This document shows positions 1 through 64,000 of a DNA stretch of 64,000 nt, piece after piece (position 1 is the stretch's first letter; every line of letters begins with the position of its first letter). The notes below the pieces were generated by a model. The model saw only the letters and a program-made list of their open reading frames with translations. It was not told where the DNA came from and did no database searches. The position numbers and the translations under genes are program-made. Origin of the DNA: Candidatus Pelagisphaera phototrophica (GTDB lineage: Bacteria > Verrucomicrobiota > Verrucomicrobiia > Opitutales > Opitutaceae); NCBI RefSeq assembly GCF_014529625.1, contig NZ_CP076039.1, positions 3,224,001-3,288,000 on the forward strand, read 5' to 3'.

Positions 1-1043
1 ACAATGTCGTACACCCCGGCATTCGGATCACCTGGTTGTGTATCGAGAAACATGTCACGCATGCCATCTGTCTCCTTCCCCCAATGCACATGGAGATTAG
101 CATAGTTATTCAAATCCATATTCGAAAAATTTGCGTTTGGGTCGTACAATAGATCACTCCCCTCCTCCAGATGCGCTTTGCCGAACTTCGCCTGCTGAGT
201 GTGCGCCACGGGATTTGCCCAACCAAGATAGTCAAACCAGGCCTTGACCGCGGTATCGCGAAAGACCGCCCGTCGATTCACGTATCCCGTTTCCCCCGTT
301 CCATAGATGTCGTTTAAAAGCTCGTGATCGTCAAACGTGTAGAAGCTGGGCACATTGCTGTGCCATTCCATCATGTTTCTCCCACGATTCATGTAGGTCT
401 TGTAATTCTCCCATACTCCGGCGACCGCCGGAGCCAAATCCACGATCTCCGGAACCTCATCTTCAGGATTTAGCCGCACCTGCGATTTCCAAGCGGACGC
501 CGGAAAGTCTCTGTCCTCCTCATAGAGCCAGTCGCCATTGGCAATGGCGAAGTGAACTTTGTCCGTCACCTGATCATTAAGCGTATCATACAACGGCATA
601 CTAGGACCAAAACTGCTGACCCAGTTTTGGTTGATGCAGGAAGTGTACTCAAACTGGAAATTAAACAAGCCTTTCGGATTGTGCTCGGGATCCACATAGT
701 CATTTGAGTCTGGAAGCGTTTTAAAAGAACCCGCTAGCCCTTTGTCGACCGTATAGTAGTAGAGCGTGTCTGGATAGAGATTGGTAAGTGTAATAATTGC
801 CGTATTGTCATTCTCTATCTGCGATTCTACCAACTCTGAAACCATTAGCTGTTTCAATTTCTCCGTTCCGTAGCGAACTGACACCTCACCCGGCACATTG
901 GTTCGCACCCAAATACTCATTGTCGTCGTACTCGGCCGGCCAAGTATTGGCCCATGAGTTACTTTTAAATCAATGTACGAATCTTCTGAGTAGACAGGCA
1001 GAATCGAGAAGATAACGAAAAAAACAGGGAGGAGGTATTTCAT
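1..1043 (-). CDS. PhoD-like alkaline phosphatase / metallophosphoesterase, 5' part
   Basis: The gene runs off the left edge of the window, so only about 347 N-terminal residues are visible. Translation from the ATG at 1041-1043 gives a signal peptide (MKYLLPVFFVIFSILPVYSE), then a fibronectin-like N-terminal domain with TMSIWVRT and LYPDTLYYYTVD, typical of the PhoD N-terminal region. The start of the metallophosphatase domain follows with SCINQNW, AIANGDWLYEED and FYTFDDHE; the last matches the PhoD DDHE metal-ligand motif. Members of the family hydrolyse phosphate mono- and diesters in the periplasm or outside the cell. The C-terminal half lies outside the window, so completeness and substrate cannot be judged. 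The stretch between GDW and DDHE looks longer than in classic PhoD, which suits the diverse PhoD-like proteins of Verrucomicrobia. Confidence 0.8.
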   Translation of the reverse strand, partial: MKYLLPVFFVIFSILPVYSEDSYIDLKVTHGPILGRPSTTTMSIWVRTNVPGEVSVRYGTEKLKQLMVSELVESQIENDNTAIITLTNLYPDTLYYYTVDKGLAGSFKTLPDSNDYVDPEHNPKGLFNFQFEYTSCINQNWVSSFGPSMPLYDTLNDQVTDKVHFAIANGDWLYEEDRDFPASAWKSQVRLNPEDEVPEIVDLAPAVAGVWENYKTYMNRGRNMMEWHSNVPSFYTFDDHELLNDIYGTGETGYVNRRAVFRDTAVKAWFDYLGWANPVAHTQQAKFGKAHLEEGSDLLYDPNANFSNMDLNNYANLHVHWGKETDGMRDMFLDTQPGDPNAGVYDI

Positions 1044-1494
1044 AGACCCCATTATTTACCTCATCAGGTCGAGGCCAAGCGAATACTTGCTACGAAACTC
1101 AATTGGTTGTACTTAATTTAATCAAGAAACGTAACTGGCGAACCCTGTTCGCTCTTCACGGAGCAACTCAAAACCGTCTATGCTGCTTTGGCTATAACAG
1201 GAAAGAATTGAATATCAAGATGGCACGCTACTAGACTGGAACAGCTTTACCACAATACATGAGTTCAGAAATGGGACACTTTCCCGATCTCAAGGGAATC
1301 GGGGATACATCTATCAACGGATTCGAATTCGACTCCGCGAGAAATCTCTGGCACACTTCGCGAAGAGGCTTATATCGGCCAGGTCCTAAACGAGGAAAAG
1401 CGAAGTTTTATTCGCTAGCTCAAGGAGCTCCAGAAAAATAAATTTTTCAAAAAAGCAATATCTATACCCAATAATAGGATACTTTTTTGGTAGC
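1044..1494. other. intergenic stretch without a recognised gene
   Basis: A 60-codon open frame at 1259-1441 on the plus strand has no recognisable family. A neighbouring frame carries readable but stop-interrupted peptide (for example EEAYIGQVLNEEKRSF then a stop). This may be the decayed upstream part of the response-regulator remnant that follows, but the similarity is too weak to name. Confidence 0.4.
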
Positions 1495-1925
1495 TTGAAC
1501 GGACCCAACATTATTAACAAATTGGATATGCCCGTCGACGAGCCTTCTCCCAACCCTGCTATTACAGTAAACAAGGGTTCTCACGTTCTAATCGTCGATG
1601 AAAACGCGATAAACCAGGAAGTCCTCAAAGCCTTTTTGTCGAAGAATGGGTCCGAAGTCGACGAAGCCTTAAACGGGCAAGTAGCCGTTTCCATGTCCTT
1701 GGCTTCATACTAAGATCTGATATTCGTGGACTGTATGATACCTAAAACGGATAGCTATGAGGCAAGCAGAAACATTAGAACAAATATTCAAAATTCTAAT
1801 ACTGAAATACCCATTATCGCCCTGACCTCCAATGAGCTAAAAGGCGACCGAACAAAGTGACTTTAAGTAGGAATGGATGACTACCTAACAAAGCCCATCA
1901 TGCCAGCCAGCCTTTCGGCCATCCC
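1495..1925 (+). pseudogene. decayed response-regulator receiver domain
   Basis: One reading frame carries the ordered motifs of a CheY-like receiver: VLIVDENAINQEVLKAFL at the start of the domain, IFVDCMIP with the phospho-acceptor Asp, PIIALTSNE, and finally MDDYLTKPI with the conserved Lys. The frame is broken by stops at 1711-1713, 1858-1860 and 1864-1866. The last two fall where related receivers have Cys and Glu before GMDDYL, so they look like point mutations. The sequence resembles receivers of hybrid histidine kinases. No kinase part is recognisable upstream. It is almost certainly non-functional. Confidence 0.8.
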
Positions 1926-1975
1926 AGCAACATGGGCTTCAAAGGCTTCTGCCAGATAGTCGAGAATCCCGCCAA

Positions 1976-3763
1976 TCACAATCTCTCGACAACCGCGTAA
2001 TAGGCACTGACAAACTCACCCTCCCGCTTCCCCGTGATGAAGTTCCCGCGCAATTTAAAGTCTCCTGGCTGGAGATCCATCGTAAAGGTCACTTCTTCCG
2101 CGCCCTTCTTGACAGTCTTTTCCTCGTAATAGTCCGCTACATTCAGCGTCGCTCGGGTCGCGTTGATCGCCTTTCCAGGTGTTTCCCTAAAGGCAGTCAA
2201 GCCCGGAACAGGATCTCCTGGGGCGAGATCGTCATTTATTGCTCTGGGAAGCTCACGAGGCCAGCGACGGAGCGATATTTTGTAGATACCCGCTTCCTTT
2301 ACCCGCACCGCCCAGTATCCAGAGCCCTCCTTTGCACCTCGAATGAATCCTTGATGCCAGGGCGAAAGAGCATTGTCAGTCAACCAATCGTGGGCCGTCA
2401 ATTGTGTCGGATTGTCTGCCTTGTTTCCTAGTACCACTCTTTCATCAACCACAAATCCTGGTGAAATGCTGGCCCACCATCGATCATAAGCGTCACGCAA
2501 TCGCTTGACCGTTTCAGGGTTCCTCTTGGCAACATCCGTTTTCTGCTCCGGATCGGATTCCACATCGTAGAGTTCCGTTCCATTGATCAAACGCCAACGG
2601 TCCGTCATAGTGGAAGATTTCCGCCACTTGATCGGATCACGAACACGCTGCGAATCCGTAATTATAATACGGTCCGGCCAACTGGTTGGGGTTTGGTAAA
2701 TCAAAGGTACTAATGACCGCCCATCAAAGCTGTAGTCCATCGGGCCGTTCAATCCGCACAATTCGATCAAGGTTGGAAGAATGTCGATGTGAGCAGTGAG
2801 TCGCCCCACATCCCGGCCTTCTGTCAGATTGCCCGCGGGCCAATGCAGAAAAAAGGGAACTCGATGCCCCCCATCATACTCACTTCCCTTTTTACCCCGC
2901 ATGCCACCGGAGAAGATATTTTCACCGCTAGCTGTACCATTGTCGGTTGTGAAAATAAATATCGTGTTTTCTGCCAAGCCCTTCTTATCGAGCCATTCGC
3001 GCATCGCCCCGACATTCTCGTCGATGTTGGCGATCATTCCAAAAAAAATCGCTTCCCGCTCCGACAGGCCTTTTTCCACATATGGCTTCCAGTATTTTTC
3101 CGGGCAATGAAAAGGGCTGTGTGGGGCATTCGTGCAAATATAGGCCATAAAGGGCTTATCTTTCTTAACACTTTCTTCGATAAAACGCTGCGCTTCCTGA
3201 AAGTAAACATCCGTACAGTAGCCTTTGTATTTCTGGGGTTTACCGTTGTGAAAGTAGGTGTCATCGAAATAAGAGTTATCCCAAAAATCAGGTGTTTGCC
3301 CAACTCCACCTCCGCCGTGGCGCACGACTTCAGAGAATCCACGATCTTCGGGACGATAAGGATAATTGTCTCCCAGGTGCCATTTGCCAAACATCCCAGT
3401 AGCGTATCCGTTATCCAGAAACACATCTCCAAAAGTCAATTCACCCACACGCAAAAAGGATCGACCCATAATCGTGTGCCAAGGGCCCGCTCGATTCGTA
3501 TAGTGCCCGCTCATGAGGGCCCCTCTTGTTGGAGCGCAAGTGGGAGTCACGTGGTAGTCCGTCAGCCTAACCGACTCACCATAAAGCACATCCGTTGCTG
3601 GAGTTTCAAGAATGGGATTACCGTGAGCCGAGATATCTCCATAACCTTGGTCGTCTGTAATGACGAAAACGACATTGGGCTTGTCTGCGGCATAGGCAAA
3701 CGCAACAAACGAAAACGCCACTAAAAAAGGGCTGAAGAAACGGGATAGCTTATTGAGGTGCAT
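1976..3763 (-). CDS. secreted type I sulfatase (CAPTR)
   Basis: This is a 595-residue sulfatase of the alkaline-phosphatase superfamily. A signal peptide ends near AFAYA. Metal ligands are at DD37-38, the formylglycine site CAPTR at residues 76-80, GKWHLG around 126-131, and TTDNG with the Asp/Asn metal pair near 274-275. The C-terminal 110 residues or so after the catalytic fold (VKEAGIYKISLRRWP onward) look like an extra beta-sandwich, which makes the protein longer than its neighbours. The family removes sulfate esters from carbohydrates after Cys-to-formylglycine conversion by a maturase. It heads a run of three same-strand sulfatases with short gaps (199 and 53 bases) that probably share transcription. 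The third sulfatase of the run has a very similar active-site layout (HVSPTCAPTR). The substrate cannot be read from the sequence. Confidence 0.95.
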   Translation of the reverse strand: MHLNKLSRFFSPFLVAFSFVAFAYAADKPNVVFVITDDQGYGDISAHGNPILETPATDVLYGESVRLTDYHVTPTCAPTRGALMSGHYTNRAGPWHTIMGRSFLRVGELTFGDVFLDNGYATGMFGKWHLGDNYPYRPEDRGFSEVVRHGGGGVGQTPDFWDNSYFDDTYFHNGKPQKYKGYCTDVYFQEAQRFIEESVKKDKPFMAYICTNAPHSPFHCPEKYWKPYVEKGLSEREAIFFGMIANIDENVGAMREWLDKKGLAENTIFIFTTDNGTASGENIFSGGMRGKKGSEYDGGHRVPFFLHWPAGNLTEGRDVGRLTAHIDILPTLIELCGLNGPMDYSFDGRSLVPLIYQTPTSWPDRIIITDSQRVRDPIKWRKSSTMTDRWRLINGTELYDVESDPEQKTDVAKRNPETVKRLRDAYDRWWASISPGFVVDERVVLGNKADNPTQLTAHDWLTDNALSPWHQGFIRGAKEGSGYWAVRVKEAGIYKISLRRWPRELPRAINDDLAPGDPVPGLTAFRETPGKAINATRATLNVADYYEEKTVKKGAEEVTFTMDLQPGDFKLRGNFITGKREGEFVSAYYAVVERL

Positions 3764-3962
3764 AGGATGAAATATTTCTTTGGGACGGATTAGTGCAAGG
3801 CATTAAAAATTCGCGGTCAATCGGGGACCACAAATACTGAAAACTCTCTCAATTGTTTGGTCGAACGCCTGGGCCAATCAACCTTAGACCAATTTATCTG
3901 TATTTGAGGTCTCGACCACGAGCTGATTCTAAGGCTAAGAACATCTGATTCGTCCAGGTGGC

Positions 3963-5378
3963 CTAGTAATCCTCACCTCTATTGCTAGCTTCGCACGATT
4001 CTTGCCACTCCTCGAGTTGCTTTCGCATTTCGGCCGCGATCGTTGCGTGCTCGTCGATAATATTTTTCGACTCACTGGGATCATTGTCCAAATCATAAAG
4101 CTCCCACTCCACTACAGGAGCCGTTCCATTATCGCTCTTAAGCCTTTTCTTTCCAGGATTGTGAACCAATTTGAAGCGATTGTCATTTAGGGTAGCCATT
4201 CCATGCCCTTGGAATCCAATCGGGAACAATCGCCGGGTAGCGTTTCCTTCAATGAGTGGAACGATGGACACACCATCATAAGGTCTACGCTTCTCTTCTG
4301 GCAGCGTGTACCCAAGCACATCCAATACAGTCGCGAAGTAGTCGCTCGTCACTGCAGAAACTGATGTCTCACTACCCTCCACAACTTTTTCTGGCCACTC
4401 CAGCAGGCCAGGAACACGAACCCCTCCTTCATAGAGCGAGCGTTTTCGCCCCCGAAACGGTTCTGCAGTTCCTTGAGAACGGCCCTTTTTACCGGGATTT
4501 CCTTCCGGCCCATTGTCCGCAGCGAACCAAAGCATGGTATCCTCCGCGACTCCCAATTCTCTCAGGGCATTTCGCAAACGCCCCATCTGACGATCCACGG
4601 CGGTGATGACTGCATAGTAGTGCTGGGTATTTTCATCTAAATCTGGATACATGGCCAAGAACTCTGGGCCGCCGACTACAGGCAAGTGAGGCGCATGAAA
4701 CCAGATGACCGCGAAGAAGGGCTCATCCTCCTTAATCGCCTCTTCAATAAAAGGCAAAGCCTTGTCCATGACCATTCGTGCGGTGTCCCCCACCAATCCT
4801 TCAGTAGGACCATCCTCAATATTTCGTCCATTGTGGAAAAACAACACTCTTGGGTCTGTGATTCCGTTATGAGCATTCTTAGGGTCGTAGGGGTCCCAGG
4901 TCGAAACCGAGTACTCAGTGCTGAACCATTCGTCGAATCCGGACATACCCGGGGTCATGTAGTTCTTTTCCGGATTCCTTCCCTTCTTCCCAGAATAGTC
5001 CGGAGCCAAGGTCCCCAAATGCCATTTCCCAAAATGCCCTGTGGCATAGCCATGGTCTCTTAGAACTTCCGCCAATGTTATCTCATCTCGCTTCAAATGG
5101 CCCTGGTTCGCTGTGGGAATTCCATATCTATAGGGGTGCCTCCCCGTAAGCACAGAGCCTCGCGTCGGACTGCAAACCGGGGCGGCCGCATAGAAGCGTT
5201 CGAACCGCATTCCCGCCTTAGCCATCCGGTCGAGCTCTGGCGTAATGACCGTTTCATTACCATTGAACCCTACATCCCCCCAACCCAAGTCATCCGCCAT
5301 GCAGAGAATAATATTCGGTTTTGCAGCGAATACTGGCACTGCGAGGATTGTGAAAAAAACAGATAGGACAACCTTCAT
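3963..5378 (-). CDS. secreted type I sulfatase (CSPTR)
   Basis: A 471-residue sulfatase with signal peptide MKVVLSVFFTILAVPVFA, metal ligands ADD at 28-30, formylglycine site CSPTR at 69-73, GKWHLG, and AADNGPEG near the middle as the second metal pair. The basic segment GGVRVPGLLEWP and the C-terminal WELYDLDNDPSESKN are typical of arylsulfatase A-like enzymes. Its length is normal for the family and no key residue is missing. It lies between two other sulfatases on the same strand, so co-expression is likely. Predicted location is the periplasm or outside the cell, acting on a sulfated glycan. Confidence 0.95.
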   Translation of the reverse strand: MKVVLSVFFTILAVPVFAAKPNIILCMADDLGWGDVGFNGNETVITPELDRMAKAGMRFERFYAAAPVCSPTRGSVLTGRHPYRYGIPTANQGHLKRDEITLAEVLRDHGYATGHFGKWHLGTLAPDYSGKKGRNPEKNYMTPGMSGFDEWFSTEYSVSTWDPYDPKNAHNGITDPRVLFFHNGRNIEDGPTEGLVGDTARMVMDKALPFIEEAIKEDEPFFAVIWFHAPHLPVVGGPEFLAMYPDLDENTQHYYAVITAVDRQMGRLRNALRELGVAEDTMLWFAADNGPEGNPGKKGRSQGTAEPFRGRKRSLYEGGVRVPGLLEWPEKVVEGSETSVSAVTSDYFATVLDVLGYTLPEEKRRPYDGVSIVPLIEGNATRRLFPIGFQGHGMATLNDNRFKLVHNPGKKRLKSDNGTAPVVEWELYDLDNDPSESKNIIDEHATIAAEMRKQLEEWQESCEASNRGEDY

Positions 5379-5431
5379 ACCTTCGCTATTTGATAGTTAA
5401 GAATTCCCCCTTAAGCCTTGATCTTTGAACT

Positions 5432-6904
5432 TTAGATGTCCGGTTCGTTCCAATCAGGTATTCCCCGATCCCGCTTCTGTTGTTCATAGCGCACCCATTG
5501 CGGTTGTTCTTTGGTGTATGGACGACCCTCGTTCACCATTAGCGGCAGAGTCTCCTCCCACCAAGCATCGTAGACGTACCTCAACTGAGCCACGACTTCT
5601 GAATACTGGCCTGAAACATCCTTCTTTTCGTAGGGATCGTTCGAAATATCATAGAGTTCTCTATTGTTTACGAATCGCCACCGCTCGGTCCGGACCGCGC
5701 AATCTGTAAACTTGCTCAAATTCGGATCCTCTCCCTTTTCCCAACGGCCCTTGTGGATGAACAAGTGCCTATCAGCCCAATCCGCGTTTGGATTATTCAT
5801 TAGACGTATCATGTCTCTTCCGTCCAATTTTTGAATACCAGCAGGAATCGACGTTCCGGATAATGTGGCAAATGTTCGGAAAAGATCGACGTGTGCCGTG
5901 AGGGCCTTGATGTCTACGCCCTCCCCAAGCTTCCCTTTCCACCGCCAAAATGCCGGCACATGGGTTCCTCCCTCATAAGGAGAGCCTTTGCCCGTTTTAA
6001 ATCCTGCCGTGAACAGGCTTACCTTCTCACCATTCAACGTGGCGGAGCGACCTGCTTGACCATTGTCGGTCATAAAGATGACCAGCGTATCTTCCCACAG
6101 GTCCCACTCATCGAGCTTATCCATAAGGATGCCAAAGTTGTCATCGATATTCTCAATCATCCCGTAGCGCCCCGCCGTGTTTTTATCGTAGCCCAAGTCG
6201 GTAAATCGCTTGGCATAACTTTCCGGAGCAATCATGGGACCGTGGGGCGCATTTGGCGTTATGTAAGCAAAGAATGGCTTACCCGTCTCATCCATCTCTC
6301 GAATCCATCCCAGTGCCGCTTTAAAGAAGATGTCCGTGCAGAAGCCTTTCGTCTGTACAATGGTGTCGTTGTGCAAAATTACATTATTGAAATAGCGGTC
6401 ATCCTTATTGGGCGGAAAATCAGCGCAGCTTCCCTCGTAGGCTTGCCCAATTCCGCCTGCTCCGTGAATAAAGGTTTCCGTAAACCCACGATTATAAGGT
6501 TGATGGGCGTCTTCATCCCCTAGATGCCATTTCCCAAAAATCCCGGTTTCGTAGCCGTTCTGGCTTAACAGCTCTGGAATCGTCGTGCTCGAAAGTGCCA
6601 TGATCTCCCGCTCCTTGATCGTGTGAGTAACACCGTTCTTAAACTCATGTCGCCCACTCATCATCGCCGCACGAGTAGGGGCACAGGTCGGGCTCACGTG
6701 AAACTCAGTGAAGCGCGTCGACAATCCATAAAAGCGATCGAGGTTCGGTGTGCGCAATACCGGATTCCCCAGGCAGCTCAAATCACCCATCCCCTGATCA
6801 TCTGTCATCACGAGGATGATATTGGGGCGGGAATCCTTCAAACTTGCGGCTTGTAGCGCAGCTAAGGCGTACAGGGAAAAGATAATACTTAGTATTAATC
6901 TCAT
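5432..6904 (-). CDS. secreted type I sulfatase (CAPTR)
   Basis: A 490-residue sulfatase with signal peptide MRLILSIIFSLYALAALQAA, MTDDQG metal ligands, formylglycine site CAPTR at 74-78, GKWHLGDED and FMTDNGQAGR. Its overall layout (HVSPTCAPTR, FIHGAGGIGQ, KGFCTDIFF) parallels the sulfatase at 1976-3763, suggesting an old duplication, but it lacks that protein's long C-terminal extension. It is the first of the three-sulfatase run and follows the MFS transporter by 35 bases, so the transporter may be in the same transcript. It probably desulfates a glycan outside the inner membrane. Confidence 0.95.
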   Translation of the reverse strand: MRLILSIIFSLYALAALQAASLKDSRPNIILVMTDDQGMGDLSCLGNPVLRTPNLDRFYGLSTRFTEFHVSPTCAPTRAAMMSGRHEFKNGVTHTIKEREIMALSSTTIPELLSQNGYETGIFGKWHLGDEDAHQPYNRGFTETFIHGAGGIGQAYEGSCADFPPNKDDRYFNNVILHNDTIVQTKGFCTDIFFKAALGWIREMDETGKPFFAYITPNAPHGPMIAPESYAKRFTDLGYDKNTAGRYGMIENIDDNFGILMDKLDEWDLWEDTLVIFMTDNGQAGRSATLNGEKVSLFTAGFKTGKGSPYEGGTHVPAFWRWKGKLGEGVDIKALTAHVDLFRTFATLSGTSIPAGIQKLDGRDMIRLMNNPNADWADRHLFIHKGRWEKGEDPNLSKFTDCAVRTERWRFVNNRELYDISNDPYEKKDVSGQYSEVVAQLRYVYDAWWEETLPLMVNEGRPYTKEQPQWVRYEQQKRDRGIPDWNEPDI

Positions 6905-6939
6905 AGTTTCAATTATCCAGTTTAGACGCTTGCTCTACA

Positions 6940-8445
6940 TCAATCTAGACTGACCGGTTTATACCCCCCTTTGGACTTGAAGTAGAGAAACAAGGCCAAG
7001 TAGGAAACAAAAAGGAATCCAGGAAGCATCGCTTGTCGGAAAAAGGCCCGCTTTTTGTTGGTATTGACGATCGCCCCTAATTTGGCGGCGTTCTCGCTGT
7101 CGAGAGCGTCCACCGCAGCCATATTCAAACTGGGGGTCTCGCCAAACATCCCTGAGCGGATCCCCCCATCAACAATCGCATGCAACGCCGGCTCTTGTTC
7201 CCTCAAGTCAGCATCGATTCCTTCGTCAAGAAAGAGCCCCATCAGAGGCGTACCCAATATTCCCATACCAAGGACCCCAACCGCTGAAACCCCATTCAAG
7301 GTCAGTGCACCGCCACGAGGAAACTGTTCTGACACCACTCCCAATGTTGTCGACCAGAGAAAGGTCTTTCCAAACGCGTACACAATCGCGGCAACTACCA
7401 TTATCCCCGCCGGGGCCAATCCTAGGAACAGCAGACCCACAACCGCCAGACCGGCGCTTAGCACGAGAAGGCCAATCGGGGAAAACTTGTGAACGATAGG
7501 GCCGGCATAAAATCTCAGAATAGTCATGATGATAGAGACCATCACAAAAATCCAACCCGCGGCCTTCGGGAAATCGGCTTCCAGAAGTGAAGCCATCCAT
7601 CCATCCGTGCCCAGCTCTGTTGTGGCAAGAAAGGGCATCGTAACGAGGATCAGCACGAACATCCAATTGCCAAGGGCTCCCGTAAAAAGGTAGGCCCCTA
7701 TCGCTACTACCAATGCAATCACTAAAGTGATGCCCACAGAAATGGTTAGCGGTTCCGCCAGGAGCGTGTTCGCTACTTGAATAATACCCATCACAGTGAG
7801 CCACGCGATTATAAAGAATCCCACTGCTCCCACTTCCCTCAACATGTCACGGAAGCTCACGCCAGCGGCTACCCGTTCCTGCACGGGAAAACGGCGCTTC
7901 GCAATCATAGCCGCGTATATCAATACCGGAATGAGGCATACGCCGAACTTCACCGTTAGGCTCAATCCGCCTAGAAACAAAGCCGCCACAGCGCCTAAAG
8001 CGAGACCCGCAGGCCAGCCCGCATGCAATATATTTAGCCACTTCGACTTTTCCTTGTTGTAGATCGTCGCCACTATGGGGTTGATAAAGGCCTCAACGGT
8101 ACCATTAGCGATTGCTACTAGAAAGGTACTCCAGTAAAGTCCCGAAGCGGACTTGTTGATGACCGCATATACGGTCCCTATTACTGCCAAGGTATGGGCC
8201 ACTATGGCGAAGTAGGCAGTGGCCTTGTATCCAACTTTATCAATTACCAGACTGAAAAATATGATGCTAAAGGCAAATGGCCATAGACCGACTCCGAGGA
8301 TCTGCCCAATTTCGGATTGGGTAAAGCCGAACTCGTTGACCAATTCACCGACGACTACCGTTCTTAGTCCAAAAAAGAAAGAGGTCGCGACTAGGGCAAT
8401 AAAACAGGCAGAGAAGAGCTTCTTGTTCTCTATTTCGTCATTCAT
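6940..8445 (-). CDS. MFS transporter, about 12 membrane segments
   Basis: A 501-residue integral membrane protein from the ATG at 8443-8445 (MNDEIENKKLFSACFIALVA). The open frame extends to a TTG at 8533-8535, but the extra 30 residues are hydrophilic and unlike the family. Hydrophobic segments run through the protein, with FGFTQSEIGQILG in the loop after the first segment and LHAGWPAGLALGAVAALF near helix 5, a layout seen in sugar/proton symporter-like MFS members. A hydrophilic region near residues 420-460 lies before the last helix, and the C-terminus ends in YFKSKGGYKPVSLD. It lies between sulfatases on the same strand. Uptake of a sugar or oligosaccharide released by the sulfatase block is a reasonable inference but not shown by the sequence. 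Confidence 0.85.
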   Translation of the reverse strand: MNDEIENKKLFSACFIALVATSFFFGLRTVVVGELVNEFGFTQSEIGQILGVGLWPFAFSIIFFSLVIDKVGYKATAYFAIVAHTLAVIGTVYAVINKSASGLYWSTFLVAIANGTVEAFINPIVATIYNKEKSKWLNILHAGWPAGLALGAVAALFLGGLSLTVKFGVCLIPVLIYAAMIAKRRFPVQERVAAGVSFRDMLREVGAVGFFIIAWLTVMGIIQVANTLLAEPLTISVGITLVIALVVAIGAYLFTGALGNWMFVLILVTMPFLATTELGTDGWMASLLEADFPKAAGWIFVMVSIIMTILRFYAGPIVHKFSPIGLLVLSAGLAVVGLLFLGLAPAGIMVVAAIVYAFGKTFLWSTTLGVVSEQFPRGGALTLNGVSAVGVLGMGILGTPLMGLFLDEGIDADLREQEPALHAIVDGGIRSGMFGETPSLNMAAVDALDSENAAKLGAIVNTNKKRAFFRQAMLPGFLFVSYLALFLYFKSKGGYKPVSLD

Positions 8446-8577
8446 AAGGGGATAGCGGTTGAGTGAGGGGGAGGAGTATTTGGGAAAGAAGAACATCCTC
8501 TGCAAGGTCCAACTATTTTCAAGTGGAATTCCCAATAAAAATAGAACCGGCTTCTAGCCGATTAACCAACTCGAGGC

Positions 8578-8598
8578 AACAGGCAGGAGGCCTGTTAC
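8578..8598. repeat. short palindrome of the AACAGGC...GCCTGTT type
   Basis: AACAGGC-AGGAG-GCCTGTT is an exact 7-base inverted repeat in the gap between the MFS gene and the next sulfatase. Its core resembles the longer hairpins at 57738-57798 and 44979-45000. It may be a degraded copy or a weak terminator for the upstream sulfatase. Confidence 0.4.
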
Positions 8599-8610
8599 AC
8601 TCTATTCTAT

Positions 8611-10218
8611 TCACGCCCCTCCTCTTCGATTCCGTTCCCGAGCTTGGCGCTTCATTTCTACAAAATCAGGATCCTCCTCAGGAACCTCATATTGATCCCT
8701 CAAACGACCGAGTTCTTTCTCAAGCGATTTGACTATACTGGCATATTCAGGATTCGTATACACATTATTCAATTCGTTGTGATCTTTTTCGATGTCGAAC
8801 AACTCCCACTCACCAGTCTGGTAATAATGGATAAGCTTTTGCTTTCCATTAGTAACGCCGTAATGCCGAGCCACACTGTGGCCACCCGGAAACTCGTAGT
8901 AGTGGTAGTAAAACGTGTCGCGCCAGTTCCTGGGCGTTTTTCCTTTCAAAATTGGCACGAGGCTTTCGCCCTGCATATCGCTCGGTATCGCTACTCCCGC
9001 CAACTCCAAAAAGGTTTCAGCAAAGTCCAAATTGGATACAATGTCACTGTTCACCGATCCCGCCTTCGTCTGCCCCGGCCAACGAACAAGCAACGGTGTC
9101 TTGAGCGACTCTTCATACATCCACCGCTTGTCAAACCAACCATGCTCACCTAGATACCAACCCTGATCCGAGGCGTAAATGACAACCGTATTTTCCGCCA
9201 AACCGGACTCATCCAAGTAATCAAGTACTTCTCCAATGCCGTCGTCCACGGATTTCACACAACGCAGATAGTCTTTTACGTAGCGCTGGTATTTCCACTG
9301 CATGATTTCCTTCTCAGACAAATTAGGCTTCGCCTTGAGGTAGGCCCCGTTCTTCGGTCCATAGGCGGCATTCCATTGAGCCAATTGCTCCGGGGTGAAA
9401 TTCCGAGGTTGCGTCAACTTTAGATCCCTATCGTTGAGGTGGGCCTTGATCTCCATCGCCTGATTGTAGGCCGGTGAAGCGCGGGTCGCATAGTCGTCGT
9501 AGAGCGTTTCCGGTTCGGGGACCGTGACATCGTCCAACCAAGTTAAGTACTTAGGAGCGGGTTCCCAATTTCTATGCGGCGCCTTGTGCTGGTACATCAA
9601 CATGAATGGCTTGTCCTCCTCGCGATCGTTCTTCAGCCAATCGAGCGTCTTTTCCGTGATTATCTCCGTAGTGTATCCCGTATGTTCACGGGTTACCACT
9701 TTCCCATTCTCATCCGTCGTTTTCATAGGCGGATTGTAATAAGGTCCTTGTCCTACCAATACATCAAAGTAGTCGTATCCCTGCGGGGTTGATGCCAGGT
9801 GCCACTTGCCAACTACCGCGGTTTGGTAGCCTTCTTTTTGGAGAAGCTTGGGAAACGTCTGCTGGTCGCCATTAAAAACAATCCCATTTACCGCAAAACC
9901 ATTGATGTGGCTGTACTTTCCCGTCTGAATCACCGCCCGACTGGGTCCACAAATGGCATTCGTCACATAGCAACGATTGAACATCATCCCTTCTTTCGCC
10001 AGTCGGTCCATGTTTGGCGTCGTAATACGCTCGGGGTCATACGCGCTCAATGCCTGTTGGCAGTGATCATCGGAGAATATAAAAACAATATTGGGACGAT
10101 CGCCTGCAGTGCCAAAAGCCAGATCACTCGACAAGGCAGCGATAGTCGCAAAAATTAGACTCGTCAAACGAATCAAGGGATAGGGCCGATTACAGGACAG
10201 TGGGTTTATTTCTTTCAT
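8611..10218 (-). CDS. secreted type I sulfatase, GlcNAc-6-sulfatase-like (CGPSR)
   Basis: A 535-residue sulfatase. The N-terminus carries a signal-like stretch (LTSLIFATIAALSSDLAFG) after a polar lead, so the true start could be slightly internal. Metal ligands are SDD at 49-51 and the formylglycine site CGPSR is at 90-94. GKWHLAS follows, then a characteristic YASDQGWYLGEHGWFDKR and MYEESLKTPLLVRWPG. This pattern is typical of the group containing mucin-desulfating and N-acetylglucosamine-6-sulfatases. That hints at a 6-O-sulfated hexosamine or similar substrate, but substrate assignment from motifs is uncertain. The C-terminus is rich in Arg and Glu. It stands alone between palindromic sequence and a gene-free gap. 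Confidence 0.92.
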   Translation of the reverse strand: MKEINPLSCNRPYPLIRLTSLIFATIAALSSDLAFGTAGDRPNIVFIFSDDHCQQALSAYDPERITTPNMDRLAKEGMMFNRCYVTNAICGPSRAVIQTGKYSHINGFAVNGIVFNGDQQTFPKLLQKEGYQTAVVGKWHLASTPQGYDYFDVLVGQGPYYNPPMKTTDENGKVVTREHTGYTTEIITEKTLDWLKNDREEDKPFMLMYQHKAPHRNWEPAPKYLTWLDDVTVPEPETLYDDYATRASPAYNQAMEIKAHLNDRDLKLTQPRNFTPEQLAQWNAAYGPKNGAYLKAKPNLSEKEIMQWKYQRYVKDYLRCVKSVDDGIGEVLDYLDESGLAENTVVIYASDQGWYLGEHGWFDKRWMYEESLKTPLLVRWPGQTKAGSVNSDIVSNLDFAETFLELAGVAIPSDMQGESLVPILKGKTPRNWRDTFYYHYYEFPGGHSVARHYGVTNGKQKLIHYYQTGEWELFDIEKDHNELNNVYTNPEYASIVKSLEKELGRLRDQYEVPEEDPDFVEMKRQARERNRRGGA

Positions 10219-10551
10219 TTTTGGGATCTCGCAGATTTCGGGAAAACTAGATCTAGGTTTGACTCAGTGATTCCATTATTACCGTTTCAGATCAAGCTTT
10301 AGACGGCAAATCGCTCGATTACTCAAATCAGCATAATTTGGGACAAAATCGGACGAATTTAATTGACGGAAAACGTATTCCTAAACGAGGGCAAAAAGAT
10401 AAGGTAAAAAGATTGGGGTAATTTTATTGATATCAATTGAAAGAAGCAGCTTAGAACTTACTTCTTCATTAGCCAAGGATAGAATTTCTAGTTGGTGAAC
10501 CTCGGTTCCTTTTACATAATTGTGGATCAAGGAGAAAACGCATCACACTAT
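10219..10551. other. gene-free gap
   Basis: About 330 AT-rich bases between a sulfatase and a permease on the same strand. No coding frame, strong hairpin or repeat is evident. It probably holds the promoter of the sulfatase at 8611-10218. Confidence 0.4.
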
Positions 10552-11460
10552 TTAGCTCATTAGTGTCACTACGATGGCTACGGTCATCATTGCGGCGCCA
10601 GCCAAGCGCATCCCCATCACTTCACCGCCTAGATTCTGCTCTGTATTTTGAAACCAATGACCGATCAACCAGACTGCCAATACACTCCAAAGCCCTCGGG
10701 CACTGTAAATAACATTGATCGAAGTGGCATCTCCAAAAAGTGCGACCGAAGTGACCAGCGATATGGCCTGCAGCCCCATCAGGAGTGCCCCTCCCACGAG
10801 CCATGGCCAGGCCTTTTTAGGTATGGCCCGGATGGGTTCTTTAAAAAGCGGGATAAAGCCCAGTGACAGTCCCCCGCACATCCCCAGCATGATGGGAAGG
10901 AATCTCCCCGCTCCCCATGCAGGGGCCCACTTTTGCACCAGCACGTCAAACAAGGCGTAGGAAATTGCGGCCAGCAAGGCGATTAAAATGGTCCGACCCA
11001 CTTGAGACGGCTCTCTGACGGAACCAACCGTTTCAATCGACTTCCGCCCAGGTCTAAAACTCAGCAATCCAATGGCAGCGAATGTCAGTACCGCCGACAG
11101 CCAAAGCTCCCAGGGAATTTCAATGCCCAGTACCAGAACACTCAACCAGGCCACGCTGATCGTCTTTACCCCCATCGTGGGTGTAGCGATGGAAACGTCC
11201 CCTTTCTCCAAGGCGAGAAAGGTTAGCACTTGGCCACTGAAGAAAGCTACCGCTACCAGGAGCGGCTGCCACAATAGAGAAAGCTCAATGGGGGGACCTC
11301 CCAGCGGCAGTAGGGCGAGGAAGATTATCGCAGTAACCATATTCACAACGAAACTGGTCCGCCAGATCCCGACCCGGAAGCTTGTCGCGCGCTTGAGCAG
11401 TAGCATCGCCACTACAAAAGTGACGCTACTAATAAGCGGGAATAGCAGGTAGAGTTTCAT
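10552..11460 (-). CDS. DMT/EamA-family permease
   Basis: A 302-residue protein from the ATG at 11458-11460 (MKLYLLFPLISSVTFVVAML), which places the first membrane segment at the N-terminus. A longer reading from a TTG at 11503-11505 adds 15 polar residues and is less likely. About ten hydrophobic segments fall in two similar halves, the layout of EamA/DMT permeases. LEKGDVSIATPTMGVKT in the first half and GDATSINVIYSARGLW in the second are typical helix 4 and helix 9 positions. The family moves metabolites, sugars or amino acids across the inner membrane. Nothing shows which. It lies among sulfatases, so a role in export or import of island-related metabolites is possible. Confidence 0.8.
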   Translation of the reverse strand: MKLYLLFPLISSVTFVVAMLLLKRATSFRVGIWRTSFVVNMVTAIIFLALLPLGGPPIELSLLWQPLLVAVAFFSGQVLTFLALEKGDVSIATPTMGVKTISVAWLSVLVLGIEIPWELWLSAVLTFAAIGLLSFRPGRKSIETVGSVREPSQVGRTILIALLAAISYALFDVLVQKWAPAWGAGRFLPIMLGMCGGLSLGFIPLFKEPIRAIPKKAWPWLVGGALLMGLQAISLVTSVALFGDATSINVIYSARGLWSVLAVWLIGHWFQNTEQNLGGEVMGMRLAGAAMMTVAIVVTLMS

Positions 11461-11725
11461 TGAGTCTCGTTTTGGATCGGAACGCAAAACCGGGTACAGC
11501 GACAATGAATTCCCTATCGCGCCATCCTATACTCAAGGCGAGAAGTCTTTTCACTGGCTCAGCCCCTAACCCAGCCGATCCCGAATCGAATCTGTGAACA
11601 CAAATTTTCTATAGCCGATACGCTCTACGATTGGGCAGCAGAAATGCGTACTGGATTTAGGGATTGTGCTTCCACCCTCTATCCAATTATACCATTTTTT
11701 TTGACCCCCTCTTACCCACACCACT

Positions 11726-13168
11726 GTGAAACGACTGCTAGCCCTTATCACCCTAACAATCTCGTCTACTCAGCTTTTCGGAGCCAAACCTAATTTTGTC
11801 TTCATTTTCGCGGACGACATGGGCTGGACCGGAACCTCAGTAGAAATGATACCCGGAGACTCACGCACCAAAAGCGATTATTACCATACGCCCAACCTTG
11901 AGAAACTCGCTTCCATGGGAATGCGATTTTCCGCCAGTTATGCCCCTGCTGCCATGTGCACACCCAGCCGGGCGGCGGTATTGACCGGAAAGACCCCAGC
12001 TGAGATCCACATTACCTCACCAGAATCTGGTTTGGGATCACCCGCACACAAGATGCGACCTCCGAGACAGCTGCAAGAGTTTCCAGAATCAGAGACATCG
12101 ATCGCCGAAGCACTGAAGCCGGCTGGATATGCGAGTGCCTACTTTGGCAAATGGCATCTAGGCGAAGGAAACCCGGGCCAACATGGATTCGATGTTCATG
12201 ACGGCTCCACATCGAACGACACTCCTGCAAACTCGGGACCCGACAACCCCAAAGACATTTTTGGAATCAACGAGAGAGGCATCGCCTTCATGAGGGAAAA
12301 TGTTGAAGCCAATCGGCCCTTCTACCTTCAGCTCTTTCACTACGCTGTCCATGGACCCACTGCCACCAAAGCGGAGTCCGAGACCCACTTCGGAGAGCTA
12401 TCTAAAGGAGAGCGGCACAAAGACTCCGCTTTCGCCGGCATGACATGGGATCTCGACGTTAGCATTGGCTCCGTTATGGCGGAACTCGAAAGGCTCAACA
12501 TCGCCGACAATACATACGTGATTTTCATGTCGGACAACGGCGGTCCCAGTAATCCGAGGTTTGGCCCCTTGAACAACGCCCCCCTCAACATGGGCAAAAC
12601 AACTCTCTACGAGGGCGGCATTAGAGTTCCCTTCATTGTCAAAGGTCCCGGGATTTCTGCGAACAGCCACAGCAGAGAGTCAGTCACCGGTTGTGATCTT
12701 TTCCCAACTTTCTGTGAATGGGCCGGAGTGAAGGTAGCCCACAAAATAGAAGGGAAAAGCCTCGCATCGCTGCTCACCAGCAAGTCCCAATCAATCGATC
12801 GAGAAGGTGTCCCCTTGCTTTTCCATTTCCCACACTACTTCTATGGACCCAACGCTGTTCCCAGCACGGCTATCATCGCCGGAAACCTAAAGCTAATTAA
12901 ATTTTGGGAATCCAACAGCTACAAGCTATTCAATCTAGATGAAGATCTCGGCGAGAAGAATGACCTCGCAGAAACGCATCCTGAGAAACTGAAAGAGCTC
13001 GTAGCTGTAATGAACAATCGCCTACGATCAGTGAACGCCCAACTTCCCATAGTCAACCCTGACTACGATCCTAACGCCCCTCTACCGGAACGGCCCGGTT
13101 CCCGATGGCGAGGACAAGGGACTAGACCTGGCGGAGGAAGACCCGGAGGGCCGGGGATTGCTAATTAG
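11726..13168 (+). CDS. secreted type I sulfatase (CTPSR)
   Basis: A 480-residue sulfatase starting at a GTG (11726-11728) directly before a good signal peptide (KRLLALITLTISSTQLFGA). It has FADDMG metal ligands, formylglycine site CTPSR at 78-82, GKWHLGEGN and FMSDNGGPSN. A tail rich in Gly, Arg and Pro (RPGSRWRGQGTRPGGG) ends the protein, which is unusual for the family and may be a flexible linker or surface-contact tail. It is the only sulfatase of the first block on the plus strand and therefore must have its own promoter. GG-containing DNG motifs of this type are common among arylsulfatase A-like enzymes; the substrate is unknown. Confidence 0.94.
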   Translation: MKRLLALITLTISSTQLFGAKPNFVFIFADDMGWTGTSVEMIPGDSRTKSDYYHTPNLEKLASMGMRFSASYAPAAMCTPSRAAVLTGKTPAEIHITSPESGLGSPAHKMRPPRQLQEFPESETSIAEALKPAGYASAYFGKWHLGEGNPGQHGFDVHDGSTSNDTPANSGPDNPKDIFGINERGIAFMRENVEANRPFYLQLFHYAVHGPTATKAESETHFGELSKGERHKDSAFAGMTWDLDVSIGSVMAELERLNIADNTYVIFMSDNGGPSNPRFGPLNNAPLNMGKTTLYEGGIRVPFIVKGPGISANSHSRESVTGCDLFPTFCEWAGVKVAHKIEGKSLASLLTSKSQSIDREGVPLLFHFPHYFYGPNAVPSTAIIAGNLKLIKFWESNSYKLFNLDEDLGEKNDLAETHPEKLKELVAVMNNRLRSVNAQLPIVNPDYDPNAPLPERPGSRWRGQGTRPGGGRPGGPGIAN

Positions 13169-13246
13169 TCTATTCCGAATAGCCCATTGAAAGATGAACC
13201 TTCAACCAACTGCTTAGCTGAAGAGCACGCAGCAAAGGAGCGGTTC

Positions 13247-13280
13247 ACACCGCGATTAACTGGATCCGAGATCGCGGTGT
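13247..13280. repeat. hairpin after the sulfatase gene
   Basis: Exact 10-base inverted arms (ACACCGCGAT and ATCGCGGTGT) surround a 14-base loop, 78 bases after the stop of the plus-strand sulfatase. There is no T run, so it is either a processing/stability hairpin or a member of the dispersed repeat families rather than a classical terminator. Confidence 0.5.
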
Positions 13281-13349
13281 AAAACTGCTGCTACATTTGC
13301 GAAATCACTTTTACTGACTCGTACCCTTAGTATCGAGAGTTGGATCATT

Positions 13350-14504
13350 TCAAGCGAAGGTCTTCACCCACTGGGCCATGCCCTGATTGGCCTCGCGAAT
13401 GAGATTGTTATTCTCCGTATCCGGCTCTTCTTGTTCGCCTAGCAGACCTCTAGCTCGCTGCCTGTTGCGTAAATAGGCTCCACACAGATGGGCACCCACT
13501 GCTCCTTTGTTCTTTTTCAATCCCTCGAGCATTTCCGAGTACCAAGTACCGCTATTCTCCTTGTACTTATCTGTTGGATATCGACCCGTATGATCATGTA
13601 TCTCCACCCCCTGAGCACCATCGGCCCAGAGCACTGGCCGACCGGTCTTCATGTGCCATTCCGCTAGATGCGTTGCCGGGTCTTTGAAATCCTGAAAGGA
13701 AATGACATCAACTAAGCCTTCGGAGGCATTCACGACCTCCATTGGCAAGGGCATATTCGCCTCATAGCGGTCTCCCATGATTAAGTGATTAGGATCGTAG
13801 CGTTTGATCGCATCGTGGGCAACTTGATAATAGTGGCGGGCCAAGTCGTAGACCGCTTTCCTGCCCGCTTCGGATTTGAGCTTGTCCGGATCGAACATGG
13901 GCCCCCGCCATTTATTGTGAGGTCTGTTCCAAGTCCAAGTGGGACAATCCGAGTACCAGTAACCAATCAGATTGGGGTCATCACGAAAACGCGTGCAGTT
14001 GCTCCGAGCCACATAATCACACCAGTCCTCAAAAGCGGAACTTCGCAGATCGGCGTTTTTATGCCATGGGTTCCAGGAATGCGTTTCGATAAACGGCAGC
14101 ATATGGAAGTACGGCATATTCAAGGCCTGATACTCCTCGTATGTCCAGTTCGCCGAATGGGCCTGCTGCTTCACGGTAACCTCTTGGACCCAGCCTACGG
14201 AATTGAAACCCCAATCCTTCAAATGCGGCACCACCCCTTCCTTAATCCAACGGATCTGGTCATTGCCGTACTTCTCTTTCCAAATGTGTTCATTCTCCGG
14301 ATACCGCAGCGTAGCGGAATCGAAATGGTTTAGGGCGACTGAAAAAAACGGGTTTCCTTTTGGATCCTTAAAGAGCCATCGCCCTTTAACCTTTCCAAGA
14401 GTGAAGTAGGACTTTGACGAGGTTGCCGAAAAAATATTAGGGAATGAAGCCGCAGTGAATACACTAGCTGTCGCAGATTTAATAAAGGTCCTTCGATTAG
14501 TCAT
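13350..14504 (-). CDS. Tat-exported TIM-barrel protein related to agarase-like glycoside hydrolases
   Basis: A 384-residue protein with a Tat signal (NRRTFIKSATASVFTAASFP). Next comes GRWLFKDPKGNPFFSVALNH, the opening typical of GH50/agarase-like proteins, where residues like GRWWFVDPDG introduce the barrel. DDPNLIGYWYSDCPTW (175-190) aligns with the strand-4 segment that in active members reads roughly DPNLIGYFxDNELPW. Here the catalytic NE is replaced by DC (186-187). The later RPVLWADGAQG aligns with the nucleophile region but has Asp instead of Glu. It could therefore be a non-catalytic carbohydrate-binding relative, an enzyme with altered chemistry, or a different clan. It lies between two sulfatases and probably acts on the same polysaccharide. 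Confidence 0.65.
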   Translation of the reverse strand: MTNRRTFIKSATASVFTAASFPNIFSATSSKSYFTLGKVKGRWLFKDPKGNPFFSVALNHFDSATLRYPENEHIWKEKYGNDQIRWIKEGVVPHLKDWGFNSVGWVQEVTVKQQAHSANWTYEEYQALNMPYFHMLPFIETHSWNPWHKNADLRSSAFEDWCDYVARSNCTRFRDDPNLIGYWYSDCPTWTWNRPHNKWRGPMFDPDKLKSEAGRKAVYDLARHYYQVAHDAIKRYDPNHLIMGDRYEANMPLPMEVVNASEGLVDVISFQDFKDPATHLAEWHMKTGRPVLWADGAQGVEIHDHTGRYPTDKYKENSGTWYSEMLEGLKKNKGAVGAHLCGAYLRNRQRARGLLGEQEEPDTENNNLIREANQGMAQWVKTFA

Positions 14505-14535
14505 GTTCTTCGATTATTATGGAAAAGGAGCACAC

Positions 14536-14586
14536 ACTGGCTCAGTCCTACGACTGTGCCTCAATTTGCTAAAGGACTGAGCCAGT
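14536..14586. repeat. hairpin with exact 14-base arms
   Basis: ACTGGCTCAGTCCT is repeated inverted as AGGACTGAGCCAGT around a 23-base loop. It lies between the stop of the sulfatase at 14646 (minus strand) and the start of the agarase-like gene. It could terminate the sulfatase transcript, although no T run follows, or be another dispersed hairpin element. Confidence 0.6.
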
Positions 14587-14645
14587 CCCTCCCTACCCTA
14601 CGATTTTCTTGTCCGTAGATCGCAGCTTACGAGCACTCCTATACA

Positions 14646-16289
14646 CTAATTGTGGCCGTCTTTGAAATTCTTCTTTGACGGCTTTGGGTATACACCGACT
14701 TGGTTTGCCCAAGCAAGCCATTGCTTGGAAAGCTGGGAAACCTTCTCGGGATGCGTTGCTGACAAATCGTTCGTTTCCGTCCGGTCATTTTCCAAGTCAT
14801 ACAGCTCCCATTTGCTCGCATCGGGTCCGTCGAAAACGGAAACTTTTGTACCCACGAGTTTCCAGTCGCCTTGAATCAAGGCTGCATTGTCTTCGTGTTC
14901 GAGATACAGAGGATCTTTTCGCTTAAGTGACTTGCCTTCAAAAATGGTTTCAAGTGAAACGCCGCTGAGCGGCGGTATCTTATTCCCTCTGTAGTTGCTC
15001 GGGTACTTCGCCTTTGCTAATGAAATGAAGGTTGGCATAAAGTCTGGAAGATAGGCCGCATCACCCACCATAGAACCGCCTTTCTTTATTCCTTTGGGCC
15101 AATGAGCAACAAGAGGTGTGGAGATTCCTCCTTCATGCGTATAGTGCTTAAACTTTTGAAAAGGAGTATTAGACGCATTCGCCCAATTTCCCCCATAACT
15201 AGGACCCGCTCCGTAGGTCGCTTCCCATTTCTCCAAATCGAACGGATCCGTTTTTCCGCCCAGCGTGCCCCCTTCGGCACAGCCACCATTGTCGGTCAGA
15301 AAGAGGATCAGTGTATTATCATATTGGTCGTTCTTTTTCAGGTGCTCGACGAGCTTTCCGATATTCTGATCCATTCGGTCAATCATGGCAGCGTAGAAAG
15401 CCATTCGCATGTCCATTTCCCGTTGCTTTTCTGTATTCAGAGAGTCCCACGCAACGTCATAGCGCTCCGACAATTTCCACTTCGGATCAATCAGCCCGAT
15501 TTCAATTTGCCTTTTGAGCCGCTGCTCGCGGAGCTTATCCCATCCCATCATGTATTTACCCACATATTTCTGGACTTCCTCCTGATGGGCGTGGAGGGGC
15601 CAATGCGGCGAGGTATAGGCGAGGTACAGGAAAAATGGCCGGTCTTGTTCCGCTTTTTCTTCGGAGAGAAACTGTATCGCGTAGTCGGTGAAAGCGTCCG
15701 TCGTGTAAAAGCGTCGGTCGGTTGTACTCTTCGGATTCTCGATAGGCTCATTCCCTAAGAACATTCCGCGTGGGTGCTCCGGATAGAAAAAGTTCGTCGC
15801 GCCCGATAGACAGCCATAATACTTCTCAAAGCCCCGCTGTAGCGGGCGTAACTCATGCCTGTCCATCCCGAGATGCCACTTGCCACTCATCAATGTGGCG
15901 TAGCCTGCCGGCTTTAGAACCTCGGCAACCGTCACGCAGTCTTTGTTGAGGACCCCCCGGTAATTAGGAAAGTCGGGGCCCGCATCGTGATTAAGCGTTC
16001 CGGGAGGATTCGTCATATGGCCAATCCCAGTTTCATGGGGATGGAGCCCGGTCATCAACGAAGCGCGTGTGGGGCAACAGCGAGCACTGTTGTAGAACTG
16101 CTTGAAACGCAGGCCATTCTCGGCAAGAGCATCGATATTCGGCGTTTCAATCTCACCTCCGTAGCAACCGATATCCGAGTATCCCATGTCATCCGCGAGG
16201 ATTACGATTATATTGGGGCGTTCGTCCGCTGTCAAATAAGGGAGACCGATGAGAGCAATTAAAAGAAGGGAGCAGATGAAATTGGACAT
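14646..16289 (-). CDS. secreted type I sulfatase (CCPTR), arylsulfatase S1_4-like
   Basis: The ATG at 16287-16289 starts a 547-residue protein with signal peptide MSNFICSLLLIALIGLPYLT. An upstream in-frame extension of 25 residues is polar and unlikely. LADDMGYSDIGCYGGEIETPNID is followed by formylglycine site CCPTR at 71-75, GKWHLGMDRH and FLTDNGGCAEGG. The CCPTR site, IGCYGGEIETP and the long insert around WDKLREQRLKRQ match the abundant arylsulfatase group often classed S1_4, whose members vary in substrate. Its C-terminus (WELYDLENDRTETNDL) is complete. The gene points away from the Nramp pseudogene side and is followed by a strong hairpin. Confidence 0.94.
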   Translation of the reverse strand: MSNFICSLLLIALIGLPYLTADERPNIIVILADDMGYSDIGCYGGEIETPNIDALAENGLRFKQFYNSARCCPTRASLMTGLHPHETGIGHMTNPPGTLNHDAGPDFPNYRGVLNKDCVTVAEVLKPAGYATLMSGKWHLGMDRHELRPLQRGFEKYYGCLSGATNFFYPEHPRGMFLGNEPIENPKSTTDRRFYTTDAFTDYAIQFLSEEKAEQDRPFFLYLAYTSPHWPLHAHQEEVQKYVGKYMMGWDKLREQRLKRQIEIGLIDPKWKLSERYDVAWDSLNTEKQREMDMRMAFYAAMIDRMDQNIGKLVEHLKKNDQYDNTLILFLTDNGGCAEGGTLGGKTDPFDLEKWEATYGAGPSYGGNWANASNTPFQKFKHYTHEGGISTPLVAHWPKGIKKGGSMVGDAAYLPDFMPTFISLAKAKYPSNYRGNKIPPLSGVSLETIFEGKSLKRKDPLYLEHEDNAALIQGDWKLVGTKVSVFDGPDASKWELYDLENDRTETNDLSATHPEKVSQLSKQWLAWANQVGVYPKPSKKNFKDGHN

Positions 16290-16505
16290 GGTAAGCTTTG
16301 ATGACCATGAATGGGGACTTTCGCAACGGGAATCCATCAACGATGACCTATCGGCTATCCACACAATTCTGAAAACGGCAAAAAACCAGAAAGTAGCCGC
16401 AGTTCAATAAACACAGCATACTCAGAAAACCTTTCCCTATCCAGCTATTACATTTAAAACTCCATTCGTGTAAGCGATTTTTTCATATACCTTGCTAGCC
16501 GTAAT

Positions 16506-17555
16506 CTAGGCCAGCACGCAGGACAAGAGAAACCCGATGGATGCTACGGCTAGAATCCAACGTGGCACTTTCTGTTCACCAGAGAGTTGTGGACGGGTTC
16601 CCAAATAAAGTAAGGCCAGCGCTAGAACTTGAATTCCGAGAACCGTAAGCGCCTGAGCAAATGTGATCAAGTGCACGACGCTGCCCTCTCTTAGCAAGGA
16701 GGAGATGGCAACCCCCATTCCCACTACAAGAGCGAGAGTCGTTAGATGACGGGGAGTGGTATCGCTCAAATTCGACCCTTTTCCTATGGCGTCCGACATT
16801 ACGGTACCTCCGATAATTGCGTTCACCAGGAAGGAACTTTTGGCCCATGCTAATATTCCAATGCAGAAAATCCCCTTGGCAAAGCTGCCAAACAACGGCT
16901 CCAACTGGCGGGCCACCTCCCCTACCGAAGAAAGGACGATCGCCGAAGGATGACCGTAGAACGTCCGCCACGCGGTCAGCAAAATGACCGCGGTTAACAG
17001 TCACAGTATTGAAATACTGACTACTGTATCGGCAACTCCTTTTTGAATATCGTGCAGGCCCCAACCTTTTTGTTTGACCAAGTAGGCATGGTAAAACGCG
17101 CCCACCACCGAGAACGTCGTACCAATCATCGCGAGCAACGGAAGCCATTCATGGCCGTCGTCGCTTATTAAAGGGACGTAGCTTCTAGGACTTGAGAAGA
17201 CCACAATCATATTAGCCAAGAACGCCAGTATCATGATACCAACGAGGACCTTCATGATTCTTTCAACGAAACTGTAGAGATTTCTGAACGAATACAGGCA
17301 AAAGATGATAAGAAAATTTACCGCCATCAAGATGCCCGTCATCGCCCCGTCCCCTAGCGTATCGTCTCCCAGCATGGGCTCCAACCCTCCAATCAAAGCG
17401 ATGTTATTGGATGACTGAAACAAGGCGACCAAGGTAAACAAGACACCCCCAACTAAAACGGATACGGGACGTCCCAATTGGTCGGCCAACTCCGTACACA
17501 GGCTTTTTTCATAAACCACGCCCAACCGTGCGGCGAGCGCGACCATGGCGATCCT
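16506..17555 (-). pseudogene. broken Nramp-like divalent metal transporter
   Basis: A single frame reads from MVALAARLGVVYEKSL at 17546 through membrane segments to FLLSCVLA at 16506. It is cut by one TGA at 17001-17003 (ISIL, stop, LLTAVILL); the frame on both sides of the stop is continuous. TTFSVVGAFYHAYLVKQKGW matches the helix-6 region of Nramp-related transporters of this phylum. The N-terminal part with helix 1 and its metal-binding motif is missing: upstream of 17555 the sequence abruptly becomes an unrelated fragment. The gene is therefore both truncated and interrupted and should be inactive. The alternative of Sec readthrough is very unlikely given the 5' loss. Confidence 0.75.
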
Positions 17556-17579
17556 CAGGGTACGACATCGATATCAGCG

Positions 17580-17660
17580 GTCCCCGACACAGGCTCCGCA
17601 GCAGCTCTTCTCGGAGTTGGGGTTGTGGCTCTTGCCTTTACTAGGCGCAGGCTGGGTTAA
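17580..17660 (+). pseudogene. orphan C-terminal sorting signal (VPD/PEP-CTERM type)
   Basis: On the plus strand 26 codons end in a stop and read VPDTGSAAALLGVGVVALAF followed by TRRRLG. This is the three-part layout of the VPDSG/PEP-CTERM sorting tails of Verrucomicrobia: a VPDxG motif, a hydrophobic helix and an Arg cluster. No body of a surface protein precedes it. The sequence immediately upstream is the truncated Nramp gene on the opposite strand. It marks a rearrangement junction where two genes lost their main parts. Confidence 0.65.
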
Positions 17661-18005
17661 GAATAGCTTCAGAAGTCCTTTGAGGGACAATTTTCTCTGG
17701 GGGCACTTGATCCATATACATTACAGGGCGGTCTCCCCCGCGACCCCCTCCCCCTTGTCCATTTTCAGCGGGAGCAGTGGCTGCGAAAGCCTCCTATCAT
17801 AGTGCTGACAAAAAGCTTTTGGTGGCAGCTATACGGCAGTTTGCGTTTATTTCATCGCTTAAACATAACCAAAAACTAATTATAAACTGCTTTATATCAG
17901 TATTTTATACAATATATAACGGGAATTTTATCTAATGAAACGGGATCATGCAATCAAGGAAACCGAACGCATCCGGTTAGTAAAAGGTTGATTACATAGA
18001 TTTAC
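17661..18005. other. gene-free, partly AT-rich gap
   Basis: About 345 bases between the sorting-signal fragment and the isomerase. The right half is strongly AT-rich (around 17860-17935), which may include promoter sequence. No coding frame is recognised. Confidence 0.35.
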
Positions 18006-18863
18006 CTATCCTATCTCCGAAACCAGTCCCTCAAGCCCCTTGGCGAAGTTCACCCAAACGACCCGCCCTTCTCCGGAATCATCCACATCCTGTCCCGCAT
18101 GTATGGCCGCTTTGATGTGCGGCTCGATCGAGAGCCAACCATCGTAACCGGTCGCTTCGAGGTCTTTTAAAATCCGCTCTTGCACGGGATCCTCGTCCAC
18201 ATAACAGGTCACAAAGTCATCCCCGTTCTCTCCCGGCTTGGCGCACTTAATATGAACATGGGTAATCTGCTCACGGCATTTCTGGTAATAGTCCCAGGTC
18301 ACTTCCGTGTTATTATCGTGCAAACTATTGTTTCCGGTGTCAAAAATCAGCTGGAGGGCCGGACTATTCACAACTTCCACCATATCCAGGAAGCCTTCAG
18401 GCGTCTCCCCATACCCACTACAATTCTCGTGCCCCAGAATAATTCCTTCGCCTTCCGCAATTTTCGCCAATTCCTTCAATCGTCTGACGGCTTCGATTCG
18501 CCACTCGCTTCGGCTCAAGGGATTGGATTCGGAATTGGGATAGGACATAATCCGCAGAAACTTCGTTCCCGCTTGACGCATACGAGGGGCCACGCGTTTC
18601 AATTCATCAATGTCTAAACTAAAATCCGAATCAATAGGTCTCGCCCAATTCCCAATCTGCCCGCCAAAGCCGACCACCTGAATCTGCTCTTTTTGCAAGC
18701 GGTCCCAGGTTCGCTTCCACTCTTCATCAGTGAAATCACAGATACTTTTTCCGTCAATCAGCCGCAGCTCGATGGCAGACCATCCGACTTCGCGAAGAGT
18801 CGATATTTGTCCGTCGAGAGAGCGTTCTGCTTCGTCGGTAAATCCAGTAAATCGAAAAGGCAT
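18006..18863 (-). CDS. sugar phosphate isomerase/epimerase, xylose-isomerase-like TIM barrel
   Basis: A 285-residue soluble protein without signal peptide. It starts FTGFTDEAERSLDGQISTLREVGWSAIELR, the first barrel strand of the AP-endonuclease-2/xylose-isomerase-like family. Likely metal ligands sit in IILGHENCSGYG (Glu), LIFDTGNN (Asp), HVHIKCA (His) and WLSIEPH (Glu). The family covers isomerases, epimerases and dehydratases acting on sugars or inositols in the cytoplasm. A second, Tat-exported member of the superfamily lies at 39440-40315. The gene is 147 bases downstream of the LamG-like protein gene, separated by an imperfect hairpin. It could process a monosaccharide released by the island enzymes. 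Confidence 0.85.
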   Translation of the reverse strand: MPFRFTGFTDEAERSLDGQISTLREVGWSAIELRLIDGKSICDFTDEEWKRTWDRLQKEQIQVVGFGGQIGNWARPIDSDFSLDIDELKRVAPRMRQAGTKFLRIMSYPNSESNPLSRSEWRIEAVRRLKELAKIAEGEGIILGHENCSGYGETPEGFLDMVEVVNSPALQLIFDTGNNSLHDNNTEVTWDYYQKCREQITHVHIKCAKPGENGDDFVTCYVDEDPVQERILKDLEATGYDGWLSIEPHIKAAIHAGQDVDDSGEGRVVWVNFAKGLEGLVSEIG

Positions 18864-18903
18864 GTTGGTGTTTTCTTTCTATTTGTTTGTTCAGGTAAGG
18901 CTG

Positions 18904-18958
18904 CTTGTCCTTAAGTAGCCGAAAAAGAAGAACGGAATCGTGGCTGCTTAAGGATAAG
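18904..18958. repeat. imperfect inverted repeat between two genes
   Basis: CTTGTCCTTAAGTAGCC and GGCTGCTTAAGGATAAG pair over 17 bases with two mismatches around a 21-base spacer. It sits between two minus-strand genes and could attenuate or end the upstream transcript, or be a dispersed repeat. Confidence 0.45.
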
Positions 18959-19009
18959 ATGCCCCGCCATTGTTGTTGATTTATTTTTTTTAAACACAAT
19001 CTCTACTTA

Positions 19010-19702
19010 TTAGTGCGTCTTTAGTTCCGCTTCGTAAACGCGAACATTGTCAATGTAGGTATAACTTTTAAAACCTCCCGCCTGAAAGCCAAAATTGTTC
19101 TTCTTTTCGGACAACCCCACATGCTCCCCTCGGACTGTCTTCCCATCCACTGTCAGGCTCAATGTATTATCTACTAATTCGATTACCACATGATGCCATT
19201 TGCCCTCTTCAATCGATATCTCAGTTTCATTCATGGCAAAGGTCTTTTCATTCCATTCGCCCTTCAATGGATCCAAACCTTGGTCATGCTTCAACCTCAC
19301 CATTTGCTCACGCTTTCCTTTCTCACGAATCTTAAAAACAGCCACACTGTCATAGCGTACCACGCACTTAGCAATATGGGCGAGGCCCCAATTGATGAGT
19401 AGTTGATGAAACCCGTCCCCCACCAGCTTCATATCGTATTCGTATATAACGTCCTTGTGATCCAAATAGATTTTGCGAAATGCCGTGTGCTTATCCGCCG
19501 CTAGTTGACGCCCCCGCAGGGCACCATCCACAATACTCCAATCACCCAATCCTACGGTAAACAATTCCGGGAGCTCAGATGAATCGAAGTTCTCTTCCAG
19601 GAGGAGCTTCCCCGGCTTTGCCCATGTTTGCTTGCCACCGGCGAAACTGGAAAACGCGCAAAGCATTAGGGACAGAAGATATAGCGAGGCTTTTTTGAGC
19701 AT
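19010..19702 (-). CDS. secreted LamG/DUF1080-like protein
   Basis: A 230-residue protein with signal peptide MLKKASLYLLSLMLCAFSSFAGG. The rest reads as a concanavalin-like beta-sandwich: LLLEENFDSSELPELFTVG, WSIVDGALRGRQ, GKWHHVVIELVDNTLSLTVDGK and YIDNVRVYE. This pattern is shared by LamG-like and 3-keto-disaccharide hydrolase (DUF1080) domains, which bind or cleave carbohydrates. No catalytic residue can be assigned from the sequence. It is probably secreted and carbohydrate-binding. A decayed gene of a similar fold lies at 51789-52568. Confidence 0.7.
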   Translation of the reverse strand: MLKKASLYLLSLMLCAFSSFAGGKQTWAKPGKLLLEENFDSSELPELFTVGLGDWSIVDGALRGRQLAADKHTAFRKIYLDHKDVIYEYDMKLVGDGFHQLLINWGLAHIAKCVVRYDSVAVFKIREKGKREQMVRLKHDQGLDPLKGEWNEKTFAMNETEISIEEGKWHHVVIELVDNTLSLTVDGKTVRGEHVGLSEKKNNFGFQAGGFKSYTYIDNVRVYEAELKTH

Positions 19703-19945
19703 ACCATAGGATCTAGTTGCGATTGATATTCGATGCGATTAAAAAGATTAATTTGTAATTTTCGCATCGATTCCCGAGGACTCCTCGTTTCCCAGATAGT
19801 CGGGGATCCTTCTAGTTCGAAATAGCGAAACAGCTAGAGGCTAACAAGAGATGGTGACGAATCCACTACTTGATCCCTATGACCATGGAGTCGGGACCCA
19901 CCAAGTGCTCTACTCTCGCCTATTTGAAACCGACCTTCTTCATCC

Positions 19946-20203
19946 ATGACAGGCAGTAAGCTCCAGTGTAGTAAAAACCGCCAAATGTTTCGATCAGGAA
20001 TCGATCGTATCAACCGGATCATTTCGCAGCTCGAATCGAGGGACCGGGTCACCTATCTCGACATCACTTCTGCACTGCTGGAACCCGACGAGTCTTTGTC
20101 CAAAGAGGTTATGCCCGACTTCCGCCGCCTATCGGAAGATGACTATCCTCGGTGGGCAAAAGCGATTTTACCTTGGATTTCTGAGCAATTGGCAAGCCCA
20201 TAG
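19946..20203 (+). pseudogene. C-terminal remnant of an SGNH/GDSL hydrolase
   Basis: The frame reads RSGIDRINRIISQLESRDRV, TYLDITSALLEPDESLSKEVMPDF and YPRWAKAILPWI. This parallels the end of the SGNH domain at 25239-26777 (ELPVLAAKKGAEFLDINDFF, NIMPDLLHPKKEGYRLWA). The catalytic Asp-x-x-His of that family (DLLH there) is DFRR here, and the block with the catalytic Ser is absent. It is a truncated, degenerate copy with no function expected. Confidence 0.65.
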
Positions 20204-20225
20204 ATTTAAAAACAGATAGACCTCC

Positions 20226-21620
20226 TCAATTAAGAGGATCAGCCATTCGGCCTTTGAACCAGGTAAACTCGGACTTCAAGGTCATCAGGGTTCCCTCATG
20301 CCTTGGGTCACTGGCCAAGTCATTGATTTCCATGGGATCCGTATCCAAATTATAAAGACGATAGGTATCTATTCTAGGGTAGTAAATCATCTTAAAACCC
20401 CTAGCGATAAACGCTCTCTGGCTATCCGGTTCATAAGCTCCGTATATGTAGTCATACTGCTCTTCCCGTTTCCCTTCAATCAAAGGAATTAGGCTCTTAA
20501 ATTCCACATACTCTGGCTGCGGAATACTGGCAAGCTCCAGCGAGGTAGCCATGACATCCTGCAAATAGACTGGAGTATCAATCCTCTTTCCTTGAGGAAT
20601 CTTCGGCCCCATCACAAGCAACGGCGTACGCAAGCTGTGCTCGTACATGTTTTGCTTCCCGATAAAACCATGGTGCCCCACAGCCAATCCATGATCTGCG
20701 GTGAAAAAGATATACGTATTGTCCGACTTGCCGCTTGCCTCCAACGCATCTAAAATTCGCCCAATCTGGTCATCCATATGGGTGATGATGGCATAGTATT
20801 CCCGACGGTGTACTTTGACTGCATATTCCGTACGTGGATACGGAGCCAGCACTTCGTCACGGATCTCTGCCGCATTGGCCCCTTTGGTGTAGGGATACTC
20901 CGAGGCAAAATTCTCAGGCACCTTGATTCGATCCAAAGGATATCGATCGAGATACTCTTGCGGTGCCTGCCTAGGATCATGCGGTGCATTGAAGGCGAGA
21001 TACATAAAGAAGGGTTTATCGGAATCGCTGGTGATGTTCATGAAGTTTTCGGCGTTATCCGCCACAACTTCGCTCCAGTGTTTGCCGCCCGCCCAGAATC
21101 CTTCAAACTTAGGATCCGTCGGAGACCAGGGGTCCGGCTGTCCTTCAATCGGCCGATCATAAGCCTCTGGGTAGAAAACCGGCCCCGGCATTCCCGGACG
21201 TACATGGGAAACATGGTCAAAAATGGCTCCGGTATCGGCTTTCACATGCCACTTGCCGGTAAAAAACGTTTCGTAACCAGCATTGCGCATCAATTGAGAC
21301 CACATCCGATCATTGCTTATTTCTTGGGCCAGATTCGGCTCTAGATCCCGAGCTCTCCAAAGGAAACGGCCCGTATTGATCATCGTTCGACTCGCGACGC
21401 AAATCGCTCCGTGCCAACCTCCCATATTGTAGGTGTGGGTAAACGCGGTTCCTTGATTGGCCAGTCGGTCGAGGTTGGGAGTATCAATGTCAGTATGCCC
21501 GAGAGCCCCTATCGTCTCATAGCACTGATCATCCGCAAAAATGAAAAGTATATTAGGTTTTTCGGCTGAGAGCGATGAGCCAACGACCAGCGCCACGAAC
21601 AAAGTTAGTAGGGATTTCAT
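20226..21620 (-). CDS. secreted type I sulfatase with CVASR site
   Basis: A 464-residue sulfatase with signal peptide MKSLLTLFVALVVGSSLSA, FADDQC metal ligands, and GKWHVKA. The formylglycine site is CVASR at 74-78, where Ala replaces the usual Pro. The C/S-x-A/P-x-R form is accepted by anaerobic maturases, so the enzyme is probably still modified. FFTADHGLAVGHHGFIGKQNMYEHSL supplies the second metal pair (Asp/His) and matches the DHGLAVG group of sulfatases often seen in glycan-utilisation loci. The C-terminus is complete. It stands alone between two pseudogene remnants. Confidence 0.93.
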   Translation of the reverse strand: MKSLLTLFVALVVGSSLSAEKPNILFIFADDQCYETIGALGHTDIDTPNLDRLANQGTAFTHTYNMGGWHGAICVASRTMINTGRFLWRARDLEPNLAQEISNDRMWSQLMRNAGYETFFTGKWHVKADTGAIFDHVSHVRPGMPGPVFYPEAYDRPIEGQPDPWSPTDPKFEGFWAGGKHWSEVVADNAENFMNITSDSDKPFFMYLAFNAPHDPRQAPQEYLDRYPLDRIKVPENFASEYPYTKGANAAEIRDEVLAPYPRTEYAVKVHRREYYAIITHMDDQIGRILDALEASGKSDNTYIFFTADHGLAVGHHGFIGKQNMYEHSLRTPLLVMGPKIPQGKRIDTPVYLQDVMATSLELASIPQPEYVEFKSLIPLIEGKREEQYDYIYGAYEPDSQRAFIARGFKMIYYPRIDTYRLYNLDTDPMEINDLASDPRHEGTLMTLKSEFTWFKGRMADPLN

Positions 21621-21906
21621 TTTGGATACGCGAGGGACAAGTAGGTAATAACTTCCAATTGAGATTCAAGCAGCAGAATTCCAGCCCCTTCGCCACAATA
21701 CAACTAAGAAATGGGATATCACCCACCCTGAGCAGATCAGAGATACTTGTAAAAGCTTAAATACCAATTCCACTGAATCTTCCATATTGAGCTTTCCAAT
21801 AAATTTCCATAATCCTAAAACCAAGGTGCCCATAAAATTGCGACGTTTGAGCGATTCGTTTGCACGTGAATTCCCTATCAAGACAAACTCTGCCAATAAT
21901 TATCCG

Positions 21907-22101
21907 CTAATCGAGCCTCAGCTTCCCACCCGCTTGAGCGCTCTCGTAAATCTGTGTTACTTTTAGGAGATCGCTTCCCTCAACATCTCGGAATAACAAG
22001 GGCCGTGGGGCGAGCGAACCCAAAATATCGGACACATCAAAAACATGGAGCACATTTAGAAAAGGGGGACTTTCAGCGAGCTTTCCAGCCTGCCGATTCA
22101 A
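21907..22101 (-). pseudogene. remnant of an acetyl-xylan-esterase-like alpha/beta hydrolase
   Basis: The 64-residue frame contains FDVSDILGSLAPRPLLFRD. This resembles the DxxDLxxLIAPRPLL block near the catalytic Asp of acetyl xylan esterase/dienelactone hydrolase-type proteins. The nucleophile region and the catalytic His region are missing. It is probably the C-terminal leftover of a deleted esterase gene. The assignment rests on one motif. Confidence 0.4.
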
Positions 22102-22233
22102 TTTAGTCTTGATTGCTCCCTTTTACGCCTTTCTATGCATATGTAATTCCTGTCATCGGCACCTTGAGCATTCTCGTCGTGGGTGTCCTCGTTTCTCGAT
22201 TTTTCGGGTCCCAGGCAAACTCGTATTCCTCTC

Positions 22234-23145
22234 ATGAAACTTGAGGGTATCATTACTCCACTCATCACTCCTCTCCTTGGGAGGGATAGCTTGGATGTGG
22301 AAGGACTCGAGCGTTTGGTCGAACACATGGTTGCGGGCGGTATCCATGGACTGTTTGCGCTGGGCTCAACGGGTGAAGGACCGAATTTGAGCTATCGCCT
22401 ACGAGCGGAACTGGTCCAACGTCTCTGTGAAATTGTGAAAGGTCGCGTACCGATTCTCGTATCGGTAACCGATACCGCTTTCGAAGAGTCACTGAAAATG
22501 TCACAAGTGGCTGCAGAAGCGGGCGCCGATGCCGTCGTTTTAGCGACACCCTACTACTTCCCCGCCGGCCAAACGGAACTTATCCAGTACGTCGAAAACA
22601 TTGTAGCCGAACTCGCATTACCGACCGTGCTCTACAATATGCCGTCTCTCACGAAGGTGTGGTTCGAGGTGGAGACTCTAAAGTCGCTCGCCGGACAAGA
22701 GCGAATCCTCGGAGTTAAAGACAGCAGCGACGACCTAGAGTACTACTCGGAAGTATGCAGTCTCCGCTCCCTTAGATCCGATTGGTCCTTTCTCATCGGT
22801 CCAGAAGATAAGCTGATCCGGTCAATCTCCTTAGGTGGCAATGGTGGGGTCAATGGCGGAGCAAACCTCTTTCCACGCCTTTTCGTCGATGCTTACAACG
22901 CCGCCGTATCGAAAGACCAATTACGGAGTTCTCTACTTCAGAGAAAGATTGAAGCGTTGGGCCAAATCTACGCGATCGGCCACTATGCGTCCCGCTTCAT
23001 TAAAGGCACCAAGTGCGCCGCCTCCTTACTGGGACTGTGTAACGACTTTATGGCGGAACCGTTTAACCGGTTTTACCCTGAAGATCGCACCAAAGTGGCG
23101 GCAATTCTAGAAAAGCTAAACCCGAATTCCAATGAGACAACCTAA
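22234..23145 (+). CDS. DapA/NanA-family aldolase (dihydrodipicolinate synthase-like)
   Basis: A 303-residue class I aldolase from the ATG at 22234 (MKLEGIITPLITPL). A GTG 51 bases upstream would add an unlikely polar lead. The TIM barrel carries GSTGE at 44-48, YNMP at 134-137 with the catalytic Tyr, and GVKDSS with Schiff-base Lys162. The superfamily includes dihydrodipicolinate synthase, N-acetylneuraminate lyase and sugar-acid aldolases. The gene overlaps a decayed sialidase by 14 bases, which favours a sialic acid or related keto-sugar-acid lyase role over lysine synthesis. Location is cytoplasmic. The exact substrate is not determinable from the sequence. Confidence 0.85.
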   Translation: MKLEGIITPLITPLLGRDSLDVEGLERLVEHMVAGGIHGLFALGSTGEGPNLSYRLRAELVQRLCEIVKGRVPILVSVTDTAFEESLKMSQVAAEAGADAVVLATPYYFPAGQTELIQYVENIVAELALPTVLYNMPSLTKVWFEVETLKSLAGQERILGVKDSSDDLEYYSEVCSLRSLRSDWSFLIGPEDKLIRSISLGGNGGVNGGANLFPRLFVDAYNAAVSKDQLRSSLLQRKIEALGQIYAIGHYASRFIKGTKCAASLLGLCNDFMAEPFNRFYPEDRTKVAAILEKLNPNSNETT

Positions 23146-23395
23146 ACACATGCTTAAACTTGTCTCCTGCTGGCTGACGCTATCCGTGTCGCAAACAATC
23201 GCATCAGAAGTCATTTCTCAGGATGGGCTTCCTCCTCTGGCCAAACCTAGCGAGGGACCGATCCTACTCGCCGAGCAAATTTTTCCCATCGAACTCAAGC
23301 CAACTAAGGAATGTCATGCGTCGACTATTGTCGAAACACCAACGGGACTGGTCGCCGCCTAGTTCGCCGGAACGCGTGAGAAAGACCCTGACGTC
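23132..23395 (+). pseudogene. truncated sialidase/BNR-repeat protein
   Basis: The ATG at 23132 overlaps the aldolase stop and starts a signal peptide (MLKLVSCWLTLSVSQTIASE). The mature N-terminus reads ECHASTIVETPTGLVAA, stop, FAGTREKDPDV. Secreted sialidase-like BNR proteins read CHASTIVETPxGLVAAWFGGTxEKxPDVGIW here, so the TAG at 23360-23362 replaces the Trp codon. After DPDV the similarity ends abruptly at a palindromic element (23399-23423). The beta-propeller is gone. The overlap with the aldolase gene indicates an original sialidase plus lyase operon. Confidence 0.75.
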
Positions 23396-23398
23396 GAT

Positions 23399-23423
23399 CG
23401 CCCCGACGCGTCGGGGCTCCTAC
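23399..23423. repeat. palindromic element at a pseudogene break
   Basis: CGCCCCGAC-GC-GTCGGGG is followed by CTCCTAC. The same outer blocks (GTAGGAGC and TCGGGGCG, inverted) form the longer hairpin at 42461-42528. The copy begins within a few bases of where the sialidase similarity ends. Confidence 0.55.
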
Positions 23424-23509
23424 AAAAAATGGTCGTCACAAAAGTCTTCGCCGAAGCTACGCCCTTCAAGAGCGGTGCCCCTACAATTTTAGAGTCACGA
23501 AATAGTTTC

Positions 23510-25066
23510 CTAAATCCCCAGTTCCGCTTTCAGTTTTGCGAATCCCGCTGGGTCAAAAGGCGTACCGCCTTCGTTTTTCTGTTTGGGACCGGGAGTGCTG
23601 CGACCGTTGGCCACATAGGAGCTTAGGAGGCTGTAAAGCTCCCTAACCTTGTCCTTGTTTTCCTTAAACACGTTGTTCTTTTCCGAAGGATCCTTCGCGA
23701 GGTTAAACAATTGTATTGGCGGGAGATCCATCTTTTTCGTCTCAGCCGGAGTCGGCGAGCTCCAACCGCCGGAACCTGCACAAAGCAAAAGCTTCCAGTC
23801 TCCTTTGCGAATGGCAAACGATCCATTGATCGAATGATGAACCGTCCCCTCACGAACCTGGTCCTGCTCTCCTTTCAAAGCCCTGAGAAAGCTCACACTG
23901 TCTTCCGCGGCATTACTCGGAATTTTAGCTTTAGTTATATCCGCCATTGTCGCGAATAAATCAGTCAGGCAGATCGTCGTATCGGAGACTTTCCCTGCTT
24001 TTAATCCAGCTGGCCAATGCACGATGAAAGGTACGCGGTGCCCCGCCTCGTACGCGTCTGCCTTGTTTCCGCGGTAGATGCCTCCCGGCTTATGTCCCAC
24101 CGCGTCGAGCTCATCGAATACGGCTCGAGGCGAACATCCGTTGTCGCTTGTGAAAATGAAGATGGTATTTTCAGCGACCCCGTTTTCCTCCAAAGCGTCC
24201 ATTATTTGACCCGTGTGCCAGTCTACCTGCTGCACGAAATCGCCATAGTAGTTCGTCCCGCTTCGTCCCTTAAATTTTTCGATGGGCAGAATAGGCGTGT
24301 GAGGGCTAGGCAGCGGCAGATATAAAAAGAATGGCGCCCCGGTTTTGGCACGGTTCTCAATATATTGGATACCCCGCTCGATGAAATTTGGCGTCACCCC
24401 TTCATGGGCGAAATCAGAGGCCGTTGGCCCTTCCCGCCAAAAGCCTTTGTAATCTGCATTGACCGTCACCCGATTGGGTGGAGCCGTCACGCGGCCGTTT
24501 TCCACATAGACATAAGGTGCCATATCAAGAGATCCGCAGTGGCCATAATAGTAGTCGAAACCGATCGCGTCGGGACCGTTCAACACCGGTTTGCTATAAT
24601 CGATAACCTCCCCGTTCTTCAAATCAAACCGGTCACTTGGAGTACCTTCTAAGAAATGGAAATCCCAACCGAGATGCCATTTTCCGATCATGGCGGTGTG
24701 ATAGCCCTTATCCTGCAGCAGATCCCCTACGGTGTAGCGATTGGTATCAATTAAGTGTGTGGACGATCCGCCGAGAACCCCACGCTTTAACCGCGTCCGC
24801 CAGCTGTAGCGGCCGGTAACGATCCCGTACCGAGTCGGCGTGCAAACACCGGAGCCTGAATGGGCATCTGTAAACCGCATGCCTTGCGATGCGATGCGGT
24901 CCAAATGGGGCGTCTTAATTTTTGAATCCTCGTTATTGCAACTCAGGTCCCCCCAGCCTAAGTCATCCGCTAGAACATAAACCACGTTCGGTGTGGACGC
25001 ATTCGCAAGGTGAATGGAGGAAAACGAAATAAAAAGAAACGAAAGTACTTTCAAACCCGGGGCCAT
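23510..25066 (-). CDS. secreted type I sulfatase (CTPTR)
   Basis: A 518-residue sulfatase with signal peptide LKVLSFLFISFSSIHLANA, LADDLGWGDLSCNN, formylglycine site CTPTR at 75-79, GKWHLGWDFH and FTSDNGCSPRA. HSGSGVCTPTRYGIVTGRYSWRT and the GDLSCNNEDSKIKTPHLDR opening are characteristic of the group often classed S1_15, which contains several carbohydrate sulfatases. The truncated sulfatase at 54410-55047 is its closest relative in the window (GDLSCNNPDSKIPTPHLDR). Length and key residues are intact. It faces the sialidase remnant tail to tail. Confidence 0.94.
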   Translation of the reverse strand: MAPGLKVLSFLFISFSSIHLANASTPNVVYVLADDLGWGDLSCNNEDSKIKTPHLDRIASQGMRFTDAHSGSGVCTPTRYGIVTGRYSWRTRLKRGVLGGSSTHLIDTNRYTVGDLLQDKGYHTAMIGKWHLGWDFHFLEGTPSDRFDLKNGEVIDYSKPVLNGPDAIGFDYYYGHCGSLDMAPYVYVENGRVTAPPNRVTVNADYKGFWREGPTASDFAHEGVTPNFIERGIQYIENRAKTGAPFFLYLPLPSPHTPILPIEKFKGRSGTNYYGDFVQQVDWHTGQIMDALEENGVAENTIFIFTSDNGCSPRAVFDELDAVGHKPGGIYRGNKADAYEAGHRVPFIVHWPAGLKAGKVSDTTICLTDLFATMADITKAKIPSNAAEDSVSFLRALKGEQDQVREGTVHHSINGSFAIRKGDWKLLLCAGSGGWSSPTPAETKKMDLPPIQLFNLAKDPSEKNNVFKENKDKVRELYSLLSSYVANGRSTPGPKQKNEGGTPFDPAGFAKLKAELGI

Positions 25067-25238
25067 TTCTACATAGAAGCCATTCTTCTTCTAATACCAA
25101 GATCAAAGTGTGCGAACGACCGTGCCGCGGATCGCGCTCAATCACCGCTGCCCTAGGATTACCAATGGCATATCGTAGGGAGGAATGGCCCGGCCCTTCC
25201 CACCTATTTACCAATCCTCGCGAAAGACGCCGAGAATC

Positions 25239-26777
25239 TCACTGCCTCCATAGCCAGTCGCGACACAAATCCGTCCATCCGGATACTGGATACGCGCTGG
25301 GTCGGAGCCCATAGCCATGCCCCCCCGTGGGAAAGGTGTGTAATTCCGAACTAATTCCCCGCTTAACAAGCTCATGGTTGTACACAATCGCGCTCGGGAA
25401 GTGCTTCTTGTCATCCTGCGTTTGCACGATGAAGACGGGAGGCGCATCTGCGTCGATTGTGAAATCCGGCGAAAGCTCGAAACCAGAAGTACCAATGTAA
25501 GCCGGATAAATCAACACAGTGAAATCAGGGCGACAGGAAACGGCATCCGCAGCATCCACTTTAGGATAATTTCGGGATCGCCAGTGATTGCTCAAGGAAG
25601 CGGAAAGGTGACCTCCCGCGGAAAATCCAAATACACCGATATTCTCCGGATCCAGATTCCAGTCCTCCGCATTACTTCGCATCAAACCGAGGGCTCGCTG
25701 CGCGTCTTGCAACGCTCCTTCGCGGTTTTTCGGCACGCGGTACTTCAAGACCGCAGCCGTGATTCCAATGGAATTCAACCACTCTGCAATTTCCTCCCCT
25801 TCTAAATTCCACGCCAAAATATTGTATGCACCACCTGGACACACCAGCACTCCCGCAGAGGGTCGACGACTACGGGCTTTATATACGGTGATACTCGGCT
25901 CAGCAACATTCGTAATTCGAACCACCGTTCCCCCTCGTCTCGGATTCCCCAACTCGCTTTTTTCGACTAGGCTCGCGTCATGTGGAGCCGGAACCCCTTT
26001 CGGCCAAAGTGTAACGACATTCGGTCTAGGTGCTTCTTTGGTCTTACCAAAGTGCCGATCAAATGATGGCTTGAGTCCATGAGCCCACAACCGATAGCCC
26101 TCCTTTTTTGGATGGAGAAGGTCGGGCATAATATTGCGGGGCAATGTCCCATCTTTCTCCAAGAAAAAATCGTTTATATCCAAAAACTCAGCACCTTTCT
26201 TAGCAGCGAGCACTGGAAGCTCCTTATTGATTTGCGCATTCACCATGCGAAGCGGGTCGTCCTTTGAAGCCCCTCTTGGAAATACAGCATGAACAATCAA
26301 CTTGGTTTCCGGTAGTCTCGTATTTATTTCATCGATAATAGACTCGATTCCCTGAATGGTTTCGTAAGCAGGTTGGCCCTCACCCTGACCCGTGTTGTTG
26401 GTACCAATCATGAGTACCGTTACTTTGGGTGAAAGATTGTCCAACGCCCCATTCTGAAATCTCCAGAGCACGTGTTCGGTCCGATCTCCGCTGAAACCCA
26501 GATTGAATGCTCCATATTGAGCAAAGTTCTCCGCCCACAGGCCCGCATCCCAACCGTGCGTAATGGAGTCCCCAATAAACAGTAGTTCCAATTCGTCTCC
26601 CCGGTTTTTCGCTTCCTCCAGCTTTTCCTGGTGGCGAGTCTTCCACCAATCCTGATCCAGCCTCGACACGGGCGTCACAGCCAGCGGCCTTTCAGCAGTC
26701 GTCTGGCTCATCAAACATGGTCCCGAAAAAACGGCGGACCATAGAATCATAAATGTGAATAGAGTTGGGATCTTCAT
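25239..26777 (-). CDS. two-domain secreted esterase: SGNH hydrolase plus alpha/beta hydrolase
   Basis: Read from the ATG at 26775-26777 (MKIPTLFTFMILWSAVFSGP), the product has 512 residues and a signal peptide. The first half is an SGNH hydrolase: FIGDSITHGW with the nucleophile Ser, GTNNTGQG, and MPDLLHP with the Asp/His pair. The second half is an esterase of the acetyl-xylan-esterase/BD-FAE-like type: GVLVCPGGAYNILAWN (oxyanion region), GFSAGGH nucleophile, QTQDDK Asp and FPTGGHGYG His. Both triads look intact. Two deacylases in one chain suggest removal of acetyl or other esters from a decorated polysaccharide that the sulfatases also attack. A 5' in-frame extension to 26846 is unlikely because it precedes the signal peptide. 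Confidence 0.88.
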   Translation of the reverse strand: MKIPTLFTFMILWSAVFSGPCLMSQTTAERPLAVTPVSRLDQDWWKTRHQEKLEEAKNRGDELELLFIGDSITHGWDAGLWAENFAQYGAFNLGFSGDRTEHVLWRFQNGALDNLSPKVTVLMIGTNNTGQGEGQPAYETIQGIESIIDEINTRLPETKLIVHAVFPRGASKDDPLRMVNAQINKELPVLAAKKGAEFLDINDFFLEKDGTLPRNIMPDLLHPKKEGYRLWAHGLKPSFDRHFGKTKEAPRPNVVTLWPKGVPAPHDASLVEKSELGNPRRGGTVVRITNVAEPSITVYKARSRRPSAGVLVCPGGAYNILAWNLEGEEIAEWLNSIGITAAVLKYRVPKNREGALQDAQRALGLMRSNAEDWNLDPENIGVFGFSAGGHLSASLSNHWRSRNYPKVDAADAVSCRPDFTVLIYPAYIGTSGFELSPDFTIDADAPPVFIVQTQDDKKHFPSAIVYNHELVKRGISSELHTFPTGGHGYGLRPSAYPVSGWTDLCRDWLWRQ

Positions 26778-26926
26778 AGGGCTGAAAGCAACTGTTGTCG
26801 CAGAAGCTAGCAAGCAATGGGCTCGGGCGGCAATCCGATTAACCAATCAGGACTTCTTTTCTTCGCTCAGCCAGATACGCCACGTCCCTATCCGGCAAAT
26901 CCCACGTGGGCAGCGAAACCGCCCGC

Positions 26927-27380
26927 ATGCCGCAAAATCAGGTATTCGACACCACCTTGTTCGTAGACAAGAGCAACAACCTGTCGAAAAAGCTTTGGCA
27001 CGGTGACGCACTCGCCGAACCCGACGTTTAGAATCGCCGACTCACTGAGATATTTACTACCGAAGCGGTTCGGTTTATCTTGGAAAAGAGAGCGACAGAG
27101 CATCCTCGAAAGAATCTCCTCCTGTGGTACGGCATGGGCAGTTGCGACGCCATCCTGGTCTGCAAGTGGAAGTTATTCCTCGACCGAGCGAACGCGCAGA
27201 GCGGACTGCGGATCGATCAAGAACTCACGACAAAACAGCAAAGCGCCTTGGCAAGGCTAGCCATTGGGCAAGGCCAATTGCTCTTTGATCTGGACGCCGA
27301 CGTCGACTAACTGCTCTATCATAGCCATGCTCAACCCGAGCGGATTCACACCAAGCTGCAGTTGACTCGGGAACGCCAGG
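26927..27380 (+). pseudogene. heavily decayed sulfatase remnant
   Basis: One frame shows patches in sulfatase order. LTEIFTTEAVRFILEK resembles the helix before the PFFLYL segment. DAILVCKWKLFLDRANAQSG resembles AIRxGKWKLFL. QLLFDLDADVD, stop, LLYHSHAQPERIHTKL resembles the C-terminal LYDLDADxGExNDLxxxHPExxxxL. Stops occur after PDV (near 27029) and at 27308-27310, and the central catalytic parts are absent. It is read as a sulfatase collapsed by deletions and point mutations. The identification rests on weak local resemblance. The remaining bases to 27737 hold nothing recognised. Confidence 0.5.
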
Positions 27381-27737
27381 CTGAAACAACCGTCCGCCAA
27401 CATAATCCCCCTCTGGCAGCGACCCAAGGCAAAGCAGTAACGGATCTTGGTCAAACCACCACGTACCTTACTTCATCGACTTATCCATTACAGGAGGCAT
27501 CCTGCCTCAATCTGATGACAAGTTATTCATCAACCCCCTTCGGTTAGAAACTCCCGAATTGAATCGGCTGTTTCTCTACCATCCGCCTACCCGCTAATAT
27601 TGTAACGACCAATTCCTTATTTCAATTTTGCCAGATATTACTGAGACAGCGCCCTAGAAATATTGGGAAACAAGACTTCGAAGATCCTTAAGAGTCAATT
27701 GCTTGGAGGGCTCTGAGCCATAGAAAGCGACTGGGTC

Positions 27738-29351
27738 CTATCCCTTCTGAGTCCCTGGCTTGCTATTACCGAAGAGACTTTTTATATCCTTAATTTTTGT
27801 AATGATTAGTTGGTTACTATTCTCGCTTCCGTCTCCGGAAAGCGTGATGGGTGTTCCAACATGATAAGCGAGATTAAAATCATGAAAGTCCCTGAACTCG
27901 ATCTCGATGCGTACCGGCAACTTTCCTTCGATATCGATGTAGAAGACCTTCGCCTCGTCGAGGTTGTCGGACATGCGGAGCCGACCTTGAGCAGTGATGG
28001 AACCGCCCTGGCGCGTGACCCAACTATCAAAGGAACGTTCTTGAAATTCGGGAAAGTAGCCACCGTCGATTCCAGGAAGCGGGGTATCCGACGCGGAATA
28101 GGATTCCGCTTCAATCCCAAATAATTTCAGCAGGGAAAGGTGCAGGCTACTAAGTTCCTGGTTTTCTGAATACCGAACGTAGCGCCCCGTCTTGATACGT
28201 CCGCCTCCACCCCCCGCCAGAACGATTGGAATTCGTTGCGCAGTATGATTGTCGCTATGGCCCATCCCGGATCCGAAGAGTACCGCACTATGATCGAGAA
28301 GACTGCCGTTGTGGTCCTTGTAGGACTTGAGCTTTGTCAAGAGATAATCGAACTTCTCCATATGCCAAAGGCTGATCTTAAGCAAGGAATCCAGGTTTTT
28401 GCGGCTGAAATTTCGGAAAAAATGAGACAGGTAATGGTGCTGCTCTGGAATACCAAGAAAGTCGAATACCATGCGACTATTGCTGTTGCCCAACATATAG
28501 GTGATACAGCGGGTGGAGTCGGTCCAGAGGGCAAGAGCGATCAGGTCGATCATGGCCTCCACTTGCTCGTTTAGGTTCGCCCCGACGGGAGGCCGCTGGA
28601 GGCTCCCGAGGTCGATTCTCGGCTGGGCCTTTGCTTGCTCCATGTTCTGGATACGGCGTTCGGTTTCACGAACAACGGTCAAGTACTCATCCAATGTCTG
28701 GCGATCCTCGTAGCCCGATCTGCGAGAGAGAGCATTTGCATCGCCTTTGACTCGGTCCAGCAAGCTCGACATGGATTGCCGCTGGTCCGGATCGCTCATC
28801 GGATTGCGGAAAAGGCGATCGAAAACGAGTTGAGGATCGCTTTCGCGCGGAATGGCTCCTCCGTCTTTGTCGTAAGAAATGTAGCTGCAGCCGAATTGCC
28901 CGGTGAAAAGCCCTTCCGTGGTTAGTTCGAGAGATCGATGGGCCGTGTCCCCCCCAATCTTATCCGCTATAATCTGATCGACGGAAGCAGTATCCTTGTT
29001 CTCATGGTGACCGGCGAGAAAACGGCGAGTGGAATTGGCGTGAGACGAAAACCCAAAATCTCCCATGTTATCGAGAATGAGCAGATCGTCCTTGTGTTTG
29101 GCGAAGGGAGCCATGAGCGGCGACATTCGAAAATCGAATTCCGTCCCGCCATTGATATTCCATGAAGGCGGATGGACGCCGTTGGGTTTGAAGAGGGTTA
29201 GGAATCTGAGCGGCGGAGATTCCGTTGCCGAGCCTTTGGCCAATCCATTGCTCACCTTACCTTCCATCAAATTGAGGAAAGGAAGCGGCAACAAGGCTCC
29301 GGCAGTGCCTCGCAAGAAGGTGCGGCGGTCAATTTTCCAGCTTCTGCTCAT
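27738..29351 (-). CDS. DUF1552 family protein with Tat signal
   Basis: A 537-residue protein starting with a Tat signal (KIDRRTFLRGTAGALLPLPFL). The body matches the DUF1552 family of Planctomycetes and Verrucomicrobia: LTLFKPNGVHPPSWNI, LDNMGDFGFSSHANSTRRFL, ESDPQLVFDRLFR, TLDEYLTVVRETERRI, LFGSGMGHSDNHT and PIVLAGGGGGRIKTGRYVRY. It extends beyond the usual end with about 110 residues including AKVFYIDIEGKLPVRIEIEF. DUF1552 genes are routinely paired with DUF1592/DUF1588 cytochrome proteins, as here, where the start overlaps the end of the upstream partner by 4 bases (ATGA), so translation is probably coupled. Function is unknown; a periplasmic oxidative role has been suggested from the pairing. 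Confidence 0.92.
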   Translation of the reverse strand: MSRSWKIDRRTFLRGTAGALLPLPFLNLMEGKVSNGLAKGSATESPPLRFLTLFKPNGVHPPSWNINGGTEFDFRMSPLMAPFAKHKDDLLILDNMGDFGFSSHANSTRRFLAGHHENKDTASVDQIIADKIGGDTAHRSLELTTEGLFTGQFGCSYISYDKDGGAIPRESDPQLVFDRLFRNPMSDPDQRQSMSSLLDRVKGDANALSRRSGYEDRQTLDEYLTVVRETERRIQNMEQAKAQPRIDLGSLQRPPVGANLNEQVEAMIDLIALALWTDSTRCITYMLGNSNSRMVFDFLGIPEQHHYLSHFFRNFSRKNLDSLLKISLWHMEKFDYLLTKLKSYKDHNGSLLDHSAVLFGSGMGHSDNHTAQRIPIVLAGGGGGRIKTGRYVRYSENQELSSLHLSLLKLFGIEAESYSASDTPLPGIDGGYFPEFQERSFDSWVTRQGGSITAQGRLRMSDNLDEAKVFYIDIEGKLPVRIEIEFRDFHDFNLAYHVGTPITLSGDGSENSNQLIITKIKDIKSLFGNSKPGTQKG

Positions 29352-31336
29352 GAATTAGTTTGGGGGCTAGGGGCAATAAAGGTTTCCCGGAAAGGCAGGC
29401 TGTGGGACACTTCTACGAAAAGATCGCGCCATGTTCCGTTCGTTTCGTCAATCTTCTTTGTAATCGCGTCTATGGTTGGGCGGTCGAAAGCCTCAAGTTT
29501 TCGGCAGAGAGCGTAGGCCAAGGTTCGCTCGACTGCGTTCCGAATGATGTCGCGTCGCTTGCTCCCGAGAAGAATGGACTTCAATTCATCGAAATTTTGA
29601 AATGCTTCCCCATCAGGGAGCTGACCGGAGGTGTCGATCCGATCGGGGTCGTCATCGTGTCCGGCTCTTCTCCTCGGAGGCTTATAGTTTAAAGCGAGCT
29701 TATAGGACCCCTCATCGTCGTACATCTGAAGAGCGAAACCGAGTGGATCGATCCGATCATGACAACGGGCGCAGGTTGAATCACTGCGATGGACTTCGAA
29801 ACGTTCGCGAAAGCTGAAGTCGGCATTTGGAGCGGCGGCTTCGACCGGGGGAATGTCCGCGGGCGGCTCGCCGAGCCGTTCACCAAGAATACGTCGGAGC
29901 ATCCAGGTGCCGCGGAGAATAGGACCTCGATTCATGGCCAGAATGCCAGGTATGGTAAGAATGCCGCCGCGCCCCTCAGGCGGATCCAGACTCATTCGCT
30001 GATTCGGAACTAGCTTTCGTTCGATACCCTTGGGCCTAACGTATTTTTCCAACTGATAATTGTTTTCGGGATAGAAGGAAGCGGTATTGTGACTAGCGAA
30101 GGCGACATTCGAGTCGATCAATTCGATCACAGGACGATTTTCGGTAAAAAGGTAGTTCAAAAAATCGAAGGGCTGACTGCGGAGTGCTTGTCGACTCAAT
30201 ACGTCGTCTCGTGCGTTATCTATGTCGGCGAGTCCGAGCCATTGGTGGCCGAAGCTCTCGGCCAGATTGCGAGCCCTAGGCGAGGCGAGCATGCGGTCCA
30301 CCTGCTTTGCGATTTCGTCGGCATGTTCAAGGTCACCCCTCGCTGCCGCCTCAAATAGCTGCGTGTCCGGCATATCCTCCCAGAGGAAATACGAGAGACG
30401 TTCCGCAAGTTCGTAGGAGTCGACAAGTTGTTGTTTTCCAGGCGTAGCTTCGATCAGGAGACCTCGGTAGAGGAAAGATGGTGAGACGAGAAGAGCCTTC
30501 ATTTCGTCCCGTGTGGCGCTGAGGAGCTCCCCTCCCTTCAATCCCATCAGAGAGGCGAGCATTCGTTCTAGCTCCTTCCGAGCTATAGGACGGCGGAGAG
30601 CCCGAGGGGCGAAGGAGCGAAGCAGGGATTCCGCTTGAGCTGGGGTGAGTTCGATGGATTCGGAATAATGGGGAAGCGGCTGACCGACAAGAGTCTCGAG
30701 CGCGTCGCTCCGCTCTTTGGAGAAGAGTTCCTGAAGGGCCCGATCTGCCATGTAGGCATACTGCTCCCAGATGAAACTCGATAAGCGAGCATCGCTGGTG
30801 TCGTTGACGAATTCGCTCGGCCCAGGAGGATCGGTGGGCAGGAGTTTGATAACGAGGGATTTTTCGACTAAGGTTTGCTCGGCGGCGATGATCTGGTTTT
30901 CGAGTTCAAATCCGAAGAGAGAGCGTAGGGTGTTGCGGTATTCGTTTGCTGAGAGACGGCGGGCTTGAAAGGTTCCCGGGCGGGCTTCCACTGAGTTAAC
31001 GAATCGTTCCTCGTACCAATCGAGAATCTGCTGGGTTTCGGTGGGATCCGGGCGATTATCCTCTTCCTTAGGCGGCATTTCCTTGTAGGCGAGCACATCT
31101 GCTACCGTTTCCCAAAGCTCGAATCTCGAATCGATATCTTGGGAACGGACTATTTCCGTAAAGTCCACCTCACCTTTGACCTTCTCGCCTCCGTGGCAAT
31201 TGATGCAGTACTGCTCGAGCAAGGGCTGGATTTGGGTATCGAATACTCCGTCTTCCGTCGGCCTACCCTCCAACCCTCCAGCGGCGACAAGCGCAGTAAA
31301 GAGGGCAGAAGCGAATCTGGTTCGGGTAATAATCAT
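29348..31336 (-). CDS. PSD1-like DUF1592/DUF1588 protein with c-type haem sites
   Basis: A 662-residue exported protein. The N-terminus has a short signal-like stretch (FASALFTALVAAGGLEG). CINCH at 44-48 is a c-type haem site preceded by IQPLLEQYC, typical of the planctomycete cytochrome C domain. Then come RRLSANEYRNTLRSLFG (DUF1587), segments matching DUF1595/DUF1592 (LAERLSYFLWEDMPD, NLAESFGHQWLGL), DUF1588 (GGILTIPGILAMNRGPILRGTWMLRRILGE) and a second haem motif CARCH followed by DRIDPLGFALQMYD. The DUF1585 end (IIRNAVERTLAYALCRKLE) is present. Such proteins are membrane-associated or periplasmic redox proteins of unknown reaction. It is the first gene of the pair with DUF1552. Confidence 0.92.
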   Translation of the reverse strand: MIITRTRFASALFTALVAAGGLEGRPTEDGVFDTQIQPLLEQYCINCHGGEKVKGEVDFTEIVRSQDIDSRFELWETVADVLAYKEMPPKEEDNRPDPTETQQILDWYEERFVNSVEARPGTFQARRLSANEYRNTLRSLFGFELENQIIAAEQTLVEKSLVIKLLPTDPPGPSEFVNDTSDARLSSFIWEQYAYMADRALQELFSKERSDALETLVGQPLPHYSESIELTPAQAESLLRSFAPRALRRPIARKELERMLASLMGLKGGELLSATRDEMKALLVSPSFLYRGLLIEATPGKQQLVDSYELAERLSYFLWEDMPDTQLFEAAARGDLEHADEIAKQVDRMLASPRARNLAESFGHQWLGLADIDNARDDVLSRQALRSQPFDFLNYLFTENRPVIELIDSNVAFASHNTASFYPENNYQLEKYVRPKGIERKLVPNQRMSLDPPEGRGGILTIPGILAMNRGPILRGTWMLRRILGERLGEPPADIPPVEAAAPNADFSFRERFEVHRSDSTCARCHDRIDPLGFALQMYDDEGSYKLALNYKPPRRRAGHDDDPDRIDTSGQLPDGEAFQNFDELKSILLGSKRRDIIRNAVERTLAYALCRKLEAFDRPTIDAITKKIDETNGTWRDLFVEVSHSLPFRETFIAPSPQTNS

Positions 31337-31576
31337 CGAGGGGTCCCTATTCTTAAAGATCGAAACGCGATGACGGACAAGGAAAGATTCTAGATAAAAA
31401 TGTGGATCGCGGCCGGCCCAACGGATTCTGACGTATTTAACCGTCTCTTCGGTTATGTCGAATGGCGCGAAAGGTAACGGCTTTGCCTCTCAACTGAAGG
31501 GGCAAGTACATCCTCTACGGAAAGAAATCCGCACCGGGAATTACCTGCAACTCATCGACTCTCTGCTTAATTTCAA
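31337..31576. other. gene-free gap upstream of the DUF1592 gene
   Basis: About 240 bases with no recognised coding frame. Together with the repeats to 31711 it separates two minus-strand operons. Confidence 0.35.
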
Positions 31577-31646
31577 GTTAGCAGGCCATCTCCGGGCACC
31601 CAATCGATAGATAAAAGCATTGGGCGCTCGGAGATCGCCCGCTACC
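31577..31646. repeat. long hairpin repeat, family A
   Basis: The left arm (31577-31604) contains ATCTCCGGGCACCCAAT. The right arm (31619-31646) contains ATTGGGCGCTCGGAGAT followed by CGCCCGCTACC. The arms are 28 bases with a few mismatches around a 14-base loop. The same GGTAGCGGGCGATCTCCG core recurs at 55048-55114 and 57707-57819. Confidence 0.75.
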
Positions 31647-31685
31647 AATGCATGCAACGAACCCACCGACAGGTTGTGGTCTGAG

Positions 31686-31711
31686 ACAACAGGTTGGAAG
31701 CCTGCCCTACC
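31686..31711. repeat. short repeat, family C
   Basis: Read on the minus strand it is GTAGGGCAGGCTTCCAACCTG followed by TTG. It nearly matches the element at 56757-56783 (GTAGGGCAGGCTTCAAGCCTG then TTTAC). It lies directly before the terminator of the TonB receptor gene. Confidence 0.55.
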
Positions 31712-31746
31712 AAAAAAAGAGCGACCTAAGCAGGTCGCCCTTTAAA
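31711..31746 (-). terminator. rho-independent terminator of the TonB receptor operon
   Basis: On the minus strand GCGACCT and AGGTCGC pair exactly over 7 bases around a 4-base loop, with further pairing at the base. A run of seven T residues follows (TCTTTTTTT). It lies 36-70 bases after the stop of the TonB receptor gene, the right place and strand. Confidence 0.85.
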
Positions 31747-31781
31747 AAATTCAATCTATTCGACTAAACGGTCGCCCGTCC

Positions 31782-34700
31782 TTAGAAAGAACCACGAATA
31801 CCCGCAACGAAGCGACGGCCAACGGTAGCGTACGAGGTCGTGAAAAGACCCGGGTTATTTCCAACGTACTTTTCGTCGTCTGGCGAATCGGTTAGGTTAT
31901 CACCTTCAATAAAGAGGCGAATATCGTTGTCCTTGGTTAGCCGATACTGCACTGACATATCCACATTCTCCCGTTCTACATCAAAGGTTATATCCGAAAT
32001 CGCGGCCGTTGAAGCCGTCACCTGCAATTCGGAAATATAGTTGTAAGACGCGCGAACGCTGAGACGCTGCCATTCGTAAATGACCTGCATATTGTAGATT
32101 TCTTTCGCCTGGTTTCTCAAGCTTGGAATGAACTCGAAGTCAGTTACGACAAAATTGCCATTTTCAAGTTCATCCGTGTCAAAGATAGGATCGGTTTGAT
32201 CGCCCACAATGTACGAGTAGTTCGGAACCAGCTTAAACCCACCGAGCCACCTCACATCTGGAAGCAGATCGGCAAAACTAAAGTAACCGCTTACCTCGAA
32301 ACCTTCGATGTGGCGCTTCGAGGCGTTTGACCAGAATTTGGTATCCGCTCGGACCATTTCCGTGCCTTGGCTAGGATCTTCAGCATCCACTAGCACCTCG
32401 ATATCTCTCGTATAAATATCCTCTTGCAGAAAATCTTCGAGATCCTTCGAAAAGAGCGAAACAGAAATGGTATTCGCGTTACGCGGCCCGAAATAATACT
32501 CCCAAGCTAGGTCGATATTTTCAGACGTTTGTTCCCGCAGATTGGGATTTCCCAAGTCAAATTCATCGTCGCGCCTAGTCAGATTAAGAACACCTGCGGC
32601 TTGCAGTTGGCGATTCGCTTCCCCGAGATTAAAGGGTACCAATTCGCGGTAATCGGGACGAGTAAGCGAATTTCCATAGGCAAAACGGAGTACGTGCCCG
32701 GTCTCACCAACACGGTAGGTTCCGACCACACTAGGCAACAGATTGTCGTAGCTGCTTTTCGCGTTAATGTCGTCGACGATATCCCCAAACGAAAAGCTGC
32801 CGCTTGGCCCCGTGAAACCGATATCTTCTACGCCGTCCTGAATGAGCTGTCCGAGATTTGCTTTATCCGTATCCGCTATTCCCGGAAAGGCATCGGCATC
32901 GACATTGAAGTTAGAAGGTTTCCAAGTGGTGTCCAAGCTCGTTTCTTCGTAACGAACACCGGCAACCAAGGTAAAGTCTCCCCAGCGTTTGGTCCCCTGA
33001 ACATAAGCTGCGAAAATATCTTCGTTGAGTTCGCCCGTATCGGCAGCATCGCGAAGGTCGGAACGATCGAATTTCCAGTTGTCCGGATTAGCCGCGAGAT
33101 CTTGGAAGAAAAAGTCGTACATCGGATCGGCGGTCACAAATGCTCCGGCAGTATCTGCATACTTCCCGTCAAAGAGCGTGACATTTCCGGCGTCACTCGC
33201 TGCTGCAAATTGTCCGATCGGAAAAACGCGGCGAGCGCCTGCAGAGGCAGCGGTGAAGATCTCGTTCGTTTTGTTGTCCCGATGTGCCTTGCGCAGTCTC
33301 AGGCCCGACTTAATGGAGAAGTCTTCATCGATATCGTGATCATACTCCACGTTGAACAACTGAACATCTTCATGGACGTCTTCCAAAAGGAAACGAGCTC
33401 CTCCATCGGAGTTGTATCGGTTCAGGTCAGAAAATACATTTACCTTGTTGTTCAATGGGACATGCCCTCTATCCGATGTAACTTCGAAAATCGAAAACTC
33501 AGGTAGCGGTGTTACGCCATCGGTTATCCTAGCTCTCAGGAAGCTTTTTCCGGAACCGTCGCGATCTCCATCTCTGAAGCGGTCTTCGAACCGCCACTGA
33601 CGGCGGTAACGAAGGGAGTCGTCTGTAGAGAAAAGTGCGCGATATTCAAGGGAACCATTCTCCAGTTGGGTCTCTCCGCCAAAATCGAACGTGTAGGTAT
33701 CTCCGCTTCGATTGTCGCCAGTAACTATTCGTGATATACGCCCGTCAGCGGATCCCTCAAAGTTCGGCGTTACGATCAAATTGCCACTAGCGTCCACATC
33801 ATTGATGAAATTATCGCCTGCGCTCCCTAAGACGGGATCGTCATCGTCCTCTTCAAACGTTCCCAGGGCGTTGCCCACGTCGTCCAAGAACCAGAAGGTG
33901 CGGGAAACCGCACGCTCCAGTCGGTCAACACGAAACGCGAACGAGTCGCGATCGTCATTAAACTTTTGATATAAGGGACGGAAGTAGAGAGACGTACTGT
34001 CGGAAACCTTCAAATCGAAGCTCAAATCTAGAGTGAGGTTATCGTTTGTTCTGCGAACTTCATTCGGGTCGAACCGATTCCAAATCGGATTGCTAGCATC
34101 TTGGCTTTCGTTTAGCGAAATTTGATTCGGATCTGCTCCGGACAAGCGACCCGCATTGGTCAAAAAGCGATTCTGGGTCGACCATCCAACCTGATCTTCG
34201 TCCACGTAGTTAAAATTAACCAGCACGCCCAAATTGTCTTCCCCACCAAAGGCACTGAAAATATTCGAATTGATGATATTCGCTCCATAACCCGACTTAT
34301 CGCCTTGGTCGCGGTAGCGTGTCGAGAGCTTGTAGGTGGTTAGATTGTCGCCCCGATCAAAGGCGTTAGCCGTAATTACGTTCACGTAGCCGCCAATCGA
34401 ATCGCCCGGATGCTCTGCAGTGAGACTCTTGATTACCTCTACACCCGCAACCATTTCAGAAGGGATTTGGGTTACGTCGAAATTACGGGAGCCTAGCTGC
34501 GCATTGGCCTGAGCAGCACCGTTAATACGGATGGAGTTGTACTGCCCTTCCGCACCACGGACGGTCACGGAGCCTCCATCGACCACATTGATGCCCGCCA
34601 AACGGGAAAGCGCTTCCCCTAGATTTGTATCTGGCAGATTTCCTAGCGCATCGCCGCTCAGATAAGTTCCAATGATATCGGAATCTCGCTGCTTTTTAAC

Positions 34701-35285
34701 CGATGATTCCTGAGTAGAACTAAACACCTCCAGCTTTTCCAGCACGTAAGTGGGTTCATCATCCTGGGCATAAATGCTGTTCGCACCTCCTAGGAGGGCC
34801 ATTGAAAGCAATCCGTTGAACACCTTGCGAGCCAACCTTGGTTTTTCCTGTATTTTCGAATTCATAGTAATGGTTTTATTTTTTTGTAGTTTAGTTTCTG
34901 AAAGCGATTCTTCAATTACCTCATTTCCTGCTACGCTGTTCGGATCGGTAATCTTTCGTTTGATAAAATAGGCGCCACTCTCCTCGTCCCGAAGGCTCGT
35001 TAAATCCGTATTTTCGAGGATCAACGCGAATACTTCGTCCGGAGCATACCGCCCCTTGATCTTAGGGGCACGGATCCCGACCAAAAGATCGGAAGGGTAG
35101 ATGATCTGCAATCGGGATTGCTTGGCGAATTCTTGAAGAGATTCCGAGGACTCTCCAGCGGGCAAATTGATCTTCAGCTTTTTCTCGGATGCGTAGGCAA
35201 CGGGATTCTGACACACCAACAAATACCCCACAGCGAAAGCCGGGAGGACCAATCGTTTTAAGAATGGATAAATGCCTAAGGGCAT
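31782..35285 (-). CDS. TonB-dependent receptor with N-terminal STN domain (possible gene fusion)
   Basis: The frame encodes 1167 residues. A first signal peptide (LVLPAFAVGYLLVCQNPVAYA) leads to an STN domain at about 36-110 (LKINLPAGESSESLQEFAKQ, LQIIYPSDLLVG). At residue 141 a second complete N-terminus begins: Met (34863-34865), a basic region, then FNGLLSMALLGGANSIYAQ, the usual signal peptide of stand-alone Verrucomicrobia TonB receptors. The plug follows (LEVFSSTQ, LPDTNLGEALSRLAGI, VTVRGAEGQYNSIRING) and a beta-barrel ends in AGIRGSF with terminal Phe. It likely imports an oligosaccharide and signals to FecR through the STN domain. Functionally the two signal peptides in one chain are contradictory: either there are two genes joined by an indel in the T7/A7 run at 34879-34885, or two alternative starts are used. 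Confidence 0.9.
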   Translation of the reverse strand: MPLGIYPFLKRLVLPAFAVGYLLVCQNPVAYASEKKLKINLPAGESSESLQEFAKQSRLQIIYPSDLLVGIRAPKIKGRYAPDEVFALILENTDLTSLRDEESGAYFIKRKITDPNSVAGNEVIEESLSETKLQKNKTITMNSKIQEKPRLARKVFNGLLSMALLGGANSIYAQDDEPTYVLEKLEVFSSTQESSVKKQRDSDIIGTYLSGDALGNLPDTNLGEALSRLAGINVVDGGSVTVRGAEGQYNSIRINGAAQANAQLGSRNFDVTQIPSEMVAGVEVIKSLTAEHPGDSIGGYVNVITANAFDRGDNLTTYKLSTRYRDQGDKSGYGANIINSNIFSAFGGEDNLGVLVNFNYVDEDQVGWSTQNRFLTNAGRLSGADPNQISLNESQDASNPIWNRFDPNEVRRTNDNLTLDLSFDLKVSDSTSLYFRPLYQKFNDDRDSFAFRVDRLERAVSRTFWFLDDVGNALGTFEEDDDDPVLGSAGDNFINDVDASGNLIVTPNFEGSADGRISRIVTGDNRSGDTYTFDFGGETQLENGSLEYRALFSTDDSLRYRRQWRFEDRFRDGDRDGSGKSFLRARITDGVTPLPEFSIFEVTSDRGHVPLNNKVNVFSDLNRYNSDGGARFLLEDVHEDVQLFNVEYDHDIDEDFSIKSGLRLRKAHRDNKTNEIFTAASAGARRVFPIGQFAAASDAGNVTLFDGKYADTAGAFVTADPMYDFFFQDLAANPDNWKFDRSDLRDAADTGELNEDIFAAYVQGTKRWGDFTLVAGVRYEETSLDTTWKPSNFNVDADAFPGIADTDKANLGQLIQDGVEDIGFTGPSGSFSFGDIVDDINAKSSYDNLLPSVVGTYRVGETGHVLRFAYGNSLTRPDYRELVPFNLGEANRQLQAAGVLNLTRRDDEFDLGNPNLREQTSENIDLAWEYYFGPRNANTISVSLFSKDLEDFLQEDIYTRDIEVLVDAEDPSQGTEMVRADTKFWSNASKRHIEGFEVSGYFSFADLLPDVRWLGGFKLVPNYSYIVGDQTDPIFDTDELENGNFVVTDFEFIPSLRNQAKEIYNMQVIYEWQRLSVRASYNYISELQVTASTAAISDITFDVERENVDMSVQYRLTKDNDIRLFIEGDNLTDSPDDEKYVGNNPGLFTTSYATVGRRFVAGIRGSF
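34863..34890 (-). other. internal start and A7 run between STN part and receptor part
   Basis: On the minus strand the bases are ACAAAAAAATAAAACC, a short spacer, then ATG of the second signal peptide. A one-base change in the seven-A run would put TAA (in AAATAAAACC) or TGA (in CTATGA) in frame, ending an STN protein just before this ATG. It is either a natural slippage site or a sequencing indel. Confidence 0.6.
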
Positions 35286-35435
35286 AGGGTATTAGTAGTC
35301 GGTCGGGGTTTGAAAAGGTCACGGCAAGAAAATCCTTGCTGCTTAGATGCACGGACAATCAGTTTCCGCTAAAAGAATAACGAAGTTTTTCTAAAAAATT
35401 TTCCTCGATCCGAGAAATCTAGTTCTTGTACGACT

Positions 35436-36470
35436 TTAGTCAACGGCCTTACTCAGTAGGATCTCAGAGCCACCGCGCATTCTCGCATCCACTCCATAAC
35501 CATTTTTGAGAACAGAAACGAAACCTTCGACATTACTTGAAAGAAACGTCCCTGTAAACCGCTCGGAAGCCAAATCAGGATCCACGATGGTAAGCTGGGT
35601 GTCATTCAGCCGATTCAATTCATCAATAATCTCAGCCAGGGGTTTCGCCGCGAAGGTCATGGCCCCGTGCTGCCAAGCGAGAACGCGCTGTATCTCCGCT
35701 TTCGAGAGCACTGCCACTTGAGGAACCCCTAAGTGCGAAGAAAACGAGATGATTGCCCGCTCGTGTGCTTCAAGACGGGGCGTTTCGTTAAGTTCGGGTG
35801 ATACACCGTCAACTGCAGACGATGCCACCTCCACAATCCCTTCGGCAACGAGAACTTCCACAGCGTCTTCATCCAATCTCACATTGAACGCGGTCCCGAC
35901 CGCACTCACGTCTACTCCGTGAACCTCTACCACGAAGGGCCGACTAGCGTCTTTGGCCACAATGAAGAAGGCCTCACCCTTTTCCATTCGAACGCGACGC
36001 TCTGAAGCCGTGAAATTCATCGTCACTTCAGCTCCCTCTTTCAATTTGATGGTGGAGCCGTCCTCAAGCTGGTTGCGAATCTCTGGCTTTGCCTCGGCAA
36101 TCGCTTCGGAAACCAAATCGGCGGAGCGGGACGATCCTTCCTGAAAGATGACGAAGGCAAACGCCAACGTAGCGGCCGCAGCCATAGCTCCCCAAAGTAC
36201 TCGGCCCAATCGGAGTTTCGGTTTGGGAGCGAGCAGATCTGGATTAGGCCGCGAACTGTGCTCCGGTCCCCAAGCAGAAAGATGATCCAATCGCTTCCAG
36301 TCTTGCCGTTGGCGGCTTAGTAAATCCGCGTGAATCGGATCCGCACCGATCCAATCAAACAACTCGTCCTGCTCTTGCGCGGACAATCCGCGATCCAATC
36401 GCCATGCCCAAGCGGCCGCTTCATTTCCGGCTTCCCGGCGATTCTTTTCGGATCTGTAAGATTGGGTCAT
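35436..36470 (-). CDS. FecR-family anti-sigma/signal-relay protein
   Basis: A 344-residue protein. Residues 17-60 (EAAAWAWRLDRGLSAQEQDELFDWI) match the cytoplasmic DUF4880 region that holds the sigma factor. A membrane helix lies near 88-108 (GRVLWGAMAAAATLAFAFVIF). The periplasmic FecR domain follows (IRNQLEDGSTIKLKEGAEVT, RRVRMEKGEAFFIV, FVVEVHGVDVSAVGTAFNVR). The C-terminal DUF4974/STN-like segment (LAEIIDELNRLNDTQLTIVD) receives the signal from the receptor STN domain. The gene overlaps the sigma factor by 4 bases and precedes the TonB receptor by 150 bases, so the three form one surface-signalling cassette. Confidence 0.93.
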   Translation of the reverse strand: MTQSYRSEKNRREAGNEAAAWAWRLDRGLSAQEQDELFDWIGADPIHADLLSRQRQDWKRLDHLSAWGPEHSSRPNPDLLAPKPKLRLGRVLWGAMAAAATLAFAFVIFQEGSSRSADLVSEAIAEAKPEIRNQLEDGSTIKLKEGAEVTMNFTASERRVRMEKGEAFFIVAKDASRPFVVEVHGVDVSAVGTAFNVRLDEDAVEVLVAEGIVEVASSAVDGVSPELNETPRLEAHERAIISFSSHLGVPQVAVLSKAEIQRVLAWQHGAMTFAAKPLAEIIDELNRLNDTQLTIVDPDLASERFTGTFLSSNVEGFVSVLKNGYGVDARMRGGSEILLSKAVD

Positions 36471-37009
36471 CGTGAAAACTCGGTGCGACTCTCCACCCGG
36501 TCAAAAAAATCGGTCAATTTGCGCATACCAATGGTTCCTTGCGAATCCACCGTGTGCACGGAGATACCCAGCTCATTGGCGATGTCCTTTTGGGACATAC
36601 CATAGATCTTCCGCAGCGTGAGGATCTGGCGGCAGCGTGTTGGCAAAGACTGTATGGCTTCGGTCAAAAGTTCGAGTTCCTCCGAGCGAGAAATGGCCTG
36701 ACCTACTTCCTCGCTCTCATCCAAGACGCCCAATACATCGATATCCGCCAAAGAAATTTCTCCTCGAGAGGTTTGTTTGCGAATTTTTCCCAAGGCCAAA
36801 TTGCGGGCCGTCGCGAAAAGAAACGCTTTCGGAGAACCAATTTCCGTCGTTTTTTGAGCTTTCAGTACGCGAGCGTAAGCTTCCTGAATGATATCGTCTA
36901 AATCTCTTTCATTAGAGAAACGACTCCGCAACCACGCACGCAGCATGGGTTCGTGCGGCTCTAGGTCGGTGGTAAACCAATCCGATTGCTCTGAATATCC
37001 AGGAGGCAT
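36467..37009 (-). CDS. ECF RNA polymerase sigma factor, FecI-like
   Basis: A 180-residue sigma-70 family protein with region 2 (LRAWLRSRFSNERDLDDIIQEAYARVLKA, then PKAFLFATARNLALGKIRK) and region 4 (LPTRCRQILTLRKIYGMSQKDIANELGISVHTV). There is no region 3. It is transcribed first and overlaps FecR by 4 bases. By analogy with FecI/FecR systems it is released when the receptor binds its ligand and then drives transcription, probably of this operon and possibly of nearby sulfatase genes. No target promoter could be identified by eye. Confidence 0.93.
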   Translation of the reverse strand: MPPGYSEQSDWFTTDLEPHEPMLRAWLRSRFSNERDLDDIIQEAYARVLKAQKTTEIGSPKAFLFATARNLALGKIRKQTSRGEISLADIDVLGVLDESEEVGQAISRSEELELLTEAIQSLPTRCRQILTLRKIYGMSQKDIANELGISVHTVDSQGTIGMRKLTDFFDRVESRTEFSR

Positions 37010-37235
37010 AATTCGCTAACGTAATGACAATAGCACAAGAAAGAACGTTTTTATAGTCTCTCCAATTACCAAGTCCATCTCTTTTATGATCGAGGGCGAA
37101 CCGCAGTACTCCAATTGCACCCTTTCGTATTCCAACTAAATACCGAGGAACTCATTGCATCGATAAACTGAAATACCGCGCTACGGTTGTGAGTATCGAA
37201 TATTTTCCGCATCCCACTCTCGCTAGTTACCCCGT

Positions 37236-38726
37236 TTAGCCCGCTAATTCTTCGAGAGCTTTGCGGGTCTTTGCGTTCGTCGTATAGGGATCGTTGTGAC
37301 GCTTGCCGTAGGCTTCAATTTCCTTCGCAAGATCGCGAGCGGTCTCACGTTGCTTTTCGTCATGGACGAAATTAGTGAGCTCGTCGGGGTCTTCATCGAG
37401 ATCAAGCAGCCAAGGCTCATCCTTGTCCGAAAGAATCAGTTTGTGATGAGGCGTTACCGCCGCAACCCAACCATTCGTCGCCCCAATCACACCCGTGCTT
37501 CGCATAAAGGTTACGTCGCTCCAGCCTTTAGACGCTTTACCTGTAGTTAGAATTTGGGATGCGTCTCGACCTTCTTCATTGCCCGATGTTTTGATCCCCA
37601 TCATGGAAAGGATCGTGGGCTGGAAATCGACCGTGTTTAGCACATTGTCGATCCGCCGAGCCGCTGCGATTTTTTTCGGATAACGGATGATAAAGGGTAC
37701 TTTAGCCGAAGCCTCCAACGGGACGCCTTTGTTTTGCCGATGATGTTCCCCTCGAAGATCTCCATGATCGGCGGTAAAGATAACGATTGTATCATCAATA
37801 AGATTACGTTCACGCAACGTGCCAAGAATACGGCCCACATTGTCATCGATGCATTTCATCATACCCAAATAGGCCGCCATCTTGTAGTTGCATTTATCCG
37901 CTGGTTCCGCCCAGGAAGGCACATCCTTCGCCGACTTATCAAAGGTCCGAGGCATCTCGGAATCGCTGTCGTCGAGCATTGTGTCGTAAGGTGCCCGAAC
38001 AGTATCCGGTCCATGTGGATCCGGTATCGCCAACATGTAGCAGAACGGCTTGCTCTTATGCTCCTCAATGAAATCGATGGCTTTGTTCGAAAGCCAGTCG
38101 GTCGCAAAAGACTCTTCGTCCGCGCCTTCTACGCTGTAGGTGGGCCTCCCTTTCCCATCACGCGCCTTTATCCGAGGTCTATTTTCCGTGTCTTCGAACT
38201 GCTTCCAATGACCCCGATTAAACATGTATCGATTGTCCTCGAAACCAAAATTTCGTTGGGGGTCCCACTGCGGCTTTCCATCTCCATCGAGATGCCACTT
38301 GCCTGCGTAACCGGTGGCATAGCCCGCGTCCCCCAGGAGATGCGCAAACGTTACGATCGAATCTTCAATCGGCAAATCGTTTTTGGGGACCCCGGTGTTT
38401 TGTGGGAAACGGCCGGAAATAAAAGAGGAGCGGGAGGGTGAGCAGACCGGGGTTGCCGCATAGAATTTCGTACAAAGCGTTCCCTCCGCCGCGAGGCTGT
38501 CAATATGCGGTGTGTCCACGACCATTTTTTTGCCCCACATGAAAGCTTGCTCCTCTGAGAGCGTATCACGGTAGCTGCCGATTGTCCGAAAATTGAGCTC
38601 ATCGCACTGAATGATGAGGAGATTCGGTTTTTTGGAGGATTCACTCTCCGCAGAAATTAGGTTCGGTACCACTGCGGCACTGGCCGCCGCGGTGATAGAG
38701 GTTTTGACGAAGGTACGACGTTTCAT
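37236..38726 (-). CDS. Tat-exported type I sulfatase (CSPSR)
   Basis: A 496-residue sulfatase whose N-terminus MKRRTFVKTSITAAASAAVV is a Tat-type signal, unlike the Sec-type leaders of most sulfatases here. The formylglycine site is CSPSR at 95-99. The first metal motif reads QCDELNF instead of the usual ADDxG, so the second ligand is Glu. FTADHGDLRGEHH gives the other pair. GKWHLDGDGKPQWDP follows the site. Similar DELN/DHGD sulfatases occur in glycan loci of Planctomycetes and Verrucomicrobia. Tat export implies folding or cofactor loading in the cytoplasm. It lies directly upstream of the ECF sigma operon on the same strand, with a 226-base gap. Confidence 0.92.
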   Translation of the reverse strand: MKRRTFVKTSITAAASAAVVPNLISAESESSKKPNLLIIQCDELNFRTIGSYRDTLSEEQAFMWGKKMVVDTPHIDSLAAEGTLCTKFYAATPVCSPSRSSFISGRFPQNTGVPKNDLPIEDSIVTFAHLLGDAGYATGYAGKWHLDGDGKPQWDPQRNFGFEDNRYMFNRGHWKQFEDTENRPRIKARDGKGRPTYSVEGADEESFATDWLSNKAIDFIEEHKSKPFCYMLAIPDPHGPDTVRAPYDTMLDDSDSEMPRTFDKSAKDVPSWAEPADKCNYKMAAYLGMMKCIDDNVGRILGTLRERNLIDDTIVIFTADHGDLRGEHHRQNKGVPLEASAKVPFIIRYPKKIAAARRIDNVLNTVDFQPTILSMMGIKTSGNEEGRDASQILTTGKASKGWSDVTFMRSTGVIGATNGWVAAVTPHHKLILSDKDEPWLLDLDEDPDELTNFVHDEKQRETARDLAKEIEAYGKRHNDPYTTNAKTRKALEELAG

Positions 38727-38803
38727 TTTGGTGCTAGTTTATTGGAGCTTGTTACTTTCGGCAGGAATAGACAAAGGAAAGAAATCCGCTACCTCAATCG
38801 CGG

Positions 38804-39303
38804 TCAACGAATTTGAGTAACTTGAGACCAGTTACAGTACGGCTCAAACATGTTTCTGATCCATCTAAAAACGGGCGTTGCCTGATCAATCCCCTCCAAC
38901 AATATAACCTCGCTATTGGGGTCAGCAACACCGCCTACAATGGCGAACCGGCTGATAAGATGATGGACATAGGGATTACTTCCAACATACACCACGAACA
39001 AGTATGGCTTCAATGGATATTCTGGATCAAATTGAATACCTACGAGCCTCCGCCTCCAATTTGTATTCACTTTTTAAGACAGATCAAGCAACGGGTGCCC
39101 ACGAGCGACTCCATCTTCAACAATTCGAACATGTCCCGTTTGCTCGGCAACATAGACCAGACCATCCGGAGTGGTCGCTAACGCCGTACCCGCATTGATT
39201 CCTTCCGCGATTGTCTCCGTAGGAAATCCGGAAAAAACGGTGGCATCAAAGAAGGAAGAGGAAAAAGGAGACAGAAAAATGAAAAGACGAATTTCCTTCT
39301 CAT
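38804..39303 (-). pseudogene. decayed PQQ-dependent sugar dehydrogenase (sorbosone dehydrogenase-like)
   Basis: An ATG at 39301-39303 starts a signal-like peptide (RRKFVFSFFCLLFPLPS). The frame then shifts, and the mature protein continues in another frame: SGFPTETIAEGINAGTALAT, TPDGLVYVAEQTGHVRIVED, HPLLDLS, stop, KVNTNWRRRLVGIQFDPEYP, KPYLFVVYVG and YVHHLISRF. These match the first blades of glucose/sorbosone dehydrogenase-type propellers; the stop (39074-39076) replaces a Glu codon. Everything after DSEVILLEG-like sequence is lost. An intact member of the broader family lies at 50299-51735. Confidence 0.75.
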
Positions 39304-39439
39304 ATCAATTTCGAAACCAAGGCTGGCAGACGAAGGCATTTTCTGCAAGAACCGTACTACTTATAAGAATAAGTCGAATCGCGCTTGCCAATTAGGGAAC
39401 CCTTCCGATTCACTCGTTACCTAAACAAAAAACATTACT

Positions 39440-40315
39440 ATGCTACGACGAAATTTTCTTAAAACTGCCCTCGCTTCTTCATTAGCCTCATCAGCCGCCT
39501 TTCAAGCCATGGCCCTCGGAAAGAGCAACCACTATCGTAAGAACATTGGCATCCAACTCTACACCTTGCGAAATCAGATCGCGGAAGATCCCGTAGCCGC
39601 TCTGAAAGCAGTCGCGGACGCGGGCTACAAACAAGTCGAGCCCTACGGATTCCCCTATGCCAGTTCAATGACCGAAGCGGCCAAGGATTTTGGCCTCGCG
39701 GTCAATTCCTCCCATTTTGCCTGGGAATCCGTGACCAATCCGACCAAGGAAGGCGTCCCCCCATTCGCCAAGATTCTCGATGCCGCCAAGGAAACGGGTC
39801 TGTCCCACCTCGTCGTGCCCTACCTGCATGACCACGAAAGAGGGGGTCCCGACGCGTACAAGCGACTGGCTGAAAACTGTAATAGAGCGGCCGCCCAAGC
39901 AAAGAAAGTCGGCATTCAACTCGCCTACCATAATCACGCCTTTGAATTCGAGCCGGTTGAAGGCACTACGGGCTATCAAGTTCTGATGGACGAGTTTTCA
40001 CCCGAAATGCAATTTGAAGTCGATGTCTTCTGGGTGGAGGTTGGAGGAGTAGACCCGGTTAAACTCATTAAAAAACTGAAAGGTCGCGTCTCCCAACTGC
40101 ACTTAAAGGATCTCAAAAAAGGGATGGATCTTCCTGAATTCGGTAGCGTACCCAAAGACGCGTTTCAGGAGCTCGGTGAAGGGATCATCCCCATGGAGCC
40201 GATCATCCAAGCCGCTCAGAAAGCGGGAGTCGCCCATTGCCACGTCGAGCAGGACCAGTCTCCCGACCCAATCGCCAGTATTAACCAGAGTATCAAGCAC
40301 CTGGCTACTTTGTAA
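39440..40315 (+). CDS. Tat-exported sugar phosphate isomerase/epimerase-like protein
   Basis: A 291-residue protein with Tat-type signal MLRRNFLKTALASSLASSAA. The xylose-isomerase-like TIM barrel follows: NIGIQLYTLRNQIAEDPVAA, AGYKQVEPYGF, LAYHNHAFEFEP, FEVDVFWVEVGGVDP, RVSQLHLKDL and HCHVEQDQ, which carry the usual Glu/Asp/His metal ligands. Exported members of this family are widespread in Planctomycetes, Verrucomicrobia and Bacteroidetes, and some take part in periplasmic 3-keto-glycoside breakdown. That role is an inference here. The gene stands alone on the plus strand after the dehydrogenase remnant. Confidence 0.87.
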   Translation: MLRRNFLKTALASSLASSAAFQAMALGKSNHYRKNIGIQLYTLRNQIAEDPVAALKAVADAGYKQVEPYGFPYASSMTEAAKDFGLAVNSSHFAWESVTNPTKEGVPPFAKILDAAKETGLSHLVVPYLHDHERGGPDAYKRLAENCNRAAAQAKKVGIQLAYHNHAFEFEPVEGTTGYQVLMDEFSPEMQFEVDVFWVEVGGVDPVKLIKKLKGRVSQLHLKDLKKGMDLPEFGSVPKDAFQELGEGIIPMEPIIQAAQKAGVAHCHVEQDQSPDPIASINQSIKHLATL

Positions 40316-40478
40316 AATCAGGTAGGGAAAGACTGCCAGGCGATCCACATCGGTCGAAAATTGCCCCAACCAATCGGAGGACCGGGCCAATCTCCCCTCT
40401 ACCTAATGTGGATCGAAAAATACGGCACAGGGCAAACGCCGGCCCTACACGAGTCAACCCCGGATCATCCTTGCACCT

Positions 40479-42353
40479 TTACCCTGAGTTCGCCCTCATC
40501 GACTCAATTTCGACGATTGTGCCCTCTTCGCTCTGGAAATCAATACGCATGGCTTTCACCATTCCCGCTTCCGGGATACGGAACTTAGCATCCTTATAGG
40601 ATTTTCCAGGTAGCACTGTCACCGGTCCAGCCATTTTCCGCATGACTCCGTCGCCGCTATTCAATGATAGCCAAACGAGCGTCGGTTTGGAAACACTCAT
40701 AGCCACCGAAAACAGGCCTCCTTGCCTAGCTAAATCGGCATTCAAGCCACTTCGAACCAGTGAACCCTGCCCTCGGGGCAAATCAAAATCGAGATAACCT
40801 TTGAATCCGGCAATATTTGAGATCCCAGGATTAGGGAGCCAGCCTTCTGTCTGCCATCCCCCGCAATCGAAGGTAAAGAGGAGTTTACCATCCATGGGAT
40901 CGCGTTCGTTGTAGCCTTCCCAGTCATCTGATAACCCATCTCCGTCACTATCCTTGCGCAGATGTTCGTATTCAGGATTCACTTTCTTCCACTTTGCCGG
41001 ACCTTCGTCTTGGAAGGCGATTTCCTCATCCGGCTCTTCGGAGGCTCCCAAGTCCCCTTTTTCTAGCCACTCATCAAGCATGAACCGATGCGCTTCAAGC
41101 TCTTTAGCATACTTCGGGTCATTCGCTAGATTGTACAACTGGTAAGGGTCCTTGCTAATATCATACAACTCCTCGGGACGTCGCTCCCCAAAATAGATCT
41201 CGGTTAACTTCGACGAAAGTTTACCCGTATTGTAGAGCTCGTGCAAATTTTGTGTATAGGGCTGCTGATCCCGGTACTGGGGTTGCAGCAGAATACGATC
41301 GAGCTTGTAGTTCCGGGTGTAGCGAAAGCGGTCCGTGCGAATAGTCCGCACCCGGTCGATCGTGTGATCCAAGCGATCCTTCGCTGCCGCAACAAATGCT
41401 CTAGGAGAGAAATCCTCGCCAAACAAATCCTGTCCTTCGTACCAATCGGGTCGGTCCAGCCCAGCCCAGGCGAGTGTGGTAGCGGAAAGATCCAAAATAT
41501 CCACAAGATCATCCCGTACTTGCTTTTTCGGTACAAATCGCTTCGGACCACGCACAATGAATGGCACATGCAGCCCTCCTTCCGTCGGCATCTGCTTGTG
41601 GCGGACCAGCTGGTTGGCGCCGTGATCCGAAACGTAGACCACGATCGTGTTTTCCCAGAGCCCATTTTCCTTCAGCCCTGCGAGAACGTTTCCAATAAAG
41701 TCGTCATCCTTTCGAATCGAATCATAGTGCTCGGCAACCACTTCTCGATAAAGCTGGTTTTGAGGATAGTCGGGCGGCACGGTCACCGACGCAGGATCGG
41801 TTTTGCGCTCGGCTGGAAACTTCGAAACGTTGTTCTTCCCCCCTGCCGTTTGGATCTGTCCATAAAAGGGCTGGTTTGCTTTGAGTGAATCCCAAGGAAC
41901 CGGTTCCCGGGTTTTCTGCTGCAGCGAATAGGACGCTTTTTGATCCCAAATGAAATTGTAGTCGTCCTTACCCAAATTAAACGTGAAATAACCACCCTCT
42001 TTCATTATTTCCGGGAGCAATTTCAAATGGCTTGGGTACTCTATCTTTCGCGGTCCGCGGGACGACCGGTGCTCATGAGCACCAAAACGAATTTGGTTCT
42101 GACCGGTCATCACCGCCGATCGACAAGCCGAGCAAACCGGAGCCGGTACATAAGCCCGAGAAAACCGGATGCCTTGCGCCGCCAATGAGTCGATGTGCGG
42201 CGTGTGCCCCTCGTTCACTTGGTGCCCGTAACACCCCATCCACGGAGAGGTGTCTTCCGCGAAAATCCAGAGGATATTCGGTTTTTCTGCGCCAAATGAA
42301 ATCGGGAGTAGCGGCAGAAAGGAAAGTAACAAAGCGAAGCCGAGGAATTTCAT
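40479..42353 (-). CDS. large secreted sulfatase with CSACR site and C-terminal extension
   Basis: A 624-residue sulfatase with signal peptide MKFLGFALLLSFLPLLPISF. The first metal motif is AEDTSPWMGCYG (Glu-Asp instead of Asp-Asp). The formylglycine site is CSACR at 74-78, with Ala in the Pro position. VSDHGANQLVRHKQMPTEGGLHVPF gives the second metal pair. After the catalytic fold, near residue 485, comes DSDGDGLSDDWEGYNERDP, an EF-hand-like calcium loop of the thrombospondin-3/dockerin style. A roughly 110-residue beta-rich domain follows (LLFTFDCGGWQTEGWLPNP onward). The extra module may anchor the enzyme to glycan or to the surface. This group resembles heparan-N-sulfatase-like enzymes, but the substrate is unproven. 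Confidence 0.92.
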   Translation of the reverse strand: MKFLGFALLLSFLPLLPISFGAEKPNILWIFAEDTSPWMGCYGHQVNEGHTPHIDSLAAQGIRFSRAYVPAPVCSACRSAVMTGQNQIRFGAHEHRSSRGPRKIEYPSHLKLLPEIMKEGGYFTFNLGKDDYNFIWDQKASYSLQQKTREPVPWDSLKANQPFYGQIQTAGGKNNVSKFPAERKTDPASVTVPPDYPQNQLYREVVAEHYDSIRKDDDFIGNVLAGLKENGLWENTIVVYVSDHGANQLVRHKQMPTEGGLHVPFIVRGPKRFVPKKQVRDDLVDILDLSATTLAWAGLDRPDWYEGQDLFGEDFSPRAFVAAAKDRLDHTIDRVRTIRTDRFRYTRNYKLDRILLQPQYRDQQPYTQNLHELYNTGKLSSKLTEIYFGERRPEELYDISKDPYQLYNLANDPKYAKELEAHRFMLDEWLEKGDLGASEEPDEEIAFQDEGPAKWKKVNPEYEHLRKDSDGDGLSDDWEGYNERDPMDGKLLFTFDCGGWQTEGWLPNPGISNIAGFKGYLDFDLPRGQGSLVRSGLNADLARQGGLFSVAMSVSKPTLVWLSLNSGDGVMRKMAGPVTVLPGKSYKDAKFRIPEAGMVKAMRIDFQSEEGTIVEIESMRANSG

Positions 42354-42460
42354 ACTTTGATTTACGCAGCTTTCCGTAATTTCGACAACGATAGATTTTG
42401 TTAACAGGATACGCCTGCTCCGGTCCTATAAAGCAGCAACATAGGGAGATTGCCTCATCC

Positions 42461-42528
42461 GTAGGAGCCCTGGCAACTCGGGGCGATGTTCATGAACTGG
42501 AAACGCCCCGACAAATCGTAGCTCCTAC
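42461..42528. repeat. hairpin repeat, family D
   Basis: GTAGGAGC...TCGGGGCG on the left is mirrored by CGCCCCGA...GCTCCTAC on the right around a loop of about 19 bases. The two outer 8-base blocks of each arm pair exactly and the centres do not. A shorter copy is at 23399-23423. Confidence 0.65.
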
Positions 42529-42575
42529 CAGGTAAATACCGTCGACGCGAACTCGCCGTTTCACGTAAGCGAAGG

Positions 42576-43340
42576 TTAATCTAGCAACTGTCCCAACACT
42601 TTCGCTACTTCCTCGCCCTGGGCTCGGATGCCTTCCGAATTGAAATGCACGTTTCCCGGCCGAGTCCACCATTCCGAATGGTGAGGCTTTGTGAACGAAT
42701 ATAAGTCGTTTACGACGATTTCAGGATGGCTTTTGAGCACCTTCAAAGCCACCTCATTGTACCTTGCCGCATCGCCCGAATGGCGACCCGGTTCGCCATC
42801 CGGCACCGGAGTGGTCAGGGCAAACACCAGCTGAGCGTTTGGGTGGTGATGGCTCAAATAGGAAATGATTCCCATTAAGTTGCTTTCATATTCATCTAGA
42901 GTAGACACTTGCTTGCCGTTAACCTTATTGAGTTTGGAACGGTTAACGACATACTTCAAATCGTGAAGCCCCACATTGACCTGAATAATGTCCCACTCAT
43001 GGGTCCAGTGGCCGTCGATCTTTGGGTTCTGCATGGTAGAATGGAGAGTTTCCATTTTCGAAACAAACGATGACGAGTCGCCCCCATTCACGTGCAGCCG
43101 ATAAACATTAGCTTTACCCTCAAGCAACTCCCTTAACAACGGCGTGTAGGCGATCGATATTGAATCGCCATAGATAAGGACATTCGGAAGCGAAGCCTTG
43201 TTTTCCACGAAATGGAAAGCTCCGTTCTTGTCGTCCGCCTTCTTCCGCAAAGCGATCCCATACCAGGCCTCTTCCGCTGTTCCACCAAAGACGGTGGACG
43301 CCAAAAGAAACGGTGTAACCAGAGAAACGATTTTTGTCAT
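42576..43340 (-). CDS. secreted SGNH/GDSL hydrolase
   Basis: The ATG at 43338-43340 starts a 254-residue protein with signal peptide MTKIVSLVTPFLLASTVFGG; the longer frame to 43433 adds an unlikely Arg-rich lead. LPNVLIYGDSISIAYTPLLR carries the nucleophile Ser at about residue 60. VYRLHVNGGDSS (Gly block), VNVGLHDLKY (replacing the usual Asn block with His) and NVHFNSEG (catalytic His) follow the SGNH order. The family covers carbohydrate esterases and lipases. In this setting, deacylation of a sulfated glycan is plausible. It follows the CSACR sulfatase on the same strand, separated by a family D hairpin. Confidence 0.85.
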   Translation of the reverse strand: MTKIVSLVTPFLLASTVFGGTAEEAWYGIALRKKADDKNGAFHFVENKASLPNVLIYGDSISIAYTPLLRELLEGKANVYRLHVNGGDSSSFVSKMETLHSTMQNPKIDGHWTHEWDIIQVNVGLHDLKYVVNRSKLNKVNGKQVSTLDEYESNLMGIISYLSHHHPNAQLVFALTTPVPDGEPGRHSGDAARYNEVALKVLKSHPEIVVNDLYSFTKPHHSEWWTRPGNVHFNSEGIRAQGEEVAKVLGQLLD

Positions 43341-43636
43341 TCTGCCTAAGTGCTGTAAATCGCGAAGACGTTCAACCCTATTTACCGACTTCGATTCAGA
43401 TGTGGTTCGCCTCCAAGCTTGAGGCAAAGCCATCCGCTACCGCAAGGGTCACCAAACCGCTGCGACCTTCTTCAGAGGACAAACCCAATCTCCTCTAGTT
43501 GAACAGATTCCATCCCACTGGCCGATTCGAACCGGGAACACTTCAATCAAATTAAAGGATAAAGAGCCGTCCTAACGGGGAAAAACCTCGTAATATAGGA
43601 TTCATTCATCTGATTCAGTGACCTCATTCGAAATCC

Positions 43637-44584
43637 ATGCCCTTTAAAGCAAACCTTCTAGAATTCACCATTCGCCCCATGAAACCGGAGGAGGCTTCTG
43701 AGGTCGCTTCACTCATCTTCTCGTCTACCAACCATTGGTATGAATCAAACGGACAAGGGAAGATATTTTCGGGGAGGCCGGAACATTGTTCGGTATTCAC
43801 TGAAGTGTATGAGGACCTTGACCCAAGCTGCTGCTATATCGCGGTTTCCGAAGTAGATCAGTCGATTCTTGGCTCCTGCTTCTATCACCCTCGAGAAACC
43901 CACATTTCTCTGGGGATCATGAATACAAGACCCGACGCTGGAAGTAGAGGGGTCGCCAAGGCCCTTCTCGCCGAGATCGTAACCGAAGCTCGATTTAAGG
44001 GACTCCCAACTCGGCTCGTTTCCAGCGCGTTTAATCTCGATTCCTTCTCCCTTTATACACGCCAAGGGTTCGCTCCCTACCAGATCTTTCAAGACATGGT
44101 CGTGGAGGTTCCCTGCAACGGGGTTGCCACAAGCACCATACCGGGAATCAACGTTAGGGCAGGAACATCCGAAGACGCAGTCCGCATCGACGCGCTCGAA
44201 CGCTCTATCTGGCAGACATCAAGGATCAAGGACTGGGAGTACATCGCAGAAAACCATCAGAGAATCTGGAGTCTAACGGTAGCAGAGAATGACGGAGGCA
44301 CGTTGGTGGGAGCGCTCGCATCCATAAATCACCCCGGAGCCGAACTGATCGGTCCAGGAATTGCGGTCAATGAATATGTCGCCAAACTGATGATACAACG
44401 CGAACTCAATCAACATAGGGGCGGAAAACCAATTGTTATCATTCCTTCCGACAAGCCAGCCCTCGTTTCATCCATGTACGAAATGGGGGCTCGCAACTGC
44501 GAGCTTCATGTCGCCCAGTGCCTTGGAGAACCTCCGAAAATAAGTGGCATCGTTATGCCTACATTCCTGCCGGAAACCGGATAG
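43637..44584 (+). CDS. GNAT acetyltransferase
   Basis: A 315-residue cytoplasmic protein. The N-terminal half is a GNAT domain: FTIRPMKPEEASEVASLIF, CYIAVSEVDQSILGSCFYHP, ISLGIMNTRPDAGSRGVAKALL (acetyl-CoA loop, with RGVAKALL near the pyrophosphate site) and LDSFSLYTRQGFAPY. The C-terminal half, starting INVRAGTSEDAVRIDALERS, looks like a second, more diverged GNAT domain. This two-domain layout is known in the family. The acyl acceptor is unknown. Nothing links it clearly to its sulfatase neighbours. Confidence 0.85.
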   Translation: MPFKANLLEFTIRPMKPEEASEVASLIFSSTNHWYESNGQGKIFSGRPEHCSVFTEVYEDLDPSCCYIAVSEVDQSILGSCFYHPRETHISLGIMNTRPDAGSRGVAKALLAEIVTEARFKGLPTRLVSSAFNLDSFSLYTRQGFAPYQIFQDMVVEVPCNGVATSTIPGINVRAGTSEDAVRIDALERSIWQTSRIKDWEYIAENHQRIWSLTVAENDGGTLVGALASINHPGAELIGPGIAVNEYVAKLMIQRELNQHRGGKPIVIIPSDKPALVSSMYEMGARNCELHVAQCLGEPPKISGIVMPTFLPETG

Positions 44585-45088
44585 AATAGGACTTGAAAAT
44601 CCACTTTCCCAAAGTGGACCTATCCAAAAAAGTTCATAGAGGCACGCCAATCGATAGCGGTGAGGTCCTCACCAAGCCTTCCCACACAATTCTTTCTTGC
44701 GGCTCGAACGACAACCAATTGCAATACGGCGTAATGCTAGAGGCGAAAACGCTCAACGAACACGGCAAAGCCAATTCGTGTCAGCCTCCATTTTTTTGGA
44801 AAAACGGAAGCCCAGGAATCGGCGTACCCATCCCCCTTGTCGAACAGTGCTTCAGTTGTCCGGCCGGACACGTTCAACTCTGGTAGTGCACCAAAACTAT
44901 AATCGTGACCTCTGCTAGTCATCAACCAAAAACCACATTGAGTTCAACTGCAAATATTCGACAATCTATAGATAAGTGACAGGCAGGATGCCTGTTCTAC
45001 ATTTTCTAGACCGACCATTAACAAAGATCAACCAAGCTCCTTGCCTTGTCTATACCTTTAAACCCATCTCTTCAACCTCAGCAACTCC
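44585..45088. other. gap with a half hairpin and an unrecognised open frame
   Basis: A 98-codon frame at 44593-44889 starts at TTG, has no recognisable motif and is not supported as a gene. A partial family B repeat (ACAGGCAGGATGCCTGTTCT then AC, 44979-45000) with part of its loop lies near the right end. It may contain the promoter of the following sulfatase. Confidence 0.4.
44979..45000. repeat. half copy of hairpin family B
   Basis: ACAGGCAGGATGCCTGTTCTA then C is identical to the right arm of the hairpin at 57738-57798, and the preceding ATAGATAAG matches its loop. The left arm is missing. Confidence 0.65.
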
Positions 45089-46975
45089 ATGCACCTCCTC
45101 ACGCTTCTTCTCGCCATCTTTGCCCTCGCATCAATCGGACAGTCCGAATCTCGGCCCAATATTCTCTGGATAGTGTTCGAGGACATTAGTCGCGACCTCA
45201 GGTGTTACGGGGATAAGTATTCAATTTCACCCCATATTGATGCTCTCGCCAAAGAGGGTATCCTTTACACGCGAGCTTGGTCCAACGCAGGCATGTGCGC
45301 CCCCGCCCGAGCCACACTCATCACTGGCATGTACCCGCCTTCTACCGGGGCCCAGAACATGCGCTCGGAAGTCACCCTGCCCCCGCATATTCAAGGCTAT
45401 CCAGATTACCTCCGCGAAGCAGGTTACTTTTGCTCCAACCATGTGAAGCATGACTACAATTGGGTCGCGCCCAAAACGATGTGGGACAGCAACGACGCCG
45501 ATTGGAAAACGAAAAGCTGGGAGCTTCGGAATCCTGGGCAGCCGTTCTTCACCGTCATCAATATCACCGACACTCACAGCTCACAGCTTTATTACCGCGG
45601 AGAGGAACGCTACCAAAAGCGGCTCGAAGTCCTGAGCAAAAAGGAGATGCACGACCCTAAGAGAGTCCGCGTGCCCCCTTACTATCCAGACACTATGGGC
45701 GTCCGGAAAGACCTCGCTCGCTACTACGACAATATCACGTACGCTGACAAATTAGTAGGGGACGTTCTAACCAAGCTAGAAGCAGACGGACTCGCTGACG
45801 ACACCATCGTATTCTTCTACTCGGATCACGGTCGGGGCATGCCCCGCAGCAAAGGATGGCTTTTCCAGTCTTCCTTGCGTGTGCCTCTCATCCTACGCTT
45901 CCCCGAAAAGTACGCCCATCTAGCCCCGAGCAAGCCGGGGAGTGAATCCAACCGGATGGTCAGCTTCGTGGACTTTGCTCCCACGGTGCTTAGTCTCGCC
46001 GGCGTCACTATCCCCGAGCACATGCAGGGTAAAGCGTTCCTAGGAGAGCAAGAAGCGGCGCCCCGAGAACTCGCTTTCGCCTACCGGGATCGAATGGACG
46101 AGCGCATCGATCTCATCCGTGCCGTCTGGGATGGTCGCTACAAATACATCCGAAATTTCCGTCCCCACCTTCCCTGGTTTCACCACCAGACCCGCAACTA
46201 CCCGCACAAGCAAAACTCCTACCAGATTTTGCACACCTATTGGAAAGACGGACTATTGAATCCATCCCAATCTGTATACATGACTCAAACACGGCCAAGG
46301 GAGCAGCTCTTTGACACCAAGGCCGACCCCCACGAGTTGACCAATCTCGCCGAATGCAAAGAACACGAGGAAATACTAAAGTGGATGCGGGGGCGATTAT
46401 CCGACTGGCAAAGGGACATTCTCGACCTCGGTTTTATGCCCGAGAATCAGTGGTGGAACCGATTTGGCGTCGATGGCAATCATCTGGACCGACACACTCT
46501 GGTCCGGGAAAACTCAGAATTCTATCCTTACAACGATATCAAACAGGCCGCCAATCTCGTCGGTACAGGTAAAGAATCGCTTTCAAAGCAAATCGAACTC
46601 CTGAGTCACTACGATCCCGCCGTCCGTCACTGGGCGATCGAAGGCATCATCGCTCAAAAAGAGGATGGTCGGCCGGCTCTACCCGCGCTTCGAAAAGTCC
46701 TTAACGACGATGTATCCGGAAATCGGATTGCTGCCGCTCAGGCCTTATGTGCCCTTGGCGAAACCAGAGGAAATCTGCAACGGCTCGTCGACGCGCTCTA
46801 CACGGATAAGCCCATCTTAGCCCTGCCGGCCGCCAACGCCCTCGACCACCTAGGAGAAATAGCTCGACCGGTATTTCCACAAATAGAAAATTACCTCGGA
46901 GTGGTGCCCGATCAGTCCATCCTCGGCTGGCAGTTCCCCTACCGCCTCCTCGAAATGACGATGGATAAATTCTAG
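45089..46975 (+). CDS. secreted sulfatase (CAPAR) fused to HEAT-like repeats
   Basis: A 628-residue protein with signal peptide MHLLTLLLAIFALASIGQSE, the metal motif FEDISRDLRCYG (Glu-Asp) and formylglycine site CAPAR at 70-74. FYSDHGRGMPRSKGWLFQSS follows as the second metal site. Catalytic similarity ends near residue 450 (LFDTKADPHELTNL). After a linker the last 130 residues are alpha-helical and repetitive: YDPAVRHWAIEGIIAQKEDG, LRKVLNDDVSGNRIAAAQAL, LGETRGNLQRLVDALYTD and LALPAANALDHLGE, a HEAT/PBS-lyase-like pattern. Such tails occur in a sulfatase subgroup of Planctomycetes and Verrucomicrobia and probably mediate protein contacts. It resembles heparan-N-sulfatase-like enzymes; substrate unknown. 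Confidence 0.92.
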   Translation: MHLLTLLLAIFALASIGQSESRPNILWIVFEDISRDLRCYGDKYSISPHIDALAKEGILYTRAWSNAGMCAPARATLITGMYPPSTGAQNMRSEVTLPPHIQGYPDYLREAGYFCSNHVKHDYNWVAPKTMWDSNDADWKTKSWELRNPGQPFFTVINITDTHSSQLYYRGEERYQKRLEVLSKKEMHDPKRVRVPPYYPDTMGVRKDLARYYDNITYADKLVGDVLTKLEADGLADDTIVFFYSDHGRGMPRSKGWLFQSSLRVPLILRFPEKYAHLAPSKPGSESNRMVSFVDFAPTVLSLAGVTIPEHMQGKAFLGEQEAAPRELAFAYRDRMDERIDLIRAVWDGRYKYIRNFRPHLPWFHHQTRNYPHKQNSYQILHTYWKDGLLNPSQSVYMTQTRPREQLFDTKADPHELTNLAECKEHEEILKWMRGRLSDWQRDILDLGFMPENQWWNRFGVDGNHLDRHTLVRENSEFYPYNDIKQAANLVGTGKESLSKQIELLSHYDPAVRHWAIEGIIAQKEDGRPALPALRKVLNDDVSGNRIAAAQALCALGETRGNLQRLVDALYTDKPILALPAANALDHLGEIARPVFPQIENYLGVVPDQSILGWQFPYRLLEMTMDKF

Positions 46976-47537
46976 TCGCCTAATTCTGACTTAAGGTGTT
47001 CTGACTTTTTTTGCTCAGCTTGAACAGAAAGGGCTCGAAGCTGGAGGAATCGCTGTGCAGCCCACCGTTTTTGCGGCAGAAGTCTAAGAAGTAGCGGTGC
47101 TATTTTAGGCAAGTGGGAATTTTGATTGTTAGGCACAGAATCCTGGTTCAGACTCTTAGGAAGCTGCCGTTCTACGTCGCTGGAAATATCGAGTATCGGG
47201 AGCTATTGCATTTTCTCACAACGTTCATTCTGGTGACCTTATCACATTGAACATGAGTACTATATTAAGTATAATTAAATAGTTCGCGATTGATCTACAC
47301 CAAGATACTAGGATCCTTTAGGAAAATTTTATCATAGCTTGTTCGTCGAGAAACAGGATGAGCAAACGGAACCCGCAATCGTAATAGGCGCTTAAGGAAC
47401 TTGGAGAGATAATCCGATGTTGCTCGTTCGATCCCCGAGAGGGGGAAGGGGTCCCACAAAAATGATTCCCAACGAGAACGGGCAGTTACCTTATTCGATC
47501 AGGCAATTGAAGAATTGGTTAGCAGATAAAAATGCGA
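46976..47537. other. gene-free gap between convergent sulfatases
   Basis: About 560 bases between two convergent sulfatase genes. Short open frames overlap the end of the next sulfatase. A patch near 47200-47250 shows readable peptide broken by stops, but no family was recognised. No strong hairpin was seen. Confidence 0.4.
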
Positions 47538-48926
47538 TTACCTTGCGTTCTTCTCGGCCCAAGCGGCGTCCACTTCCTCTTTGGTCTTCCCAATCGCATT
47601 GCGGTGACGGTATATGGAATCGAGCTCGGTTTGGATTCCGTTATCGCCTTGGGAGTTCATCCACTGCTGGAGTTTACCTTTAAGCTTTCGGATCGTCCCC
47701 CTATATTCAGGATTCTCCGCAAGATTGTTCATCTCAAGCGGATCCATTTGGCAATCAAACAATTCCAGTTCGGGGCGATGTTGGTAGCGACGAACAAATT
47801 CCCGGGCATGACTGTCTCCCGATTTGGCTTTTTCGACCATCGACTGAAACGCTGGAGTACGAGTTAATGCATTCGTGTATTTCGCTTCTGGATTCAAATT
47901 CCATACCAGCCGAAATCGGTCGTCACGAACCGTACGGATGGGATACAAATCCGCCCCATTAATTATGCCTCTCGTCGTCACCTCCCCATACACGTAGTCC
48001 TTATGATGATTCGTTTTTCCTCTCAGCAGGGAGATCATGCTCTTCCCATCCAGTGACTTCGCTGGCTTACCGCCAGCTGCTTGAATAAACGTGGGCAGCA
48101 CATCAGTATACTCCACCAACGCATCAGTCGTTGTTCTCGGTGAAACCATCCCCGGCCAGCGAACAATCATCGCGGATTGCAGACCGCTCCCGTAGCACGT
48201 CCACTTCGCAAAAGGGAAGGCGTTCCCCTGCTCAGAAACGACCATGACAAGCGTGTTATCGCGAAGACCATGCTTGTCCAGCAGATTCAATATTTCCCCG
48301 ACTTGAGAATCGTAGTAAGTTATCTCAGCGAGATAGTTGCTGAAATCCTCCCGCATGCGAGGCGTATCCACAATATAGGGCGGAAGAATTACCTTGTCTG
48401 GCGGATAGAGCGAAGCGTCTCCCTTGTTCCAGGGCGAATGCGGTTCATTCGAGGTCGCAAATAGACAGAAATTCTTACTGCTGCCACGAGACTCCGACAT
48501 GAGTTTATCGATGGCATTCATGTCCGGATTGTTTTTCACCCCACTGTACTCGAAAGAAAACACCTCCTTTGGTGTGATATGAGTCTTTCCTGAAAGAGCC
48601 ACACGGTAGCCGAGTTCACCGAGGTAATGAACCACGCTCTTCGTGCCCAGATTAGCGAATGTGTGATTCGGATACGCACCCGAATTAAAGGGATACAGTC
48701 CGGTGTAGATATTGTGGCGCGTGGGTGAACACATCGAAGCAGCCTGAAAACACCGCTCAAACTTCATTCCTTCCGTAGCCAGGTGGTCGATGTGGGGCGT
48801 GTGAGCCTGGCCTCCATAACAACCAATGTCCCGATAGGTTAGGTCATCAGCTATTATGAAAACAAAATTGGGTTTGGCATGGCAAACGGTAACTGCGAGA
48901 GTCGAGAGAAACAGGAGACGCTTCAT
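47538..48926 (-). CDS. secreted sulfatase (CSPTR) with SEQG metal motif
   Basis: From the ATG at 48924-48926 the protein has 462 residues, with signal peptide MKRLLFLSTLAVTVCHA. IADDLTYRDIGCYGGQAHTP is followed by formylglycine site CSPTR at 66-70. GKTHITP replaces GKWHLG. The second metal motif is VVSEQGNAFPFAKW, with Glu-Gln where most sulfatases have Asp-Asn or Asp-His. The sulfatase at 55137-56567 shares both features (GKVHVTP, TSEQGSQFPGCKW), so this defines a subfamily rather than a defect. The ending (LELFDCQMDPLEMNNL) is complete. It converges with the HEAT-fused sulfatase. Confidence 0.92.
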   Translation of the reverse strand: MKRLLFLSTLAVTVCHAKPNFVFIIADDLTYRDIGCYGGQAHTPHIDHLATEGMKFERCFQAASMCSPTRHNIYTGLYPFNSGAYPNHTFANLGTKSVVHYLGELGYRVALSGKTHITPKEVFSFEYSGVKNNPDMNAIDKLMSESRGSSKNFCLFATSNEPHSPWNKGDASLYPPDKVILPPYIVDTPRMREDFSNYLAEITYYDSQVGEILNLLDKHGLRDNTLVMVVSEQGNAFPFAKWTCYGSGLQSAMIVRWPGMVSPRTTTDALVEYTDVLPTFIQAAGGKPAKSLDGKSMISLLRGKTNHHKDYVYGEVTTRGIINGADLYPIRTVRDDRFRLVWNLNPEAKYTNALTRTPAFQSMVEKAKSGDSHAREFVRRYQHRPELELFDCQMDPLEMNNLAENPEYRGTIRKLKGKLQQWMNSQGDNGIQTELDSIYRHRNAIGKTKEEVDAAWAEKNAR

Positions 48927-49168
48927 GATTGTATCATGAAAGACATTAGACACCTCCGGCAATGCAAAATAGCACAAGGCAGTGCAGCAAGAATTTCAAC
49001 GTTTGCGAGTGATCTACGAAAAACCATCCGCTCGACCGAACCAAAAAGGTCTACAATGACGCCACGCGTCTTAAGGATGAACTTACCTTGGCACAAAAAA
49101 TCGCGGGAGAGAACCTAATCTCAACCGCGACCTGAAGGTTTTTGGAATTGGCGAATTAGCCTCTGCTA

Positions 49169-49552
49169 CTAGTTCGTGATATCAAACGTGGTGCTGCCTC
49201 CTCTGATCGGGAGGTAGAGCTCGTACCACTTCTTTTGGGCGGCACTGCCAGCATAATCCTTCAGCGCTTGCTCGGATGCAAATTCCATCACGAACGCGTG
49301 GGACTTGTCTCCTTGCACCTTAATGGAGCGGATCCAGACTCGGGTACAACCCTCGTACTCTTTAGCGATGGTCTTAACCCCGTCGAGAGCCGCCTTAATT
49401 TGGTCATCGGTCGCATCTGCTTTCCAAGATACGGTAACGACATGGATCACCGAATGGGGTGTCGCTGGGTTCTTGTGGTGAGCAGCAGTTGCTGAGAGAG
49501 CGCCAAACGCAACAAATGCGGCACCTAGTAGGATCATTACGATTTTTTTCAT
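49169..49552 (-). CDS. exported Dabb (stress-responsive alpha/beta barrel) protein
   Basis: A 127-residue protein with signal peptide MKKIVMILLGAAFVAFGALS. The Dabb pattern follows: SVIHVVTVSWKADATDDQIK, ALDGVKTIAKEYEGCTRVWI, DKSHAFVMEFASEQALKDYA and a closing WYELYLPI. The fold is a dimeric ferredoxin-like barrel found in polyketide cyclase and stress proteins. Most family members are cytoplasmic; exported ones are frequent in Verrucomicrobia and Planctomycetes. The role is unknown. Confidence 0.85.
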   Translation of the reverse strand: MKKIVMILLGAAFVAFGALSATAAHHKNPATPHSVIHVVTVSWKADATDDQIKAALDGVKTIAKEYEGCTRVWIRSIKVQGDKSHAFVMEFASEQALKDYAGSAAQKKWYELYLPIRGGSTTFDITN

Positions 49553-50298
49553 TAGTCAGTTTATTTGGTTATCGAATAAAGAGATCTGCCCTAAGGACAG
49601 TACAGGTTGATTTAAGTTCGGAACGCTACCGAAGCGCAAGCAGTTTAGAGCAAGGGGCGACAACTAACATTCAATCCTTCAACGCTCATCCAAACCGTAA
49701 GAATGCGAAAAAATCCGCATTTTTATTGGGCTGACTGGTCTACTCCCGTAATTCGTCACCTAGTTTTCGTAAAACAGAGCGAGCTGAGCTTCGGCAGCCT
49801 TGGCTTTGACGCTCATGCGAAGGAGTTAACCGCAGGATCATCTTTAGGCCTCGATTCCCAGACGGCAGGGATCGCGACGCCAACTCCCACGAGAGCACCC
49901 AAGCAACGGGTTGCGAAGTACCAGTCGGTCTCTGACTTGCGGCATCCACTCCCTTCTCCACTATCCTCCATATGGAACGTAGACATTTTCTTCGCTCAGG
50001 AATGGTAGTTAGCGCAACAATTGGATCCTGAAGGTTGTATCCCCAAAGTCAGGACTTTCTCCGGACGGTTTGTTCTCTGAACGAAGACAAAATCATTCAA
50101 TCTTCGCCAACACATAGGTGAGCAATTCGATCTTTCCAATCGCATGTCTGAAAAAGTACTGGAGCTGATGAATAACTTGGCAGCCCGGTGAGAGGATACA
50201 AATGCCCAGTTTTCCCTTTCAATCCAAATATGGATTGAGCCCAATCGATCTGGAACCCAGATCTCTCCGACTAATTAAAAACAGTCAGAGGAGATACC
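49553..50298. other. long gap with two gene-fragment traces
   Basis: At 49972-50031 the plus strand encodes MERRHFLRSGMVVSATIGS then a stop, a typical Tat signal with nothing behind it. At 50109-50191 a plus-strand frame reads EQFDLSNRMSEKVLELMNNL, resembling the last residues of a sulfatase. Both may be ends of one deleted gene. Neither is long enough to be certain. The rest of the gap is unassigned. Confidence 0.4.
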
Positions 50299-51735
50299 TC
50301 ACTTATCGCTAACCGGAACCAAGCGGTGCAAGGCACCACTATTTGGACTCCTCGTATTCAGAGCGACATAGATCAGTCCATCAGGACCGGTTGCTACGTC
50401 ACGAACGCGCCCTTGCTTCTTGAGGATCGTCTCGACGTGCACAACTTTCTTATCCTGAATAACGATGCGCTGTACTTCCTCTGCCGACATGCCCGTTGCT
50501 AGCAAATTGTATTTCCAGCCGGGAAATGCGTCACCTTCATAAAAGTCGATCCCAGCAGTCGCGATCGACGGCAGCCAGTAATAGACCGGTTGTTCCATGC
50601 CTTCCATGCGGGTCTTGTCTGTCCATGGCGTACCGTCATAGTTCATACCATAGGTGATAACGGGCCAACCATAATTGATGCTCGGACGAATCAAGTTAAT
50701 CTCATCGCCCCCCCGCGGTCCATGCTCGGTTTCCCAAATGTCACCCGTAAGTGGATGCATATCTAAACCTTGTGGGTTACGATTTCCGTATGTCCAGATC
50801 GATTTGTACGCTCCCACCGTACTAAAGAAAGGATTGTCTCTCGGAACACGGCCATCGTCGTGTATCCGATGAATCTTACCATGAGGAACGGTAATATCCT
50901 GAGCCGGGTCCCCTTCCTGGCGGTCTCCGATTCCGAAGAACAGGTATCCATCCTTGAATACAAAGCGAGACCCGTAGTGGCCACCTTTGGTCGTGTGAAA
51001 TTTTGGCGGTACCTTGAAGATGTCCTCTTGGTCCACCCATTTGTTGTTCTTGATACGGCCTCGCACGACCGCAGTCATGGATGCAGTTTTCCCACTCACC
51101 TTGGCTCCCGCGTCCTCACTATAGGACAAATAAATCCAGCCATTGCTCTTGTAGCCAGGGTGAGGCGCCACTTCCAGAAGCCCGCCTTGCCCCACGGCCA
51201 ACACCTCCGGTGTGCCCTTGATTTGGCGCTTAACACCATTCTTGACTTTCCAGAGTACACCATTGCGCTGGGTCAACAACATCGATTCTTCCGGCAGGAA
51301 GGCGATCGACCAAAGAATGTCGTCAAGCTCGAGAACCTTTTCCAACTTGAATTTGTGATATTGCGTGGTGAAGATCCCGTCCTTAGGCATAAACTTTTTC
51401 AGGAGGTCTGTCGTCTCCGCCAAGTACTTCTGCTCACGCATAAAAATAATGAGACTGCGGATCTGCTCCTCTGAAAGCACACCTTTCCAGGGGACCATAC
51501 CCAGTTCGGGAAGCCCTTCCCGAATCACTTTGGCGATTTCGTCGTCCGACCCGCCCCACTTCCAAACGTCGTCGATCAAGGAACTTCCTTGCCCTCCTTC
51601 GCCATTTTGTCCGTGACACTGGGCACAGTATTGAGTGTAAAGCTCTTTACTACCCCCCGTTCCGATTCTGTTTTGAGCAAAAGACTGAAAATAAAGTGCT
51701 AATGCTGAAATAAGGAGAAAGAATGTAGATTTCAT
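50299..51735 (-). CDS. secreted cytochrome c / PQQ-dependent sugar dehydrogenase
   Basis: From the ATG at 51733-51735 the protein has 478 residues with a signal peptide (STFFLLISALALYFQSFAQ). A TTG two codons upstream is an alternative start. The N-terminal domain has the haem motif CAQCH at 37-41 and a likely axial Met in LGMVPWKG. The C-terminal beta-propeller matches aldose sugar dehydrogenases: FLPEESMLLTQRNGVLWKV, WTYGNRNPQGLDMHPLTGDI, WETEHGPRGGDEINLI, NYGWPVITYG and GRVRDVATGPDGLIYVALN. Such enzymes oxidise aldoses in the periplasm and pass electrons to the fused cytochrome. The fusion order (haem first) differs from many characterised members. It fits oxidation of sugars released by the island. 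Confidence 0.9.
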   Translation of the reverse strand: MKSTFFLLISALALYFQSFAQNRIGTGGSKELYTQYCAQCHGQNGEGGQGSSLIDDVWKWGGSDDEIAKVIREGLPELGMVPWKGVLSEEQIRSLIIFMREQKYLAETTDLLKKFMPKDGIFTTQYHKFKLEKVLELDDILWSIAFLPEESMLLTQRNGVLWKVKNGVKRQIKGTPEVLAVGQGGLLEVAPHPGYKSNGWIYLSYSEDAGAKVSGKTASMTAVVRGRIKNNKWVDQEDIFKVPPKFHTTKGGHYGSRFVFKDGYLFFGIGDRQEGDPAQDITVPHGKIHRIHDDGRVPRDNPFFSTVGAYKSIWTYGNRNPQGLDMHPLTGDIWETEHGPRGGDEINLIRPSINYGWPVITYGMNYDGTPWTDKTRMEGMEQPVYYWLPSIATAGIDFYEGDAFPGWKYNLLATGMSAEEVQRIVIQDKKVVHVETILKKQGRVRDVATGPDGLIYVALNTRSPNSGALHRLVPVSDK

Positions 51736-51788
51736 AAGCAAGTTCGGTTAAAGAACATGTACTGCAAGTGAGAGATGGTGGATAGTCG

Positions 51789-52568
51789 CTACTTTGATAT
51801 TTTCAAGTTAGCATAGTGAGCTACTGTCGAGCCTTCAAACCAGAGCGCAACCGCTCCCCTGCCGTCAACGCCTGATTTGGCATCACTGACTGTCAATGGG
51901 GGCTGCTCATTTCCATGAAAGTAGAGTCGGGCTTTATCCCCCGCGACCACGATCTTAATTCCGGTCCAGGTCGCGGGCTGGAGATCGACGTAGGTTTCTT
52001 ATTTGCTGGGCGTTTCCTAACGCAATTTGTACCACGGATGCTCCGGGTGAGAAATGTACTGGGCGGAATGGTTGCGGCGTTCCTGGTCCCCAGCACGGCC
52101 GTTGGTCGGGTGCAGGTAAAAAGAGTCATAGGTTTTCATGTCCGGCTATAAACGGAAGGCCACTCCGACGAACACACGGGCGCCTCCTTAAGATCCGGGA
52201 GCGGGCTCGCCCGCGACTTCGAGTTCGATCGTTACATTCTGAAAATCTTCGTCCACCACAATGAGATGACTGATGCGATCCGCCTCGCCCACTGCTGGAC
52301 CGGTGCGTCCACTAGTAGCTTGTCGCTGGGGAGCCTCTGCAATTTTCTTCTGTGCTTCTTCTGTTTTCCTAGCTTTACGCGCTTTCTGCCACTTATACTT
52401 AACCACTTTGATGGCTGCATCATGCGCGTTCAATTCGTCTACAGAAGTTAGGTCTACGGTTTTCGATACTGCGGAGAGTGGAAGAATCGCCGATGAGGTA
52501 AGCAAAAGACAAAAGAATCTTAGGGGCGATTTCGTTGATGAATAGGGCTTACGAATTCTTCGACTCAA
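51789..52568 (-). pseudogene. decayed secreted LamG/DUF1080-like protein
   Basis: The frame opens with a signal-like N-terminus (PLRFFCLLLTSSAILPLSA) and VDLTSVDELNAHDAAIKVVK. It continues through DFQNVTIELEVAGEPAPGS, a stop, VFVGVAFRL, a stop, PDMKTYDSFYLHPTNGRAGD, YISHPEHPWYKLR, a stop, ETPSK, a stop, then ETYVDLQPATWTGIKIVVAG and AHYANLKISK. Stops lie at 52188-52190, 52146-52148, 52017-52019 and 51999-52001, with the frame conserved throughout. The pattern FxPTNGRAxDQxRRNHSxQY is known from secreted concanavalin-like proteins of this phylum. The mutations are all substitutions, implying recent inactivation. Confidence 0.8.
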
Positions 52569-52825
52569 TTTAAATTTAAGCCTAACGAAATCAGATATCG
52601 GTTTTTATTTCTCGGGAGAGGCGCAAATAACGCGAGAGAAACAATCCAATGAAAAGTCTCATCTTATCGCTATCTAATAGGTCCCCATCGGCCCTCAAGA
52701 ATCTGCCAAAATACGTCGACCCTACTGCGACGCGTCCACTATTAAATTGCACTCTTGCAAACTCTAGCAAAGACTACACGTCTGGATTTCCTGTAGGGAA
52801 CACCTACGATCGCCCCAAAACAACT

Positions 52826-54112
52826 ATGAATCGAAATGCCCAAATTCTCGGAATCCTTTTGTCACTTTTACTAGGGATTGGCTCCCTGTCCATTTCCGCA
52901 GCGAACACACCCGGCATCGAAGGCATCAAAATCGGCAAGGACGATTGGCCCTGGTGGCGAGGAACGAACCGAAATGGCCACGCAAATGCCCAAGAGGTTC
53001 CCATTAAGTGGAGTGAGAATCAAAATATTGTCTGGAGAGCAGAAATTCCCGGACGGGGCCACGCCTCCCCCGTCGTCATCGGCGAGAGAATCTTCATCGC
53101 GACAGCTGATGAGGACTCGCAAACACAGCATATCATTTGCCTAGACAAGGCAACCGGCCAGACCCGCTGGTCCGCACAGATTCACCAAGGGGGATGGAAA
53201 GGACGTATTCACGATCGCAATACTCAAGCTTCTTCCACGGTCGCCAGTGACGGGAAAAGCGTATTTGCTACGTTTATGCACGATAGCCACATTTGGCTCA
53301 CTTCACTCAATTTGAAAGGCGAGATCCAATGGCAGAAGAAGGCAAGTGACTTCGTTTCCCATTGGGGCTACTCCACATCGCCCGCTATTTACAAGAGTTT
53401 CGTGATTGTCGGGTCCGACCACAAAGAGGGAGGCAATTTGACGGCATTTGATCGACGAACGGGTGAGCTCGTCTGGAACGTGGAGCGTCCCGCCATCCCG
53501 AATTACGCCTCCCCTGTTATCTACAATCTGAATGGAAGGGACCAGTTGGTATTGCCCGGTTGCGACTTGATGGCGAGTTATGACCCTGCGACCGGCCAGG
53601 AAATCTGGTCCATTCCGGCCACGACTCGAGAAACTGTTGGCAGCGTGGTCACCGATGGGAAACACGTATTTGCTAGCGGTGGGTTCCCAAAGAACGAAAC
53701 CAGCTGCATAACCGCGGACGGATCCAATACAATAGTATGGAAAAGTCCAATACGAGTTTATGCACCGTCCATGATTATCGTCGATGGCTATCTCTATGCC
53801 ATGACTGACAAGGGTCTCGCTCACTGTTGGAGCGCGTCAACCGGAGATCTCATGTGGCGAGAAAAGGTGGGAGGCGACTTCAGCGCGTCTCCCACTTTGA
53901 TAAACGGCAATCTTTTCGTCCCGAGCGAGCAGGGAAAGATGATTGTATTCAAGGCGAATCCAGAGAAGTTCGAACTTCTAGCCGAGAATCAATTGGGTGA
54001 CGAATCCTGGTCCTCACTAGCCATCAGCAAGGATCGTCTCTACTTAAGAGTCGCCCACATCGAAGACGAATGTCGTTCCGAAGCTCTCTATTGCATCGCC
54101 GAGTCCAATTAG
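52826..54112 (+). CDS. secreted PQQ-like (BamB-type) beta-propeller protein
   Basis: From the ATG at 52826 the protein has 428 residues with signal peptide MNRNAQILGILLSLLLGIGS. The frame is open for 59 more codons upstream, but the extension is not signal-like. The mature part starts DDWPWWRGTNRNGHANAQEV, the typical opening of planctomycete/verrucomicrobial PQQ-like proteins. Propeller blades repeat patterns such as IICLDKATGQTRWSAQ, LTAFDRRTGELVWNVE and MASYDPATGQEIWSIP. No catalytic PQQ ligands are evident. It may act as a scaffold or a redox protein at the cell envelope. It is divergent from the decayed LamG-like gene next door. Confidence 0.85.
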   Translation: MNRNAQILGILLSLLLGIGSLSISAANTPGIEGIKIGKDDWPWWRGTNRNGHANAQEVPIKWSENQNIVWRAEIPGRGHASPVVIGERIFIATADEDSQTQHIICLDKATGQTRWSAQIHQGGWKGRIHDRNTQASSTVASDGKSVFATFMHDSHIWLTSLNLKGEIQWQKKASDFVSHWGYSTSPAIYKSFVIVGSDHKEGGNLTAFDRRTGELVWNVERPAIPNYASPVIYNLNGRDQLVLPGCDLMASYDPATGQEIWSIPATTRETVGSVVTDGKHVFASGGFPKNETSCITADGSNTIVWKSPIRVYAPSMIIVDGYLYAMTDKGLAHCWSASTGDLMWREKVGGDFSASPTLINGNLFVPSEQGKMIVFKANPEKFELLAENQLGDESWSSLAISKDRLYLRVAHIEDECRSEALYCIAESN

Positions 54113-54409
54113 GCTCAAATCGTATCTCCAGAAAGCAACGATTCCAACAAAACTCCCTCCACGACTCTTCTGCTCACAATTCTCGGAGGTGCCCTTATTG
54201 ATATTATCTGGTTCGGCGCTTAAATATTCTAAACGATAGGACGCGATTCGCATCTTTCAGTCGCACTGGCGGCTGTAGCAATTGCACCATTTTTATCGTT
54301 ACTTTGGATTCAAAATGCCGACTTCCAAGGGCGATTGATGAATTCATTCTGCGACAGGGGAGCTGTATATACGAAAAATATCTTTTACTGGGATAACCAG
54401 TTCGTGATG

Positions 54410-55047
54410 CTAAGATCTCGAGTGGGGCAAACTACTCGAGTTCGAACGATAGCGATCTAGACGCTTTTTCAAATCGAACACCTCGGTGGGCTTGGCCAAA
54501 ACACGCCCGTTTTCCATAAACGCCCAGCCTGGTCTGGCTAATCCAAAGTGATACGTGAACCCCGCATCCAATGCACTGTACTGGGCGGGTTGATCCCAAT
54601 TAATATTTCCCGGGGTTACCTTTTCCGATGGATTTTTCAGTGGCCACTCATTCCCGAGATGCCATTTTCCAATCGCCGCCGTGGAGTAGCCTCGAGATTT
54701 CAGTATGCCCGACAACGTAAGCCGCCTTCGCTCGATAAGTGGGGGAGACGCCCCGTTCAGAACGCCTTTTATTAAGGCCGATCGCCACGCATAGCGACCC
54801 GTCAATAGGGCGTATCGAGTCGGCGAGCATACACCCGACGGACTGTGGGCATCGCTGAAATTGATACCTTCCGGGGCCAAGCGGTCCAAATGCGGCGTCG
54901 GAATTTTGGAATCAGGATTGTTGCATGACAAATCCCCTTGTCCCAGATCGTCGGCGAGAATCATAATAATATTGGGACGTTTGGGATCGGCAGCGTTCAA
55001 CCCATGGCAAATCCCAAGAAGGGACAATAGTAAGAAATGAGTCTTTA
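54410..55047 (-). pseudogene. truncated sulfatase lacking start codon and C-terminal two thirds
   Basis: The frame shows a signal peptide core (FLLLSLLGICHGLNA), LADDLGQGDLSCNNPDSKIP, formylglycine site CSPTR, GKWHLGNEW and WAFMENGRVLAKPTEVFDL. Similarity to the sulfatase at 23510-25066 then ends and the frame closes at 54410. The second metal site (DNG region) and the C-terminal part are absent, so it cannot be active. At the 5' end a family A hairpin abuts the codon where the start is expected (CTAAAGACTCATTTC instead of a likely ATG-AAG), so the start is lost or replaced. It may be a casualty of hairpin insertion. Confidence 0.75.
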
Positions 55048-55114
55048 GGTAGCGGACAATCTCCGAGTGCCCATCCGAAAAATACCTTTGGGTGCCCGGA
55101 GATCGCCCGCTACC
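55048..55114. repeat. long hairpin repeat, family A
   Basis: The arms GGTAGCGGACAATCTCCGAG with TGCCC, and GGGTGCCCGGAGATCGCCCG with CTACC, are 25 bases each and pair with three mismatches around a 17-base loop. The element ends exactly at the truncated sulfatase start. Other copies are at 31577-31646 and 57707-57819. Confidence 0.8.
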
Positions 55115-55136
55115 CATTGCCAATTCATCTATCAGC

Positions 55137-56567
55137 CTAATATATATGTTCCCCCTTTTTGGCCGCTGCATGAGCTTCACGCGTATCGAGCGGAGTCCCG
55201 GGATCGTTCTGTTCGTGCATCCAGTGATCAAGCTCGCGGCTCAAAGTGGCCTTGATTTTTGAGTACCTGGGATCACCAACCAAATCCACCATTTCGTACG
55301 GGTCTTCCGAAGTTCGATAGAGTTGTTCCGCGGGGCGCTTCATGTATCGTTTCACAATGCGTTCAGCTTCCCCCGTTTGGCCGCTTTCAAAAACCCATGT
55401 ACTCCAGTAAGGATTATTGAGGGCCCCATCCCCACGCGTACCCATGAGGTGTTTTTCGATGTAGATATCATCCGGACTCAGATTCCGAATGTAGCGAAAC
55501 TCCCCATTGGTAATCGTGCGGATTGGATACGCCGGACCTTCTGGGATATTGTTGTGGATCCCATAGGCAAAATCCCGGTGCGGTCTCGTCTCGTCTATGA
55601 GCGCTTCGCGAAAACTGGTTCCGTCGAATTCAAAATCGGCTGGATCGCCTCCCGCCAGATCCACCAGCGTCGGGGCGAAATCAGCATACTGCACGATAGC
55701 GTCCGTTCGCTTCCCAGACGGTACGCGTCCTGGCCAGCGAGCGATGAGAGCAGTATGGACTCCATTGTCCCAGTTTGTCCACTTGCAGCCGGGAAACTGA
55801 GATCCCTGTTCCGAAGTAAAAAGAACGAGCGTTTCCTTCGTTTTCCCTGTCGCCTTCAACGTATCCATTATCTCCCCGACCTGCTGATCCATGTAAGTGA
55901 TCTCGGCCAGATAACGAGCAAAGGCGTCGCGGGTTACTTCCGTATCCACCAAATAAGGAGGCAGGTCTATTTGATCGTCCGGATACTGGGAACGGTCTCC
56001 CATAACCCAAGGTACATGGGGCTCAACGAGAGCGACCACAAGGCAGAAGGGTTCGTCGCCCTCCTTCGCCATAAAGCGCTTGATGGCACCGAGGTCATGG
56101 GCCTGAGTCGGGGCTCGCACACAACTGGGGTCAAAGCCTTCCACCTTTTCAAACGGAAAAGCGGACTTTGGGGTAACATGCACCTTCCCCGAAAGCCCCA
56201 CCCGATAACCAAGCGAACCTAGATAGTGAGGGAGGCTCTTCGTGTCAGGCCGGCTTCCCGAGTGGTTCCAAGCCGCCCCATTGCGCATCGGATGCTGGCC
56301 TGAGTACATTTCGGATCGGCAAGGCTGGCACATCGCCTCGCTGAGATAAGCGTGATTGAAAAGGAGGCCCTCGCCGGCGAGCTGGTCGATGTGAGGCGTC
56401 TTCGCGTTTCGGCCTCCGTAGAGGGGAAGATCGTTGTGCGTGCAGTCGTCTGCGATCACGATCAAAACATTCGGCTGCTCGGCTGCATTGAGTAAAACGT
56501 CCGTTCCGGAAAGGGTCAGAATCGAGCACAGCACGCGAGTCGCTCGGGAAACTAGTCGGGTATTCAT
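55137..56567 (-). CDS. sulfatase (CQPCR) with SEQG metal motif
   Basis: From the ATG at 56565-56567 the protein has 476 residues; the leader (RVLCSILTLSGTDVLLNAA) is a plausible signal peptide. IADDCTHNDLPLYGGRNAKTP precedes formylglycine site CQPCR at 80-84. GKVHVTP and FTSEQGSQFPGCKWTNWDN match the variant motifs of the sulfatase at 47538-48926. RRSEMYSG-type sequence after the site reads RSEMYSGQHPMRNGA. The C-terminus (LYRTSEDPYEMVDL) is complete. It is directly upstream of the truncated sulfatase and its hairpin on the same strand. Confidence 0.92.
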   Translation of the reverse strand: MNTRLVSRATRVLCSILTLSGTDVLLNAAEQPNVLIVIADDCTHNDLPLYGGRNAKTPHIDQLAGEGLLFNHAYLSEAMCQPCRSEMYSGQHPMRNGAAWNHSGSRPDTKSLPHYLGSLGYRVGLSGKVHVTPKSAFPFEKVEGFDPSCVRAPTQAHDLGAIKRFMAKEGDEPFCLVVALVEPHVPWVMGDRSQYPDDQIDLPPYLVDTEVTRDAFARYLAEITYMDQQVGEIMDTLKATGKTKETLVLFTSEQGSQFPGCKWTNWDNGVHTALIARWPGRVPSGKRTDAIVQYADFAPTLVDLAGGDPADFEFDGTSFREALIDETRPHRDFAYGIHNNIPEGPAYPIRTITNGEFRYIRNLSPDDIYIEKHLMGTRGDGALNNPYWSTWVFESGQTGEAERIVKRYMKRPAEQLYRTSEDPYEMVDLVGDPRYSKIKATLSRELDHWMHEQNDPGTPLDTREAHAAAKKGEHIY

Positions 56568-56756
56568 AAGTGTGGCGACGCTGAACGATTTACCATTCAG
56601 CCATCGGATGAGATACTCCCACAAACCCTTCTCAACTGGAAGTCTTTTCAAGCGCTCCAATAATATCAATTTCACCAACGATCGTTGATCGCTTTCATTT
56701 TTAGAATTCTACCCACCTTCTTAACTCTAATACATTAAACAATGGTTTGAGTTAAA

Positions 56757-56783
56757 GTAGGGCAGGCTTCAAGCCTGTTTACA
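56757..56783. repeat. short palindrome, family C
   Basis: GTAGGGCAGGCTTCAAGCCTG followed by TTTAC contains the exact inverted repeat CAGGCTT/AAGCCTG. It is close to the copy at 31686-31711. It ends nine bases before the first possible ATG of the AraC gene. Confidence 0.55.
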
Positions 56784-56878
56784 CAGGTAAGATGCCTATG
56801 CTAAGCTTGATTTTCAAACCGTTGCCCCGTTCGATTTATTTCATTGCGGCAAAACGACCTTCAAGGCACACATTGGAC

Positions 56879-57685
56879 ATGCCCGAAAAGGACGCGCTAT
56901 GGATTTCCAATCACGCCGAACTTAAATTAACGGCGACTCCGGTCCTTTACCATTGCGAGCCGATCTGGAGCTGGAAAACCAGTTCCCTGTCCGGTCATGC
57001 CATTTGGGGCATTCTCGACGGGTCGGGCACACTGACGCACAACGGCGCAAGCTATAGTTTGAACCCAGGAATCTGCTTTCTTTTCAGTCCAAATGACCAA
57101 ATCGAAGCAGAACAAAATCTACTCGATCCCCTTTCACTATTTGTGGCTCGATTCGAAATACTGAATACTGAAGGCGAGACCATGCCTGCACAAGAGCTCA
57201 CGGTACCCACAGGTCCGATCCAAACATCCAACCCCACGACTCTCAAAGCGATAGCGAATCTGGCTCTTGCCTGGGACGCAGAGAACGATATTGAAAAACG
57301 AATACAGGACCACGCGCTACGCATGCTGCTACTCCTGATTGCGGATGCGTCGAGTGCATCTTATGATGAACGGATCGCCCAAGCCTCCTCACTTATCGAT
57401 TCAGACCTCGCCAGAAAATGGACCCTGGAAGAGATTAGCTCCAAGTCCGGACTCTCGCCCTCACAGTTCAGTCGACTTTTCGCCAAGCACTTTGGAGAAC
57501 CACCTATTCAGAACCTCATTCACCGCCGCATGAAAGAGGCCAAGCGACTGGTACTTGAAACCAGCTTCTCAATCGGAGAAATCTGTGCTGCAGTCGGCTA
57601 CGAGAACCAAAGCTTTTTCGAGAGGCAATTTCTCAAGCATGTCGGGTTCGATGCCCAGGCGCTTAGACGCAATCGGGCTATTTGA
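56879..57685 (+). CDS. AraC-family transcriptional regulator
   Basis: A 268-residue protein from the ATG at 56879 (MPEKDALWISNHAELK). The frame opens at 56792, but that start would sit almost inside a palindrome and adds a non-matching lead. The N-terminal cupin-like sensor domain contains HAIWGILDGSGTLTHNGASY and GICFLFSPND. The C-terminal double helix-turn-helix reads WTLEEISSKSGLSPSQFSRL and FSIGEICAAVGYENQSFFER, a textbook AraC pair. It is likely a sugar-responsive activator. Its target may be in the sulfatase island to its left, but no operator was identified. Confidence 0.88.
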   Translation: MPEKDALWISNHAELKLTATPVLYHCEPIWSWKTSSLSGHAIWGILDGSGTLTHNGASYSLNPGICFLFSPNDQIEAEQNLLDPLSLFVARFEILNTEGETMPAQELTVPTGPIQTSNPTTLKAIANLALAWDAENDIEKRIQDHALRMLLLLIADASSASYDERIAQASSLIDSDLARKWTLEEISSKSGLSPSQFSRLFAKHFGEPPIQNLIHRRMKEAKRLVLETSFSIGEICAAVGYENQSFFERQFLKHVGFDAQALRRNRAI

Positions 57686-57706
57686 GGTATTTTTCCTTCG
57701 TTTCAA

Positions 57707-57819
57707 GGTCGCGGGTGATCTCCGAGCACCCACAAAAAGTAGAACAGACATCCTGCCTGTATCGGTAAATAGATAACAGGCAGGATGCCTGTTCTACTTT
57801 TCGGAAATCGCCCGCTACC
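57707..57819. repeat. family A hairpin interrupted by a family B hairpin (nested)
   Basis: Outer arms: GGTCGCGGGTGATCTCCGAG at the left, with GGAAATCGCCCGCTACC at the right, match family A. Between them, 57738-57798 is a second hairpin with 23-base arms (AGTAGAACAGACATCCTGCC then TGT, mirrored by ACAGGCAGGATGCCTGTTCT then ACT) that pair with one mismatch around a 15-base loop. The inner unit matches the half copy at 44979-45000. The outer right arm is shortened. Confidence 0.8.
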
Positions 57820-57976
57820 CGATTCTGGAAGTCGTTGACTGAGGGAAACGGCATCTTTGATGCCCAGTAAAGGAGTTGCCTACAAGTGGCCACAACCGTC
57901 TTGAACACTTGTTGAAGCGATTTTCCTCAGATGCTTATTTGACACTCTTAATTCGGATGCCTAAGCCCTTCGGTCG

Positions 57977-58996
57977 ATGCAAAAAAGTGCAGTTCTGCTA
58001 GTAAATCTGGGATCCCCCGATTCAACTTCCGTCTCAGACGTTCGCTCCTACCTTAGGGAGTTTTTATCCGATGATCGGGTTCTAGACGCAGCAAAGCCGA
58101 TCCAGCAGTTTGTTCTCAACTGCTTCATACTGCCTACTCGGCCCAAACGATCGGCCGAAGCCTACAAGAAAGTTTGGACGGATCATGGGTCTCCTTTGAT
58201 CGTTACTAGCAAAAATGTACAAGCGTTACTCCAGGAGCGAATTGACGATCACGTCGAGTTGGCCATGCGCTACGGAGGTCCATCAATCCCTTCCGCCATC
58301 AGCAACCTGAAGGCAAAGGGAATCAATAAACTGCTTCTAGTCCCTCTCTACCCCCATTACGCCATGTCGAGTTATGAGACAGTCGTCGTTAGGGTCATGG
58401 AGGAAATCGCAGAGCAAATACCCGATATTGAAGTAGAGACGGTTCAACCCTTCTACAACGATCCAGACTACATCGAGGCGCTCTATCAATCTGCCAAACC
58501 CTACTTGGAAACCGAGTTTGACCATCTCTTGTTTTCCTACCACGGAATCCCCGCCCGTCACTTATCCAAAGCAGACTCTTCAAAAGGACACTGCCGGATC
58601 GTCAAAGACTGCTGCTCAACTTGCAGCCCTGCCCACGCAACTTGCTACAAAGCCCAAACCCTAGCGACCACCAACGCTTTCGTGGCTAGAGCGGGCCTCA
58701 CGCCTGAACAGTACTCGGTCTCCTTCCAATCCAGACTGGGACGCGAACCCTGGCTAGAACCCTACACCGACTTTATCATCCCCCAGCTCGTGAAAACGGG
58801 GAAAAAACGAATACTTGTCATGACTCCCGCCTTTGTTTCGGACTGCCTCGAGACCCTCGAAGAGATAGCCATGGAGGGTAAAGAACAATTTCTGGAAGCT
58901 GGGGGTGAGTCGTTCATCGCCATCCCTTGCTTGAACGATCACCCTGCCTGGATTGACTTTCTGGCGAAACGGGCCAGAGCCTCCTCTACCGAATAG
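57977..58996 (+). CDS. hemH: ferrochelatase
   Basis: A 339-residue protein with family hallmarks: AVLLVNLGSPDSTSVSDVRSYL, LLLVPLYPHYAMSSYETVV, LLFSYHGIPARHL with the catalytic His, and VMTPAFVSDCLETLEEI with the conserved Glu pair. It inserts Fe2+ into protoporphyrin IX, the last step of protohaem synthesis. Between the two active-site segments lies CCSTCSPAHATC, a cluster of cysteines, which in some bacterial ferrochelatases ligates a [2Fe-2S] centre; here that is only a possibility. It begins the housekeeping stretch at the right of the window and would supply the haem that the c-type cytochromes here require. Confidence 0.95.
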   Translation: MQKSAVLLVNLGSPDSTSVSDVRSYLREFLSDDRVLDAAKPIQQFVLNCFILPTRPKRSAEAYKKVWTDHGSPLIVTSKNVQALLQERIDDHVELAMRYGGPSIPSAISNLKAKGINKLLLVPLYPHYAMSSYETVVVRVMEEIAEQIPDIEVETVQPFYNDPDYIEALYQSAKPYLETEFDHLLFSYHGIPARHLSKADSSKGHCRIVKDCCSTCSPAHATCYKAQTLATTNAFVARAGLTPEQYSVSFQSRLGREPWLEPYTDFIIPQLVKTGKKRILVMTPAFVSDCLETLEEIAMEGKEQFLEAGGESFIAIPCLNDHPAWIDFLAKRARASSTE

Positions 58997-59016
58997 CGTA
59001 GGTTGTAAAGCGGGAC

Positions 59017-59030
59017 TGGGCTAGCCCAGC
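59017..59030. terminator. perfect palindrome after hemH
   Basis: CTGGGCTAGCCCAG is an exact 14-base palindrome 21 bases after the hemH stop, flanked by GTAGG and CCTAC that extend it loosely. It could end hemH transcription and also the facing transcript. There is no clear T run. Confidence 0.4.
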
Positions 59031-59061
59031 CTACTACACAATGGAGTCTGCCACCCCTTGC

Positions 59062-59747
59062 CTACAGATACGACTGGACTGCGAGATCAATATTCTTCTC
59101 GCTAGCCACACGTCCTACATAGGTGAATACATAATCGTTTTCTTTCGCACCCCATTCAGATCTCAATTGAAAATCTCGTCGTTCAAGCTTATCGAGATCC
59201 GTGTTCACTCCCCTGGAAAGAGCTCTTGTATTCTTAAAGCCAAGGCTCTTCAGCTCGTTCGCCATCTGCTTGGTAGGTGCCAAAGTACAGCCACACGAAT
59301 CATGGGCAATACGGAGAAACACCAAAATGAAATCACGAATCAACCCGATGTCGTAATGCCCCGTGTATTGGTGAAATTTCGTATGATACGTTGAGAAAGC
59401 GGGGATCCCCAAAATGCTAGCCGCCCACAAAGCAGTCAGACCTAGAGGACCTTCGGTAGCGACATGAATAATATCGGGAGGGTTGCGGCTCCATTCTCGC
59501 AGCAAGCGGTACGCGCTTGGCTGACCCATCCTCAATCCATCATACCCAGGCGATGGGATTCCCGCCACGAGGAGCTCGCTTAACCTACCCCCAAAAGATC
59601 GAGATGTTTACGTTCTCCCTTTTGATTCGGCCGTACTACTTGAACTTCGAATTCCTTGAGGCGCAACCCTTCCGCCAGGTGCCCCAATGTCATCAAAACC
59701 CCATTGAATTCGGGCGGAAAGGTTTCCGTCACGAGCACCAATTTCAT
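59062..59747 (-). pseudogene. broken GT4-family glycosyltransferase
   Basis: From the ATG at 59745-59747 the sequence reads LVLVTETFPPEFNGVLMTLG, HLAEGLRLKEFEVQVVRP, then HLDLLGVG and a stop. One frame over, GGRLSELLVAGIPSPGYDGL continues, with IIHVATEGPLGLTALWAA, FSTYHTKFHQYTGHYDI, LAPTKQMANELKSLGF and YVGRVASEKNIDLAVQSYL, after which a TAG ends it. The frame break is at the C5 run 59588-59592. The product resembles N-terminal halves of phosphatidyl-myo-inositol mannosyltransferase/GT4 enzymes, and the C-terminal nucleotide-sugar domain is nearly all missing. Even with the frameshift corrected it would be truncated. Confidence 0.8.
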
Positions 59748-59771
59748 TGGAAAAAGGAAATCTCGGAGGAT

Positions 59772-60515
59772 CTACTGCGGGATCGGCGGCAATCCCAATG
59801 CAGCGGGATCGGGCCCTAGAACTTTTAACAGTTCCACTTCAAAAATAAGTGCCGAAGCCGGAGGGACACCAGGGTTTCCTTGTTCACCGTATCCGAGCTT
59901 GGCGGGTACGTACAGCTTCACCTTTCCCCCTTCACCGATCAACTGAAGCCCTTGGGTCCAACCTGGAATTACTGAATTCAAGACGAACTCCGAAGGCTCA
60001 TTCCGCTGGTAAGAGCTGTCAAACTCAACCCCATCGAGAAAAGTACCCACATAGTGACAGCTCACCTTATCATTCTTCCCGGGCTTTCGATCACTTCCCT
60101 TTTCAATGATTTGAAAATAAAGACCCGTGGCAAGCGACTGGTAACCGGGTTGCCCGACAATGGAATCGAAAAACTCAAGCTCCTCTTCCCGGTTTCGTTT
60201 CATCTGGTCCTGCCGGACCATCTCTTCGCGCTCGGCAAAGTAGTTCTGCATCGGATCCAGAGACTTCGACAGATCTGTTGGAGGATCCTCGCGATTCACG
60301 TACCGTTTCATCCCTCTCGAAATGGCGTCTACTTCGGCATCCGTGATCTCAAGACCGCCTAGGTTAAACCTTTCCGAAAGGAGGAACCCCCAAGTCTCGA
60401 GAAGCTCCATCGAGGTGAATTCTGCAACCTCCTCCCGCAAAACCTCTTCAGGCGATTGACCTGTCAGACTAAAACTCGTGGAAAAGAATGCTAGGAAAGC
60501 GATTTGCTTCTTCAT
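59772..60515 (-). CDS. FKBP-type peptidyl-prolyl isomerase, exported
   Basis: From the ATG at 60513-60515 the protein has 247 residues with signal peptide MKKQIAFLAFFSTSFSLTGQ. The first half is a helical region rich in Glu and Arg (residues about 22-130), like the FkpA/Mip dimerisation domain. The C-terminal FKBP domain contains KNDKVSCHYVGTFLDGVEFDS, SVIPGWTQGLQLIGEGGKVK and VPAKLGYGEQGNPGVPPAS. It probably assists folding of periplasmic and outer-membrane proteins. A 5' in-frame extension to 60662 is unlikely. Confidence 0.93.
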   Translation of the reverse strand: MKKQIAFLAFFSTSFSLTGQSPEEVLREEVAEFTSMELLETWGFLLSERFNLGGLEITDAEVDAISRGMKRYVNREDPPTDLSKSLDPMQNYFAEREEMVRQDQMKRNREEELEFFDSIVGQPGYQSLATGLYFQIIEKGSDRKPGKNDKVSCHYVGTFLDGVEFDSSYQRNEPSEFVLNSVIPGWTQGLQLIGEGGKVKLYVPAKLGYGEQGNPGVPPASALIFEVELLKVLGPDPAALGLPPIPQ

Positions 60516-61186
60516 AAATGACGCGTTTTCAAAAAGATACCTCTCGTAAAGACGAATGGGCAGAAACCTTGTCAAGGAGCAGTACCCATACGTTGAAAAG
60601 CAAGAACTAGCGAAAAAAGGTGAATTGTAAACGACCAAAACTAAACGCGGCCACATGAGCAACGAAATCTTCTAGATCAGCGGCGCCGGCGTAATAACGA
60701 CTGCCAAAGAGAGCAAGGGATCGAATTTACTCGAACTCACGATCACCTTTCGACTCAAGGATAAGGCAGAAATCGAGACCGCAAGAAGCCGACTGAAAAA
60801 GATCCATTTCAGCAAACGGAGCTCGCTTGCGCGCATTAGTCTGGAGATCATCGCAACCCGCCCCCAAAAGTGATTCGGGATCGTCTCATCCTCGACTGTG
60901 AGGCATTCCTATATGCCTCCTCGTCCCCTTGCACGCCATACTACAAAGAGCTGTTAAAGCCCGGGAGACATGGCGGATGCCAGCATGGATCGAGGACTAT
61001 CTTCTGTTCTCTGAAGACCCAAACAGGATCATCGATTTCTACCAAAAGCGTTTGCAGGTACTGTAGCGAGAACAGGTTATAAGGTCCACTTACGAGGTCG
61101 CGATTGCTTCCAATATTACCGGCAGAATTGATGCCGGCATCTTTTCGTTGCATTCCCGTTTTTAGCGCTTTCTAAATCGTCTCTGA
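60516..61186. other. gap with a possible decayed small gene
   Basis: At 60655-60873 (plus) an ATG opens MSNEIF, a TAG stop, then an intact-looking stretch ISGAGVITTAKESKGSNLLE through HFSKRSSLARISLEIIATRP to a stop. It may be a small gene with a point-mutated codon, but no family was recognised. Another readable patch (MPAWIEDYLLFSEDPNRIID near 60993-61070) lies in a frame with stops upstream. A weak hairpin (CCGGCA/TGCCGG) precedes purD at 61118-61136. Confidence 0.35.
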
Positions 61187-62479
61187 ATGTCAGACCAATC
61201 CTCTCTCACCGTACTTGTCGTTGGCTCCGGCGGACGTGAACACACTCTCGTAAATGCTTGCGTAAACAGTCCGCTCGTAAAACGGACCCTCGCGGCGCCT
61301 GGGAACCCAGGTATGGCCGCGATTTGCGAATGCGAACCAGTCGCAGCTGACAACGTAGATGGGGTGGTCGGACTGGCAGAGAGTGAGAGCGTAGATTTTG
61401 TCATCGTCGGACCCGAGGTTCCGCTTTGCCTGGGGCTGGTCGACCGACTGAACGACAAGGGAATCCTAGCTTATGGCCCCAAAGCGGACGGCGCCCGATT
61501 TGAAGGCAGCAAGACCTACACCAAGGAGCTACTGCTCAAATACAAAATCCCAACTGGAGCCGCAGCCAATTTCACAGAATCCGAGGCCGCTATTCAATAT
61601 CTAGATACCGCTAGCTTCCCTATTGTCATAAAGGCTGATGGGCTCGCAGCGGGTAAAGGTGTAGTCATCGCCGAGGATTTCGAAACTGCCAAAAAGGCTG
61701 TAGTCGACATGATTGACGGCGGCGCTTTTGGGGAAAGCGGTAAGTCAGTTCTTATCGAAGAGTGTCTTGTTGGTGAGGAAACATCAATCCACGCAATCGT
61801 ATCCGGAAAAGACTACGTCATTCTACCTTCGAGCCAAGATCACAAGCAAGTTCACGAGGGTGACGTCGGCCCCAATACAGGGGGAATGGGCGCTTACTCT
61901 CCAGCCGATTTGATAGACGATGCGATGATGCAACGTATCGAAGCCGAAATCGTCAAGCCCAGTGTCGACGGGATTGCGGCTGAAGGGATAGACTTTCGCG
62001 GAACCCTTTTCATTGGTCTAATGATGACTGCTACTGGCCCCAAAGTGCTGGAGTATAACACCCGGTTTGGAGATCCTGAAACTCAAGTGTTGATCACTCG
62101 CCTGGAGACCGACCCAGTCAAAATCATGCTGGCGGCCGCAAAGGGCAAGCTGGGAGAGATCAACGTGAAAGTAAAAGACGAATACGCCATGGTTGTTGTC
62201 CTTGCCGCAGAGGGCTACCCCAATCGCTATCGGAAAGGCGACCCAATTTCTTTCCCGGATTCGATGGGAGACAACCAATTCATATTCCACGCGGGAACAA
62301 AGGCCGACGACGCTGGAAATATAGTTACAAACGGAGGCCGAGTTCTTGGAGTTACCGCTCTAGGAGCCAATCTTCCCGAGGCTCGCGACAAAGCCTACAA
62401 GCTATCCGATAGAGTTGACTACAAGTCCAAGTACTTGCGACGTGACATCGGAGCCAAAGAGCTAGCACGAACGGAATGA
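61187..62479 (+). CDS. purD: phosphoribosylamine-glycine ligase (GAR synthetase)
   Basis: A 430-residue cytoplasmic enzyme of purine synthesis joining phosphoribosylamine and glycine with ATP. The N-domain begins LTVLVVGSGGREHTLVNACV. The ATP-grasp part contains FPIVIKADGLAAGKGVVIAE, VLIEECLVGEETSIHAIV and the signature DHKQVHEGDVGPNTGGMGAY, then LEYNTRFGDPETQVLI. The C-terminal domain (YAMVVVLAAEGYPNRYRKGD) is complete. Its length matches the family. It has its own promoter region after a long gap. Confidence 0.97.
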   Translation: MSDQSSLTVLVVGSGGREHTLVNACVNSPLVKRTLAAPGNPGMAAICECEPVAADNVDGVVGLAESESVDFVIVGPEVPLCLGLVDRLNDKGILAYGPKADGARFEGSKTYTKELLLKYKIPTGAAANFTESEAAIQYLDTASFPIVIKADGLAAGKGVVIAEDFETAKKAVVDMIDGGAFGESGKSVLIEECLVGEETSIHAIVSGKDYVILPSSQDHKQVHEGDVGPNTGGMGAYSPADLIDDAMMQRIEAEIVKPSVDGIAAEGIDFRGTLFIGLMMTATGPKVLEYNTRFGDPETQVLITRLETDPVKIMLAAAKGKLGEINVKVKDEYAMVVVLAAEGYPNRYRKGDPISFPDSMGDNQFIFHAGTKADDAGNIVTNGGRVLGVTALGANLPEARDKAYKLSDRVDYKSKYLRRDIGAKELARTE

Positions 62480-62552
62480 TTCCTCCGCGAAGCGATTAGT
62501 ACCTTATAAATCGGGATGCGGCAAACAGCCGCCACGATCGAGTGGCGAGACC

Positions 62553-63377
62553 TTACGGTTGCAGTTGGAACAGAAAGAATTCGTATTTTTTGACCGCACA
62601 AAATTTGTCCGCGTCAATCAATACTCTTTGCGACAGTGCTTTCTCGTACTTGCTGCGACCAAACCACTTAACAATCTTCCAGAGGAAAGGGTTCCGTTCG
62701 CGAAACTTCTCGGTCAAAATGTCCGCACCCAGCAAAATCTTTTCTGCCCAATCATCGGCAATTTCAAGGGTCTTGCGAATGTCCGGTGTTATATCCCTGC
62801 GAATGACAATTCCAAAGGCACTTTCTTCTGCCTTTTTCAGAAACTCATTATAGTCGTGCCCGCTCTTGGACAATTCACCCGCATTCTGATCTAGGACAAA
62901 ATAGTCGCACACCATTAAATAGCCCTTTGGGTTCAAGGCCTGTTGAGCCACTTCAAATAACTTGTCCAGGGGAATATACTGGCAAGACTCACTCATAATA
63001 ATGAGATCGTATCCACCTTCCAATTGCGAATCTTCGAATTTTGTGAAATGGAAGAGAGCTTCTACTTTTTCGGCAAAGACCTTTTTCTGATTGATGTCGG
63101 GTGAAAGCCCTTCGACCTCATACCCTTGAGCTTTCAAATGCAGGCAAAGTTCCCCCGTGCCACAACCGACATCAAGTACCCTGCGGGTTCCTTCAGGAAT
63201 ACTGTCGATCAGAAAATCTTCATAACGCTTCTGAGCTGCCTTGAGCGCTTCCATCGTCAGCTCGTCATCCGGCAACCACATTCCGTAATGGAGCCGCTCT
63301 AGGCCGAGGGCATCACGATAAAAGCGCAAGGCCCGATCATTTTTCGCTTTTTCAGTTGTTGGAGCTGAGGAACTCAT
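62553..63377 (-). CDS. SAM-dependent methyltransferase
   Basis: From the ATG at 63375-63377 the protein has 274 residues (MSSSAPTTEKAKNDRALRFY). The 39-residue 5' extension to 63494 is not conserved-looking. RRVLDVGCGTGELCLHLKAQ is motif I for SAM binding. YDLIIMSESCQYIPLDKLFE and LNPKGYLMVCDYFVLDQN follow as motifs II and III. The opening LRFYRDALGLERLHYGMW and overall layout resemble small-molecule/quinone-type C- or O-methyltransferases. The substrate is unknown. It converges with purD and diverges from the topoisomerase gene. Confidence 0.85.
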   Translation of the reverse strand: MSSSAPTTEKAKNDRALRFYRDALGLERLHYGMWLPDDELTMEALKAAQKRYEDFLIDSIPEGTRRVLDVGCGTGELCLHLKAQGYEVEGLSPDINQKKVFAEKVEALFHFTKFEDSQLEGGYDLIIMSESCQYIPLDKLFEVAQQALNPKGYLMVCDYFVLDQNAGELSKSGHDYNEFLKKAEESAFGIVIRRDITPDIRKTLEIADDWAEKILLGADILTEKFRERNPFLWKIVKWFGRSKYEKALSQRVLIDADKFCAVKKYEFFLFQLQP

Positions 63378-63556
63378 AGTCGAGGGGTAAGGAAAACCGT
63401 TTTCGTTTGAGGTGATCGCAACCCAACTATCAGATAAAATATTGTAAAGAGAAAACGCTATCCCGCGATTCCTCGGTGTATACCCTTTTTCCAAGGCTCA
63501 ACTGCAACATTACCGCTTGATTTCGACGCTCGGTCTTATTGCTATCGAGCCAAGAA

Positions 63557-64000
63557 ATGGCAGAATCGAATTATACCGAATCGAGCATTAAATCCTTAAG
63601 CCCGCGTGAGCATATCCGGCTCAGGCCGGGAATGTACATCGGGAAACTGGGAAATGGAGCATCCGCTGACGATGGGATTTATGTTCTGCTGAAGGAAATC
63701 ATCGACAACTCGATCGACGAGCATTCGAGCGGGCACGGAAAGCGAATCGACATAACGGTTGGCGATGAGGTAGTGGCGATCAGGGACTTTGGACGTGGAA
63801 TCCCCCTCGGCAAAGTGGTAGACTGTGTTTCCAAGATCAATACAGGTGCCAAATACGATAGTGAAACTTTCCAAAAGAGCGTAGGACTGAACGGCGTCGG
63901 CACCAAAGCGGTCAATGCCTTGTCCAGCTATTTTCTCGCCGAGTCCTATCGGGACTCGAAAATGAAACAGGCGATCTTTTCCCAAGGCGAATTGGAATCC
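63557..64000 (+). CDS. type IIA topoisomerase B subunit (ParE/GyrB-like), 5' part
   Basis: The gene starts at the ATG 63557-63559 ([20 protein letters not shown]) and runs off the right edge after 148 codons. The GHKL ATPase fold is clear: [28 protein letters not shown] with the Mg-binding Asn, [16 protein letters not shown] (ATP-binding DxGxG type) and [16 protein letters not shown] (ATP lid). IDNSIDE and GLNGVG are commoner in topoisomerase IV ParE-type sequences of Bacteroidetes/Verrucomicrobia than in GyrB, so ParE is favoured. The missing C-terminal part would be needed to be sure. Confidence 0.88.

Follow-up and report, generated by a model that had tools for sequence, protein, structure and literature searches.

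A nested pair of REPIN-type elements in Candidatus Pelagisphaera phototrophica and its congeners

When one short palindromic repeat is found in the loop of another, is the nest the trace of a move at that very place, or an old compound that was inherited whole? The question is raised by an intergenic hairpin in a 64,000-nt stretch of DNA (hereafter the window), which corresponds to positions 3224001-3288000 of a source genome, G000, that consists of one contig of 4.09 Mb. The first-pass annotation of the window took the nest as direct evidence that at least the inner hairpin moves as a discrete unit, possibly served by a transposase of the RAYT type encoded elsewhere.

Anatomy of the nested hairpin

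The nested structure spans 111 nt (57708-57818) and lies between two genes: an upstream neighbor on the plus strand (56792-57685), which we take to be an AraC-type regulator and which ends with a stop codon at 57685, and a downstream neighbor on the same strand (57977-58996), presumably ferrochelatase-like, starting at 57977. A 59-nt hairpin, B (57739-57797), sits inside the loop of a larger hairpin, A, whose outer arms are GTCGCGGGTGATCTCCGA at 57708-57725 and TCGGAAATCGCCCGCTAC at 57801-57818. The inner arms, belonging to B (57735-57760 and 57776-57801), are 26 nt long, 96% complementary and 15 nt apart, and they are the longest among the 11 inverted repeats listed in the window with arms no more than 80 nt apart. 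Folded as a single strand, the structure forms one nested hairpin of -37.6 kcal/mol (z = -10.6), and none of 200 shuffled versions, which averaged -10.6 +/- 2.5 kcal/mol, was as stable. The hairpin within a hairpin described in the first-pass annotation is therefore real, and it is a well-supported nested pair of REPIN-type elements; the outer limits drawn there take in one extra G-C pair.

Read from left to right, the nest comprises the left REP of A (GTCGCGGGTGATCTCCGAGCACCCA, 57708-57732, plus strand), with three mismatches to the consensus GTAGCGGGCGATCTCCGAGCGCCCA; a 6-nt A-B linker, CAAAAA (57733-57738, plus strand); the first REP half of B (GTAGAACAGAC-ATCCT-GCCTGT, 57739-57760, plus strand); the 15-nt spacer of the B dimer (57761-57775, no strand); the second, inverted REP half of B (57776-57797, minus strand); and the truncated right REP of A (57801-57818, minus strand). 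The A of the nest is damaged: the inner GGGTGC that simple A copies retain is missing from its right half. GTAG is present at the right A foot and at both B feet, the left A foot reading GTCG, and the arms of B are nearly perfect because both of its halves read ATCCT.

Searching the window with the A arm pattern returned four matches (0.07 expected), two of them the element's own arms, and the B arm pattern returned three (0.00 expected), likewise including two own arms. The separate copies that had been claimed for both families within the window were thus found at two places for A, as simple copies of 65 nt (55049-55113, no strand) and 68 nt (31578-31645, no strand; L022). Outside the nest, B is represented by one half, a single REP on the minus strand (44979-45000), and by a degenerate stand-alone dimer outside A on the plus strand (8541-8600; L010), no second well-kept B dimer being seen within the window. 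At the place orthologous to this degenerate dimer, a B dimer is found in the closest relative, G003 (L295), and a degenerate B dimer in G005 (L284).

Elsewhere in the window, a REP-like half, GGTAGGGCAGGCTTCCAACCTGT, lies on the minus strand at 31688-31711, near a simple A copy; a perfect 14-bp inverted repeat with a 23-nt loop (14536-14586) is unlike A or B; and GC skew is positive over approximately 4 kb (28001-32000) and negative in the remainder. Comparison of positions 57000-58500 with Rfam yielded four matches (E up to 1) below the gathering threshold, each of them to a microRNA hairpin family.

Dispersal and recurrent nesting across the genus

Element A is a REPIN-like inverted pair of GTAG-tagged REPs, made of two copies of its consensus and a spacer of ~17 nt, and simple A was 67 nt long in 61 of the 98 distinct copies among the loci collected for this count. 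Each half can fold alone (GTAG + C + GGGCG-n9-CGCCC). Scoring of the half-hairpin pairs over 980 cells gave 865 consensus pairs, 26 one-sided changes, 19 two-sided changes that were still paired and 70 unpaired cells, and identical changes were shared by both arms 17 times, compared to 4.66 times when arms were shuffled (maximum of 11 in 200 shuffles), all of these counts being raw and ignoring kinship among copies. The arms differed at 236 of 2450 positions. By the two-sided changes that kept their pairing, A halves behave as hairpins, the unpaired cells notwithstanding. Throughout G000, the 18-nt A arm pattern had 90 matches with up to three mismatches, against four for a reversed control. 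Among 120 genomes of the family, matches with up to two mismatches numbered 57, 42, 24 and 99 in the four that belong to the genus and no more than 18 in any other. The exact 25-base A pattern was present in 99 stretches of a named-genome collection, and among the 80 of these that were listed the titles were of Opitutaceae or Verrucomicrobiia MAGs, with one exception, Pirellulales. A larger palindromic repeat (AAATACCTCG / GGCTTG type) surrounds A in the flanks of L014 and at several G005 loci, and the L014 flanks match dozens of places in G005.

Element B consists of two inverted copies of GTAGNNCAGGC-n5-GCCTGT, in which GTAG is combined with ACAGGC-n5-GCCTGT. Nearly all of 16 aligned copies pair a half with a TTCCA-type loop and a half whose loop is of the ATCCT type, and B is, to judge from this alignment, a conserved heterodimer. 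The B model had matches in 10 of the 11 genus genomes, most of them in G001 with at least 136 (both strands counted), the counts per genome being lower bounds obtained with 150 candidates scored in each. An extra insert of ~30 nt lies inside the TTCCA half of B at L214 (TCCATACGACTCCGCTCAGGATCGATGAG), L168 and L035/L225.

Copies of A alone, of B alone and of the compound A(B) were all found. Within G000, A(B) has both arms in the window and at L007 and L009, and is decayed or one-armed at L003, L008, L027 and L035; it also occurs at loci of G001, G003, G005 and G006. Clean compounds measure 123 nt (L208), 125 nt (L007 and L009) and 126 nt (L220), or ~67 + 59 nt, and no target duplication, which a MITE of a DDE transposase would be expected to show, was visible around B in A at nested copies. 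We classified 85 B sites, 80 of which came from the matches listed (40 in G001, 12 in G003, eight in G009, eight in G007, six in G004, four in G002 and two in G005) and five of which were hand-picked in G000 (L002, L007, L009, L006 and L010), into 60 with a long and 25 with a short spacer. An inner A arm was present on at least one side of 43 of the 60 long-spacer sites and on both sides of 18, whereas the reversed-motif control gave an A arm at one site of 60. Of the 25 short-spacer sites, two had an A arm (control, none) and nine adjoined another palindrome (control, one); short-spacer B beside a palindrome with TTTGTTAAATGAG-like arms was seen at L441, L444, L445, L446, L449, L451, L453, L455 and L456.

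The finding of B without A, and of A without B, at many sites in several genomes weighs against the view that long palindromes grew through template switching or slipped pairing and that the inner hairpin was made in place. We consider such an origin highly improbable, even with the one observation that speaks for it, namely that loop orientation differs between orthologues, the left B half of the window (57739-57760) reading ATCCT in G000 and AGGAT in G003 (L042). The change resembles a tiny inversion within the hairpin.

The junctions between the two elements bear on how the compounds multiplied. The left A-B linker is 6 nt long in 16 of 32 cases and mostly A-rich; the right one is 9-10 nt long in 19 of 32 and 6 nt long in seven, and its first base is T in 26. 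Recurrent nesting together with similar linkers argues for copying of the compound more than for many separate insertions of B, and A(B) probably arose in one or a few events, after which the whole compound was copied. In the frame of the linkers, the polarity of B in G001 is opposite to that in G000 and G003, which may reflect two insertions or an inversion. Furthermore, seven of 40 G001 sites have both full A cores, 12 have one and 21 have none, and the B halves look better kept, a difference that joint copying would not predict.

Both the polarity difference among lineages and the better preservation of B in G001 would fit a history in which B and other small hairpins landed repeatedly and independently in loops, whether of A or of other palindromes, with a preference for single-stranded ones, the compounds then being the products of many events and not copies of one. 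The palindromes adjoining short-spacer B sites point in the same direction, as do two further inserts. At L170 in G003, insert C, a 39-nt hairpin, interrupts the 9-nt loop of an A half, and the G000 orthologue of this A is whole, measures 67 nt and has flanks that align on both sides; C also splits an A half at a G005 site (L190), and no target duplication was visible around C in A. Insert D (31 nt) splits the same A half-loop at L201, L207, L008 and the G003 counterpart of L008 (L293), with a looser case in L247; its copies may descend from a single event. A scan for splits at positions 7-18, performed on 276 intact A halves, found 203 with an intact partner and six with a split one, five of the six at positions 14-15 and at four sites, and none was found with six scrambled consensus controls. 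The split-loop cases may trace to one or two events. Against repeated landing stands the similarity of linkers and total length among compounds, and survival bias would mimic the picture if inserts outside the loop stopped recognition or spread. We therefore view repeated landing as possible, albeit unlikely, and favor copying of a compound formed once or a few times.

The site of the nest in related genomes

Gene order around the nest is conserved in congeners, by which the orthologous site could be located. In G003, whose upstream gene shares 95% protein identity with that of G000, the A(B) compound occupies the identical place. In G005 (88%), the site harbors a 67-nt A, the spacer of which contains GAACAGGTAGGATG, identical at 13 of 14 bases to the B half of G003 and, judged by this likeness, probably a remnant of B. 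Since the compound is common to G003, and A with an apparent B remnant is present in G005, the nest is probably older than the split of G000, G003 and G005. The nest in the window is thus an old inherited compound and no fresh insertion, and it no longer serves to show directly that a move took place here. That part of the earlier claim aside, A and B both stand as discrete units on their dispersal, their REP-type build and the existence of A-only, B-only and A(B) copies. Two observations had been named in advance as counting against mobility; one of them, relatives sharing the compound at identical sites with no empty alleles, was made in part, in G003, and the other, restriction of the copies to one place, was not, the copies being dispersed.

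Six further congeners (G010, G007, G008, G002, G001 and G004), the genes of which are ~68-75% alike at the DNA level, had neither A nor B in the stretch compared, their intergenic DNA being too diverged to reveal a precise empty site. That genomes with the same gene order have no such hairpin in this stretch argues against the elements being bidirectional transcription terminators or mRNA-stabilizing hairpins at gene ends, kept by selection and not mobile as such. The same is true of the near-identity of A at dozens of G000 sites and of an A copy that lies within a RAYT gene in G005. The element does start 22 nt past a stop codon, and terminator-like stems between 56700 and 58100 number five, against 1.3 expected in shuffles, with three of them within the element. 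All told, we hold the terminator reading to be improbable as an account of the elements, which may still have a side role of this kind.

Comparison of sites among G000, G003 and G005 revealed no precise empty site, either for a complete A or for a complete B. Upon querying 25 G000 sites in G003 and G005, 10 looked occupied in G003, judging from how far apart the flanks matched (L027, L011, L008, L010, L040, L039, L028, L017, L009 and, with a short piece, L032), G003 was without the element at L013 and L019, and the other 13, having one flank or none in G003, were uninformative. At L013, a single A REP of 34 nt in G000 is absent from G003 with clean borders, which may be the result of a deletion. 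At the empty-site candidates L019 (compared to G003) and L028, L025 and L026 (compared to G005), A is absent, but they were rejected because their borders are not clean. In the reverse direction, four of 11 G003 sites queried in G000 had a gap of about the size of the element (L154, both L170 sites and the first L168 site), the compound at the second L168 site was apparently deleted in G000 with a remnant left behind, and six sites had one flank or none in G000; two had little or no right flank.

RAYT transposases and the origin of the compound

As to the transposase that had been proposed to act from elsewhere, none was found in G000 (97.87% complete), which gave no match to either PF01797 or NF047646; a B-flanked RAYT was, in turn, found in G001. 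Across the genus, NF047646 had matches in eight of 11 genomes, over the cut-off in seven, and all six RAYT proteins compared to this model matched it, four of them over the cut-off of 80. Two RAYTs bear on B and A, one decayed and the other cut short, and both score below this cut-off. As is typical of REPs and REPINs, GTAG stands at the foot of a short palindrome here, and many dispersed singlets occur together with inverted doublets; a RAYT flanked by the same REP was found for B, at one locus. At this locus, in G001 (L275), a decayed RAYT has B-type REPs on both sides (1931/1945 and 2707); its open frame runs from 2117 to 2572, the similarity continuing beyond the stop, and it scores 39.5 bits on the open part and 62.4 bits across the stop codon. 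In G004 (L276), a C-terminal RAYT fragment of 75.3 bits lies at a contig start, and an A-type REPIN begins 29 nt past the RAYT stop, the other side being beyond the contig edge; among the 30 RAYT loci inspected it is a single case, and the position of A beside the RAYT may be due to chance. A link to RAYTs is supported for B and only suggested for A.

A scan of the first 30 RAYT loci for A and B returned weak B-like matches only (L077, L078 and L083), the G001 and G004 cases coming from loci added afterwards, and looser A-like matches near other RAYTs were not convincing. Other RAYTs of the genus are, in several cases, accompanied by REPs of their own; GTAGCTCAGTGCTTTAGCCTGAG, for example, flanks the gene on either side in G004, G007 and G008. 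A RAYT-REP relationship is thus common in the genus. The RAYT gene of G005 contig C775 (L351, ~2283-2831), which is interrupted by the A copy mentioned above and part of a larger palindrome, was rejected as an A-RAYT association, A being an insertion inside the gene and other repeats, of the GTAGGGCAA type, flanking the gene on both sides. The interruption indicates that A-bearing DNA has moved.

The part of PMC3733652 cited here reports REPtrons to be missing in some species with REPs, so that a RAYT in the same genome is no strict requirement for a REPIN. TnpA-REP is described as requiring GTAG and a hairpin on one strand (PMC8266576, in part), and the doublet has been argued to be the replicating unit (PMC3116915, in part). 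The REPINs and RAYTs of Bertels and Rainey (2011, PMC3116915), as far as described in the part cited, resemble our elements in the inverted pair of short REPs with a spacer that forms a hairpin, in the singlets beside doublets and in the RAYT proposed as mover. Our case differs in that one REPIN lies within the spacer of another, no RAYT was found in G000, and we infer movement. The GTAG tag and short stem are shared with the palindromic repeats of Di Nocera et al. (2013, PMC3733652), in the cited part of which GTAG repeats are recorded from the PVC group, abundantly so in O. terrae (Verrucomicrobia), and some REP dimers are reported as inserts in longer palindromes; these outer palindromes are not described there as REPs, whereas the outer element here is a GTAG REPIN that is common without an insert. 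IS elements that target REPs (PMC1525189, in part) likewise have a fixed insertion place in the REP, once at the axis of palindromy, but the hairpins inserted in our case, at 31-59 nt, are too short to contain a gene. The pneumococcal BOX, RUP and SPRITE repeats are other families, not described as GTAG REPs in the cited part of PMC3049150. Precedents for a nested A(B) are offered by these parts of PMC3733652 and PMC3049150. No description of a REPIN within a REPIN was recognised in the open literature searched, and the nested pair is new as a variant, close to described cases.

We consider it probable that A and B are non-autonomous REPINs, that B entered A, that the compound was copied, likely by RAYTs, and that the window copy is old and orphaned. 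In the order of events that we infer, B would have inserted midway in the spacer of A, leaving no visible target duplication, and A(B), of ~126 nt, would then have spread to many sites through copying, for which RAYTs (HUH/Y1 transposases that use single-strand DNA) acting in trans on REP ends are the most likely agents. The window copy would be an old member, inherited and reduced by partial deletion, and the lack of a recognisable RAYT in G000 would have left it orphaned.

A broader proposal, which we advance only tentatively and regard as rather unlikely, is that, in this genus, small hairpins land preferentially within the loops of other hairpins that are themselves mobile; layered palindromes would then result, and whole compounds would be copied onward as new units. 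The layers observed are B in A, C and D in the A half-loop, an insert in a B half, A in a larger palindrome, and short B beside a palindrome. Were the proposal true, hairpin loops would be a general target of single-strand transposition, and the orthologous site with and without insert C raises the question of whether loops are chosen by RAYT-type transposition or whether only loop insertions survive. A REPIN carries a second REPIN at a near-fixed place, recurring across the genus, and a cargo of ~59 nt would be tolerated in a REPIN spacer, provided that A(B) is copied as a whole.
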